51,025 nucleotides of DNA from NCBI GenBank assembly GCA_029567705.1, contig JAKPXC010000058.1, positions 1 to 51,025 of the forward strand. Reading direction: 5' to 3'. Positions 1 through 51,025 of the stretch are shown here, in pieces (positions within the stretch are counted from its first letter, which is position 1; the number at the start of each line of letters is the position of its first letter). Made by a program: the position numbers and the translations under genes. Below the pieces are notes generated by a model. The model saw nothing but the letters and a program-made list of their open reading frames with translations, searched no databases and was not told where the DNA came from. Origin of the DNA: Candidatus Cloacimonadota bacterium (GTDB lineage Bacteria; Cloacimonadota; Cloacimonadia; Cloacimonadales; Cloacimonadaceae).

Positions 1-44
1 TTTAGCAGCACTTGTGAGACTTGCTCTTCGAGAGGAACTGACAT
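1..44 (-). CDS. 5' end of a CDS truncated by the window edge (MSVPLEEQVSQVLLK...)
   Basis: Minus-strand ATG at 44-42 preceded by AAAGGAGTG (SD-like); open to the window edge. Confidence 0.4.
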   Translation of the reverse strand, partial: MSVPLEEQVSQVLL

Positions 45-214
45 AATAACACTCCTTTGTCGTTATTGGTAGTGCTACTTTATGTGATTATAGTTCCTCT
101 CAAGTTTTTTCTCTACCCACTTTAATTGAACTTGAGCCTAAGAGATTGACGACTCCCGGGATTGCTCATACGTGTGTTGGGCATAGATAACCTTATGTAA
201 ATAAAGGAGCTATC

Positions 215-682
215 ATGAAAGAACCGCGTGATTATCTGGCCTGTTGCGGCCTGTACTGCAAAATGTGCAGCTTGGTGAACGGCATGCCTGAAGCAGGCCG
301 GGCTCTGCATACGATTATGAAAGACGAAGGCTGGGAAAGCTTTGGCAGCTATGTCTATCCGGAGTTTGAGGCCTTCTGGAAGGTTCTCACTGAGATTTCG
401 GTCTTCGATGAGATCTCTCCCCTCTGCCAGGGCGGCTGCGGCAATCCTGATTGCCAAATCCGCATCTGTGCCAAAGAAAAAGGCATTGCCGCTTGCGGGC
501 TTTGTGCAGACTTTCCCTGTTCCCTCTTTGACGATTTTACTCAGCAGTATCCCTTCATTATCGAGAACGGCTACCGCATCAGAGAGATCGGGATCGAAGC
601 CTGGCTGACCGAGCAGGAAGAACTTGTGACAAAAGGCATCACCAACCGTGAGCTAAGGAAACAGCATCAGAACGGCAATTGA
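215..682 (+). CDS. DUF3795-like cysteine-rich protein
   Basis: 155 aa; N-terminal YLACCGLYCKMC motif and further Cys clusters (CQGGCGNPDCQIRIC, CGLCADFPC); SD-like 'aaaggag' upstream. Confidence 0.7.
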   Translation: MKEPRDYLACCGLYCKMCSLVNGMPEAGRALHTIMKDEGWESFGSYVYPEFEAFWKVLTEISVFDEISPLCQGGCGNPDCQIRICAKEKGIAACGLCADFPCSLFDDFTQQYPFIIENGYRIREIGIEAWLTEQEELVTKGITNRELRKQHQNGN

Positions 683-798
683 GCTGCTTATTGCCTGAGC
701 TTCAGGAGAATCCTACAGTCCTCTATATAATGATTGTTGTGAGAAAGGAACGGATATTGCACCGTTAATCTGCTATATTTGAGATAGGGAGGTTACAA

Positions 799-2115
799 AT
801 GAAAAGGCTTGCGATTTTGTCGCTCATTGTCGTGGTGTTTATGCCCATCACTGTGTGGGCAGATCTGAGGATAAATCAGCGTTCCTCTGAAAGAAATGAT
901 TTTACTTTCCAGAACGATGAAGTTTATTATTATTACGAATATCGGGAGGATATTCCCTCCTACCTGCCTGATTATCCGGAAGTGATACAAAGTCTATTGG
1001 TTAGAACCCGGTTTGTCGATTGGGATGGCACAGATACCGGTTGGGTGGAATCAACTTTGGCCTTCAATCCGGAAGTGGTCTATAATCAGACCGGGAAGCA
1101 GATCAGTTATTATGACCTGATTCCGGGAGAACGCAGAGTGGAACAATATGATCAGCAGGGACGCCTGGTTACTCTGAGTCGATATGACATGTTGGAAAAC
1201 ACACCCAGATACCGCATCACCGAGTTCCAATACGGAGCTTATGGCTATCCGGAGATTATCATCTACGGCGAACGTACCGAAGCAGGATTTTCCCAGTTTG
1301 AGAAATTTGTGAGTCAGATCGATGCTAATGGCCTGAAACTTGAGGAAACAAAGTATGTTTCGGATGATTCGCTTACTTGGACTCCAAGTAAAAAGTACGT
1401 GCTCCATCACTCCGGCCAGATGCTTCCGGAGAGCTTTGTAATGAAGAAATTCAATCCGCTCTTTGACGTCCGGATCTTCTATTATTCCTACAACTCCCTG
1501 CAGGACTGTTATCAAAGCGGGCTTTACAGCAGAGCTATGGTGGATTCCGTCCAAACTTACGAATATAATGAAGGCACTTGGTATGCTGAGGAGCTACACT
1601 ACTACAATTATGGAGCGTACAACAATTTGATCCATATAGGCGTTAATCAGTACGATCTGGAATACATGGTGTATCCGGATTATCAGCCAAGTCAATTCAG
1701 TTTCAGCTTTACACCCGAAGGCTACCTAACCGGCCAGTACTGGGGAGTGGATGATGGTCTGGCGCCGCCCACCTGGGGATCGACCACATATACCTGGGAG
1801 CTTCCCACGGCTTCCGATGATCCCGTCTTAACGCCCTGCCCTGCTCCGCAAATCTCGGCTTATCCCAATCCCTTCCGGCAGGATACCAAGCTGATTCTGC
1901 GTTTAACCGCCCCGGGAGAGATCAAGCTGGGAGTCTATAATCTACGAGGACAACTGGTTCGCAACCTCGTGGAGGAATTCCGTACAGAAGGAACCCACAA
2001 TATCACTTGGGACGGCAGAGACGGTAGTGGTCGTGAACTGGCCCCCGGGATTTACTTCCTGAAGCTGGAAAGTGGTGGCTCAGTCACCAGCTCCAAGCTC
2101 ATACATCTGAGATAG
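799..2115 (+). CDS. Secreted protein with FlgD/T9SS-type C-terminal domain
   Basis: N-terminal signal peptide; C-terminus AYPNPFRQDTKLILRLTAPGEIKLGVYNLRGQLVRNL...WDGRDGSGRELAPGIYFLKL. Confidence 0.8.
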   Translation: MKRLAILSLIVVVFMPITVWADLRINQRSSERNDFTFQNDEVYYYYEYREDIPSYLPDYPEVIQSLLVRTRFVDWDGTDTGWVESTLAFNPEVVYNQTGKQISYYDLIPGERRVEQYDQQGRLVTLSRYDMLENTPRYRITEFQYGAYGYPEIIIYGERTEAGFSQFEKFVSQIDANGLKLEETKYVSDDSLTWTPSKKYVLHHSGQMLPESFVMKKFNPLFDVRIFYYSYNSLQDCYQSGLYSRAMVDSVQTYEYNEGTWYAEELHYYNYGAYNNLIHIGVNQYDLEYMVYPDYQPSQFSFSFTPEGYLTGQYWGVDDGLAPPTWGSTTYTWELPTASDDPVLTPCPAPQISAYPNPFRQDTKLILRLTAPGEIKLGVYNLRGQLVRNLVEEFRTEGTHNITWDGRDGSGRELAPGIYFLKLESGGSVTSSKLIHLR

Positions 2116-2130
2116 AATTTCTTCAGTAAA

Positions 2131-2191
2131 AAAGAAGCTCCGGCCAAATCCGGCGCCGTTTATAGCAGCAGGATTGGGACGGAGCTTCTTT
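2131..2191. terminator. Bidirectional terminator-like hairpin between convergent genes
   Basis: AAAGAAGCTCCG (2131-2142) pairs with CGGAGCTTCTTT (2180-2191); A/T-rich flanks on both sides; lies between convergent ORFs. Confidence 0.6.
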
Positions 2192-2201
2192 ATTTAAACA
2201 A

Positions 2202-3683
2202 CTATAGTTTCAGACCAGTGAAGAGATTCACGCTGATGCGGGCAGATTCGTAGATGGTGGGCAAGCCGGAGCCGGGATGGGTTCCGCCACCGACCAGGTA
2301 GCAATTCTTCAGTTCTTCGAATCTGTTGCGGGGTCTCAGGTATAACATCTGATCCAGGCTGTGCGCCAGATTGAAAGTGGCACCGAAATAGACGTTGTAG
2401 TCTTTTTCCCATTCTGCCGGGGTGATGATCTTTTCCTGTTCGATACAGGCTTCGATATCCTCCATACCGGGCAGATTCTCTGCAATCAGCTTGAGCACTT
2501 TGTCCCGGTAGGCCTTCTTCTCTCTCTCCCAATTGATTCCACTCTTGTTATTTGCCACGGGAACCAGCACGTAGAGGGCGGATTTGCCTTCTGGAGCCAG
2601 GCTGGGATCCAGGGCAGAGGGATTCTGCACGTAGAAAGCGGTGTCCTGATGCAGAGTCTTGCGGCCAAAGATATCCTCCACGTTCTCCCGGTAAGTAGGA
2701 CCAAAACGGATATTGTGATGAGGCAGGTCTACCTTACGGTTCAAACCCAGATACAGCATGAAAGTGGAGCAGGAGTATTTCATGGTCTTGAGCTTGGAAC
2801 GGTTGTATTTCTTGAGTGTCCCGGGGGCCAGCAGATGGCTCATGGCATGGGCAAAATCCGCATTGATAAAGACCGCCTCGCCGAAGAGCTCGCTGCTGTC
2901 CTGCAGCCTGACGCCGGTCACTTCCTTACCTTCCAGAATCAGTTCTTGTACAGGTGAGTTGAGCCGGATTTCTCCGCCGTCTTCTTCGATCACTTTGGCC
3001 ATGGCTTCGGAGATTTTGGAGAGACCGCCCATCACGTGGTAGATGCCATTGTAATGCTCCACAAAGGGGATGATGGTGAAAGCACCGGGGCATTCCCAGG
3101 GAGACATGCCCAGATACTTGGATTGGAAAGTGAAGGCCAGGCGGAGCTTTTCGCTTTTGAAATAGTCTCCCAGAACTCCATAGAGTGAACGTCCCAGAGA
3201 CAGCACCGGTAAAGCTCCCAAGAGATGATGGGAAACCATCCGTTCCGGGCTGGAATAATCTATCTGCAGGCAGGGAAGCAGCTTTTCGTGGCGTTTGGTC
3301 TCTTTCTCCATGAACTTGGCCAGACCCTCTTCCTCGCCGGGAAAGAGCCGGGCGACATCTTCTTTCATATCTTGAAGATCGGTGCGTATATCCAGCTTGA
3401 AATCGGGATAGTAAAGGCTATACATGGGTTCCAGCAGACGGGTATCCAGATAGTCTTCCGTCTTGCGTCCCGCCAGGTTGAAGATCTCATCCAGAATGTA
3501 TTTCATCATCAGGAAAGTGGGGCCTGTATCAAAGTGAAAATCCCCGATGTCTATCCTGGCATTGCGTCCACCCACTCTGTCCGCCTTCTCCAAGATGGTA
3601 ACCTTGTATCCGTGTTTTTGCAGCAGCATGCCGGCTGTAAGCCCACCCGGACCTGCTCCGACAATCAGAACTTCCTTTTTCAT
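2202..3683 (-). CDS. Phytoene desaturase-like NAD(P)/FAD-dependent oxidoreductase (CrtI family)
   Basis: MKKEVLIVGAGPGGLTAGMLLQKHGYKVTILEKADRVGGR dinucleotide-binding motif; C-terminal YLVGGGTHPGSGLPTIYESAR. Start at 3683 preferred over the longer ORF start. Confidence 0.85.
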   Translation of the reverse strand: MKKEVLIVGAGPGGLTAGMLLQKHGYKVTILEKADRVGGRNARIDIGDFHFDTGPTFLMMKYILDEIFNLAGRKTEDYLDTRLLEPMYSLYYPDFKLDIRTDLQDMKEDVARLFPGEEEGLAKFMEKETKRHEKLLPCLQIDYSSPERMVSHHLLGALPVLSLGRSLYGVLGDYFKSEKLRLAFTFQSKYLGMSPWECPGAFTIIPFVEHYNGIYHVMGGLSKISEAMAKVIEEDGGEIRLNSPVQELILEGKEVTGVRLQDSSELFGEAVFINADFAHAMSHLLAPGTLKKYNRSKLKTMKYSCSTFMLYLGLNRKVDLPHHNIRFGPTYRENVEDIFGRKTLHQDTAFYVQNPSALDPSLAPEGKSALYVLVPVANNKSGINWEREKKAYRDKVLKLIAENLPGMEDIEACIEQEKIITPAEWEKDYNVYFGATFNLAHSLDQMLYLRPRNRFEELKNCYLVGGGTHPGSGLPTIYESARISVNLFTGLKL

Positions 3684-4065
3684 GCTGAATCTCCTGATTT
3701 TGTTTTTTCCGAGTGTAGATTCTCTGTGATTTCCGTCAATGATAATTCTCTCTGTTTTATTCATCCTATAATGGAGCAAGAGAGCTTTTTCACCGGAACC
3801 TGATGCGTTTATGCAGAATCTCTCTACCAAGTACAACAACCCTGACGGCTATTATGCTATATCCAACCAACAATCATCGAGAGATGACACACTTATTTCA
3901 CTTCGCCATCAGATTGTTTAGCAAGCAGTTATCCATCCGCTCATCAGATATTATAGATTCTCTCGAAAATAGTTCTTGACAGAAAGTACTTTGCTCCACA
4001 AAGTGCTCTGTGTGGTTAGCAGATACCAAGGCTGGCCACTGATAACAATGTAATGAGAGGTAAAC

Positions 4066-4557
4066 ATGAGCCGGATAACGAAAGACTTGCTGGAGAAGCT
4101 GGGAGCCCTGGATCAGATGATACACACTCCTGCCCGCCTGGCAATTGTAAAGACACTCAACGAGCTGGACAGGATAGATTGTGTTGAGCTCGCCGATCTC
4201 ACTCAGCTAAGCTGGGGCAATCTCTCATCTCATCTTAGCCGTTTGGAAGAATCAGGATATGTGCATCAGGAGAAATCCTGGATAGGAAAGAAGCCCAACA
4301 CCAGAGTAGAACTCACGGACAAAGGCCGGGTGGCCTTCCTGAATTGGGCATCCACCATCCTTTCCGCTTTGCCTTCGCAGATCAGTTCTGAGCTCTTCGT
4401 GGATAAAACCGAGAGTCAAGAGCCAAGCCTACCGGCTCCTGCTCCCAAACTTCCGGCAGAATCAGGCACCGGCAAGGTTCTCTGGTTTCTGCCCACCTAC
4501 CACCGTTGGGATATCAGCGTGCCTCCCATCGATGGTATCAACCAACAATGCTGTTAG
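4066..4557 (+). CDS. Winged-helix transcriptional regulator (MarR/HTH_34-like)
   Basis: HTPARLAIVKTLNELDRIDCVELADLTQLSWGNLSSHLSRLEESGYV HTH plus wing. Confidence 0.8.
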   Translation: MSRITKDLLEKLGALDQMIHTPARLAIVKTLNELDRIDCVELADLTQLSWGNLSSHLSRLEESGYVHQEKSWIGKKPNTRVELTDKGRVAFLNWASTILSALPSQISSELFVDKTESQEPSLPAPAPKLPAESGTGKVLWFLPTYHRWDISVPPIDGINQQCC

Positions 4558-4565
4558 GAGGAACA

Positions 4566-4670
4566 ATGAAAAGAACGGGCAGCATACTTTCTACCTGGAT
4601 GAAGGATAGAGGAAGCCTGGCCTTCGGCAAGCCCAGCCAGAGCACAGCTATCCAAAAGCTAATCGACTAA
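4566..4670 (+). CDS. Putative 34-aa small protein MKRTGSILSTWMKDRGSLAFGKPSQSTAIQKLID
   Basis: ATG 4566, TAA 4668-4670; strong SD 'aggagg' at 4556-4561 directly after the regulator stop codon; below the ORF-track size cutoff. Confidence 0.5.
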   Translation: MKRTGSILSTWMKDRGSLAFGKPSQSTAIQKLID

Positions 4671-4755
4671 TCTGATAAATCGGAGTTATGCGGGAGCGGC
4701 CAGTCCGTTCCCGCTTTCCAAAAAGTTTTAGAACAATAAAACACCGGGAGTAATT

Positions 4756-6198
4756 ATGGATTATCTCGACCTGGCCATGAATACAGCGCTGTCCCTGGGG
4801 GCAGATTATGCTGATATTCGGATCCAAAAGACCCAGACGCAGATGATATATCTGCAGAACCTGAGTTTAAAGAACACCTCCAACAACGTCCTGAACGGTT
4901 ATGGCGTCCGGGTCTTCAAGGATGGAGTGTGGGGCTTTGCCCATTCCAATATCTTTTCTGAAAAGGCCGTGGTGGCAACCGTTAAGCGTGCCTACGAGAT
5001 TGCCAAACTCAGTTCCCGGGCTCGCAAGGGTGCGGGATTGCGGCTTGCTCCAGAACGCAGTTATATCGCCACTTACAAAACTCCCATGGAGATCGATCCC
5101 TTCGAGGTTCCCATCAAAGAGAAGATCGAACTCATGATGGAAGTCAATAAGACCGTCAAGAACTATGAAGGCATCCGCCAGGCCGTCTTTTACATCCTTT
5201 CCAACAAAGATGAGAAGCTCTTTGCCTCCACCTTGGGAACCCGTCTGGACCTCACCACCGGCTTCATCAATCCCATGATCACGGCTACGGCTGTGCTGGA
5301 TGGAGATAGCCAAAGCCGTACCTTCGATGAAGGCGGCAGAGCAGTTGGTTGGGAATGGATAGAAGAGCTCAATCTGCTGGATCAGGCTCCCAGAATCGCC
5401 GAGGAAGCCCTTATGAAGGTGAAGGCCGGAAGCTTGGATGAAGAGAAAAGACGCACTCTGATCCTGGATCCCAACCACCTGGGCCTCACCATGCACGAAA
5501 GTGTGGGACATCCCACAGAACTGGATAGAGTTCTGGGCTGGGAAGCGGACTATGCCGGCATCTCTTTTGCCACTCCCGAGAAGCTGAAAAACTACCGTTA
5601 CGGCAGTGAGCTCATCAATTTCGTGGGTGATAATACTCTGCCTCAGGGCCTGGCCACTGCAGGCTTTGACGATGATGGCGTGCCCGGCCAGAAATGGCAC
5701 ATCATCAAAGATGGAATTCTCAACGAATACGGCAGCACCCGCGACACAGCCATGGAGATAGGCCTGAACTACTCCCGCGGTTGCAACCGTGCCACCTATT
5801 ACTATGATCAACCCATCAACCGCATCCCCAATCTCTATCTCCTGCCGGGCACCAAGCCCCTCACCCCCGCGGAATTGATCGCCGATACCGAAGAAGGCGT
5901 TTATATTCAAGGCCGTGGCAGCTTCTCGATCGACCAGCACAGAGTGAACTTCCAGTTTGGCGGAGACTTCTTCTGGGAGATCAAGAACGGTAAGCTGCAC
6001 CGTCCACTCAAGAAAATCCTCTACAAATCCAACAATCCGGAATTCTGGAACAGTTGCGACGCCATCTGCGATGAACGCTTCTGGCAGCCTTTTGGAGTGG
6101 TCAATTGCGGCAAAGGACAGCCTTCACAGACAGCCCGCATGACCCACGGTTCTGCGCCTGCAAGATTCCGCAACATCCGAGTGGGAGGTTCCCAATGA
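4756..6198 (+). CDS. tldD: TldD/PmbA family metalloprotease, TldD-like subunit
   Basis: 480 aa; HESVGH metal-binding motif in 'GLTMHESVGHPTELDRVLGWEADYAG'. Confidence 0.85.
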   Translation: MDYLDLAMNTALSLGADYADIRIQKTQTQMIYLQNLSLKNTSNNVLNGYGVRVFKDGVWGFAHSNIFSEKAVVATVKRAYEIAKLSSRARKGAGLRLAPERSYIATYKTPMEIDPFEVPIKEKIELMMEVNKTVKNYEGIRQAVFYILSNKDEKLFASTLGTRLDLTTGFINPMITATAVLDGDSQSRTFDEGGRAVGWEWIEELNLLDQAPRIAEEALMKVKAGSLDEEKRRTLILDPNHLGLTMHESVGHPTELDRVLGWEADYAGISFATPEKLKNYRYGSELINFVGDNTLPQGLATAGFDDDGVPGQKWHIIKDGILNEYGSTRDTAMEIGLNYSRGCNRATYYYDQPINRIPNLYLLPGTKPLTPAELIADTEEGVYIQGRGSFSIDQHRVNFQFGGDFFWEIKNGKLHRPLKKILYKSNNPEFWNSCDAICDERFWQPFGVVNCGKGQPSQTARMTHGSAPARFRNIRVGGSQ

Positions 6199-7475
6199 CA
6201 AAGAACATAGAAAAAGCCCTGCGCTACATCGAAAAGAACTGCAAAGCCGACGACTGGAGCGTTTCCGTCTGGACTAAGGACAGCCATGAGACCCGTTTTG
6301 CCCAAAACACCATTACTCAGCATATCGCCGGCGACAACCTGCAGATCAGCCTGGAAGTTGCTTACGACAACAAGACCGGAAAATCCCGCACCAACCAGGT
6401 GGACGAAGCCTCACTCAAGCAATTGGTAACTACTGCCCAGAATACAGCTCTGGAAAACCAACCCGATCCAGAGTATATGCCTACTCTGGGCAAACAGAAG
6501 CTGCCCAATCCGGTCAACTTCATTAAGGCAACTGCAGAGCTCGAACCCGCCGAGATGGTGGAGATAGTGCGCAAATCCATTGCCAATGCCGAAAAGCAGG
6601 ATGCCAAGGTTTCCGGCATGACCGAAAAGCACATCCAAAACAGCATTGTTGCCACCAAGAACGGACTCTATGCCGAAGCGGATTTTACTGAGTTTGGCCA
6701 TTCCATGACCATCAAGAAGCATGAGGCCGAAACCAAGGTCTCCTTCAATCACAAAGACTTTGGCAAGTTCAAGCTGAAGAGTGAATTGGACAGGCTCAAT
6801 GCCCAGCTCGAGAGCTTGGTGAAGTTCCAAAGCTTTGAAGCAGAAAAGCTCCCCGTGATCATCCGCCCGGAAGCCATGGTGGAAATGATCAGCTTTATGA
6901 GCTGGTTCCTGAATCGCCGCCAGGCCGACGAAGGCTTCACTCCCTTCACAGATCAATTGGGTAAAAGCTTCTTTGGCAAGAACTTCTCCCTATTCTCCAC
7001 CTTGAAAGATAAAGACCTGATCTCCACTCCCTTTGTTTCAGATGGACTGGCGGCCGAAGAGATCAGTTGGATCGACAAGGGCAAGCTGCTCAATATGCCC
7101 ACCACCCGCTACTGGGCCAAAGAAAAGAACGCCAAGCCTTCTCAACTCTACAATCTCTATGTTCCCGGCGATAATATCTCCGAAGCCGAGATGATGAAGA
7201 TGGTACCGCGCGGATTGATCATCAACCGCTTCTGGTATATCCGTGTGGTGGATATGAAACGTGGCGAACTCACCGGTATGACCCGCGATGGAGTTCTCTA
7301 CTTCGAAAAAGGCAAGGTGAAACACGCAGTAAATAACCTCCGCTGGAACGAAATCCCGCACGAAGTGACCCGCCGTATCCTTGCTCTGGGAAAAAGCCTG
7401 CCTGTGGAAGGCTATGCCAAGATCCCCACCATGCTGATCGATGGCTTCAACTTCGTGGATAAAACTTCATTCTAA
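6195..7475 (+). CDS. pmbA: TldD/PmbA family protein, TldE/PmbA-like subunit
   Basis: ATG at 6195 overlaps the tldD stop (ATGA); similar fold segments but no HExxxH, as expected for the partner subunit. Confidence 0.75.
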   Translation: MTKNIEKALRYIEKNCKADDWSVSVWTKDSHETRFAQNTITQHIAGDNLQISLEVAYDNKTGKSRTNQVDEASLKQLVTTAQNTALENQPDPEYMPTLGKQKLPNPVNFIKATAELEPAEMVEIVRKSIANAEKQDAKVSGMTEKHIQNSIVATKNGLYAEADFTEFGHSMTIKKHEAETKVSFNHKDFGKFKLKSELDRLNAQLESLVKFQSFEAEKLPVIIRPEAMVEMISFMSWFLNRRQADEGFTPFTDQLGKSFFGKNFSLFSTLKDKDLISTPFVSDGLAAEEISWIDKGKLLNMPTTRYWAKEKNAKPSQLYNLYVPGDNISEAEMMKMVPRGLIINRFWYIRVVDMKRGELTGMTRDGVLYFEKGKVKHAVNNLRWNEIPHEVTRRILALGKSLPVEGYAKIPTMLIDGFNFVDKTSF

Positions 7476-7497
7476 GACAGACCATTACCCCTGATAC

Positions 7498-7526
7498 AAA
7501 GCACTGCCCTTCGGGGTGGTGCTTTT
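7498..7526 (+). terminator. Rho-independent terminator with UUCG tetraloop
   Basis: AAAGCACTGCCC-TTCG-GGGTGGTGCTTT followed by TCTTTATT; 23 nt after the pmbA stop. Confidence 0.75.
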
Positions 7527-7533
7527 CTTTATT

Positions 7534-7587
7534 AGTGAACAGTGATCAGTGAACAGAACGTGATTAGTGACTAGTGATTAGAGCTGC
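7534..7587 (+). repeat. Heptamer AGTRAYN tract ending in AGAGCTGC
   Basis: AGTGAAC AGTGATC AGTGAAC AGAACGTGATT AGTGACT AGTGATT AGAGCTGC. Confidence 0.85.
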
Positions 7588-7693
7588 GAACCTTGTGCTG
7601 TTATACAATCCTATTACATCACTATTCCAGGTCCTGATGACTCCGAGGGTCTCAGAATTTGCCTAAAGAAGCACGATATTCCTGCATATACGC

Positions 7694-7885
7694 CAGATTA
7701 TAGCGAGGGTGCGGAGCGAAGCAGAGCTCCTCGTTCCTGAATCCTGGTTTTGCTCAATCTTCCAGAACCCTTCCCCTCCCCAGAGAGCGCTGCTCTCCGG
7801 GGAGGGGAAGGATTATTCTAACTTCTAGATCATCCATATCACATTCGAGGGGCTACGCTTCGCTCCGCACCCTCGCTATGATCTG
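7694..7885. repeat. 192-bp nested inverted-repeat element
   Basis: Outer arms CAGATTATAGCGAGGGTGCGGAGCGAAGC (7694-7722) and GCTTCGCTCCGCACCCTCGCTATGATCTG (7857-7885), 28/29 match; inner 20-bp arms CCTTCCCCTCCCCAGAGAGC / GCTCTCCGGGGAGGGGAAGG (7769-7788, 7792-7811). Confidence 0.85.
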
Positions 7886-7960
7886 TAGTATATGTTTGGC
7901 TTAGTACACTGTACCAATCCCATTACACAGTCAGATCTCAGTTCATCATAATGCGTCGCC

Positions 7961-8041
7961 GACTCTTCACCGAGTCTTGCAGGACTCTTCCCGAACAAAG
8001 TGCTCGGGAAGAGTCGGCGAAGAGTCGGTGAAGAGTCGGGG
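7961..8041. repeat. 11-bp-periodic palindromic element, copy A
   Basis: GACTCTTCACC GAGTCTTGCAG GACTCTTCCCG AACAAAGTGCT CGGGAAGAGTC GGCGAAGAGTC GGTGAAGAGTC, then GGGGA. Confidence 0.9.
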
Positions 8042-8136
8042 AGAAACAGGTAAGCAAGTATCGTGGAACCATATAGTTCTTGACAAGTTCTTGCTTTTGA
8101 TAAAACTACGAATCAAGACTTTGAGGAGGTGAAGAA

Positions 8137-9792
8137 ATGAGGCAGCACATAGTTTTGATTTGTTTGATTGGCCTTGCAACCGCCCTGGCAGGCACACCGC
8201 CTAGCTGGGCTTGGGTGCAGAGAACCGGTGGAACCGGTGAATGCAGAACGTATGCAATGCTGGAAGATTCCCAAGGAAGAATAGTGGTAAGCGGCTATTT
8301 TACCGGAACTGTGGAATTTGGTGGACAGACACTTATCTCCAATGGCGGACGTGATGCTTTTGTGGCGCAAATGGATGCTGGTGGCAATTGGCTTTGGGCT
8401 GTGGGCATTGGCGGTGCCGGGACAGATTACGTGAGCCAAATGGCCTTGGGCAGTCAGGATCAGATAATGGTAGGAGGAAGCTTCGATCAGAGCTTTAGTC
8501 TGGAGCAGACAGAACTGATCAATCAAGGCCAAAGAGATATCTTTCTGGCAGAACTCAGTTCCGTTGGTCAACCAATCCGGGCAGAAGTTATAGGTTCGGC
8601 AGAAAATGAAGACCTGGAGGGGCTTGCTATTACGAGCTCTGGAGAGATTTATCTTTGCGGAAGCTTCCGTTACAGCCTCAGTATAGATGATCTGCAGTTC
8701 AGTTCAAGCAATCGTGGCTTCTTCCTGGCAAAGCTCGAGGCAGATATGTCCACACTCTGGGGACAAACAATAAACAATGCTACCGGCGATACGGAGATCT
8801 CAGGACTGGCCTCAGATAACTCCGGAAACATCTATTTGACCGGATATTTCACGAATTTCTGCAGTATGGGCGCTCCTAATACAATCCAACTCACTGGCGA
8901 TGGATGCTGCGGATTTATCTTTAAGCTTGATCCAAGTGGCAGCAGTATCTGGGGTGAAAGAGTGGGAAATGGATCCTGCATCATCTCCAGCAGTTACACG
9001 GATCCCTCGGGGAATACATATATATCAGCCGAGTTAGTTTTTGAACCCATGTTCGAAGCCGAGGGAAAGCATTTGGATTATATCCCGAATTGCGGAAAAC
9101 TTGGTGCTGATGGTGAGTGGGTCTGGGTGGACGACACGACAAACCTGGGAGCCTGCGCTTCAATCCGCATCTGCGGGGATAGCTCCGGTAACTGCTATAT
9201 TACCGGCTTCCTGTGGGACAATTGCAGCTTTGGTGAATACGATCTGACCGGAAGCTTTTCCTCGATGCCGGTCTATGTGGCAGCCGGCAATCCTCAAGGC
9301 GAATGGCAGTGGGGCATCCAGACCATAGGTGACAGTGGCACCCTCTTCGCATTTGCCTCCCGTATCATTCCCAGTCAAACGGATCGCTGCATCATAGCAG
9401 GCAGCAACAATGCAGCAACCATCAATTTTGGAGATTACACTCTTCCTCCCGCAGCTCAGACCTATACCTGGATTGTGAAAACCAACGGCACCAGCGTTGG
9501 CAATATCGACCCTGCACAGAACCACACACCGGCAACAATAGCAGTATATCCCAATCCTTCCCAGGCTCAGGTTAATTTCCGGCTGGATAAAGCTGTGGAA
9601 CCTGGAAGCAGGGCTGAACTTTACAATCTCCGTGGACAAGTGGTGAAACGCTTTTCAGGGGAACAACTTAATGAAACTGAACTGATCTGGGACGGCAAAG
9701 ATACCGAGGGTGGAATCTGTGCCCCAGGCTTGTATTTCCTGAGGATCAGAAGCGGGAAAGAGATAACCGTAAAAGCTTTTACCAGGCTGTAA
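8137..9792 (+). CDS. Secreted SBBP-like beta-propeller repeat protein with T9SS/FlgD-type C-terminus
   Basis: Signal peptide; repeated 'DSQGRIVVSGYFTGTVEFGG', 'SSGEIYLCGSF', 'NSGNIYLTGYF' repeats; C-terminal VYPNPSQAQ...YNLRGQVVKRF...APGLYFLRI. Confidence 0.8.
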   Translation: MRQHIVLICLIGLATALAGTPPSWAWVQRTGGTGECRTYAMLEDSQGRIVVSGYFTGTVEFGGQTLISNGGRDAFVAQMDAGGNWLWAVGIGGAGTDYVSQMALGSQDQIMVGGSFDQSFSLEQTELINQGQRDIFLAELSSVGQPIRAEVIGSAENEDLEGLAITSSGEIYLCGSFRYSLSIDDLQFSSSNRGFFLAKLEADMSTLWGQTINNATGDTEISGLASDNSGNIYLTGYFTNFCSMGAPNTIQLTGDGCCGFIFKLDPSGSSIWGERVGNGSCIISSSYTDPSGNTYISAELVFEPMFEAEGKHLDYIPNCGKLGADGEWVWVDDTTNLGACASIRICGDSSGNCYITGFLWDNCSFGEYDLTGSFSSMPVYVAAGNPQGEWQWGIQTIGDSGTLFAFASRIIPSQTDRCIIAGSNNAATINFGDYTLPPAAQTYTWIVKTNGTSVGNIDPAQNHTPATIAVYPNPSQAQVNFRLDKAVEPGSRAELYNLRGQVVKRFSGEQLNETELIWDGKDTEGGICAPGLYFLRIRSGKEITVKAFTRL

Positions 9793-9799
9793 GGGAAAG

Positions 9800-9830
9800 A
9801 GTGGTGAAGTGGTGAAGTGATGGAGTGGTG
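9800..9830 (+). repeat. Octamer tandem repeat AGTGGTGA
   Basis: AGTGGTGA AGTGGTGA AGTGATGG AGTGGTG, starting 8 bp after the stop codon. Confidence 0.8.
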
Positions 9831-9844
9831 CGTGTTTTTTTTCC

Positions 9845-9993
9845 AAGGATTTAAGGATTACAGGATTTACTGGATAGTCTAAATACGGATTTCGCAGATT
9901 GAACAGATTCTACGGATTGCAGGAGTAACTTACTTCATACAGACCTTTTAATCAAATCCGAATAATCCGTTCAATCCGCGTTATCTGCGTTCT
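9845..9993. repeat. Imperfect ~9-bp GGATT-type repeats in an inverted arrangement
   Basis: Left: AAGGATTTAAGGATTACAGGATTTACTGGAT...ACGGATTTCGCAGATTGAACAGATTCTACGGATT; right is reverse-complementary in kind: AATCCGAATAATCCGTTCAATCCGCGTTATCTGCGTTCT. Confidence 0.7.
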
Positions 9994-10125
9994 ATTTTTC
10001 CAGGCTCTCGGGACTGTGGCGCAACTGCAACCCTCAACCTAAATCTGATTGTCCAAGACCAGATTCTCACTTGACAGATTCGGGAAAATCCAAAAGCTAA
10101 TCTCCAGAGAGAAGTGGAGCTAAAT

Positions 10126-13100
10126 ATGTCCTTTGTGCATTTGCATAATCACAGCCAATACAGTCTTTTGGACGGTGCCTGCCGGGTTGATCGCATGATC
10201 AAGCTGGCTCTGGAATACGAGATGCCTGCCGTGGCTATCACGGATCATGGCAATCTCTATGGCGCCATAGACTTTTACAGACAGGCCAAGAAAGCCGGAA
10301 TCAAACCGATTGTGGGCATTGAAGCCTATATCATCTCAGGGGATATCTGCAGTGACGAATCCAAAAATGAGACACGTCACCACCTCATCCTGCTGGCGAT
10401 GAATTACGATGGCTACCGCAATCTGATGAAGCTCTCCTCCCGCTCCTTTATCGATGGTTTTTATTATAAACCCCGCATCTCCAAAGCCCTGCTGCAGCAG
10501 CATAGTGAAGGCTTGATCTGCCTTTCTGCCTGCATCAAGGGTGAAATCCCCTCACTGCTCTACAATGAACGCTACAAACAGGCCAAAGATACTGTGGAAT
10601 GGTACAAAGGCATCTTTGACGACCGTTACTATCTGGAGATCCAGGATCATGGTCTGGAAGCAGAACAGAAGGTAATGCCGGAACTGATCAGGCTGGCCAG
10701 GGAAACCAATACACCGCTGGTACTGACCAATGACTGCCACTATCTGCATCAGGCAGATTCTGAAGCGCACGACATCCTGCTTTGCATTCAGACCGGAAAG
10801 CAATTCAATGATCCCGGACGTATGCGTTATAACACCACCCAGCTCTATTTCAAGAGTCCGGAGGAAATGGCCGGGCTCTTCCCCGAGGTCCCAGAAGCAT
10901 ATGCCAATACTCTTGCAATCGCCGAGCGAATCAATCTGGAGTTACGTTACGACAAGTTTCTGCTACCCGAGATAGAGACTCCTCCCGAGTATGAAAGCAT
11001 GAGCGCATATCTCAGAGCCATGTGTTATGAGGAAGCCGAAAAGCGCTATAATGGCATGAGTCCCGAGATCAGAGAACGGATAGATTTCGAGCTGGGCGTG
11101 ATCAACCGCATGGGTTTTGATGGGTACTTCCTGGTGGTTAAAGACCTGATAGACAATGCCCGTAAACAGGATGTGCCGGTGGGGCCCGGACGTGGTTCCG
11201 CTGCCGGCAGCATCGTGGCTTATCTCTTGGATATCACCAGAATAGATCCGATCAAATACAGCCTGTTTTTTGAGCGCTTCCTGAATCCAGAGCGTATCGG
11301 CATGCCGGATATTGATATCGATTTCTGTGCCCAAGGCCGTTCCAAAGTGATTGACTACGTGGTGCAGAAATATGGACGCCAGAGCGTTACGCAGATCATC
11401 ACCTTTGGCACCTTGGGTGCCAAATCCGTGATCAAGGATGTGGCCAGAGTGCTCTCTGTTCCAGCCTCAGAAGCCAATGCGCTTACCAAATTGATCCCCG
11501 GAAATGCCAAATCTCTGGAAGATGCCTATCGCAGCAACCTGGAATTTTCCGAGGCTATAAATGCTAATGAGCTTTATCAAAGCATCTATAAATACAGTCT
11601 GGTACTGGAAGGATTGATCCGGCAGATAGGCATCCATGCCGCCGGCTTGGTGATCGCACCTGGAGATTTGACGGATTATGTGCCTCTGGCCTGCAGTGTG
11701 CAGAAGGGAGGCGATAACGCCGTTCTGGTGCAATACGAAGGCAAATGGCTGGATGATCTGAAGATGCTCAAGATGGACATCCTGGGCCTGAAGACACTCA
11801 CTATCATCAAGAAATGCGTAGCTTTGGTGCGGGACAGCCATAATGTCGAGATCGATATCGAGAAGATACCACTCACAGATAAAAAGGTCTTTAGCTTGCT
11901 TTCCAAAGGAGAGACCAAGGGCGTGTTCCAGTTTGAATCCGATGGCATGACCAAGTATTTGATGGATCTGAAGCCCAATAAGTTTGAAGATCTGATCGCC
12001 ATGGTGGCGCTCTACCGTCCTGGTCCAATGCGCTTTATCGATACCTATATTGCCCGTAAACACGGCCGGGAGAAGGTAAGATTTGAGCATCCTCTGGTGG
12101 AAAATGCCCTCAAAGAAACCTACGGTGTGACTGTTTATCAGGAACAGGTGATGCAGATTTCCCGGGAGATGGGAGGCTTAAGCGGAGCCGATGCTGATAC
12201 CCTGCGTAAAGCCATGGGTAAAAAGCAGATGGATTTGATGCAGAAATTTGAGCAGAAGTTCTATGAAGGGGCTTCTGCCAAGGGAGTGGATCAGGCTATT
12301 TTCAAGAAGATCTGGCTGGAATGGCTGGACTTTGCCGAATATGCCTTCAATAAAAGCCATGCCACCTGTTATGCTCTGGTGGCCTATCAAACAGCCTATC
12401 TCAAGGCCTATTATCCGGTGGAGTTTATGGCTGCTCTGCTCTCGCTGGAAGATGATCCCGGTAAAATTCCCAGCCTGATAGAAGTCTGCCGCAGCATGGG
12501 TATCAAGATTATCCCACCCAATATCAACCGGAGTTTGGACGAATTCTCTGTCCACGGCAAGGAAGTTCTGTTTGGCCTCAGGGCAATTAAGAATCTGGGG
12601 GAAGCAGCCATTGAGGCTATCATCGAAGATAGAATAGCCCAAGGAGCATATTCCAATCTTTTTGAGTTTTGCTCCAGGCTGGATAGCACAGCCGTCAATA
12701 AAACCACCTTGGAAAGCCTGATTGCTAGTGGAGCTATGGACGAACTGGAAGGAGAACGCAGCCAAAAGTGGGCAGCCATCGAGCAAGCTCTGAGCTTCAG
12801 CAGTGGAGAGCAGCGCGATCGCAAGCGGGGGCAGACCTCGCTGTTTGACCTGATCACAGACGAGGAAGAGGATTTCAACCCTCCTCTGCCCATGGAAGCT
12901 CCCTGGACCTATCTGCATGAACTGGAACGTGAGAAGGAGGTTCTGGGCTTCTATGTCTCCGGGCATCCGCTCAACGAATATACCGCTCTGATCAAGCATC
13001 TTAGCACCAGCAATTCTCAGAACGCCAAAGCCAGGAATGGGGATGAACTTATTCTGGCAGGTATAGTGACGGCCATCTCCAAGAAGAAAGACAACAAGGG

Positions 13101-13566
13101 AAATCCCATTGCTTTTGTGGAATTTGAAGACCTCCTGGGCAAGTTTGAAGTGCCTCTCTTTAACCGGGATTATACCAAGTTTGCCGGCACGATCTGCGTG
13201 GGACAGCTTTACTTTGTGTTTGGGTCACGGAGCGGTTACAATGGAAATGATGATGGGATTCTGCGTTTGATGCCGGACATGATTGTGCCTTTTGATGAGC
13301 TTCCCAATGTGCTCTTTGGGGAAATCCGGCTCAGTTTACCCGGAGCAAACCTCAATGCTGAGATAAACAGCCAATTGGGCAGGAAGCTTCTGAAACATAA
13401 GGGCGGATTCAAGCTTGTGCTCCATCTGGAGGATCAGGATAATCCACTGGGCTTCACCTTTGAGGCACAGGAATCGTTCTTCCCCACCAATGGATTTTTG
13501 GCTTGGCTGGAAGATCAGCAGATAACTTTTAGCTTGAAGGTAGGAAACAGTGCCAAGAATTCTTAG
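10126..13566 (+). CDS. dnaE: DNA polymerase III subunit alpha
   Basis: N-terminal PHP (HLHNHSQYSLLDG, ITDHGNLYG), palm GPGRGSAAGS and MPDIDIDFC, and C-terminal OB-fold region. Upstream GTG at 10114 possible. Confidence 0.97.
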   Translation: MSFVHLHNHSQYSLLDGACRVDRMIKLALEYEMPAVAITDHGNLYGAIDFYRQAKKAGIKPIVGIEAYIISGDICSDESKNETRHHLILLAMNYDGYRNLMKLSSRSFIDGFYYKPRISKALLQQHSEGLICLSACIKGEIPSLLYNERYKQAKDTVEWYKGIFDDRYYLEIQDHGLEAEQKVMPELIRLARETNTPLVLTNDCHYLHQADSEAHDILLCIQTGKQFNDPGRMRYNTTQLYFKSPEEMAGLFPEVPEAYANTLAIAERINLELRYDKFLLPEIETPPEYESMSAYLRAMCYEEAEKRYNGMSPEIRERIDFELGVINRMGFDGYFLVVKDLIDNARKQDVPVGPGRGSAAGSIVAYLLDITRIDPIKYSLFFERFLNPERIGMPDIDIDFCAQGRSKVIDYVVQKYGRQSVTQIITFGTLGAKSVIKDVARVLSVPASEANALTKLIPGNAKSLEDAYRSNLEFSEAINANELYQSIYKYSLVLEGLIRQIGIHAAGLVIAPGDLTDYVPLACSVQKGGDNAVLVQYEGKWLDDLKMLKMDILGLKTLTIIKKCVALVRDSHNVEIDIEKIPLTDKKVFSLLSKGETKGVFQFESDGMTKYLMDLKPNKFEDLIAMVALYRPGPMRFIDTYIARKHGREKVRFEHPLVENALKETYGVTVYQEQVMQISREMGGLSGADADTLRKAMGKKQMDLMQKFEQKFYEGASAKGVDQAIFKKIWLEWLDFAEYAFNKSHATCYALVAYQTAYLKAYYPVEFMAALLSLEDDPGKIPSLIEVCRSMGIKIIPPNINRSLDEFSVHGKEVLFGLRAIKNLGEAAIEAIIEDRIAQGAYSNLFEFCSRLDSTAVNKTTLESLIASGAMDELEGERSQKWAAIEQALSFSSGEQRDRKRGQTSLFDLITDEEEDFNPPLPMEAPWTYLHELEREKEVLGFYVSGHPLNEYTALIKHLSTSNSQNAKARNGDELILAGIVTAISKKKDNKGNPIAFVEFEDLLGKFEVPLFNRDYTKFAGTICVGQLYFVFGSRSGYNGNDDGILRLMPDMIVPFDELPNVLFGEIRLSLPGANLNAEINSQLGRKLLKHKGGFKLVLHLEDQDNPLGFTFEAQESFFPTNGFLAWLEDQQITFSLKVGNSAKNS

Positions 13567-14659
13567 CCTAACCCTGCTGCTACTGAGCTTTAGCGTTTTA
13601 GCAGGACAGGAACTGGTCTTTGAGCAGTATCCCCAGCAGACTGATTTCCTGCTGCTTATACCCTATAACAGCATAAATTTCAGGGCCGGAACCTCTGAGT
13701 CCGTTTACCAGATGTCCATAAACTTACGCAATTCCAGAGGGCGCTCTGTCTATAGCCGAAGTGTGCAGCTAACCTTTCAGAAAAAAGAATGGCTGCGTGA
13801 TACAGCCATCCCGCACAGTTTCAGTCAGGACTTAGCTCCCGGCTCGTATCAGATGCAGATCAGGCTAAGAAACAGGTCGGTGGGCGGTAATCTGGAACTG
13901 CAAAGGCAATTCCGGATAGGGAGCACCGGCACGGAGAGAGGTGAGGCCTATCTTTATGCCAAGCGGGATGATATTACCTTTATTCCGTCCGTGATACCGG
14001 AGCTCAGTGATCTTCAGGCTTTGGAACTGCACCAACGTTTCCTGGTTCAGCCGGATAGTATTGGCGTCTTCTCCGGGACATCCAAGCTTTCTGTACTGCA
14101 GCCCACCTCCCCTCTGATAATCGATATCAAGGAAATACTTGATTCTTCACAGGAAAATCAACTGCAGGTGGTATTTTACGAAGAGAACATCCGTTACAAC
14201 ATGGATGCTTTTCTCTACAGCCAATGGTTTGCTTATGGACAAAGCTATAGCCTGAGAGACCAGATAAATCAGCTTCGTTATATAGCAACTCAGAATGAAT
14301 GGCAGGTGCTTCGGCAGGTTCCAAGAGCTCAAATGGCAGAAGTAATCGAGCAGTTCTGGGTTCTGCATGATCCCAGCCCGGGAACCCTGCGAAATGAGAC
14401 CCGGGAATTGTTTTACCAGCGCGTTATGATTGCAGATGAAAGATACACGATCCATAGCCGGCTGAAGGGCTGGCGCTCCGATAGGGGAAGGATATATATA
14501 AAGTATGGAGAACCGGACGAAGTGCGGGCAGAGCCCTTGCCTCTGGACACTCCGCCCTACATTATTTGGCAATACTATACCGAGAATCTGCAGTTTGTCT
14601 TCGTGGATGAAGGCGGATTTGGCAGATACACTCTGAGGAACTCTGAAGATGAATACTAA
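13550..14659 (+). CDS. GWxTD domain-containing exported protein
   Basis: Signal peptide; C-terminal KGWRSDRGRIYIKYGEPDEV; start overlaps the dnaE 3' end. Confidence 0.8.
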   Translation: MPRILSLTLLLLSFSVLAGQELVFEQYPQQTDFLLLIPYNSINFRAGTSESVYQMSINLRNSRGRSVYSRSVQLTFQKKEWLRDTAIPHSFSQDLAPGSYQMQIRLRNRSVGGNLELQRQFRIGSTGTERGEAYLYAKRDDITFIPSVIPELSDLQALELHQRFLVQPDSIGVFSGTSKLSVLQPTSPLIIDIKEILDSSQENQLQVVFYEENIRYNMDAFLYSQWFAYGQSYSLRDQINQLRYIATQNEWQVLRQVPRAQMAEVIEQFWVLHDPSPGTLRNETRELFYQRVMIADERYTIHSRLKGWRSDRGRIYIKYGEPDEVRAEPLPLDTPPYIIWQYYTENLQFVFVDEGGFGRYTLRNSEDEY

Positions 14660-15983
14660 GAAGGCTTTACTTTGCATCCTGCTGGTTTTGGTGGCAGGTC
14701 TGATCTGGGCGAACACTCTGAGTATGTTTGTGGAAGCTCATAGATATTTGGACAGGAATCTGAATAATATGGTTTTCGTGGACTATCAGATTCCCTATCG
14801 CTCGCTAACTTTTTTGGCCCAACACGGAGGTTTTTTTGCGGAGCTGTCGATATCTGTCAACATCTCAAATGCAGATAGTGTGATTTTTTCACAGGACTAC
14901 ATGGACAACGTGGGAATCAGAAACAGAGTCGATGCGGGTTCTGCCAGAAAGTCTTATCTGAACAGGCTAAGCTACGCACTCCCGGTCGGAGAGCATCGGT
15001 TAAGCTTCAATGTCGTGGACAGGAATTCTAACCGTACATTTAGCAGAACGATAGATCTTACTGCTCTTCCCCAAACTGCGCTCTTGAGCGATCTTGAACT
15101 AAGCAGCCAGGTTCAGGCAGACACTACGCAGTACCTGAATCAGTTCCGCAGGAATGGAAAGCTTTATAAAAGCGAGCCATCCGGACTGTTCAATGTGGCA
15201 GAAACTGACTTTCTGCATCTCTATTTTGAGGTTTATTCCAAACCGGATGACCGCACGGAAACTGCCTTTTTGACTATGGATGTGGAGCGGGGAGATTCGC
15301 TGGTGGTTGATCTGTTTCGGGATATGAACCTGGGATCCGATCTGGAGGGAATAACACTACGGATACCACTAAGTGATTTACCGGCAGGGGCTTACTCAGG
15401 GACATTAACCTTGATGCTAGGTGAACGTGAAGAGCAGAGGCAGTTCCAATTTGCCATCCAGGAAGAGGTGGATACATACAACTTCCTGATGCCTGATCCA
15501 GAGGAAGAAGTGAGATTAATCCGCTACTTTATCGGGAATCGGGTTCCTTCCGATTGGGCGACATTGAGCATTACCGCTAAGCGCAACTTCATCAATAGCT
15601 TCTGGGCAGAACAAGCCAGCCAGATGCAGACCACTGTAACTGATGCGATCGACCAGATCCGTCAGAGGGTAGAGTACAGTAATACGCGGTTTTCCCATTT
15701 CCAACCGGGCTGGACAACTGACCGGGGCAGGATTTATATCCGAAATGGAGCGCCGGATGAGATTGAAAACGGCGAGAGTTCGGACGAAACCCGCTTTGTC
15801 CGAAAAGATTACCAGATATGGAAATACCGCAGCCGTCCCAACGCTGTATATCTGTTTGTTGACCTCCAGATGTCTGGGAATTTTCGTATCATGTATGTGA
15901 ACAACGATCAGATGGAAAGCACCAATCCCTCCTGGCTGGATTACTTGGGTGAGGATTTTGATATGTCGAAATTGAGCAACTAG
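14649..15983 (+). CDS. GWxTD domain-containing exported protein (paralog)
   Basis: Signal peptide; PGWTTDRGRIYIRNGAPDEI; overlaps the preceding gene. Confidence 0.85.
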   Translation: MNTKKALLCILLVLVAGLIWANTLSMFVEAHRYLDRNLNNMVFVDYQIPYRSLTFLAQHGGFFAELSISVNISNADSVIFSQDYMDNVGIRNRVDAGSARKSYLNRLSYALPVGEHRLSFNVVDRNSNRTFSRTIDLTALPQTALLSDLELSSQVQADTTQYLNQFRRNGKLYKSEPSGLFNVAETDFLHLYFEVYSKPDDRTETAFLTMDVERGDSLVVDLFRDMNLGSDLEGITLRIPLSDLPAGAYSGTLTLMLGEREEQRQFQFAIQEEVDTYNFLMPDPEEEVRLIRYFIGNRVPSDWATLSITAKRNFINSFWAEQASQMQTTVTDAIDQIRQRVEYSNTRFSHFQPGWTTDRGRIYIRNGAPDEIENGESSDETRFVRKDYQIWKYRSRPNAVYLFVDLQMSGNFRIMYVNNDQMESTNPSWLDYLGEDFDMSKLSN

Positions 15984-16366
15984 TAATCGAGAATTGGCAG
16001 AAATGCGTCGATAAAGTGCTTGACAGAATAGTCATTGTCCTTTGCATTGAAGAAGACGACGATGATGTCGAATCTTGTATTCAGATTGTTCAGATCAGGA
16101 TTTGAGTTAATATATAGTAGTGCCGTTTTACTGATCTTCTTTTGCTTGGGGTAGGAAACGTTCCCCAAGGCCGAGCTTATAGAGTGAAAGGAACGGGTCT
16201 TGACTTCAACGAAAACCAGAGTGTTCTGGTGCCTGGCGATGATGTCGATTTCTCCCGTTTGCCGGCGGTAGTTATGGGATAATATCTGATAGCCTTTTGA
16301 TATCAGGTATACTTGCGCAATACGTTCGCCGGTTTCGAATAGTTCTTTCTTATTTGGTATATCCAT
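15980..16366 (-). CDS. yraN: YraN/UPF0102 family endonuclease-like protein
   Basis: GERIAQVYLISKGYQILSHNYRRQTGEIDIIARHQNTLVFVEVKTR. Confidence 0.9.
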   Translation of the reverse strand: MDIPNKKELFETGERIAQVYLISKGYQILSHNYRRQTGEIDIIARHQNTLVFVEVKTRSFHSISSALGNVSYPKQKKISKTALLYINSNPDLNNLNTRFDIIVVFFNAKDNDYSVKHFIDAFLPILDY

Positions 16367-16450
16367 AAGCGCAAGAAAAAGCTTGACGCATATGCGGTCA
16401 ACGATAATCTAGAATAACAATAAAATCTACACCGAAAGGTGGAGGGAAGT

Positions 16451-17677
16451 ATGAAAAAAGTTATATTGAGCCTACTTGTTCTGGCAGCAATGCTTAGCGT
16501 GTTAGACGCTGCTCCTTTCCAGACCATGGGAATGCTGCGTACTCCGGATGCTTACATCTTGCCGAATAAAGCAGCCGAAATCCAATTTGTGAATTACCTC
16601 AGAAAGACCCGAGACATCGATCTGCACTATGTTCCTTACGGAATGCTTAGTGTCGGTATTCTCGATCAGATCGAGCTGGGTCTTTATGGCGGGGATGATG
16701 TATTCTTTGCCAACCTGAAAATCAAGCTCCTGCAGGAAACCTTGAAATATCCTCAGGTCTCCGTGGGTTTGGAGAATATCTTCTCCCCGGTACCAACTGA
16801 TTTTAAGGATATGCCCGCCACAGACTATTTTAACAGCAATTTTGATGGAGATGCACACCCTGATGCAGCAGACTACGAAGCCTATTCTCCATATGTGGTG
16901 GTATCCAAACAAGCCGTAATCGGTGGAGTCCACAGCATGTTCAACCTTGGCGTTGGCATGCACAGATTCGTTGGCCAGGTTTCCCGCTCCAGAATCTTCT
17001 CCGGATCCTTTGCCTCGATCGAGGTGTCTCCCTTCAACAATTTCTCCATGCTTGGAGAATATGACGGCCGTGATTTCAACGGCGGTATGAAGTACACATG
17101 GGATAATTTCTCCTTCAAGCTGGGTTACCAGGCTATTGAGAATCTCTTCAAGAAATCCGAAGGCAATGGCTATGAGAAAGATATTCGTGCTGCTTTCAGC
17201 GTTTCCTATCTCTTTGACCAGTTTGCCAGCACCAAAAGACGCCGTCCGGACCTGATCGAGCTCGCTTCTGCCAACGATCTGACTCCCTACGATGATGGTC
17301 AATATGTGGTTGATTATCCTATGGATGATGGCATTCAGACAGGTGATACCGGAACAGAGCCCGGAGATACAGGAACTGTGGTTACAGGCGATACCGGAAC
17401 TCAAACCAGAGATGATGGAACAGTCGTTACTGGCGACACCGGAACAGAGCCCGGAGACACTGGAACAGTGGTAACAGGTGACACCGGAACTCAGACCGGC
17501 ACCGAAGTGGCTATAACGAATCCCCCCGTTACACCTCCAGTGGTTCGCACCCCCACCCCCGAAATGCAGGAACTGGTTACAGAGCTTCAACGCCTCCAAC
17601 AGGAGAGAGCCAGAGCCGAGAACTCACTGCAGGAACTTCGTAACTGGATTAATTCTCTGAGAACCCCCAACCCCTGA
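16451..17677 (+). CDS. Exported, probably outer-membrane beta-barrel protein (YjbH-like N-terminus) with a GDTGT-repeat linker and C-terminal coiled coil
   Basis: SD GGAGGG at 16441 before ATG 16451; signal peptide; 'FQTMGMLRTPDAYILPNKAAEIQF...GILDQIELGLYGG' beta-strand pattern; repeats 17337-17508. Confidence 0.65.
   Translation: MKKVILSLLVLAAMLSVLDAAPFQTMGMLRTPDAYILPNKAAEIQFVNYLRKTRDIDLHYVPYGMLSVGILDQIELGLYGGDDVFFANLKIKLLQETLKYPQVSVGLENIFSPVPTDFKDMPATDYFNSNFDGDAHPDAADYEAYSPYVVVSKQAVIGGVHSMFNLGVGMHRFVGQVSRSRIFSGSFASIEVSPFNNFSMLGEYDGRDFNGGMKYTWDNFSFKLGYQAIENLFKKSEGNGYEKDIRAAFSVSYLFDQFASTKRRRPDLIELASANDLTPYDDGQYVVDYPMDDGIQTGDTGTEPGDTGTVVTGDTGTQTRDDGTVVTGDTGTEPGDTGTVVTGDTGTQTGTEVAITNPPVTPPVVRTPTPEMQELVTELQRLQQERARAENSLQELRNWINSLRTPNP
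17337..17508 (+). repeat. In-frame tandem repeat encoding GDTGTEPGDTGTVVTGDTGTQT-type units
   Basis: 90-bp unit GDTGTEPGDTGTVVTGDTGTQTRDDGTVVT followed by a second, shorter copy. Confidence 0.85.
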
Positions 17678-17738
17678 TCTTTCTAAAACTGATATAGTGT
17701 GTAGGTCAAGTATTCATGCTTCCTATTGAACAAATAGG

Positions 17739-17767
17739 TTCAGGTTGCGGTACCCCCGCAACCTGAA
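17739..17767. other. Strong intergenic hairpin without a T-tract
   Basis: TTCAGGTTGCGG (17739-17750) / CCGCAACCTGAA (17756-17767), perfect 12-bp stem, 5-nt loop. Confidence 0.6.
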
Positions 17768-17818
17768 TCCCTTTACCCGGTAACAGCGTTAGCTAATTAA
17801 TTATAAGTGAGCTGGGAT

Positions 17819-20800
17819 ATGAAAAACTTCAAAAGAGTGATAGTACTCATCGCTTTTACTCTGTCATTGACAATTGGCTTATGGGCACAGGCTAGACCAG
17901 CCTTGAGTCCGGATCAACTACGGCTGGAGATACAAAGAGAACGTGATAGATATATCGACGTAATCATTGAGGTCGCTGAAACCCTCCCTGTTCTCTACCG
18001 TCAAGATCCCAATCAAGCCATCCAGGCCGTTAATACGGTCTCTACCATGCTGGATGACCAGCTAAGCTTCTCCGCCGAATACAGGCCTTTTTCACCCAAG
18101 GAAGTTGCTTATCTAAAGGGTCATCTGCTGGCCTATCAACAGGCCCCCGAAAATCTTTACCAATACTACAAATCCTTGATCCAGAGCTCCCGGATCACTG
18201 ATGATCATCCTGCAATGTCTTATCTTCTGTATCTCATGCAGATGCAGGATAACAGTGCAAACAGCAGAACTGCCGCAAATCAACTCTTGAGCTCTCTGAT
18301 GAATAATGCTTCACAAGATAGAGCAGGGCTCCTTTATAACTTCCTGTGGACGGATATGACAGCGGCCATGGGGGATTCTGCAGCTATCGCAACCAAACTG
18401 GCAGAATTTACCCGCACCCGGGACCTCATTACAAACCAGATAGTTCCCCGGAAGCAGGCACTGGCTCAGAGAATCCAAGCTGTTGCCTCAGATCCTTTCT
18501 TCACTAGGCCAGATTTGCAGAGAGCTAACGCTCTTGCCGCCAGCGTCGATGGCATCAAGGCAGATTTGGGAATACTCTATGGGGATTTGCTGCCTCTCGA
18601 GGGTCTTATCCGCTATGACGAATTAGTTAGCACCAAAGACCGAGAGATGGCACTGCTGGATTCTCTTAGAAGCACAATCGCCGGTTATACTACAAACGAG
18701 AACTGGATAAACGAGCGCAAAGCAGCCAGTGAAAACGTCCTGAGCTCTCTTAATGAAAGTCATGTTTATTTCTCTGCCCTGGTTGAGAAGATCGATCGCG
18801 TTTTTGGGACTGTGGAATCCTCTTATGGCGACGAATACGCCTACTACCTGGATGTTGAAACCAAAATCCTATTGGATCTGATTGGAGCATCCGTTATATA
18901 TGCACATGCGGTTGAACTGATCGACGTGGAACTGAGCTATACCACAGATATCACTGCCGAACAAAGAGCGGATTTCCTTTCCAAACGAGAAACCTATCTT
19001 AATGAATCCATCAGGCTTTTGGGGCAATATGATGAATACTATGCCAGATTTACCCAGGATAACGTTTGGAAAACACATTATGACACTGTAATTGATAGCT
19101 ATATAGATGCCTTAAGACAGCAGATAACTCTGGAAACCGGCATTAATGAAGTTCAGTATGCCCTGCAGGGGTTGGAACGCCGTCGAATCATGGCCGTTGG
19201 TCTACCCTCCAATCTTGAGCTTTCCGATGCAGTTTTAACTGAGAACGCCACAGTGTTTGAATCGCTTTACAGCTACCTGACTCTTCAGAGAGACTTCAGG
19301 CTGATTCAATACAGAGATCAGAGACGTCTCGCAAACCTGAATTCTATCAGCTATGATGAAAACGTAGCTCTGCTTGATATGATCAACCGTGACAAGCAGG
19401 ATTACGTCATGAGAGCTCAGCGCTTCGTGCGTGATTATCCTGGCTTCCAGGGTTTTATGCAGCCCACAGGTGAATACCTGGTCTCTCTTGCAGACTTGTA
19501 TTACAACATAGCCGAATTCCAGTATGCCCTGGATCCGAATAATCCCAGTGCTGCACTTGCCAGTTACAAAAGAGTAAAAGAGGTGAATCCCACCTATGCT
19601 CTGGCTGATAAGGTCAATTATAACATCGGTTTCCTAGGCATGAATACAGCCATCAATGCTATGGACGCCAGAAGAGCTGCTTTCTTTGAAGCTAATCCCA
19701 CTGCCGTGACATATAGCAATGATCTGAAATTCCACGAAAGCAGTTTCTCCGAGCCAATTGCAGCGTTCCAACAGGTTATTGACCTCAATGCAGATGCTGC
19801 TCTCATGGATGAATCCCACCTTCACCTTGCGGCCATGTATTTCCTTCTGGCCAGCGATTCCACCACTCCGGATACCTATTATAACCTTGCTCTGAGCAAT
19901 CTGAATCCTTTGGTGGCAGACGCTTCCAACTCCCGCCACTTTGAAGCCCTCTATCAGCGAGGTGTTATTTACATGAATTATGGCGGCAATGCTGGATACA
20001 GAAATGCTATAAATGACTATGCTGCCCTGCTGATGGGTATCAAAACCGGAGTTATCACCGATCCCGGCTTGATTCAAGACTATCAGGATGCAGCAGTAGA
20101 TAATATCTCCTTCGCTTTGATAGCTTTGGACGGTGAGGACTTTGAAGCCACTGCTCAAGGAGCTGAGCTAGAGGCCTTCCTGGTTGATTATGAAGATGAT
20201 ACTGTTCTGGCCCGCATTTATGATCGCGCTGCTCAGCAGAAGAGCCAGGAACTGGGATCTCCCCTGCAAGCCAGGGACTTCCTGATGGCGAAAATCCGCA
20301 GAATGCCCAGAACCCTGGATAATCCTGCCGGTATTCACCAGACTGTGATACTCTACAACCAATTCTATCAAGAACTTCCTGCCAACCGTCAAGCCACAGT
20401 GATGAGTCCCAATACCTACAGATTTAACCAATATCAATATCTCATTGATAACTACAGTTCCCAGTCCGCTTGGTTCCAGACCAATCGCAATAACCCTGCC
20501 ATTGGAGATCAGCTTGCTCTAATCGATTCTGCTTATGCCACGATGGAAAGACGCCTGATCAACAACTTCTCTCAGGCAATCAGCAATCAAAACGCCACCC
20601 AAGCAGACAGACAAGCAGCTTTCAATGCATACAGGGAACACGTTTCCAAGTGGGCGGGATTTGGAGAACTCCATGCCGGACGTCTTGCCGCCAGACAACA
20701 GGAATGGCAAAACAACATCACAGATTACAGTGCTGTGCTGGCCGAGAGCTCCGATTCCCCCAAGGATTGGTACGATGCCTACGCTATCCTGACTACCTAT

Positions 20801-23665
20801 AATGATACAAATCCCTCTCAAGCCAGCTTCCAGTATGAAGGACTGGCCTTTAGGTTTGCTCAAAGCTTGCTGGATGATCAAGCCCCCAGATATGCAGAAT
20901 CCGGCTACAGCCCCATGGCTGGCATCCCTCAGAATGCAGATGACCTCTATGGTTTCTATGAAGGTGCCGCTCTCCGCTTTGTAGCCAGTGCCATCAGTCC
21001 GGAAAATCTGAATCCCGAGAATCAGCAACTTGCTTTCCAGACTCTGATGAGCTTAGGTGATATGAACGTCCAGAGAGGCCGCCTCGCCAACGCTCAGGCT
21101 TACTATTTACGTCTGCTTCAGCAGGGCGATGCCATCAGTGACACCATTGAAAGAGATCTCTATCTGAAGCTGGCCGACATAGCATCTTCCCAGAATCGTT
21201 ATACTGATGCCGAAGCAGCTTATCGCCAGGCTTTGGTTCTGGCCACGGATTCTCAGGATGCAGCTCTGATTCAGAATCAGATACTGATCCAAATCCAAAA
21301 CAAGTTTGAAGCTGCAGAAGCCGCCGGCGATTTTCAGACAGCAGCTCAAGACTACTTGCGTATGGCTGCCGAATACCGTGAAAGCAACCCCCAAAGATAT
21401 CTGGGATATCAAAACCTTGCTCAGGAAGCTTACATCAAGGCCGGCCAATACCAAAATGCCATCGATATCCTGATGCAACTGGCTGCTGATAGAACAGATA
21501 AGGCCGAAGTCTATGCCCTGAACTTCAAAGCCTGGGGCCTGGCAGACAGCCTGATGCAAGATCAAGCCCAAACTCAGCGTATCAAAGACAGCTTCATCGC
21601 CCGTTATCCCAATAGCCTTGAAGCTTTTAATCTGCATCTTCTGGCCATTGAGCCTCTAAAGAATGATCCTCAGACCAAGCTGCTGGCTGCTCAAAAATAC
21701 CTTGAGCTCTATGACAGAGCTAAGCAAAACACCATCGAAACAGGTGGCACAACCGCCGATGAGATCTATCTCTGGGCTATCAGTATCTACATCAATGAGA
21801 ATCAGGTGGAAGAGCGCAATCGCCACTTTGAAAACTTCATTCAGAGCTACCCGAATCACCCCAATACCATTGTCTTTATGCAAGGCTTGGCAGATCATTA
21901 TTGGGCCTCGGGAGACACTCTTTCCTACGAACGGTATGCCAAGGATATCTTCCGTAAAGATCGTAACCTTTCCGGCTACTACAAGCGTTTGGCCGATGCC
22001 CGCTTGGGAAAACTGGCTGCCGATTTCGACGCCGCTTATATCAACAAGAATTGGCCTGTGGTCTTCGCCAAGCGGGATGAATTTACCCGCATGGAGAATG
22101 CTTACAAGCGTGAAGGCTTAAGCTTCGAAACCGAAGCAGTCTATCAGGCTTTTACCCAAGCACAATCAGAGTATGATCGTATCCAGGCGCAGATTGCCTT
22201 CTACAGAAGGTTCGATACACAGCTATCCAATCTGGAACGCACCGGCTTCATCAGCCGCAGTCCGGGAGCTTTGATTACATTGAATCCCAATACAACCTGG
22301 CAAAGACACCTCTTCGGAGGCCGTCCGAACCGCGTTCCCGCTCTGCAACCCATCGTAACGGCAGAAGTGAACCGTGTGTTGGCTCTGTTGAATACCACTA
22401 GTGAGTTCGAGCTGGATAACACCCGCAGAGTCAGAGCTCTTGATCTGATCGGCAGAATCAACGAACATGCCAAGTATGCCATCGATACTCAAGTGGAACG
22501 CTATTTTGAGACAGCCAATGAATTTGCCCCCTATAGAAACCGCAATCAGATGAGTGCCGAGGAATACAATGAACTGGTGACCACGATGCGCGCTTTTGCA
22601 GCCCAATACACCAGTGAATATCTGAATGCAGCCTACAGCATGTATCTACAGACCTATAATACCTATTATATGGCCGGTTATCGGGATGCCTATACAAACC
22701 GTGCCAAGACCAAGCTGGCCGAATGGTCTGTAGAGCCTTCTTACCAAGTGGATGAGTACCCCCTGAATACAGAATGGGATCTTAGCCTGGCAGAGGGTGG
22801 AAGGCTGAATCTGATTTCCAGCGTGACCTCTCCCAACGGAGTCACCATGGGCAAGATCAGCATCCCGGGAAATAATTCATTGGTTCTCAGTAAAACCATT
22901 ACCACCAGAATCCAGCCGGACTTCGGTTTCATTCAGATGGTATTCCCCTATGATGCCGAAGTAATGATCAATGGCAGAGCTGTCACTCCTGCCTACGTAC
23001 CTGCCGATACACTTACAGCCGGTGAAGCCATGACCACCAGATTTGCTCTGATGATCGATCAAGCTTCCTGGACAGAGGGTGAGAACAGGATTCAGATGAC
23101 GATACCCAATACCTCTACGCAAGCCTTTGATCTATGCCTGAGCTTACAGCTCGTAATGGATCGTGAGCGTCTTGCCACAGCCGTGCCGGTGGAAACCGTG
23201 AAGCTTGTTTCAAACCCAAGCTGGACGGTATCAAGCTTCAATCCTGAAACCGGGGAACAAAGCCCTGCTGCTGCGGTTGCCGCATCCGGTTTCGGCATCG
23301 ATAAAGCCAATATACTGGATCTGGAGAATACAACCGCATCACCAATATGGGTTAATGAAAGCGCAGCTCGTTCAGACAATCTGGTTTTCGAGACCAGCTT
23401 CGACGTTGCCACAACTTTCCGTGAAGGTTTTATAGATATGGTTGCACCTCAGACTGCAACTGTTTATCTGAATGGAGTGGAGATAGCCACGGCTGAAGAA
23501 TTCTACTATGAAGATCAGCCCAGAGTTTACTATTCCAACCGGATACTAATTGATCCTCAAAACGTAGTTTCAGGCAGAAACACCTTGAGATTTGTTGTGA
23601 ATAACAACACAGATTTCAGAGGTTTCCTGGCTGATATCACCATCAAGAAAACCATACAGGAGTGA
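17819..23665 (+). CDS. Giant exported TPR-repeat protein (about 1,950 aa)
   Basis: Signal peptide MKNFKRVIVLIAFTLSLTIGLWAQA; many TPR-like helical repeats (e.g. AQAYYLRLLQQGD, YLKLADIASSQNRYTDAEAAYRQALVLA); two C-terminal beta-sandwich-like domains. Confidence 0.8.
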   Translation: MKNFKRVIVLIAFTLSLTIGLWAQARPALSPDQLRLEIQRERDRYIDVIIEVAETLPVLYRQDPNQAIQAVNTVSTMLDDQLSFSAEYRPFSPKEVAYLKGHLLAYQQAPENLYQYYKSLIQSSRITDDHPAMSYLLYLMQMQDNSANSRTAANQLLSSLMNNASQDRAGLLYNFLWTDMTAAMGDSAAIATKLAEFTRTRDLITNQIVPRKQALAQRIQAVASDPFFTRPDLQRANALAASVDGIKADLGILYGDLLPLEGLIRYDELVSTKDREMALLDSLRSTIAGYTTNENWINERKAASENVLSSLNESHVYFSALVEKIDRVFGTVESSYGDEYAYYLDVETKILLDLIGASVIYAHAVELIDVELSYTTDITAEQRADFLSKRETYLNESIRLLGQYDEYYARFTQDNVWKTHYDTVIDSYIDALRQQITLETGINEVQYALQGLERRRIMAVGLPSNLELSDAVLTENATVFESLYSYLTLQRDFRLIQYRDQRRLANLNSISYDENVALLDMINRDKQDYVMRAQRFVRDYPGFQGFMQPTGEYLVSLADLYYNIAEFQYALDPNNPSAALASYKRVKEVNPTYALADKVNYNIGFLGMNTAINAMDARRAAFFEANPTAVTYSNDLKFHESSFSEPIAAFQQVIDLNADAALMDESHLHLAAMYFLLASDSTTPDTYYNLALSNLNPLVADASNSRHFEALYQRGVIYMNYGGNAGYRNAINDYAALLMGIKTGVITDPGLIQDYQDAAVDNISFALIALDGEDFEATAQGAELEAFLVDYEDDTVLARIYDRAAQQKSQELGSPLQARDFLMAKIRRMPRTLDNPAGIHQTVILYNQFYQELPANRQATVMSPNTYRFNQYQYLIDNYSSQSAWFQTNRNNPAIGDQLALIDSAYATMERRLINNFSQAISNQNATQADRQAAFNAYREHVSKWAGFGELHAGRLAARQQEWQNNITDYSAVLAESSDSPKDWYDAYAILTTYNDTNPSQASFQYEGLAFRFAQSLLDDQAPRYAESGYSPMAGIPQNADDLYGFYEGAALRFVASAISPENLNPENQQLAFQTLMSLGDMNVQRGRLANAQAYYLRLLQQGDAISDTIERDLYLKLADIASSQNRYTDAEAAYRQALVLATDSQDAALIQNQILIQIQNKFEAAEAAGDFQTAAQDYLRMAAEYRESNPQRYLGYQNLAQEAYIKAGQYQNAIDILMQLAADRTDKAEVYALNFKAWGLADSLMQDQAQTQRIKDSFIARYPNSLEAFNLHLLAIEPLKNDPQTKLLAAQKYLELYDRAKQNTIETGGTTADEIYLWAISIYINENQVEERNRHFENFIQSYPNHPNTIVFMQGLADHYWASGDTLSYERYAKDIFRKDRNLSGYYKRLADARLGKLAADFDAAYINKNWPVVFAKRDEFTRMENAYKREGLSFETEAVYQAFTQAQSEYDRIQAQIAFYRRFDTQLSNLERTGFISRSPGALITLNPNTTWQRHLFGGRPNRVPALQPIVTAEVNRVLALLNTTSEFELDNTRRVRALDLIGRINEHAKYAIDTQVERYFETANEFAPYRNRNQMSAEEYNELVTTMRAFAAQYTSEYLNAAYSMYLQTYNTYYMAGYRDAYTNRAKTKLAEWSVEPSYQVDEYPLNTEWDLSLAEGGRLNLISSVTSPNGVTMGKISIPGNNSLVLSKTITTRIQPDFGFIQMVFPYDAEVMINGRAVTPAYVPADTLTAGEAMTTRFALMIDQASWTEGENRIQMTIPNTSTQAFDLCLSLQLVMDRERLATAVPVETVKLVSNPSWTVSSFNPETGEQSPAAAVAASGFGIDKANILDLENTTASPIWVNESAARSDNLVFETSFDVATTFREGFIDMVAPQTATVYLNGVEIATAEEFYYEDQPRVYYSNRILIDPQNVVSGRNTLRFVVNNNTDFRGFLADITIKKTIQE

Positions 23666-23670
23666 TTGAA

Positions 23671-23949
23671 ATGAGTAAAAAGATTCTCTTGTTCATCCTG
23701 CTGGCATTTAGTCTTGGCCTTATCTGGGCGCAACAGGCTGATCCCAGAGCTGCCTTTGACCGAATCAGTACCCGCGAAGGTGAGACCATTGTGACCAACA
23801 TCAAGGATCTCATCCCTTCCATCACAGTTGTCACAACCAAGACAAACACAACTCCTCCTGTGGGTATGTTTGATTACAAGTTCAACCAACAAACCATCAT
23901 AGAAAAAAGCGTTAATCTAATAAAAAACTGGCGAAAGGAGTCAAAATGA
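23671..23949 (+). CDS. Small exported protein of unknown function
   Basis: SD 'aggag' upstream of ATG 23671; signal peptide MSKKILLFILLAFSLGLIWAQ; overlaps the next start (ATGA). Confidence 0.7.
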   Translation: MSKKILLFILLAFSLGLIWAQQADPRAAFDRISTREGETIVTNIKDLIPSITVVTTKTNTTPPVGMFDYKFNQQTIIEKSVNLIKNWRKESK

Positions 23950-24764
23950 ACGCAAGGAACATCATTATCGTCTTATTAGTCCTCGTTTTAGGCATTGGCG
24001 TGTTATGTGCGCAAGCTGCTGAAGGACAAGCCCCTGTAACCACAGAAGAGACTATGGCTACTACTGGAACAGAACAAGCCCCCGCACCGGCTAAGGCAAA
24101 TATCTCTATCACCCCCGGTGAGATTTTTAAAGACAGTGGCTTTTGGGGATATCTGATCCTCCTGACCTTCATTATTGGTTTAGTCTATGCAATAGTTCGC
24201 TACATTCAGCTCTATGTTCGTGAGAAGATCGATGCCGGTAAGTTCTATCTGAAACTTAAAGGCTACATCAAAAACGACCAGATCGATGAAGCCACCAAGA
24301 TCTCTGAAAGCTTCAAGAACACCACCATGGGCTTCATCTTCTGGAGTGGCCTGATGGTTTTCAAAGATGCCCGTAAGAGCGGAAAGAAAGGCGAAGAGCT
24401 TAGCAGATCCGTGCAAAACGCCTTTGATGAAGCTGTGCTGCAAACCGTTCACAAACTCGACGCCGGTTTGTTCTGGTTTGACCTTCTGGCTCAGATCTGT
24501 ACCTACCTGGGACTTCTGGGAACCATTTGGGGTCTTATCCAGGCCTTCAAAGCTCTCGATGTGGCTGCCGAAGCAGATAAGAACAAAGAACTTACCAAGG
24601 GTATCAAGACCGCTATCGGTACCACAGCTATGGGTCTGATCGGCGCTATCCCGCTTACACTTATCAAGGGTGGACTTCTGGTTCGCGCCCAAAACATCAT
24701 CAACGATATCGACGAATTCAGCGTAAAGCTTATCAACCAAATCACCACTTCAATAAAGGAATAG
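23946..24764 (+). CDS. MotA/TolQ/ExbB proton channel family protein
   Basis: Three TM segments; conserved 'LAQICTYLGLLGTIWGLIQAF' and 'IGTTAMGLIGAIPLTL'. Confidence 0.92.
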   Translation: MNARNIIIVLLVLVLGIGVLCAQAAEGQAPVTTEETMATTGTEQAPAPAKANISITPGEIFKDSGFWGYLILLTFIIGLVYAIVRYIQLYVREKIDAGKFYLKLKGYIKNDQIDEATKISESFKNTTMGFIFWSGLMVFKDARKSGKKGEELSRSVQNAFDEAVLQTVHKLDAGLFWFDLLAQICTYLGLLGTIWGLIQAFKALDVAAEADKNKELTKGIKTAIGTTAMGLIGAIPLTLIKGGLLVRAQNIINDIDEFSVKLINQITTSIKE

Positions 24765-24768
24765 TATT

Positions 24769-25299
24769 ATGGCATATCGTCCTTCTGCCGGAAGGAACCA
24801 AAAGGCCGCATCGGAACCAAAACAACCTGATCTGGTGCCGATAATGAACTTATTCCTGGCGATTATTCCCTTCTTGCTATTAATGCTGGTGATAAGTCAA
24901 GTGGCCCTGGTTGCCTTGAATTTCACCTCTACCGGTGGCGGTGGTGGCGGAGCAGATAACAGCGCAGGCGGCGGCGGACAAGATATCAAAAAAGTACAGG
25001 TAATCATTATGGACACAAACGACGAAGCCCGGGGCCTTTTCAAGGGCTTTGAAATCCGGGAATCTGGCGTCGATCCTCAAAGAATACCCGCTGTGAATGG
25101 TCAATTTGATTGGACCAGGCTGGACAGCAACCTGAAGAGCCTGCGTTCCCGAAATCCTGAACTGCGTGATATTAATGTCCTGGTCTATCCTGAAGTGTTA
25201 TACGGAGCTCTGATGAAAACCATCGACCTCTGCAAAGTGAATACCTTCGTGAATGTTCACTACGAAGTACCCAAAGTTTCTTACTATCAAAGAGGTTGA
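24769..25299 (+). CDS. ExbD/TolR-like protein
   Basis: Short cytoplasmic N-terminus, 'DLVPIMNLFLAIIPFLLLMLVISQVALVALNF' TM, periplasmic alpha/beta domain. Confidence 0.75.
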   Translation: MAYRPSAGRNQKAASEPKQPDLVPIMNLFLAIIPFLLLMLVISQVALVALNFTSTGGGGGGADNSAGGGGQDIKKVQVIIMDTNDEARGLFKGFEIRESGVDPQRIPAVNGQFDWTRLDSNLKSLRSRNPELRDINVLVYPEVLYGALMKTIDLCKVNTFVNVHYEVPKVSYYQRG

Positions 25300-25301
25300 A
25301 T

Positions 25302-25847
25302 ATGAGTAACATAAGCAGATTCTCTTCTGATGGCAGTAAGAACCGTCGTGTACGCCGTAAGTTTGATGATACTGCAGGGCTGTCCATCACATCGCTGCTG
25401 GACGTCCTCACTATCATTCTGGTTTTCCTGATCAAAAACGTTTCCATGGAAGCTCAAAAAGTCACTATCCCGGCAAACATGAGATTCCCCTCCACCATCA
25501 CCAATGAACAGCTTATCGCTCAAGGCTCCACCATGGTGGTGAGGATGTACCCGGATCAGATATATCTGGGGACTGAATCCCTGTCCTTTGGAACTCTTGC
25601 TGAGATTCTGGATAATGCCTCCAAGCGTGAAGCTATCTTCAATTACCTTGGAATGGAAGCGCAAAAGATCTTTGATCGCCCCGCCAATAATGAGCCATGT
25701 CTATTGATTCAGGCAGATGAACAGATTCCCTGCCAGTATATCAGCGAGATGGTCAAGATTGGCACTCAGGCATCATTCCAATATGTTTATTTCTCAACTC
25801 TCAGTGACCCCACCTGGTTCTCCGGTGGCGTCGCTGGTGCAAGGTAA
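25302..25847 (+). CDS. ExbD/TolR-like protein (second copy)
   Basis: 'AGLSITSLLDVLTIILVFLIKNVSM' with the conserved TM Asp; ATG 25302. Confidence 0.8.
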   Translation: MSNISRFSSDGSKNRRVRRKFDDTAGLSITSLLDVLTIILVFLIKNVSMEAQKVTIPANMRFPSTITNEQLIAQGSTMVVRMYPDQIYLGTESLSFGTLAEILDNASKREAIFNYLGMEAQKIFDRPANNEPCLLIQADEQIPCQYISEMVKIGTQASFQYVYFSTLSDPTWFSGGVAGAR

Positions 25848-25858
25848 GGAGGTATAGA

Positions 25859-27298
25859 GTGGCAAAAACATTACTAAACCTCAAGCTGAATTATAAAGGC
25901 AAAAACCTGGACATAGCCAAATATGGACGCGACTTCACCAATAAGCTCTTTATTGGTTCAAACAAGTATCTCTTTTGGCAGATCCTGGATCCCAAATTCC
26001 CGGATAAACACCTCTTCCTCACCGCCTCCGGAGGAGATTTCTATCTCCAGCTTGTTCCCGGCAGCAAGGTATCTTGCGTAAAAGGTGGCACGGAAGTGGA
26101 TCAGGCTTATCTGACCAGCAACAAGATCCTCACCGGTAATAGCCTCAAGCTTAGCCCGGATATGACCGGTTCAGTAGCCCTGAACCCGGATTGGGAGATC
26201 AAGTTTGAATTCAGTGAGCCCTGGGTAAGTGTTCTGACTGAAGAGCAGAGACAGGTTGTGGCTCAATACTCACGTCGTGCAGAACTCTCCAGCACTGAGA
26301 GATTCAACCGCGCCATGATGTTTGGTATCACTGCCTTAGCTATCCTCTTCATTCTGGTTTATGACCTCTGGCTCAAGCCGACTGATACAGGAGTGGCAGA
26401 TCTGGAAGCCCGTTTACAACAACTGGCCACCAGAGTGACCCCTGCCGTGGAAGCCCAAACTTCCACCTTTGAAGCCGAAGAACCGGAAACACCTGCAGAA
26501 ACCGGACAAGAACAGCAACAGGCCCAAACCGGGCAACAAGCCCGTCCCGGATCCCAAACCGGTTCTACCCAAGGCACAGCCGGTTCTGCTGCAGCCAGTT
26601 TTGGACTGGGTGATTTCAATGCCAGTGCTACCCAAAGACCCATGCAGGTCGTTGCGGTAACCGGCTCTGAAGTCTTTGGTGCCACTCGTCCCGGTGGAAG
26701 ACCCGGTGGCAGTGGAACAAGTGGTCCTGGAGCTTCCGGACCCGGTGGCGGTATTGCTGCCAATTTCAACCCCGGTGCTACATCTGTGGCAGGGGCTGAT
26801 CTGGGCGCTGTCGCAACCCGCGGTCCCAATGTTGCCGGCACCAGCATCCGTCCTCAGGGCGGAGTGGCTGTGGTAACAGGTGATGCCAGCAGAGTAGCTC
26901 CGATCGGACGTCCTGTGGCTCAGACTGCTGCTCAGCAGAGTGTGAAGACCAGCTTCACGACTCAAAGCGTAGCAACTGTATCCGAAGGCAGCATCCAGAG
27001 TGCACCGGCAGAATCTCAGGCGACTTATGCCACTATCGCTGCCCGTGTGAACAGCCTCAAAGGCCGTATCAACCAAGCCTTTGTTGCAGAATACAATGTG
27101 CAGCCTCAGGCCGGGTCTGTCGCCATCACCCTATATATAGGTAATGATGGTTCAGTTCGTGCTGCGGATGTTGTTCCCCAAAGTGGTGATCTCACTACTC
27201 AGTTCCTGCAAAAGGTACAGCAACAGGTACTGACTTGGAGATTCAGCGTTTCCGAAATGGCCAAGTACCGTTTCGTGATGCAATTCAGAAGAAACTAG
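25859..27298 (+). CDS. TonB-like protein with AgmX/PglI-type C-terminal domain
   Basis: GTG start after 'aaggagg'; ~155-aa cytoplasmic N-domain, one TM (MMFGITALAILFILVYDLW), Pro/Gly/Gln-rich linker, C-terminal VAITLYIGNDGSVRAADVVPQSGD...LTWRFSV. Confidence 0.8.
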   Translation: MAKTLLNLKLNYKGKNLDIAKYGRDFTNKLFIGSNKYLFWQILDPKFPDKHLFLTASGGDFYLQLVPGSKVSCVKGGTEVDQAYLTSNKILTGNSLKLSPDMTGSVALNPDWEIKFEFSEPWVSVLTEEQRQVVAQYSRRAELSSTERFNRAMMFGITALAILFILVYDLWLKPTDTGVADLEARLQQLATRVTPAVEAQTSTFEAEEPETPAETGQEQQQAQTGQQARPGSQTGSTQGTAGSAAASFGLGDFNASATQRPMQVVAVTGSEVFGATRPGGRPGGSGTSGPGASGPGGGIAANFNPGATSVAGADLGAVATRGPNVAGTSIRPQGGVAVVTGDASRVAPIGRPVAQTAAQQSVKTSFTTQSVATVSEGSIQSAPAESQATYATIAARVNSLKGRINQAFVAEYNVQPQAGSVAITLYIGNDGSVRAADVVPQSGDLTTQFLQKVQQQVLTWRFSVSEMAKYRFVMQFRRN

Positions 27299-27317
27299 CC
27301 TCAATATAACTAACCTG

Positions 27318-27353
27318 AAAGGAGCTTTACCCCCGGGTGAAGCTCCTTTCTTT
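27318..27353 (+). terminator. Rho-independent terminator
   Basis: AAAGGAGCTT...AAGCTCCTTT followed by CTTTAT, after the operon's last gene. Confidence 0.8.
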
Positions 27354-27415
27354 ATATCTTATCCTCCGGTCACTTTTCAATTGACAGGCTGGTCACAAAA
27401 CCAAGGCTTGCTTCT

Positions 27416-29785
27416 ATGTATTATAACAAGGTTCATTTGCAGATAGGAACAAAGGATTTCACCTATTGTTCCGAGACCAGAATTGCCCCGGGTCTGAGAG
27501 TGCTGGTCTCGTTCAACCGTAAGCTCCAATTGGGCATATCCGGAGAGGAAGTGAGGCAGCTTTCTGCCAGGGACATCAAGTATCTGCCCATAGAAGAAGT
27601 GCTGGATTCCGAGCCGCTCTTTGCCCCAAACTTGCTGAAACTGGCGGAGTGGATGGCGGAGTATTACCATACGGCCTTGGGACGCGTCCTCTTTGCCTGT
27701 CTGCCTTCCTATCTGCAGCCTGATCTGGACACCCAGATCCGCTGGCTGGAGCAGAATGAAGCTCCCGAGGAATGTGTTGCACTCCGAAGACTGCTGCCGG
27801 ACGATCAATACTACAACCTCAGTGAGCTGCACAAAGCCAATCCCCGGGTCCCGGTCTATCGTCTGGCCGAGCTGGCCGAGTCACTTGGCTATGTGGAACT
27901 CAAACGTAAACTGGCGCATAAAGATAAACAGAAGACCGTGAATTACGTTCGTCTGCTGGAAAAGCTTGCGGATAGCTCAATCCTCCCGGCTAAACAGCTT
28001 GAAGCCTATAGCCTGATCGAAGCCGCCGAGGGAGAGATTCCTCTGGCTGAGCTCTCTCACCTGGTTTCCTACAGCAGCCTTAAAGCTTTGGCGAAGAAAG
28101 GCGTCATCGAAATCTACCCCCGCAAGCTGGATCACCGTATGCTGATTGTCCCCGGCAAAGAAGCTGCCAAGACCATAGTTTTAAACGATGAACAGGAAAC
28201 AGCCATCGCTGCTATCCGCCAGGGTAAGGGAGACTTCAATGTCAACCTGCTCTATGGCATCACCGGCAGTGGGAAAACCGAGGTTTATCTGGAAATCATC
28301 TCAGACTATCTAACCATAAACAAAGCCGTGATCTTCCTGATCCCGGAGATTGCCCTCACTCCGCAGATGGTAGATCGTTTTTCGGCTCGATTTGGGGATA
28401 ACCTTGCCATCATGCACTCCCAGCTCTCGGAACGCGACCGCCTGGAGCAATGGAAACGGATTAAAGCTGGAGCCTGCCGTCTGGTGGTCGGAGCCCGCAG
28501 CGCCATCTTCTCACCCGTGCAGAATCTTGGGCTGATTATTGTAGATGAAGAACACGAACAGAGCTACAAACAGGATACTGCCCCCCGCTACAATGGCAGA
28601 GATATTGCTGTGGTGAGGGCAAAGATCGAGAGCGCTCAGGTGATACTGGGCAGTGCCACACCCTCGCTGGAATCCTGGCACAATGCTGAGCTGGGGAAAT
28701 ACCGTCTGCAGAAGCTTTTGAAGCGTCCCATGTCCTTCACTCTACCCAAGGTGCGCATCATCGACCTCAGAGATGAACAGATGGATAATCTGCTCACCGG
28801 AGAGCTGATCAGCGCTATCCAGACCCGTTTGGAGAACAAGCAGCAGGTGATTCTCTTCCAAAACCGCCGGGGATATTCCTCCTTCCTGCAGTGTCTCAAG
28901 TGTGGGGAACTGGTAAAGTGCAGCAATTGCGAAATCTCCATGTATTACCACCGGGATCGGGAGGAAGTGCATTGCCACTATTGCGGCAACCACTATCCCA
29001 GCCCCCGCAAGTGCTCATCTTGCGGCGGACACAGCTTTTCCCACGGTGCTTCCGGCACTCAGAAGCTGGAGCAGATCGTCTCCCTGCTTTTTCCGGACGC
29101 CAAGCTGCTCCGGATGGATTCGGACAGCACCCGGGAACGCGACCGCTATAAACACATGTATGACAAAATGAAAGCCCGTGAGGTGGACATTTTGTTGGGA
29201 ACCCAAATGATCTCCAAAGGGTTGGACTTCCCGGGAGTAACGCTGGTGGGTATTGTGAATGCAGATATCTCTCTGAATGTGCCGGATTTCCGTTCCGCAG
29301 AACGCACTTTCCAGCTCCTTACCCAAGTGGCGGGACGTTCCGGACGGGGTGAAGATGCCGGAGAAGTGATTATCCAGACCTATAATCCACATCACTATGC
29401 CATTGCCCACGCAGCCAATCAGGATTATCCGGCCTTTGCCACCGAGGAGATGAGCTATCGCAAGCGGCTCTTGTATCCGCCCTTTTTCCGTTTGGCCAGG
29501 ATTGTCTTCCAAAGCAAGGATTCCGGGCTGCTTCAATCCGAAATGGAGAGGCTTGAGGCTTTCCTTCTCTCAAGACCTTTTGGGATAGAAGAGGATAAGC
29601 TGCAACTTTTGGGACCAGTTCCAGCTCCCTTCAGCCGTTTGAACAACCTTTACCGTCAACACCTGATTATCAAAGCTGCCCATCCTGGCTTGATCCGGGA
29701 GTGTTTGGCACAAATCATGGATAAGTTTAAACTGAGGGGTTCGATCAGTACCTACACAGACGTCGACCCCCTCTCCCTGATGTGA
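27416..29785 (+). CDS. priA: Primosomal protein N' (PriA helicase)
   Basis: Walker A GITGSGKTEVYL, DEEH box, zinc-binding Cys motifs (CLKCGELVKCSNC, CHYCGNHYPSPRKCSSCGG), VAGRSGRG. Confidence 0.96.
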   Translation: MYYNKVHLQIGTKDFTYCSETRIAPGLRVLVSFNRKLQLGISGEEVRQLSARDIKYLPIEEVLDSEPLFAPNLLKLAEWMAEYYHTALGRVLFACLPSYLQPDLDTQIRWLEQNEAPEECVALRRLLPDDQYYNLSELHKANPRVPVYRLAELAESLGYVELKRKLAHKDKQKTVNYVRLLEKLADSSILPAKQLEAYSLIEAAEGEIPLAELSHLVSYSSLKALAKKGVIEIYPRKLDHRMLIVPGKEAAKTIVLNDEQETAIAAIRQGKGDFNVNLLYGITGSGKTEVYLEIISDYLTINKAVIFLIPEIALTPQMVDRFSARFGDNLAIMHSQLSERDRLEQWKRIKAGACRLVVGARSAIFSPVQNLGLIIVDEEHEQSYKQDTAPRYNGRDIAVVRAKIESAQVILGSATPSLESWHNAELGKYRLQKLLKRPMSFTLPKVRIIDLRDEQMDNLLTGELISAIQTRLENKQQVILFQNRRGYSSFLQCLKCGELVKCSNCEISMYYHRDREEVHCHYCGNHYPSPRKCSSCGGHSFSHGASGTQKLEQIVSLLFPDAKLLRMDSDSTRERDRYKHMYDKMKAREVDILLGTQMISKGLDFPGVTLVGIVNADISLNVPDFRSAERTFQLLTQVAGRSGRGEDAGEVIIQTYNPHHYAIAHAANQDYPAFATEEMSYRKRLLYPPFFRLARIVFQSKDSGLLQSEMERLEAFLLSRPFGIEEDKLQLLGPVPAPFSRLNNLYRQHLIIKAAHPGLIRECLAQIMDKFKLRGSISTYTDVDPLSLM

Positions 29786-29792
29786 GGTATAC

Positions 29793-30500
29793 ATGAAAAA
29801 GCCGGATTGGCCCAAACTAATCTTCTATCTCAGGATTGTCTTTATTCTCATAACTTTCGGTGCAGTGGTCTACAATCTGATCTCCAGAGATTGGGAATTG
29901 ATGCTCAGCTCAGTCTTAACGCTGGTGCTCTTTATCTTCACCAGCTATCTCTCCAGAAAGGACTCGCTGCATCTTCCTCCCTTGTTTCAAGTCTTCATCC
30001 TGCTCTTTATCTTTGGCAGCATGTATCTGGGAGAAATCCGGGATTTCTATTATAAATACCGCTGGTGGGACACAATGCTGCACAGCAGCTCGGCAATGAT
30101 CCTGGCACTCACGGGCTACATCATGGTCTATGTGCTGAACCGCGATAAAGATATAGACCTGAAGCTCAGTCCCTTCTTCATTTCTCTCTTTAGTTTTTGC
30201 TTTGCCTTGATGGTGGGAATCATTTGGGAAATCTTTGAGTATGGAGTGGACAGCCTGATTGGCGGCAATATGCAGAAAGCCAGAGGCTTGTTACTCCCCG
30301 ACGGAAGTTACGAAAGCAGATTGGGCTTGATAGATACTATGAACGATCTCATTGTGGATGCCATCGGAGCCTTCATAGTCTCCGCTTTGGGTTACTATTA
30401 TGCCAAGAAGCGCAGCCCCGGCGAAAACACCTTCACCAAGCTCAAAGAAGAGCTAATCGATGAGAATCCGGAGCTCTTTGATACTCAAGAGGAGAGCTAG
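29793..30500 (+). CDS. Multi-pass membrane protein (DUF2238/YjdF-like)
   Basis: Several TM helices; 'WWDTMLHSSSAMIL', 'GIIWEIFEYGVD', 'DTMNDLIVDAIGAF'. Confidence 0.65.
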   Translation: MKKPDWPKLIFYLRIVFILITFGAVVYNLISRDWELMLSSVLTLVLFIFTSYLSRKDSLHLPPLFQVFILLFIFGSMYLGEIRDFYYKYRWWDTMLHSSSAMILALTGYIMVYVLNRDKDIDLKLSPFFISLFSFCFALMVGIIWEIFEYGVDSLIGGNMQKARGLLLPDGSYESRLGLIDTMNDLIVDAIGAFIVSALGYYYAKKRSPGENTFTKLKEELIDENPELFDTQEES

Positions 30501-30703
30501 GCCGGCAATCTATAGAGCTCAGATCCAGCCTATCAAATATCCTTTTATTACCATTCCTTCTTGGGACATTTTTATTGAACTTCTCCAGTTTCCCTTGTGA
30601 ACTTCCTGCGTTCCAGACCTTGTTACAATAATCCCATCGTATCAAGCAAAGAAAGTTGTTGACAAGTGCCCTAGGTTTTTTATTATTCAAGCTGGAGACA
30701 AAA

Positions 30704-32656
30704 ATGAAACGTGCTTTTAATGATACAGAATTCCAAGCCAGTATCCAACTGGCAGACGATATAATGCAAACTGAGAGACAGGAAGCGCTCAAGCTTTTTG
30801 CCAAGCTGGAGCTATACTATTCCGAGGTGGATTTTACCGGGCATCCCGCTGCGGAGATTCAGACCCTCACGGGTCTGGCCAGATACCGCATTGAAGAGCG
30901 GGAATTGCAGATAGCCGAAGAGCTGATGCAAAAAGCCCTTAAGATAGCTGAAGAACATAACCTTCCGGACGAGATAATCCGCGTTAAGTCTGCTTTGGCC
31001 GTGGTTTATTCTTTGCGGGGAGAACAGGTCTCTGCCATTACCACCTGGGAAGACCTGATGGAAAACATGGATGAAGACCACTACATGTGGAACACGATCG
31101 TGACCAATCTGATCGTGGCCTACGGCTATACGAAGCAATTCTACCATGCTATCGATTTATCTTTCAAGCTGCTGGAATTCTATGACAATCACGAGAACCC
31201 CGGAGGACGCCTGATAGCTTTGATCAATTTGGGCAATGCCTACAGATCCAAAAGTGATGCAGACAAGGCGGAAAAGTGTTATAGAGAAGCCATTAACATC
31301 GCCAAAGAGATAGAAAACTATCCTTACCTCAGCTATGCACTCAGCAACCTGAGTATGAATCTTTCAGATCAAAAGCGTCACGAAGAGGCCTTCGATGTGG
31401 CTCAGCAAGCTCTGGAACTGCATAGGGACTATTTCTCCGAAGCTCATGTGGGCAGTTCTTATGCCAATATTGGCTCCATCCTCTTGAAGTCCGACCGGAA
31501 TGAGGAAGCCCTGGACTATCTTCAGAAAGCCTTGGTAATCTTTGGGAATTACGACGATGTCGCCGAGCTGATAGGAGTGGAGCAAAACCTGGGCCAGGCC
31601 TATCTGCGGCTCAACCGTCCCGAAGAAGCTCTGCCTCATCTGCTCAAGGGGAAAGAACTCAGCCTCTCCAAAGACTACCAGCAATCCCACTCAAAAGCCT
31701 GTCAGGTTTTGGCAGAATACTATGAATCCCAAGGTGACTATACCAATATGGCAGCCGAATATAAGAGACTGGCAGAGATACAAACCGAGCTATACGAAGA
31801 AGTTTCCTCAAACATGATCTCCCGCCAGGAATCTGAGTATCTGCGCAGAAAGATAGAGATGCAAAACGACAATCTGAAGCAGAAGAATCAAGAACTGGAA
31901 GAATCCAATGCCCTCGTAAGTAAACAGGCTGCCGAGCTTAAAGAAAGCAATGCCGAGCTGCAAAACTCGTTGGATACTCTGAACAAGCTGGTTTCCTTGA
32001 TCTCACACGATGTGCGCGGTCCCGCCTCCAGCATCTCCTCTGCCCTACGCATGATACTGGATGATGAATTTGATGAAGACCTGAAGAAAGTGCTGATGGA
32101 TGATATGATCCGTTCTATGGATGGAATCACGGATCTTGTGACTGAGATTCTGCTCTGGATCCAATCCCGCCGATACAGCTCCGGCTTGGAGGAAATGATG
32201 CACGAAACCGAACTCATCCCTCTAATCAACAGCACCATGGAACTCCATAAAAGCCAGGTAGGCACAAAAAACATCACGGTCCAAAGGGACTTTAACAATC
32301 TGCAGATCTCAGCCTTTACAGAACCCATCACGCTTAAAATTGTGCTGCGAAACATTATCAGCAATGCCATCAAATTCACTCCCGATAAAGGCACCATAAA
32401 ACTTAGCACCATCCAGACAGACACGCATGCCCTCATCATGATAGAAGACAACGGCGTGGGAATGGATCAGGAGAAGATCGATCTGCTTCTGCGCCAGGAA
32501 CTTCGCTCCAGCCCTGGTACAAACCAGGAAGAAGGAAGCGGAATGGGCCTGCAGCTTAGCCTTGGTTACCTCAAACTGCTTGGTGCCGATCTGGATCTTA
32601 AGAGCAATCCCGGCATTGGAACACTCTTTACGATCTACCTGCCGCTGAAGGCATAA
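30704..32656 (+). CDS. Soluble TPR-coiled-coil sensor histidine kinase
   Basis: N-terminal TPRs, coiled coil, H-box 'LISHDVRGPASSI', N box 'LRNIISNAIKFTP', G boxes 'IEDNGVGM' and 'GSGMGLQLSLGYLKLLG'. Confidence 0.88.
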   Translation: MKRAFNDTEFQASIQLADDIMQTERQEALKLFAKLELYYSEVDFTGHPAAEIQTLTGLARYRIEERELQIAEELMQKALKIAEEHNLPDEIIRVKSALAVVYSLRGEQVSAITTWEDLMENMDEDHYMWNTIVTNLIVAYGYTKQFYHAIDLSFKLLEFYDNHENPGGRLIALINLGNAYRSKSDADKAEKCYREAINIAKEIENYPYLSYALSNLSMNLSDQKRHEEAFDVAQQALELHRDYFSEAHVGSSYANIGSILLKSDRNEEALDYLQKALVIFGNYDDVAELIGVEQNLGQAYLRLNRPEEALPHLLKGKELSLSKDYQQSHSKACQVLAEYYESQGDYTNMAAEYKRLAEIQTELYEEVSSNMISRQESEYLRRKIEMQNDNLKQKNQELEESNALVSKQAAELKESNAELQNSLDTLNKLVSLISHDVRGPASSISSALRMILDDEFDEDLKKVLMDDMIRSMDGITDLVTEILLWIQSRRYSSGLEEMMHETELIPLINSTMELHKSQVGTKNITVQRDFNNLQISAFTEPITLKIVLRNIISNAIKFTPDKGTIKLSTIQTDTHALIMIEDNGVGMDQEKIDLLLRQELRSSPGTNQEEGSGMGLQLSLGYLKLLGADLDLKSNPGIGTLFTIYLPLKA

Positions 32657-32664
32657 CTCAGAAA

Positions 32665-32768
32665 GTGACTAGTAACTAGTGATTAGTGACTAGAGCTGCT
32701 GCTGTCGCTGGTTAGTGAACAGAGAACAGAAAATGACGAGTAACAAGTAACGAGTTACAAGTGCTGCG
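32665..32768 (+). repeat. Two consecutive heptamer AGTRAYN tracts, each ending AG(A/T)GCTGC
   Basis: AGTGACT AGTAACT AGTGATT AGTGACT AGAGCTGC; then AGTGAAC AGAGAAC AGAAAATGACG AGTAACA AGTAACG AGTTACA AGTGCTGC. Confidence 0.85.
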
Positions 32769-32776
32769 GAGGATAT

Positions 32777-34144
32777 ATGAGTTACGTACATCTACATACG
32801 CATAGCCAGTTCAGTTGGTTGGATGGTGCCTGCATCATTGATGATCTGGTGCAGAGAGCCGTGGAATTGAAAATGCCGGCTGTATCTATCACAGACCGGA
32901 ACAGCGTGGCCGGTGCTTCCCTATTGTGGCATCGGTGTATCAAGGCCGGGATCAAGCCGATCATCGGGTTGGAGATTGAAGTATTAAACGATCCGGGAGA
33001 TGGCAGAGCCTTTTCCGTGATCCTGCTGGCCAAGAATGGCTCCGGTTACGAGAATCTCTGCCGCTTGATCACTCTGGCTTATGAGCGGGACCCCTTTAAC
33101 CCCAGGATCATCAAAACCCAGCTTCGGGACCATGCTCAAGACCTGATCTGCCTCTCCTTCAGCGTGGTGGGAGAGCTTTGCACTCTGCTTCTGGAAGGCT
33201 GTGACGAGGCGGCAAGGCAGGTATCAGATTGGTATTATGAGGTCTTTGGAGAGGATTACTATTACGAACTGCAGTATCACGGCCTCCCCAAAGAAGCGAT
33301 TGCCATGAACAAGCTGCTGAATCTTACCTACATGACCGGTATTCCCGTGGTGCTCACCAACGATTGCCACTACCTGGAACCTAAAGAATCCTCCGCCATC
33401 GATGCTCTGAACTGCCTCAGAAAGGGGATCGACTTCAGCCACCCGGAGGCTAAACGCTTCGCCTGCAACGAATACTATTTCAAGACTCCCAAGGAGATGA
33501 AAGCGCTATATCAATTCCCGGCCCGGGCCATCAAGAACACCCTTGCCATAGCTGAAAAGATCAACGTAACCGATGGTTATATCCCCGTTTCTGACGACAC
33601 TCTCAGTGTAGCCGGAGTGGTAAATATCCTCCGCACCTTTTCCCACTCCCCGGGGATCGATTTCAAGCCCAACAGCAAGCATATAAACGTTTCCCTGATG
33701 GATTGTAAATCTGCCGATCTGCTGAAGCATCTCCGCAAGAAACTGCCGGATTACGATATCCTCCAGTTTACGGAATATGAACCCTGGATGCCCCAAGCAA
33801 TCTATGCAGAAGTCTTGAAGACGATGAGAGTTCCGGAAGCGAAGATCAGGGAACTCTGTGAAGTGATTCCGCCCGAGGCAAAGACACTGCTGGAAGCATT
33901 TCTGATCAGCACCGATTTCTCCTGCCTTTCCAGTGAGGACTTCGTCTGTGAATCAGCCTTCAGAATAGCCGATACTCTGATCGATACCTTCAAAGAAGAA
34001 AGACCGCTCGAGCAAAACATCGCCTTGATCCCAAAGGATATGGCCATACCGGTTGTCCGAGATAGTGATGGTATCCACAGGGCTCAGTACGACTCCCAAT
34101 TCATCTCCGAACTGGGCTTAATCAGTCTGGAGTTCAGACCGTAA
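32777..34144 (+). CDS. Truncated DnaE-like paralog (degenerate PHP domain, no polymerase active site)
   Basis: MSYVHLHTHSQFSWLDGAC...ITDRNSVAG...LTNDCHYLEPKES aligns with the 10126-13566 DnaE N-terminus; lacks GPGRGSAAGS and PDIDIDF; SD 'GGAGG' before ATG. Confidence 0.85.
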   Translation: MSYVHLHTHSQFSWLDGACIIDDLVQRAVELKMPAVSITDRNSVAGASLLWHRCIKAGIKPIIGLEIEVLNDPGDGRAFSVILLAKNGSGYENLCRLITLAYERDPFNPRIIKTQLRDHAQDLICLSFSVVGELCTLLLEGCDEAARQVSDWYYEVFGEDYYYELQYHGLPKEAIAMNKLLNLTYMTGIPVVLTNDCHYLEPKESSAIDALNCLRKGIDFSHPEAKRFACNEYYFKTPKEMKALYQFPARAIKNTLAIAEKINVTDGYIPVSDDTLSVAGVVNILRTFSHSPGIDFKPNSKHINVSLMDCKSADLLKHLRKKLPDYDILQFTEYEPWMPQAIYAEVLKTMRVPEAKIRELCEVIPPEAKTLLEAFLISTDFSCLSSEDFVCESAFRIADTLIDTFKEERPLEQNIALIPKDMAIPVVRDSDGIHRAQYDSQFISELGLISLEFRP

Positions 34145-34244
34145 CTGGATACTAGGGAAAATAACTATAAACCGTAGATAGATAGCTCCCCTGACTTGCC
34201 CCATTAATAGCGAGAAAATTCTCTTTTTTTGCTGATAAGCTGCC

Positions 34245-34326
34245 GACTCTTCACCGTGTCTTGCAGGACTCTTCCCGAACAAAGTGTTCGGGAAGAGTCG
34301 GCCAAGAGTCGACGAAGAGTCGGGGA
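34245..34326. repeat. 11-bp-periodic palindromic element, copy B
   Basis: GACTCTTCACC GTGTCTTGCAG GACTCTTCCCG AACAAAGTGTT CGGGAAGAGTC GGCCAAGAGTC GACGAAGAGTC, then GGGGA. Confidence 0.9.
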
Positions 34327-34397
34327 CACATCCGGAATGATCAGAGAATCAATAATGAATTGTGATTGAAACTACGTACTCAGCTCTATACATACGA

Positions 34398-34421
34398 CAG
34401 ATTATAGCGAGGGTGCGAAGC
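34398..34421 (+). repeat. Partial copy of the 7694-7885 inverted-repeat arm
   Basis: CAGATTATAGCGAGGGTGCGAAGC versus CAGATTATAGCGAGGGTGCGGAGCGAAGC. Confidence 0.75.
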
Positions 34422-34438
34422 AGCGGGGACTGCTACCT

Positions 34439-34505
34439 TTGGAGTTCATGCCGGCTAGCTAACTTATACAATATCTCCAGACTACACAGCCGGCATGGAC
34501 TTCAA
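34439..34505 (+). repeat. Wobble-hairpin family, copy 1
   Basis: TTGGAGTTCA-TGCCGGCT ... AGCCGGCA-TGGACTTCAA (34439-34456 / 34488-34505). Confidence 0.8.
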
Positions 34506-34552
34506 GCATTGGGTGGTTAGCATGGACTGGATACTCTGCTTCGCCTCGCTCT

Positions 34553-34623
34553 GGTTGAAGTCCACGGCGGCACTGAGCTATGAGATGTATGGATAATTGA
34601 GAAAGTCGCCGTGAACTCCAACC
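34553..34623 (-). repeat. Wobble-hairpin family, copy 2 (minus orientation)
   Basis: On the minus strand: GGTTGGAGTTCA-CGGCG ... CGCCG-TGGACTTCAACC (34607-34623 / 34553-34569). Confidence 0.8.
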
Positions 34624-34753
34624 GGTGGAGCGGCAGCAGCGAAGCATTAACTCATTAACTATTCACTATAAACCCAGCTTCCCACTTTCTCATTGACAGC
34701 CAAAGCCTTCTCTGAAAGAATAGAAAATCAGTCTGAACTCATGAGGAGACGAA

Positions 34754-36193
34754 ATGAGCTTGTCCACGCAAGCCAAAGAGAAACTTGCCCGCTTCCTTGA
34801 GGAAGAGAAGATTATCTGCCGGGGAGACAAGATTATAGCTGCCTGTTCAGGCGGTGCTGATTCTGTTGCTCTGATCTATCTTTTGGGGCAAATGCGCTTC
34901 GATTTGAAGCTTAGTTTATTGGTCGTCCACATAGATCATCAGACCCGGCCGGAAGCCAATGAAGCGGAAGCGGAGCTGGTCAAGGAGATCTGCCGCCGGC
35001 TCAATGTAGCCCTCGTGATCCGTAAGATCAAGCCAGAACCCGGCCCCGGCTTTGAGAACCGTGCCCGGGATATGCGCTTTGCAGAGTTTGAGAAAATCCT
35101 GAGAATCTATAACTTCAACAAGCTCGCACTAGGGCATCACAAGAACGATCAGGCTGAGACCGTGCTCATGAACCTGATGCGTGGCTCCGGGATTGGCGGT
35201 ATGGGCGGTATCAAGCCGAGTTCTGCTCCAGTGATTCATCCCCTGCTCTGTTTCCGGAAGCAGGAACTGATTGAGCTGCTGCGCTCGGAGAATCTTCCCT
35301 GGGCTGAAGACGCCTCAAATAGCGATATAAGCCTGAGACGCAATTACCTAAGAAACCGGATCATTCCCCTGCTGGAGGAGAACGTTCATCCTTCCGTTGT
35401 AGAAAAGATCTCATTGCAGGCTGCCATCAGCCGGGAAGCCGAGACCTTTTTTCGCGAACAGGCCAAGCAGCGCTTCAAACGCCTCTGCACAGATCAGAGC
35501 CCAACCCGTATCGTCCTGAACCTCAAAGGGCTGAGCAACCTCAGTTCTATAGAGCAGTTTTACACGCTACGCCGGGCATACAGCCTGCTTAGTGGTACAG
35601 AACAGGATTTTTATTGGCATAGTCTTACGGATATCCAGGCACTATACGGCAGCGATGGCAGCAAAGAGAGTGCACTACAAAAGGGTATCCGGGTGGAACG
35701 GCGTTATGAGGAACTTTATCTCTACACACCGCAGGATTCTCTGGCTGTTCCTCCGCCGGAAGCGGTGACCGTGGAGGAAGACCGCTCCCGTGCCGTTTGG
35801 GGCAACATGCGGTTTAGTTTTAAGCATATCAAGGTCTTACCAAAGCATGAAGAATATGGAAAGCACTGCATTTATCTGGATGCGGAGAAGGTGGTCTTTC
35901 CCATCATTATCCGCAGCCGGGAAGAAGGAGATCGCTTCATTCCCAAAGGCATGCAGAATTTCAAGAAGCTGAAGGACTTTTTTATTGACGAAAAAGTAGC
36001 AAAAAATGAGAGGGATAGGATGGCTATAGTCTGCGATAGTGAAAAAATCCTCTGGATCGCCGGGATGAGAATGGATCAGAGAGCCTGCCCCGGTCCGGAA
36101 AGCAGCCGCTATCTGCAGATACATCTCGAATCTATGGACGAGAAGCCAAACCGGGCTGCCAACAGACTTAAAAAACAGGGAGATAACGAATGA
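34754..36193 (+). CDS. tilS: tRNA(Ile)-lysidine synthetase
   Basis: PP-loop SGGADSVALIYLL; HHKNDQAETVLMNLMRGSGIGGMGGI; C-terminal TilS domain. Confidence 0.95.
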   Translation: MSLSTQAKEKLARFLEEEKIICRGDKIIAACSGGADSVALIYLLGQMRFDLKLSLLVVHIDHQTRPEANEAEAELVKEICRRLNVALVIRKIKPEPGPGFENRARDMRFAEFEKILRIYNFNKLALGHHKNDQAETVLMNLMRGSGIGGMGGIKPSSAPVIHPLLCFRKQELIELLRSENLPWAEDASNSDISLRRNYLRNRIIPLLEENVHPSVVEKISLQAAISREAETFFREQAKQRFKRLCTDQSPTRIVLNLKGLSNLSSIEQFYTLRRAYSLLSGTEQDFYWHSLTDIQALYGSDGSKESALQKGIRVERRYEELYLYTPQDSLAVPPPEAVTVEEDRSRAVWGNMRFSFKHIKVLPKHEEYGKHCIYLDAEKVVFPIIIRSREEGDRFIPKGMQNFKKLKDFFIDEKVAKNERDRMAIVCDSEKILWIAGMRMDQRACPGPESSRYLQIHLESMDEKPNRAANRLKKQGDNE

Positions 36194-36735
36194 ACTCTAT
36201 GAATTGTGATATATCTGCTGTACTTTTTGACGAGTATAAAATACAAACCCGAATCAGGGAGATTGGATGCCAAATCTCGGCTGAATATGCCGGAAAAGTG
36301 CCCGTCTTTGTGGGAATTCTCAAAGGCGGTTTCATCTTTTTGAGTGATCTGGTGCGCAGCATCTCTATTCCGCTGGAGCTGGATTTTCTGGCTGTTTCCA
36401 GCTATGGAGCGGGAACCATTAGCACCGGAACGGTCAAGATCCAGAAGGACATCGAGATAGATCTCACCGGCAGAGATGTGATCATTGTGGAAGACATAGT
36501 GGATAGTGGATTGACCCTCCAGTATATCCGCGGTTATCTGGAAAAGCACAATCCCTCCTCTGTGAAAATCTGTGTGCTGCTGGATAAGCCGGAAGCACAT
36601 AAGATAGATGTGAGTTACGACTTTGTCGGCTTCAATATCGGCAACGAGTTTGTGGTGGGTTATGGCTTGGATTTTGCCGAGCGTTACCGTAACCTGCCCT
36701 ATATTGGAATCTTGAAAGAAGAGCTATATTCATGA
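36190..36735 (+). CDS. hpt: Hypoxanthine phosphoribosyltransferase
   Basis: PRPP-binding 'VIIVEDIVDSGLTL'; VGFNIGNEFVVGYGLDFAERYRNLPYIGIL. Confidence 0.95.
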   Translation: MNSMNCDISAVLFDEYKIQTRIREIGCQISAEYAGKVPVFVGILKGGFIFLSDLVRSISIPLELDFLAVSSYGAGTISTGTVKIQKDIEIDLTGRDVIIVEDIVDSGLTLQYIRGYLEKHNPSSVKICVLLDKPEAHKIDVSYDFVGFNIGNEFVVGYGLDFAERYRNLPYIGILKEELYS

Positions 36736-38945
36736 AAGTTAAATACATAATGCTAGTCCTGATCTGCCTGGGCATAAACCTGGCATGGGCAGTGGCGGAC
36801 AGCAGTTCCGGCACTCAGCCGGATCCCGGGGAGATACTCAAAACCGACCCGTTTGGTCAGTTTCAGTATGTTGTGCGTGGTATAATTATCACCATCCTGG
36901 GTATATCATTGATCAGTCTGTTCAGGATATTTATGATAAGAAAACAGAACAAGAAAAACGATAAACCGGGAGCCAATCCCGGGCAAGGCCCCCAGAAAGC
37001 GCCTCAAAACCCGCCTCCCAAGAGATCGCAGCTTTCTCTCACCATGGTCTTTTTGATCCTGATGATCTCGGTAGTGGTCTATCACGTGATGACCCGTTCT
37101 ACCGAGCAGATCACCAAGGCTCCGTATAATCTCTTTCAAAGGCAGGTGGCTCTGGGAGACGTCGCTGCGGTGCAATTCTCTGAAAAGGATATCTATTACA
37201 CGGATCAATCCGGTAAAAAATATGTAACCGTGATGCCCTTTGAGGATCCCCGTCTGGTGGATTCTCTGGTGGTGAAAGATGCCACTGTAACGGTGATCAA
37301 GCCATCCCGCTGGGCTGGCATTCTCTCCTATTTCTTCCCCTTTATCCTGCTGATCGGCTTTTGGTGGTTCTTTATGCGGGGCATGAACTCGCAGAACAAC
37401 AAGGCGTTCAGCTTTGGCAAAAGCAAAGCCAAGCTGCACGAAGCCACCAAGAGCAGGGTTACTTTTAAAGATGTAGCCGGAGTGGACGAAGCCAAGGAAG
37501 AGCTGCAGGAGATTGTGGAATTCCTCAAAGACCCCAAGAAGTTCCAGCGCCTGGGCGGCAGAATCCCGCGGGGCGTGCTGCTGGTGGGACGTCCCGGAAC
37601 AGGTAAGACTCTTCTGGCCAAAGCTGTGTCCGGAGAAGCCGGCGTGCCATTCTTTTCCATCTCCGGTTCGGACTTTGTGGAAATGTTTGTGGGTGTGGGC
37701 GCAGCCCGCGTGAGAGACCTCTTTGATCAGGCCAAGAAACACTCTCCGTGTATTACTTTTATCGACGAGATTGATGCGGTGGGACGTCACCGCGGCACTG
37801 GTCTGGGCGGTGGACACGATGAGCGTGAGCAGACTTTGAACCAGCTCCTGGTGGAGATGGATGGCTTTGAACCCAATGAAGCCGTGATCATTATCGCTGC
37901 TACAAACCGTCCGGACATCCTCGATCCGGCGCTCTTGCGTCCCGGGCGTTTTGACCGGCAGGTAACGGTTGATCTTCCCGATATCAAAGGCAGAACCGAG
38001 ATTCTCAAGGTTCACGCCGCCAAGGTTCCTCTGGCGGAAAACGTTGCCCTGGAACTGATTGCCCGTGGCACTCCCGGTTTCAGCGGTGCTGATCTGGCCA
38101 ATATCGTCAATGAAGCAGCTTTGATAGCAGCTTCTCATAACAAGAAAGCCATCGAAATGAGCGATTTTGAAGAGGCTAAAGACAAGCTGACTCTGGGTAA
38201 AGAAAAGAAAAGCCGGGTGATTCCGGAAGAAGACAAGAAGATCACAGCCTATCATGAGATTGGGCATGTGCTGACCTCAATTTTTCAGGATAAAACCGAG
38301 CCTGTGCACAAGGTCTCCATTATTCCCAGAGGCTTTACAGGGGGGGCTACTCACTATCTGATGAGCGATAAGACCGGCTATTCCCGCAGTTATCTGAACC
38401 AGCTTCTGGTGACCATGATGGGTGGCAGGGCTGCCGAAGAGATTGTCTTCAATGAGCTTACCACCGGAGCCGGGAACGATATCGAACGGATCTCGGATAT
38501 TGCCAAGAAGATGGTTTGTTCCTGGGGTATGAGTGACCAAGTGGGACCCATGACCCTTGGTAAGGAACAAAGCGAAGTCTTTCTGGGTAAAGATTTGGGC
38601 AGCCGGGACGTTCACAGCAATGAAACCGCTCTCCTGATAGATTCTGAAATCCGTAAGATCATCACAGATGCCCATGATAAAGCTCTGCAGATCCTGAGGG
38701 ATCACTCCGCTCTGCTGGATGTGATGGCCAAAGCTCTGCTGGATAAGGAAACTATGGGAACGGATGATATCTTTGAGCTCATCCTGGAGAACATCTCCGA
38801 GGAAGAGAAGAGCTTGGTGCAAGCCAAGTTTGACCGGGCCAGGGAAATGCGTTTTGACTATGCGGATGCTCCTGTGGAAGGCTCCTCCGTGCAAGATGCA
38901 GAGGCAGGAGATTCCACAGAAGAATCCACACTTGGGAGAGCTTGA
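36732..38945 (+). CDS. ftsH: ATP-dependent zinc metalloprotease FtsH
   Basis: Walker [12 protein letters not shown], 'HEIGH' zinc motif ([10 protein letters not shown]), two N-terminal TM segments. Confidence 0.96.
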
Positions 38946-38965
38946 GCCCGTCTCAGACAGAGAAG

Positions 38966-40291
38966 ATGAGTAGCAATCTGAAGAATATGTTCCGCGCTTT
39001 GACGGTGAGAAACTACCGCCTCTTCTTTGCGGGACAGGGAATATCTCTGATCGGCACATGGATACAGAGAACCACCATGGGCTGGTTTGTTTACCGGCTC
39101 ACGGATTCTGTGTTTCTGTTGGGCTTGATCAGTTTCCTTTCCATGATTCCCTCCATCTTCGTCAGTCCCTTTGCCGGCACTTGGGCAGATCGCTGGAACC
39201 GTCATAAGATCATCATAGGCACGCAGATCGCTTTCTGCATTCAAACCTCACTGCTGGCTATCTTTGTGCTCACGGGGGTCATCAGCTCTTCCAGAATCTG
39301 GATTCTGATGCTTCTGGCCTTGGCGCAGGGACTTATAGAAGGCGTCGATGCGCCTATCCGGCAATCCTTTGTTATCGATCTGGTGCAGGTAAAAAGCATG
39401 GTGCCCAATGCTATTGCGATGAACTCTGCTATGTTCAATGCTGCCCGCCTGGTGGGCCCTGCTCTGGGTGGCTTCCTGATCCAGGCTTTTGGGGAGGCTA
39501 TCTGCTTCTCTATTAATGCAGTGTCCTATATTGCCGTGATCGCTATGCTCTTTATGATGCGGATACATTACGAGAGACAGGCACCCACTCAGGAATCTAC
39601 CATTCGCAAGATTGTGGAAGGCTGGCGCTACGCCTGGCACCAGTTCCCCATACGTATTCTGGTGGCGAATCTGGCGGTCTATACGATGTTTGGCATGTCT
39701 TATGCCACGCTTCTGCCGGTCTTTGCCAGAGATATTCTGAAGGGAAGCTCCAGCACTTTGGGCTTGATGCTGTCCACTGCCGGAATTGGAGCTCTGATAG
39801 GTTCCTTCTTCCTGGCCTCGCGCACCACCATACGTGGAATTGCCAACCGGATGCTTTGGATTGGAATGGCAGTAAGTTGCACTCTGGTGGTCTTTTCCTT
39901 TAGCAACAGCATCTATGTCAACCTGCCTCTGATGGTTATCATTGGCTTTGGTATGATGATGCAGATGGCTTCCACAAACACTCTGATTCAATCTGTGGTG
40001 GAAGACAAAATGCGGGGAAGGGTGCTGAGCATCTACACCATGGCTTTCACGGCAGTAACGCCTTTTGGTAGCCTGCTAGTGGGAAGCCTCTCCAGTGAGT
40101 TTGGAGTGCAATGGGCTATGGCAGCCTGTGCTCTGATCTGTTTCTTCTGGTCTCTGAGCGGTTTCTCCATCCTGAGCAAGTTCAGCCGGGCTGTGCTGCG
40201 GATGCTGATCAGAGCAGAGAATCAGGAAATCTATCGTCCGCGTCAGGTACGTCTGAGCCTCAAACCAGGAGTTGTGAATGAAAGTATTTAA
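38966..40291 (+). CDS. MFS transporter (EntS/MFS_3-like)
   Basis: 12-TM pattern; 'NYRLFFAGQGISLIGTWIQRTTMGWFVYRLTDS'. ATG 38966 preferred to TTG 38942. Confidence 0.88.
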   Translation: MSSNLKNMFRALTVRNYRLFFAGQGISLIGTWIQRTTMGWFVYRLTDSVFLLGLISFLSMIPSIFVSPFAGTWADRWNRHKIIIGTQIAFCIQTSLLAIFVLTGVISSSRIWILMLLALAQGLIEGVDAPIRQSFVIDLVQVKSMVPNAIAMNSAMFNAARLVGPALGGFLIQAFGEAICFSINAVSYIAVIAMLFMMRIHYERQAPTQESTIRKIVEGWRYAWHQFPIRILVANLAVYTMFGMSYATLLPVFARDILKGSSSTLGLMLSTAGIGALIGSFFLASRTTIRGIANRMLWIGMAVSCTLVVFSFSNSIYVNLPLMVIIGFGMMMQMASTNTLIQSVVEDKMRGRVLSIYTMAFTAVTPFGSLLVGSLSSEFGVQWAMAACALICFFWSLSGFSILSKFSRAVLRMLIRAENQEIYRPRQVRLSLKPGVVNESI

Positions 40292-40964
40292 ATACATAGG
40301 TGATGCCTCCTTGGATTACCGGGGAATCATGAAGCGGCACTCCGACCTGCAGATCGGAAACCTGATAATTCCCAGAGATAGCCTGGTGATAGCCGAACAG
40401 ACACACTCAAAGCTGGTGCATAACTGCCTCCCGGAAGACGGCGGTTCCGGCTTCGCAGAGCACCCTCAGATCAAAGAAGCCGATGGCCTTATCACCAATA
40501 TCCCGGGACAGTTCCTGTTGATCCGGACGGCAGACTGCAGCCCTATCCTCATTTGGGATGAGACTCAGATGGTTGTCTGCGCCTTGCACAGCGGCAGGGA
40601 AGGAACCCGCAGAAACATCGCAGAACAGGCCATACATCAGCTTATCCACGACTATTCCTGTAAGGTGGAAAACCTGAAGGCAGTAATTGGCCCGGGTATC
40701 TGCGAAGATCACTACGAAGTAAGCCCGGGTATCTATGAAGATTTCATCACCAGCATGGAAAGAGAGGGCAACCAGCCGGTCAGTGGCAGCTACCGTCACC
40801 TGGCTATTCAGGCCACTATCCGTATGCAATTACTGAAGGCCGGGATCCAAGCTACAGAGATCGAGTACCGGACAGTCTGTACCTATGAATCACCCGTGCA
40901 CTTCTCTTTTCGCCGGGATGGCACCCACAACCGCCAGATAAACGTTATTGGGATCGTGTTATGA
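40278..40964 (+). CDS. pgeF: YfiH/PgeF family multicopper polyphenol oxidase-like (purine nucleoside phosphorylase) protein
   Basis: 'LIRTADCSPILIWD', 'CALHSGREGTRRNI', 'IGPGICEDHYEVSPGIYEDF'. Confidence 0.88.
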   Translation: MKVFKYIGDASLDYRGIMKRHSDLQIGNLIIPRDSLVIAEQTHSKLVHNCLPEDGGSGFAEHPQIKEADGLITNIPGQFLLIRTADCSPILIWDETQMVVCALHSGREGTRRNIAEQAIHQLIHDYSCKVENLKAVIGPGICEDHYEVSPGIYEDFITSMEREGNQPVSGSYRHLAIQATIRMQLLKAGIQATEIEYRTVCTYESPVHFSFRRDGTHNRQINVIGIVL

Positions 40965-42295
40965 CACAAGTTTATGAAAGTCCAAGTGGTATAGTTAAGC
41001 TGGAGATACGTGACGAAGGCATGTCTGCCTGGATCACGATAAACAGCCATAAAGGCCTGATCAGCGAACGGGAGATTCTGGAGCTGATCGACCGAGCAGG
41101 AATCAAGAGTGGCTTTGAAGACGCCCAGCGCTATATCCGGGAAGAGAATCTGGAGAAGGATTTTGACACCGCTTTCCCGGTGGCTTTATGCCAGAGGGGC
41201 AATGCCGGCACCAAGCTGAACTACTATTTTGATATTCACAAGAACCGCAAGCTCTCACCCGCCCTGGATCCCGCCCTTCTGCCGGGCTTGGAATATGTGG
41301 AAGCGGGCACCATCGTGGCCGATTACTCCAGCAATCTCTTTGACCGTAAGGGCTCCATCTACAATATCTTTGGAGAGATTATCCCCAATCCCGAGATCGA
41401 TCCCGGTGTATCCGGTGCCATAGCAGGCCCCGGCATCAGCTTTGATCCCTCCCGGAATGCCTTTGTTGCAGAGAGCACCGGTTATCCCTTCCTGGATGAA
41501 GAATGCAAGATTTGTCTATTAGACAGCATCATTCTGGGCTCAGAACTGCGGGAATACCACTATCCCATGCATATCCCCGTCGATATGATCTACCAGGGAG
41601 ATTTGGATAATGCAGAGATCTACTGCCACGGAGCAGTTCAAATCAACGGCTCGGTCAAGAATAGCCTCCTGCACAGTAGCGGAGAGCTGGACATCAGCGG
41701 AGAGCTGATTGAATCCCAGGTGCGTTGTGAACAAAGCCTGAAGGTCGGCACTATCCGCAATTGCAGCCGACCCATTCTGGTGCTGGCAGACCTGAAGTGC
41801 CAATCCATCCTGGAGAGTTCCGTGCTCTGCCAGGGAAAGATCGAGCTGGAGCGCCTCATCAACCGCAGCGTGGTGGTGGCCGATGGCGGCCTCACCGGCG
41901 GCCTCGAAAGCTGCATCCAGGATTCCCATCTCCAAGCCTGTGCTTCCATCGAGGCCGGAAATCTGGGCAGAGTGGATGGAGAAGCCAATGAACTCGAGAT
42001 CACTATCAGTCCCTTCAACAAAGCTGTCCTCACCCGCCTCACCAAAGAACTGATCAAGCATAAAGAGCAGGGCAACGGCTCCAGCGAGGAAGCGCAGAAG
42101 ATACAGGAAGAGATCAAAGCCTGCGAGCAGCAGCTTGACCAACAACTAAACAAGTTTCTTCGCCGCAACCGGGGAGAAAGATATAGAATACATATTCACG
42201 GAGACGTTCATCCTCCCACAGAAATACGCATCCTGAAACACAGCTACACCATCTCAAGCTACCAAAACTCACTGCTACTGGAAGAAAAGGACTAA
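40961..42295 (+). CDS. FapA/DUF342 family protein
   Basis: 'RKGSIYNIFGEIIPNPEIDPG', right-handed beta-helix-like middle, C-terminal coiled coil. Confidence 0.75.
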   Translation: MTQVYESPSGIVKLEIRDEGMSAWITINSHKGLISEREILELIDRAGIKSGFEDAQRYIREENLEKDFDTAFPVALCQRGNAGTKLNYYFDIHKNRKLSPALDPALLPGLEYVEAGTIVADYSSNLFDRKGSIYNIFGEIIPNPEIDPGVSGAIAGPGISFDPSRNAFVAESTGYPFLDEECKICLLDSIILGSELREYHYPMHIPVDMIYQGDLDNAEIYCHGAVQINGSVKNSLLHSSGELDISGELIESQVRCEQSLKVGTIRNCSRPILVLADLKCQSILESSVLCQGKIELERLINRSVVVADGGLTGGLESCIQDSHLQACASIEAGNLGRVDGEANELEITISPFNKAVLTRLTKELIKHKEQGNGSSEEAQKIQEEIKACEQQLDQQLNKFLRRNRGERYRIHIHGDVHPPTEIRILKHSYTISSYQNSLLLEEKD

Positions 42296-42297
42296 TA

Positions 42298-45200
42298 ATG
42301 GAGAGTGTAATGACAAAGAAGCTGACCCTGATTATCGGCCTCATGCTATGCTTTGCCGGCATCTATGCGCTAGGTCCGGGCTTTTCTAAAGATCCAGCTC
42401 CCTCACCGGATGGATCTCAGATCTGTTTTGTTTATGACAATGACCTCTGGCTGGTACCTTTTACGGGCGGAAACGCCGTCCGACTCACCAATACCGAAGC
42501 CTCTGAATGGTCTCCCATCTGGTCTCCTGACGGCAGCAGTATCGCCTTCAATTCCAATCGAGAAGGCTTCACCGGGATCTACACCATCTCTCCCCGGGGA
42601 GGTAGCTCCCAACTGATCTTCCCGGATAGATACTCCGTGGTGGAATGGTTTGCCGACGGACAGAATCTTTTGGTAGCCAGGCAAAGCTTCGAGCTGGGAA
42701 CAGGCTTTTACAAGCTTCCCTTAAACGGAGAGCGTCCCACCCTTCTGGCCGAGATTGGCGACAGCTTTGCCAGCCTCTCTCCGGATAACCGCAAGATCAT
42801 CTTCAACCGCTATGGCGATCCCTTCCGTGAAGCCTATCGCGGCAGCCTCAATGGCGATCTCTGGGAGCTTGATCTGGCCAGCGGAAACTACACCCGCCTC
42901 ACCAATACGCCTACCACAGAACGCTATGTGTGCCATTCCTACACCGGTAACAACGTCTATTTCTGTGCCTCAGACGGCAGTAAATACCAGATTATGAGAG
43001 TCCGGAACGGCAATTTCAGCCAGCCGGAACAGCTCAGCAACTTCGATTACTGGTCGGCTCGGGATATCAAGATTGCCCGCCGTTCAGACCGTATGACCTA
43101 TGAATTCTTCAATGAAATCTGGGCTTATGATCCCGCCCGGGCGGGTAGGGAACCCGGCTCAGGTTGCTTTAAAGTGGAGATCAACATCCTGGAAGACCAG
43201 TGGCAAAACCCCCGCCGCACCAGCACTATGAACGACGACTTTGATACCTTTGCCGTTAGTTCCGATCACCTCCTGGTGGGCTTCAACTATATGTACGACC
43301 TCTTTGCCATCCCCCGTAAAGGCGGTGATGCCAAGCAGCTTAGTTTCGATATGAATGGAGTTTCAGACCTCCTCTTTCTCAAAGACAATCGCACTATCCT
43401 GATGACACGCACCCAGAAAGGTGAAGACAAGCTCTTTAGTGTGACAATGGATTCCGTAGCTACCGAGATTAAGCCGGTCGATTGGTTCGGAGCCGATAGC
43501 ATGACGGTGGAGCGTGTTTATAGAGATGATAGCGGCCTGATCGTCTTGATCTACCGTGATCGGCTCAAAGGCGGCAACATAGCCTGGACAGACGATGAGC
43601 TTGCTGAGTTTCACACTATCCCCACCCCTTATGCGACCAGTTCAAACGTTGCCTTCAGCCCAGATAAAAGCTTTGCAGCCTTTGCTGTGGTGCGGGACGA
43701 TATCTGGACCCGTGAACTATATCTCTATGATATCCACAATAACGAACTGATCAAGCTCCTGAACGACGACCGGTGGATTGGCTCCATCTATTGGACTCCC
43801 GATAGCCGTTCACTCCTGATGAGCCGCGGAGGAGACATCTTCCGTCTGGATCTGGTGCCACGGGATGAACTGGAATACGACAAGAATCACTGGAACGAGA
43901 TTCTTCGCTACACTGAGGAAACAGATCAGGTAAACTATGATAGGGAGGATGGCTCCTACTACGAACCCCAGATCCCCGACAGCCTGGCTGCAACCACCCA
44001 ACCTATCACAGAACCGGTGGAACCAGAAGTGACAGAAGCACCTGTGACTCCCGAGACCCAGCCCGAAGCCCCGGCTCCTGTATCCCAAGTCAAGCTGGTG
44101 AGGGAAAATCTGCGTGAACGCCTCTACCCCGTGATCAGCCATCCTTCGAACGGCCTGAATGCGGTTCATGTAGAAAGTGACAGCGTGTTCTACTACATCT
44201 CCTACCCCTCCGATCGTTCCGGAAACACCGAGATTTTCAAGATCAATATCTATGGTAATAACAATCGGCAGGAAACCAGCCTGGGCTCCGGTATTGGTGA
44301 AGCGATAAAAGTCGATACCACCATCTATTACAGCCAGAACCATCAGCTCAAATCCTACAATCTGGAATCCGGCACCCGACGGGAGATCAAGGCCACCTTA
44401 GATTATGAGTATGACATCAACCTCCTCAATCGCCGGGTCTTTGAACAGGTCTGGGCAGCTTTCGGCTTGAACTTCTACGATCTTAACATGCACGGGCAGG
44501 ATTGGAACGCTGCCTTTGAGCGTTATGCTCCCTATCTGGAAAACGTCCGCAACACCAATGATCTGGAATCCATCATCGATGAGATGATCGGAGACGTCAA
44601 TGCCTCCCACACAGGCTTCTATCCCCGCCAGGATAAAACCTATCCTTACCGCAGCCAAGCCTATCTGGGCTTGGAATTCGATTATTCGGAGCGTCTTCCC
44701 GAGGGAGTAAAGGTGCGCTACGTTTATCCCGGCACCCGTCTGAGCTATTTATACAGCCTCCGTCCCGGAGAGATAATAACCCACATAGACAATCACCGGA
44801 TCAGCTCCCGCAGTCCTCTGGATTCTCTTCTGATAGATAAGATCGGCAAGCCCATCCATCTTACGGTGCAAAGAGATAGCACCAGCGTTGAGATGATCGT
44901 CAACGGTCTCTCCTGGAGCCAGAGCCGTGAACTCTGGTATCAGGATAGGGTTGAGCAGACTAAAAACAAGGTGAACGAAGCCTCCGGCGGCCGTCTGGGC
45001 TATGTGCATATCCCTTCCATGGGAAGTGAGGACTGGACTAATTTCCAGCGCGACCTCTTTCGTGATAATGCCGATAAGGAAGCGCTCATCATCGACGTTC
45101 GCGGCAATACCGGCGGCAGAATTCACGACCAGATTATCAGCCTGCTGATCAAAACTCCCTACGGTTATTCCACCTCCCGGAGATACAGCCGGGAAAAACG

Positions 45201-45555
45201 CTTTGAACCCAGCCGCATCTGGGCCAAGCCCTCCATCGTGCTGGTGGACGAGCATTCCTTCTCCGATGGCGAGATCTTCCCCATTATCTATCAAGAACTT
45301 AAGCTTGGAAAAGTGGTTGGCTTCCCCTCCAGCGGGGCTGTGATCGGCACCTGGGAATACGACCTGATCGATGGCTCCTCCATGCGCATGCCCTCCACCG
45401 GTTGGTACAAGCTGGATGGCACCAATATGGAAGGAACCGGTGCCCAACCGGATATCGTGATCGAACACACACCCAACGATCTGGTAAAACGCAACGATCT
45501 TCAGCTTCAGCGAGCCATTGAGGAATTGCTGGGAGAACTGGAATCCGGAGAATAG
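42298..45555 (+). CDS. Tricorn-like S41 protease with beta-propeller and PDZ domains
   Basis: N-terminal WD40/TolB-like repeats (DPAPSPDGSQICFVYDNDLW...); C-terminal DVRGNTGGRIHDQIISLL and VDEHSFSDGEIFP. ATG 42310 also possible. Confidence 0.85.
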   Translation: MESVMTKKLTLIIGLMLCFAGIYALGPGFSKDPAPSPDGSQICFVYDNDLWLVPFTGGNAVRLTNTEASEWSPIWSPDGSSIAFNSNREGFTGIYTISPRGGSSQLIFPDRYSVVEWFADGQNLLVARQSFELGTGFYKLPLNGERPTLLAEIGDSFASLSPDNRKIIFNRYGDPFREAYRGSLNGDLWELDLASGNYTRLTNTPTTERYVCHSYTGNNVYFCASDGSKYQIMRVRNGNFSQPEQLSNFDYWSARDIKIARRSDRMTYEFFNEIWAYDPARAGREPGSGCFKVEINILEDQWQNPRRTSTMNDDFDTFAVSSDHLLVGFNYMYDLFAIPRKGGDAKQLSFDMNGVSDLLFLKDNRTILMTRTQKGEDKLFSVTMDSVATEIKPVDWFGADSMTVERVYRDDSGLIVLIYRDRLKGGNIAWTDDELAEFHTIPTPYATSSNVAFSPDKSFAAFAVVRDDIWTRELYLYDIHNNELIKLLNDDRWIGSIYWTPDSRSLLMSRGGDIFRLDLVPRDELEYDKNHWNEILRYTEETDQVNYDREDGSYYEPQIPDSLAATTQPITEPVEPEVTEAPVTPETQPEAPAPVSQVKLVRENLRERLYPVISHPSNGLNAVHVESDSVFYYISYPSDRSGNTEIFKINIYGNNNRQETSLGSGIGEAIKVDTTIYYSQNHQLKSYNLESGTRREIKATLDYEYDINLLNRRVFEQVWAAFGLNFYDLNMHGQDWNAAFERYAPYLENVRNTNDLESIIDEMIGDVNASHTGFYPRQDKTYPYRSQAYLGLEFDYSERLPEGVKVRYVYPGTRLSYLYSLRPGEIITHIDNHRISSRSPLDSLLIDKIGKPIHLTVQRDSTSVEMIVNGLSWSQSRELWYQDRVEQTKNKVNEASGGRLGYVHIPSMGSEDWTNFQRDLFRDNADKEALIIDVRGNTGGRIHDQIISLLIKTPYGYSTSRRYSREKRFEPSRIWAKPSIVLVDEHSFSDGEIFPIIYQELKLGKVVGFPSSGAVIGTWEYDLIDGSSMRMPSTGWYKLDGTNMEGTGAQPDIVIEHTPNDLVKRNDLQLQRAIEELLGELESGE

Positions 45556-45561
45556 ATTGCC

Positions 45562-46440
45562 ATGACCGCTACCGAACTCAATAATCTGCTGCTTAGAGTC
45601 GAGATCCTGGCCAGATCAAACTGGATTCATGCCATGCACTTGCTTTGCGAAGCCGAAGACCTCTATCCCCAGGATCCCCGCATTCCCGCAACCCGCGGGC
45701 TGATCTACTTTGAGAATCACAACTACAAGGAAGCCTCAAAGTCTTATCAGAGAGCTTATGAACTGGGTTCGCGGGATATCCAGGTGCTCTATATGCTGGG
45801 AAATTCCTATTTCGTGCAGGGGGAATTCCGTCTGGCTCTGATTTACTACAACCAGATCACCAACCAATCTGTAGAACTCTGTTACAACAAAGCTTTGGCG
45901 CTTTCCAATCTGGGCAGAGTGGGCGAAAGCATCAAGCTACTCCAGGAAGCTCTGCATAGTTTTCCGCCTCAGATCTATGTGTATATCATGCTGGCAGATC
46001 AGTATATCCGCCTCAATGACATTGATCAGGCCCTCAAGACAGTGCAGGATGCCGAGAAACGCCTGGGTCCCAGCCCCGGTCTCTATGCCCTCAAAGGCAC
46101 AATCTATGCCAAACAGAAGAATTGGCTCCAGAGCTATGCCGCCTTCCGTAAGGCAGATAGCGGTAAGTTCGCCATATTTCCGGATCATTTTGGCCTCTAT
46201 GCCAATGCTGCGGCAATGTCCGGCTTCATCGATGAAGCTATTGAGCTCTTCGAACACGCCCTGGTCTATATGCCATATTCGGAAACAATTTATGAAGATT
46301 ACTGCCGGGCTGTGCTGGAAAACGGCAGGGAAGATCTGGCCAAAAAGATCATCAGCCGCGCCCGCAAGCACCTTCTGCAGCTCAGCCCCGCTTTACGCCT
46401 GATGCAACAGAGGATTAGCCCCAGCAGACCAAAGCCATGA
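45562..46440 (+). CDS. TPR-repeat protein
   Basis: PATRGLIYFENHNYKEASKSYQRAYELG... and similar helical repeats. Confidence 0.8.
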   Translation: MTATELNNLLLRVEILARSNWIHAMHLLCEAEDLYPQDPRIPATRGLIYFENHNYKEASKSYQRAYELGSRDIQVLYMLGNSYFVQGEFRLALIYYNQITNQSVELCYNKALALSNLGRVGESIKLLQEALHSFPPQIYVYIMLADQYIRLNDIDQALKTVQDAEKRLGPSPGLYALKGTIYAKQKNWLQSYAAFRKADSGKFAIFPDHFGLYANAAAMSGFIDEAIELFEHALVYMPYSETIYEDYCRAVLENGREDLAKKIISRARKHLLQLSPALRLMQQRISPSRPKP

Positions 46441-47645
46441 TTCTGAAGCTCAAGAACCCGGTTCGTCCCTACCCCTGGGGTTCCCGCTCCTTCCTGCAGA
46501 ATTATCTGGGACTTCCCGAAGAGCTGGGCAAACCCCTGGCGGAGCTCTGGATCGGAGCCCATCCGCAGGCTTCTTCTGTGATCGAATCCAGCGGACAAAA
46601 CCTGGAAGAATACATCTCTTCAAATCCCCATCCCGCCCTCGGTAAAGCCAGGGAAATCAACCGGGATAAGCTGCCCTTCCTCTTCAAAGTCCTGGCCGTG
46701 GCAGAACCGCTTTCCATCCAGATTCATCCCAATAAAACCCAGGCTGAGGAAGGCTTCAAAAGAGAAAACCAAGCTGGTATTGCCCTGGATGACCCCAAGC
46801 GTAACTACAAGGACGACAATCATAAACCCGAGCTGATCATAGCGCTTACGCCTTTCAAAGCACTTTGCGGTCTGAGAAAATACAACCAGATCATCAGCTT
46901 TGGCACGGCTCTGGGCTGGGGTAAGTATATGCCTTTGTGGGAGAGCTTTGCGAGCTCCGGATCCAAGCAGGAATTTCAAGCTTGGTTCCTGAGCCTGATG
47001 GATGCTGAAGCCCGGCTTCTTGCAGAGCTTATCAGCCACATAGATAAAGTTCTGGATAAAGCCGGGATCATTCCCCATGAGGTAAAAGCCCTTTTCCGCT
47101 CCCTGCGTCTGCGTTATCCACTGGATCTGGGCTTGCTCTTCCCCTTCCTGCTCAATCTGGTGAACTTATCTCCCGGCCAAGCCATCTTCTTGGAAGCAGG
47201 AATCCTGCATGCCTACCTGGAAGGCAATGGACTGGAACTAATGGCCAGTTCGGACAATGTGATTCGTGCCGGACTGACTCCCAAACACATAGATATTGAA
47301 GAGTTTAAGCGGGTTTGCCGCTTTGAGCCTTTCTCCCCAGAGCTCCTGGAAGCCAAAGTTCCCTCCGGCTCCAAAAGACCCCGCCTCAAAGCTTTCGCCA
47401 CAGATGTACAGGACTTTCGTCTGCAATTGCTGGAACTGGCAGAACATGAAAGCATCACTCTTGATCCACAGGGACTTCCCACTCTGCTCTTCTGTCTGGA
47501 GGGGAACCTGCGCTTTGCTGATGAAGGGGTACTGGACGACACTTCCTACGGAAAAACCTCAACGTTCTTTGTCACTGCCAACCAAAAGCCCTTTGATTTG
47601 CTGGGACCATGTAAGCTGGCGCTGGTGGATGTTCCGCTACAGTGA
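46437..47645 (+). CDS. manA: Mannose-6-phosphate isomerase, class I
   Basis: 'PLSIQIHPNKTQAEEGF', 'DDNHKPELIIALTPFKALCG', 'EAGILHAYLEGNGLELMASSDNVIRAGLTPKHID'. Confidence 0.93.
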   Translation: MILKLKNPVRPYPWGSRSFLQNYLGLPEELGKPLAELWIGAHPQASSVIESSGQNLEEYISSNPHPALGKAREINRDKLPFLFKVLAVAEPLSIQIHPNKTQAEEGFKRENQAGIALDDPKRNYKDDNHKPELIIALTPFKALCGLRKYNQIISFGTALGWGKYMPLWESFASSGSKQEFQAWFLSLMDAEARLLAELISHIDKVLDKAGIIPHEVKALFRSLRLRYPLDLGLLFPFLLNLVNLSPGQAIFLEAGILHAYLEGNGLELMASSDNVIRAGLTPKHIDIEEFKRVCRFEPFSPELLEAKVPSGSKRPRLKAFATDVQDFRLQLLELAEHESITLDPQGLPTLLFCLEGNLRFADEGVLDDTSYGKTSTFFVTANQKPFDLLGPCKLALVDVPLQ

Positions 47646-47708
47646 ACAGTGATCAGTGAACAGTGAACAGAAAGTGACGAGTGACGAGTAACAAGTAACG
47701 AGAGCTGC
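47641..47708 (+). repeat. Heptamer AGTRAYN tract ending in AGAGCTGC
   Basis: AGTGAAC AGTGATC AGTGAAC AGTGAAC AGAAAGTGACG AGTGACG AGTAACA AGTAACG AGAGCTGC. Confidence 0.9.
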
Positions 47709-47719
47709 TTCGCTCCTCC

Positions 47720-47789
47720 GGTTGGAGTTCAAGAGGGCTTCGAGTCTATGACTTTAGATCTGCACTAGATGCCCTCTGGGACTTCAACC
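47720..47789 (+). repeat. Wobble-hairpin family, copy 3
   Basis: GGTTGGAGTTCA-AGAGGGC (47720-47738) ... GCCCTCT-GGGACTTCAACC (47771-47789). Confidence 0.85.
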
Positions 47790-47979
47790 AGCAAGTGGCG
47801 AAGCGGAGCTTTTCTACTAAGCTGGCACCCACTGTTAATGGTTAGTAGCTAATGAGTTAATGCTCCTCAAACCGATTTCGGATTTTAAGCGTCCTCGTCT
47901 GCACGGGCTCGGAGAGTCCGAAGTATTTACCGAGATATTCCTAGAACCCATAGAGTACTGTGTACTCAGCCTTACATGT

Positions 47980-48225
47980 AACCCATTTCAATGGGTTTGC
48001 AGATTAGAGGCGGTGGTTTTAACCACCGTATCCGTGGAACTCAGAGTGACTTAACTCCATCAAAGACTACGTGGTGATACATAGATTACCAGGCGTTCAT
48101 GCCTGGTAATCTATGTATCACCATGTAGCTTGTGATAAACCGGCTATTGTCTATTGTATTATCCTGTTATCAAATACGGTGGTTAAAACCACCGCCTCTC
48201 GTCTGGAAACCCGATAAATCGGGTT
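47980..48225. repeat. Nested palindromic element: two outer palindromes, two inner palindromes, central 23-bp hairpin
   Basis: AGAGGCGGTGGTTTTAACCACCGTAT (48006-48031) inverted perfectly at 48174-48199; AACCCATTTCAATGGGTT (47980-47997) / AACCCGATAAATCGGGTT (48208-48225); TGGTGATACATAGATTACCAGGC (48072-48094) / perfect complement (48101-48123). Confidence 0.9.
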
Positions 48226-48290
48226 GTTGCTTCAACCATATTTCACCTCTGACGCCTTGTCGGCCACTCGTTACTCCCCAATTTCTCCCG

Positions 48291-48367
48291 GACTCTTCAC
48301 CGTGTCTTGCAGGACTCTTCCCGAGCAAAGTGTTCGGGAAGAGTCCTGCAAGACACGGCGAAGAGTC
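48291..48367. repeat. 11-bp-periodic palindromic element, copy C (nearly perfect 34-bp arms)
   Basis: GACTCTTCACCGTGTCTTGCAGGACTCTTCCCGA-gcaaagtgt-TCGGGAAGAGTCCTGCAAGACACGGCGAAGAGTC, one mismatch in 34. Confidence 0.92.
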
Positions 48368-48440
48368 GGCAACCTATTAGCAAGAAATCTGCGATGTACA
48401 AAAAAGAGACGCTCCGGTAAGTGGTATGGTGCATTCGTAG

Positions 48441-48576
48441 GGAGGATTCCGATCCTCCAAACAATCTCCCTGGACTACACATATTTGACTCCGCGTAGCA
48501 TCGGAATGCTACGATACGTGGGTAGTGGAGGATTCCGATCCTCCAGAAAAAAGAGCCAGTAGCATCGGACTGCTGC
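48441..48576. repeat. Two REPIN-like hairpin pairs with ATTCCGAT core
   Basis: GGAGGATTCCGATCCTCC at 48441-48458 and 48527-48544; GTAGCATCGGAATGCTAC at 48495-48512 and GTAGCATCGGACTGCTGC at 48559-48576 (opposite orientation). Confidence 0.85.
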
Positions 48577-48641
48577 GATACGCCTGCAGATTGGCCTTGA
48601 CAGATTCTCCTTCCCTTATATGTGTTTCGATAAATAACGAA

Positions 48642-49253
48642 ATGGATGTAGATATGAAAGCACTACAATTATTTAAGGGACTCGCAGACGAATCCAGGCT
48701 AGAGATCATCCGGCTTCTGCAGCAGAAAGCCTGGTGCGTGGAAGATCTGGCCGAAGAACTGCATCTGGCCGTCTCAACCGTCTCCGCCCACCTGAAGAAG
48801 CTGCAGCAGGCGGGATTGGTTTATCCCGTGAAAGTACAGTACTACAGCCTTTACCATCTTAAGAAGGAGATATTGGATATGAAACTGCAAGAGCTAATAC
48901 CCGCAGATCACGCAACCGAGGACGATGCCGTGGAAACTTTGCGCAAGAAGGTCTTACAGACCTACTTCGAGGATGGCAAGGTGAAACGACTACCGACTCA
49001 GAACAAGAAACGCTGGATCGTCTATCTGGAAATCATCCGGCTCTTCGAAGCAGCACGCATCTATTCGGAGAAGGAGATTAACGCCGTGATCAGTTCTATC
49101 CACGAGGACTACTGCCTGGTACGGCGAGAACTGGTGGAAGAAGGCGTTCTGGAACGCCAGAACGGCCGCTATCGCTTCGTGGAAAACTATGCCGAGCATC
49201 CCGGCTTCTACCAAAAGATCTGGCGTGAAAGCATGGGCTTGCCGAACAACTAA
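48642..49253 (+). CDS. ArsR-type transcriptional regulator with C-terminal DUF2087-like domain
   Basis: ALQLFKGLADESRLEIIRLLQQKAWCVEDLAEELHLAVSTVSAHLKKLQQAGLV; 'RLPTQNKKRWIVYLEIIRLFEAARIYSEKEINAVI'. The longer ORF start (48525) reads through repeats and is rejected. Confidence 0.85.
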   Translation: MDVDMKALQLFKGLADESRLEIIRLLQQKAWCVEDLAEELHLAVSTVSAHLKKLQQAGLVYPVKVQYYSLYHLKKEILDMKLQELIPADHATEDDAVETLRKKVLQTYFEDGKVKRLPTQNKKRWIVYLEIIRLFEAARIYSEKEINAVISSIHEDYCLVRRELVEEGVLERQNGRYRFVENYAEHPGFYQKIWRESMGLPNN

Positions 49254-49289
49254 CCACAAAGAAATTGACATGTTTTCAGGAATCCGGTA

Positions 49290-49309
49290 GTTTGACCAAA
49301 TGGTTAAAC
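49290..49309. promoter_or_regulatory. Candidate TetR operator overlapping a promoter -10 region
   Basis: GTTTGACC-AAAT-GGTTAAAC (7/8 arm match); TTGACA at 49265-49270 with 17-bp spacing to TAGTTT at 49288. Confidence 0.45.
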
Positions 49310-49325
49310 AATAATCTGTAACTGG

Positions 49326-49961
49326 ATGTTAAACATGGCAATTAAGCAAAGTGCAAGAGATCGCATCTCCAAAGCGGCAGAGCAGGAATTTCTGCGCAAG
49401 GGCTTTGAAGGTGCCCGCATGCAGTCCATAGCTGATGCAGCCGGGATCAATAAAGCTCTGCTGCATTACTACTTCGGCAGCAAACAGGACTTGTATGTGC
49501 ACATACTGGAGAGGCAATTCGCCTCCATGTATGAAAGCATCTTTATGCAGATGGAGAGCGCTGCAGATTTTCATAGCTGGCTACGGGGGATCATCCACAA
49601 GTATCTCTATGAGGTGGCAAGCAAGCCCAATTTTGCCCGTTTCGTGGTCTGGGAGCTGAGCGGCAGCAACCCGAATCTGCCGGTGGTATTCAAGAAGATA
49701 TTAAAAGCCAAAGGACATGATATCAGCGACTTATTCCCCCTGATCCGCAAAAAGTTGATGACGGTGGGCTTGCAGGATTACGATCCCCTGCAGTTCCTGC
49801 TGAACCTGTTGTCTCTATGTATATTTCCATTTTTGGCAAAGCCCGTGATATCACAATTGTTGGGCTTTGAACCTTTCAAGGAGCCTTCCTTCATAGCAAC
49901 CCGGGAAGAGGAGATATACTTGCTGTTGACCCAAGGAATGTTCCGCGAGGATGGAAAATGA
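49326..49961 (+). CDS. TetR/AcrR family transcriptional regulator
   Basis: SARDRISKAAEQEFLRKGFEGARMQSIADAAGINKALLHYYFGSKQDLYVHIL. ATG 49335 also possible. Confidence 0.92.
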   Translation: MLNMAIKQSARDRISKAAEQEFLRKGFEGARMQSIADAAGINKALLHYYFGSKQDLYVHILERQFASMYESIFMQMESAADFHSWLRGIIHKYLYEVASKPNFARFVVWELSGSNPNLPVVFKKILKAKGHDISDLFPLIRKKLMTVGLQDYDPLQFLLNLLSLCIFPFLAKPVISQLLGFEPFKEPSFIATREEEIYLLLTQGMFREDGK

Positions 49962-50833
49962 AGAAAATTATCATTGTTTTGGCATTGATCGTTACTCTCA
50001 GCGCTTGCTCACCCCGGCAGGAAAAGGCAAGCTGGACCAGTCAGATGGAAGCCAGCATCTATAAAGTCTCCACCCAGACCGGTGGGAAAATCCTCTCCCT
50101 GAGAGTGAAGGAAGGCGATACAGTAAATGCCGGAGATACTCTGGCAGTGCTGGATGCCCGGGAACTGCAGTATAATCTGGAGCAACTCCTGGCCGGATTA
50201 CAGGAGATAAACGCCCAAGAGGCAATCTTCCGCACCCAGATTTCTGCCGCCGAAGAGGATTTGGCTTACGTAGATACACGTCAGGGACGCAATGAGCGGC
50301 TCTATGAAGCTGCCGTGATCCCCCGCCAGAACCTTGAGGACGGGCAGATTCAGCAGACGAGAGCTCAAAACCTGCTCCGAACCGCCCGGCAAAACCTCAC
50401 GGTGCTGGACGCCAAACGAGCCTCTTTGCAGGCCCAGCAGAAGATCCTGCAAAAAAAGCTGGTTGACACCATAATCACCAGTCCGGCTGACGGAGTGGTG
50501 GAGACCTTATACTACAGCGAAGGTGAGCTGATGCCTCCCCTGGGTCAATTGGCAGAATTGAGCGATATCACCAGTCCCGAAGCCAATATCTATGTTTCAG
50601 AAGAATGGCTGCCCCGCCTGAAACCCGGCACGAAGTTCCAAATCCGGGTGCAGGGGCAAGCCCAAGCTCTATCCGCAGAGCTGATCCGGATCAGCAACCG
50701 GGCGGAATTTACCCCGAAGACGGTGTTAACTCCGGACAACCGCAGCATCATGGTCTATGCGGTCCGTCTGCGTGCCGAGAATCCGGATGGCATCCTCAAG
50801 GATGGCATGCCGGTGGACATCAGTCTGCCATGA
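49958..50833 (+). CDS. HlyD-family periplasmic adaptor (membrane fusion) lipoprotein
   Basis: Lipobox LSACS; 'GGKILSLRVKEGDTVNAGDTLAVLDARELQ' biotinyl-lipoyl-like half, coiled coil, 'TSPADGVVETLYYSEGELMPPL'. Confidence 0.9.
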   Translation: MKKIIIVLALIVTLSACSPRQEKASWTSQMEASIYKVSTQTGGKILSLRVKEGDTVNAGDTLAVLDARELQYNLEQLLAGLQEINAQEAIFRTQISAAEEDLAYVDTRQGRNERLYEAAVIPRQNLEDGQIQQTRAQNLLRTARQNLTVLDAKRASLQAQQKILQKKLVDTIITSPADGVVETLYYSEGELMPPLGQLAELSDITSPEANIYVSEEWLPRLKPGTKFQIRVQGQAQALSAELIRISNRAEFTPKTVLTPDNRSIMVYAVRLRAENPDGILKDGMPVDISLP

Positions 50834-51025
50834 ATTGTGTGGAACTGGAGGGGCTGAGCATCTCCTATGGAGAGCTGACCGCCCTCGACCAGATCAGCCT
50901 TAATGTGCCGGAGGCTGTGCTCTATGGCATCATCGGGCCGGATGGCGCCGGCAAGACCAGCCTGATGCGGGCAATCTGCACCCTCCTGCCCTTCCGCCAA
51001 GGCAGGATTACAGTGATGGGTATGG
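50830..51025 (+). CDS. ABC transporter ATP-binding protein, truncated by window edge
   Basis: MNCVELEGLSISYGELTALDQISLNVPEAVLYGIIGPDGAGKTSLMRAI...; Walker A GPDGAGKTS; ATGA overlap with the HlyD gene. Confidence 0.92.
   Translation, partial: MNCVELEGLSISYGELTALDQISLNVPEAVLYGIIGPDGAGKTSLMRAICTLLPFRQGRITVMGM

Follow-up and report, generated by a model that had tools for sequence, protein, structure and literature searches.

Long-loop hairpin repeats of Cloacimonadota: a probable tag-less REP/BIME variant and its associated RAYT clade

The window, a 51,025-nucleotide stretch of DNA from a Candidatus Cloacimonadota bacterium, contains three copies of a hairpin family that is real and selected, and that is best read as a tag-less, long-loop REP/BIME variant served by a clade of RAYT transposases. 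We consider it probable that the hairpins are non-autonomous single-stranded DNA (ssDNA) repeats of the REP/BIME type, and the present or past substrate of this Cloacimonadota RAYT (TnpA_REP-type Y1/HUH) clade. The copies, their covariation, the conservation of two wobbles, the arrangement in pairs and the association with RAYT genes were observed directly.

Hairpin copies in the window and their distribution

The initial annotation had located three hairpins in the window, and all three exist:

34437..34623, head-to-head pair of copies 1 and 2 (BIME/REPIN-like), with differing inner stems
34437..34507, + strand, hairpin copy 1, 73.8 bits, loop of about 33 nt; outer stem CTTTGGAGTTCA/TGGACTTCAAGC, inner stem TGCCGGC/GCCGGCA; wobbles G34442.T34502 and T34446.G34498
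34508..34552, linker between copies 1 and 2; the 3′ sides of both hairpins face each other
34553..34623, - strand, hairpin copy 2, 74.9 bits; outer stem GGTTGGAGTTCA/TGGACTTCAACC, inner stem CGGCG/CGCCG
47720..47789, + strand, hairpin copy 3, 69.5 bits; inner stem AGAGGGC/GCCCTCT, 70-nt subfamily
47790..47834, + strand, linker remnant after copy 3, ending in ...CACCCACTG, recognized by comparison with loci L030 and L013

The pair is intergenic, with a PHP-domain gene on one side and tilS on the other. At this locus, the one tried for an empty site, synteny is lost: the gene order differs in two congeners. Copy 3 is single, has no partner and lies immediately 3′ of a phosphomannose isomerase gene. 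Beyond ...CACCCACTG complete pairs run on into a second hairpin, which is missing at the copy 3 locus. Folding of each copy as ssDNA on its strand gave z = -3.8 to -4.9 relative to dinucleotide shuffles, and the opposite strand folded more poorly in every case. The three-copy signal in the window is far above chance.

The inner stems originally assigned to the three copies (TGCCGGCT/AGCCGGCA, CGGCG/CGCCG and AGAGGGC/GCCCTCT) were correct, and they pair; in copy 3 the stem is interrupted by one broken pair (A.G) between its outer and inner parts. The conserved outer stem proved to be nearly fixed across the family, but the end base pairs of copy 1 are unlike those of copies 2 and 3. Shared flanks (GCTTCGCT...) had also been described. 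They characterize one subfamily of the window's own genome and are not a general feature: no conserved flank base was found over 232 hairpins. The extra outer stem that the flanks were thought to form is unsupported as a general feature.

The search with a covariance model that the initial annotation had proposed was carried out with a model built from 17 own-genome copies. In the window's own 2.48 Mb assembly (a Cloacimonadota bin) it found 34 distinct hairpins at E <= 1.7e-4, 24 of which sit in 12 head-to-head pairs. The elements measure 150-190 bp and contain no gene; at the own-genome loci checked, 16 of 20 lay outside open frames of 120 or more codons. Matches were present in 27 of the 50 genomes of the family, with up to 49 in a genome, and in 0 of 48 genomes searched from other families of the order. 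In an exact-pattern scan of public genomes all matches among those listed were from Candidatus Cloacimonadota. Altogether 237 distinct hairpins were gathered from the fetched loci.

Conserved wobbles, variable inner stems and head-to-head pairs

The stem is 17-19 bp long and closes a weakly conserved loop of mostly 31-33 nt. Its outer part, TTGGAGTTCA/TGGACTTCAA, is almost invariant. The inner part, approximately 7 bp, is hypervariable yet complementary: 126 distinct combinations occur, with 90-97% pairing per position. Among 38 diverse copies 91.8% of the cells were paired, and there were 111 double-change cells vs 35.1 in shuffles. The covariation score of these copies was 0.428, vs 0.124 when shuffled and at most 0.115 with the arms slid; it exceeded all 500 shuffles, as did the score of the 17 own-genome copies.

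The asymmetric wobbles noted in the window hold throughout the family. One G.T and one T.G were both present in 182 of 187 distinct hairpins, a count in which any base was permitted at both positions, but which is somewhat favoured by loci recruited with patterns holding those letters. In 226 of 236 copies the wobble-bearing strand formed the more stable ssDNA fold. Both the covariation seen across the genome and the nearly constant wobbles support the proposal that selection acts on a folded single strand.

Neither of the foot tags that were looked for is associated with the hairpins. GTRG occurred within 12 nt of the 5′ foot in 4 of 231 copies, below the background (19/231), and CGTC stood at the foot in 1 of 231 copies. 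Two other descriptions of the repeat were tried and rejected. A coding origin of the loop, prompted by a codon-like YxYIS pattern in own-genome copies, was rejected because the frequency of in-frame stops (37 of 90 71-mers) is about that of an unselected 11-codon loop. A short palindrome in each arm (TTG-GASTT-CAA) was not the real unit: the mutual information of positions 3-13 was 0.07, vs 0.70 and 0.98 for inner pairs of the long stem. The search for short palindromes at the RAYTs of other families gave weak enrichment.

Neighbouring hairpins were arranged '+-' in 119 of 135 cases over all fetched loci, where overlapping loci can repeat a place, and otherwise in 16; single, unpaired hairpins also occur. 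The two hairpins of a pair never carried the same inner stem (0/89 distinct pairs), whereas about 10 such pairs were expected when partners were shuffled within genomes, and none of 5000 shuffles reached 0. The arms of paired hairpins are mutually complementary without wobbles, and the whole pair can therefore alternatively fold as one long hairpin. Unlike inner stems would weaken this long fold, and with it the long perfect palindrome of the pair. The unlike stems could in part also be explained if each subfamily descends from one heterodimer.

RAYT transposases beside the hairpins

The Y1 loci of the family were fetched and a tree of 77 proteins was built. Y1 transposase genes were found in 37 of the 50 family genomes. 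The presence of any Y1 gene does not predict hairpins, as there are hairpin-free genomes with Y1 genes and some hairpin-bearing genomes without them. Among the Y1 genes the association with hairpins is restricted to one RAYT subclade. Hairpins, or close versions of them, lie on both sides of the RAYTs L221 and L224 (both G025), L239 (G021), and L245 and L246 (both G006). Flanking on both sides was thus seen for 5 of 6 subclade RAYTs vs 0 of 71 other Y1 genes (Fisher P = 3e-7, a value that overstates independence because the rows share ancestry). The five flanked RAYTs fall within one 11-row clade of the 77-protein tree (100/100 support).

Hairpin sequence and transposase change in parallel between subclades. 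The hairpins flanking the sixth subclade member, L233, are of the GGAGTCATTCAGCCCC type and have 31-nt loops. Non-canonical pairs also occur at comparable positions in the hairpins of L239, L245, L246 and L233, but the pairs are different. The hairpins of L248 and L225, members of the sister subclade, are similar in architecture but differ in sequence (GTTTTGACTTAAAA...); they keep a single G.T and a single T.G, and these lie four base pairs apart. At L257, L110 and L242 comparable hairpins were not recovered. The exact TTGGAGTTCA type adjoins a RAYT only in G025, and a remnant in G047, where a truncated clade RAYT (locus L299) begins about 30 nt downstream of two hairpins. The G047 remnant is consistent with a transposase that was lost while the hairpins persisted. 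The RAYT gene of L221 is frameshifted.

The hairpin-flanked RAYT clade supports the initial annotation's suggestion of a RAYT/IS200-like Y1 partner. The window's own genome assembly yielded no member of the clade, and most hairpin-bearing genomes are likewise without one; the bins are fragmented, and genes flanked by repeats are easily lost from such bins, but the absence is what was observed. The own-genome RAYT may be lost or unassembled, and the own-genome copies are probably relics, or reliant on a RAYT absent from the assembly. Across the phylum, 51 of 125 genomes encode proteins of the clade. The long-loop hairpin architecture was not found beside clade RAYTs from other families, so it seems to have arisen within the family of the window.

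All 11 clade members matched Y1_Tnp, and all 11 rows contain the HUH motif NH[YF]H and the tyrosine motif YIH-NP. The model NF047646 (REP-associated tyrosine transposase) also matched 11 of 11, with a best E of 1e-17; the one score shown was 54.7 bits, the cut-off being 80. A PDB search with the clade gave TnpA_REP (4er8) as the sole match (E = 5.8e-6). The residues by which E. coli TnpA_REP contacts GTAG (W94, Q95, E100 and H101) seem to be replaced in the clade, as far as the weak alignment to 4er8 indicates, and this apparent replacement fits the missing tag of the hairpins.

Mechanism, alternatives and relation to known systems

From these observations we infer that the RAYT recognizes the hairpins, chooses the strand, cleaves it and mobilizes the element. 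Where DNA is exposed as a single strand, for instance at a replication fork, the strand with the wobbles would fold into the 17-19 bp stem with its 31-33 nt loop. The RAYT would recognize the conserved outer stem together with the two non-canonical pairs, and these pairs would distinguish the right strand from its complement. A wobble position can mark the strand because a G.T corresponds to an A.C mismatch in the complement. Cleavage by the RAYT would be followed by copying of the element, in most cases as a head-to-head pair. Pairing is all that would be required of the inner stem, whose sequence could then drift by compensatory change. E. coli TnpA_REP requires two conserved mismatches in the REP stem and processes REP but not its complement (PMC8266576), and by analogy the fixed wobbles probably do the same job. 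More tentatively, and we would not bet on it, the RAYT may read mainly geometry, namely two non-canonical pairs at set foot positions with no guide tetranucleotide; the wobble positions could in that case persist through a turnover of stem sequence from subclade to subclade, and a free label, one that must differ within a pair, is what the inner stem would be.

RNA helices typically show covariation and G.U wobbles, and the majority of the own-genome copies are not in long open frames. Both features would suit structured RNA or mRNA-level elements (stabilizers, attenuators or small RNAs) with selection on the RNA fold. We regard this as unlikely. A known RNA family was rejected, since the window matches no Rfam family; moreover, the repeats are dispersed and flank RAYT genes. 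Head-to-head pairs, which are the prevailing arrangement, put one wobble hairpin and one A.C-mismatch hairpin on each strand, and therefore on every transcript, which favours ssDNA over RNA as the folded form. The hairpins may have a secondary effect as RNA beside the ssDNA role.

The inverted-repeat ends of the head-to-head pair and the limited flanks common to subfamily copies could also be expected of MITEs belonging to a classical DDE transposon, with the pair's GTTTGGAGTTCA ends as terminal inverted repeats cut as double-stranded DNA. Cutting of the duplex leaves the free-but-pairing inner stem and the fixed wobbles unexplained, however; single hairpins occur, no target duplication was seen by eye in the hairpin flanks, and the Y1 genes with flanking hairpins are RAYTs. 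We hold this origin to be very unlikely. Equally little weight is given to the view that the hairpins are relics, propagated by recombination or replication slippage, and that RAYTs lie beside them incidentally, as might be supposed from the many hairpin genomes without a clade RAYT and from some copies that have an unrelated IS200-like gene (L097) or a different type of RAYT (L226) nearby. Flanking on both sides at five of the six subclade loci but at none of the 71 other Y1 genes, and the way in which hairpin and RAYT change together from one subclade to the other, are hard to obtain incidentally.

Two other known kinds of element differ in architecture. Integron attC sites have core boxes of the form 5′-RYYYAAC...GTTRRRY-3′; here the polarity is reversed, the 5′ arm beginning with GTT and the 3′ arm ending with AAC. 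In IS200/IS605 elements a mobile gene has a subterminal hairpin at either end, both on the same strand, whereas the present elements are gene-free and their hairpins opposed.

Described REP systems are mostly from Proteobacteria and rest on the GTAG tag. The hairpins share with REP/BIME and RAYT systems (Nunvar 2010, PMC2817692; Corneloup 2021, PMC8266576) dispersed, multi-copy, intergenic imperfect palindromes, common inverted (head-to-head) pairs, a RAYT flanked on both sides, the co-change of RAYT and hairpin and conserved non-canonical stem positions. They differ in having no GT(A/G)G tag, a stem of 17-19 bp with a hypervariable inner part, a loop of 31-33 nt and a Cloacimonadota host. REPINs (Bertels and Rainey 2011, PMC3116915) are similar in their conserved ends, a spacer with compensatory changes, doublets as the mobile unit and a possible alternative long fold; here, however, the 70-nt unit consists of a single hairpin, pairs form a second level above it, and the ends are not stable small hairpins. 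GTAG- and CGTC-tagged palindromes, with a stem of 5-13 bp, a loop of 2-20 nt and a tag at the foot (Di Nocera 2013, PMC3733652, Table 1), likewise form mostly head-to-head dimers, with heterodimers preferred in many families, but the present hairpins fall outside these stem and loop sizes and have no tag. Likened by description, they resemble the structures of subclass 2.6 TnpA_Y1, RAYT-like genes mostly of Bacteroidetes that are flanked by atypical structures without GT[AG]G recurring in the genome (Quentin 2018, PMC6006769).

The preference for heterodimers was left without obvious explanation in Di Nocera 2013 (PMC3733652), and the absence of matching inner stems among 89 pairs, where about 10 were expected, gives a count for it. 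The hairpins and their probable RAYT partners represent a tag-less system of an uncultured phylum, in which two wobbles are fixed while the surrounding sequence changes with the transposase. This makes it testable how a RAYT distinguishes DNA strands without a guide sequence.

Palindromes and direct repeats beside the hairpins

Upstream of the first hairpin copy of the window lies a second, near-perfect palindrome, GACTCTTCCCGAACAAAGTGTTCGGGAAGAGTC, which is unrelated to the hairpin family and is followed by GAAGAGTCGGGGACA repeats (34265-34325). Resembling these repeats, GAAGAGTCGGGG stretches flank the hairpins at two fetched loci, L037 and L050. Short direct repeats of the AGTGAACAGTGATCAGTGAACAG and GAGCTGCTTCGCTCC types adjoin several hairpin copies of the window's genome (window 47640-47715; loci L011 and L013).

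Surroundings of the Y1 transposase genes

The window's own genome encodes three RAYT-like genes (L022, L023 and L024, on contigs C103, C161 and C196), which belong to clades other than that of the hairpin-flanked RAYTs; the hairpin was absent near all three. At the RAYT locus of genome G021 (L239), three near-identical palindromes, AAGGACTACACACGTCA/TGCCGTGTGTAGTCCTT, with 32-nt gaps (1336-1401, 2237-2302 and 2513-2578), overlap the hairpins surrounding the gene. In genome G045 an IS200-like Y1 gene has units of another repeat family, CTTAAAAGACGAAAGGTGGGGGTTTTAACCCCCAC and CTTTCAAGGC, on either side (L097, 700-2400); the hairpins are located upstream of this gene.

Same-clade RAYTs of other families

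RAYTs of the hairpin-associated clade in other Cloacimonadota families (L301-L322) are often flanked by direct repeats, e.g. CTTGACTTAAG or AACTTGAATTAAGTT, which possibly represent other hairpin types.
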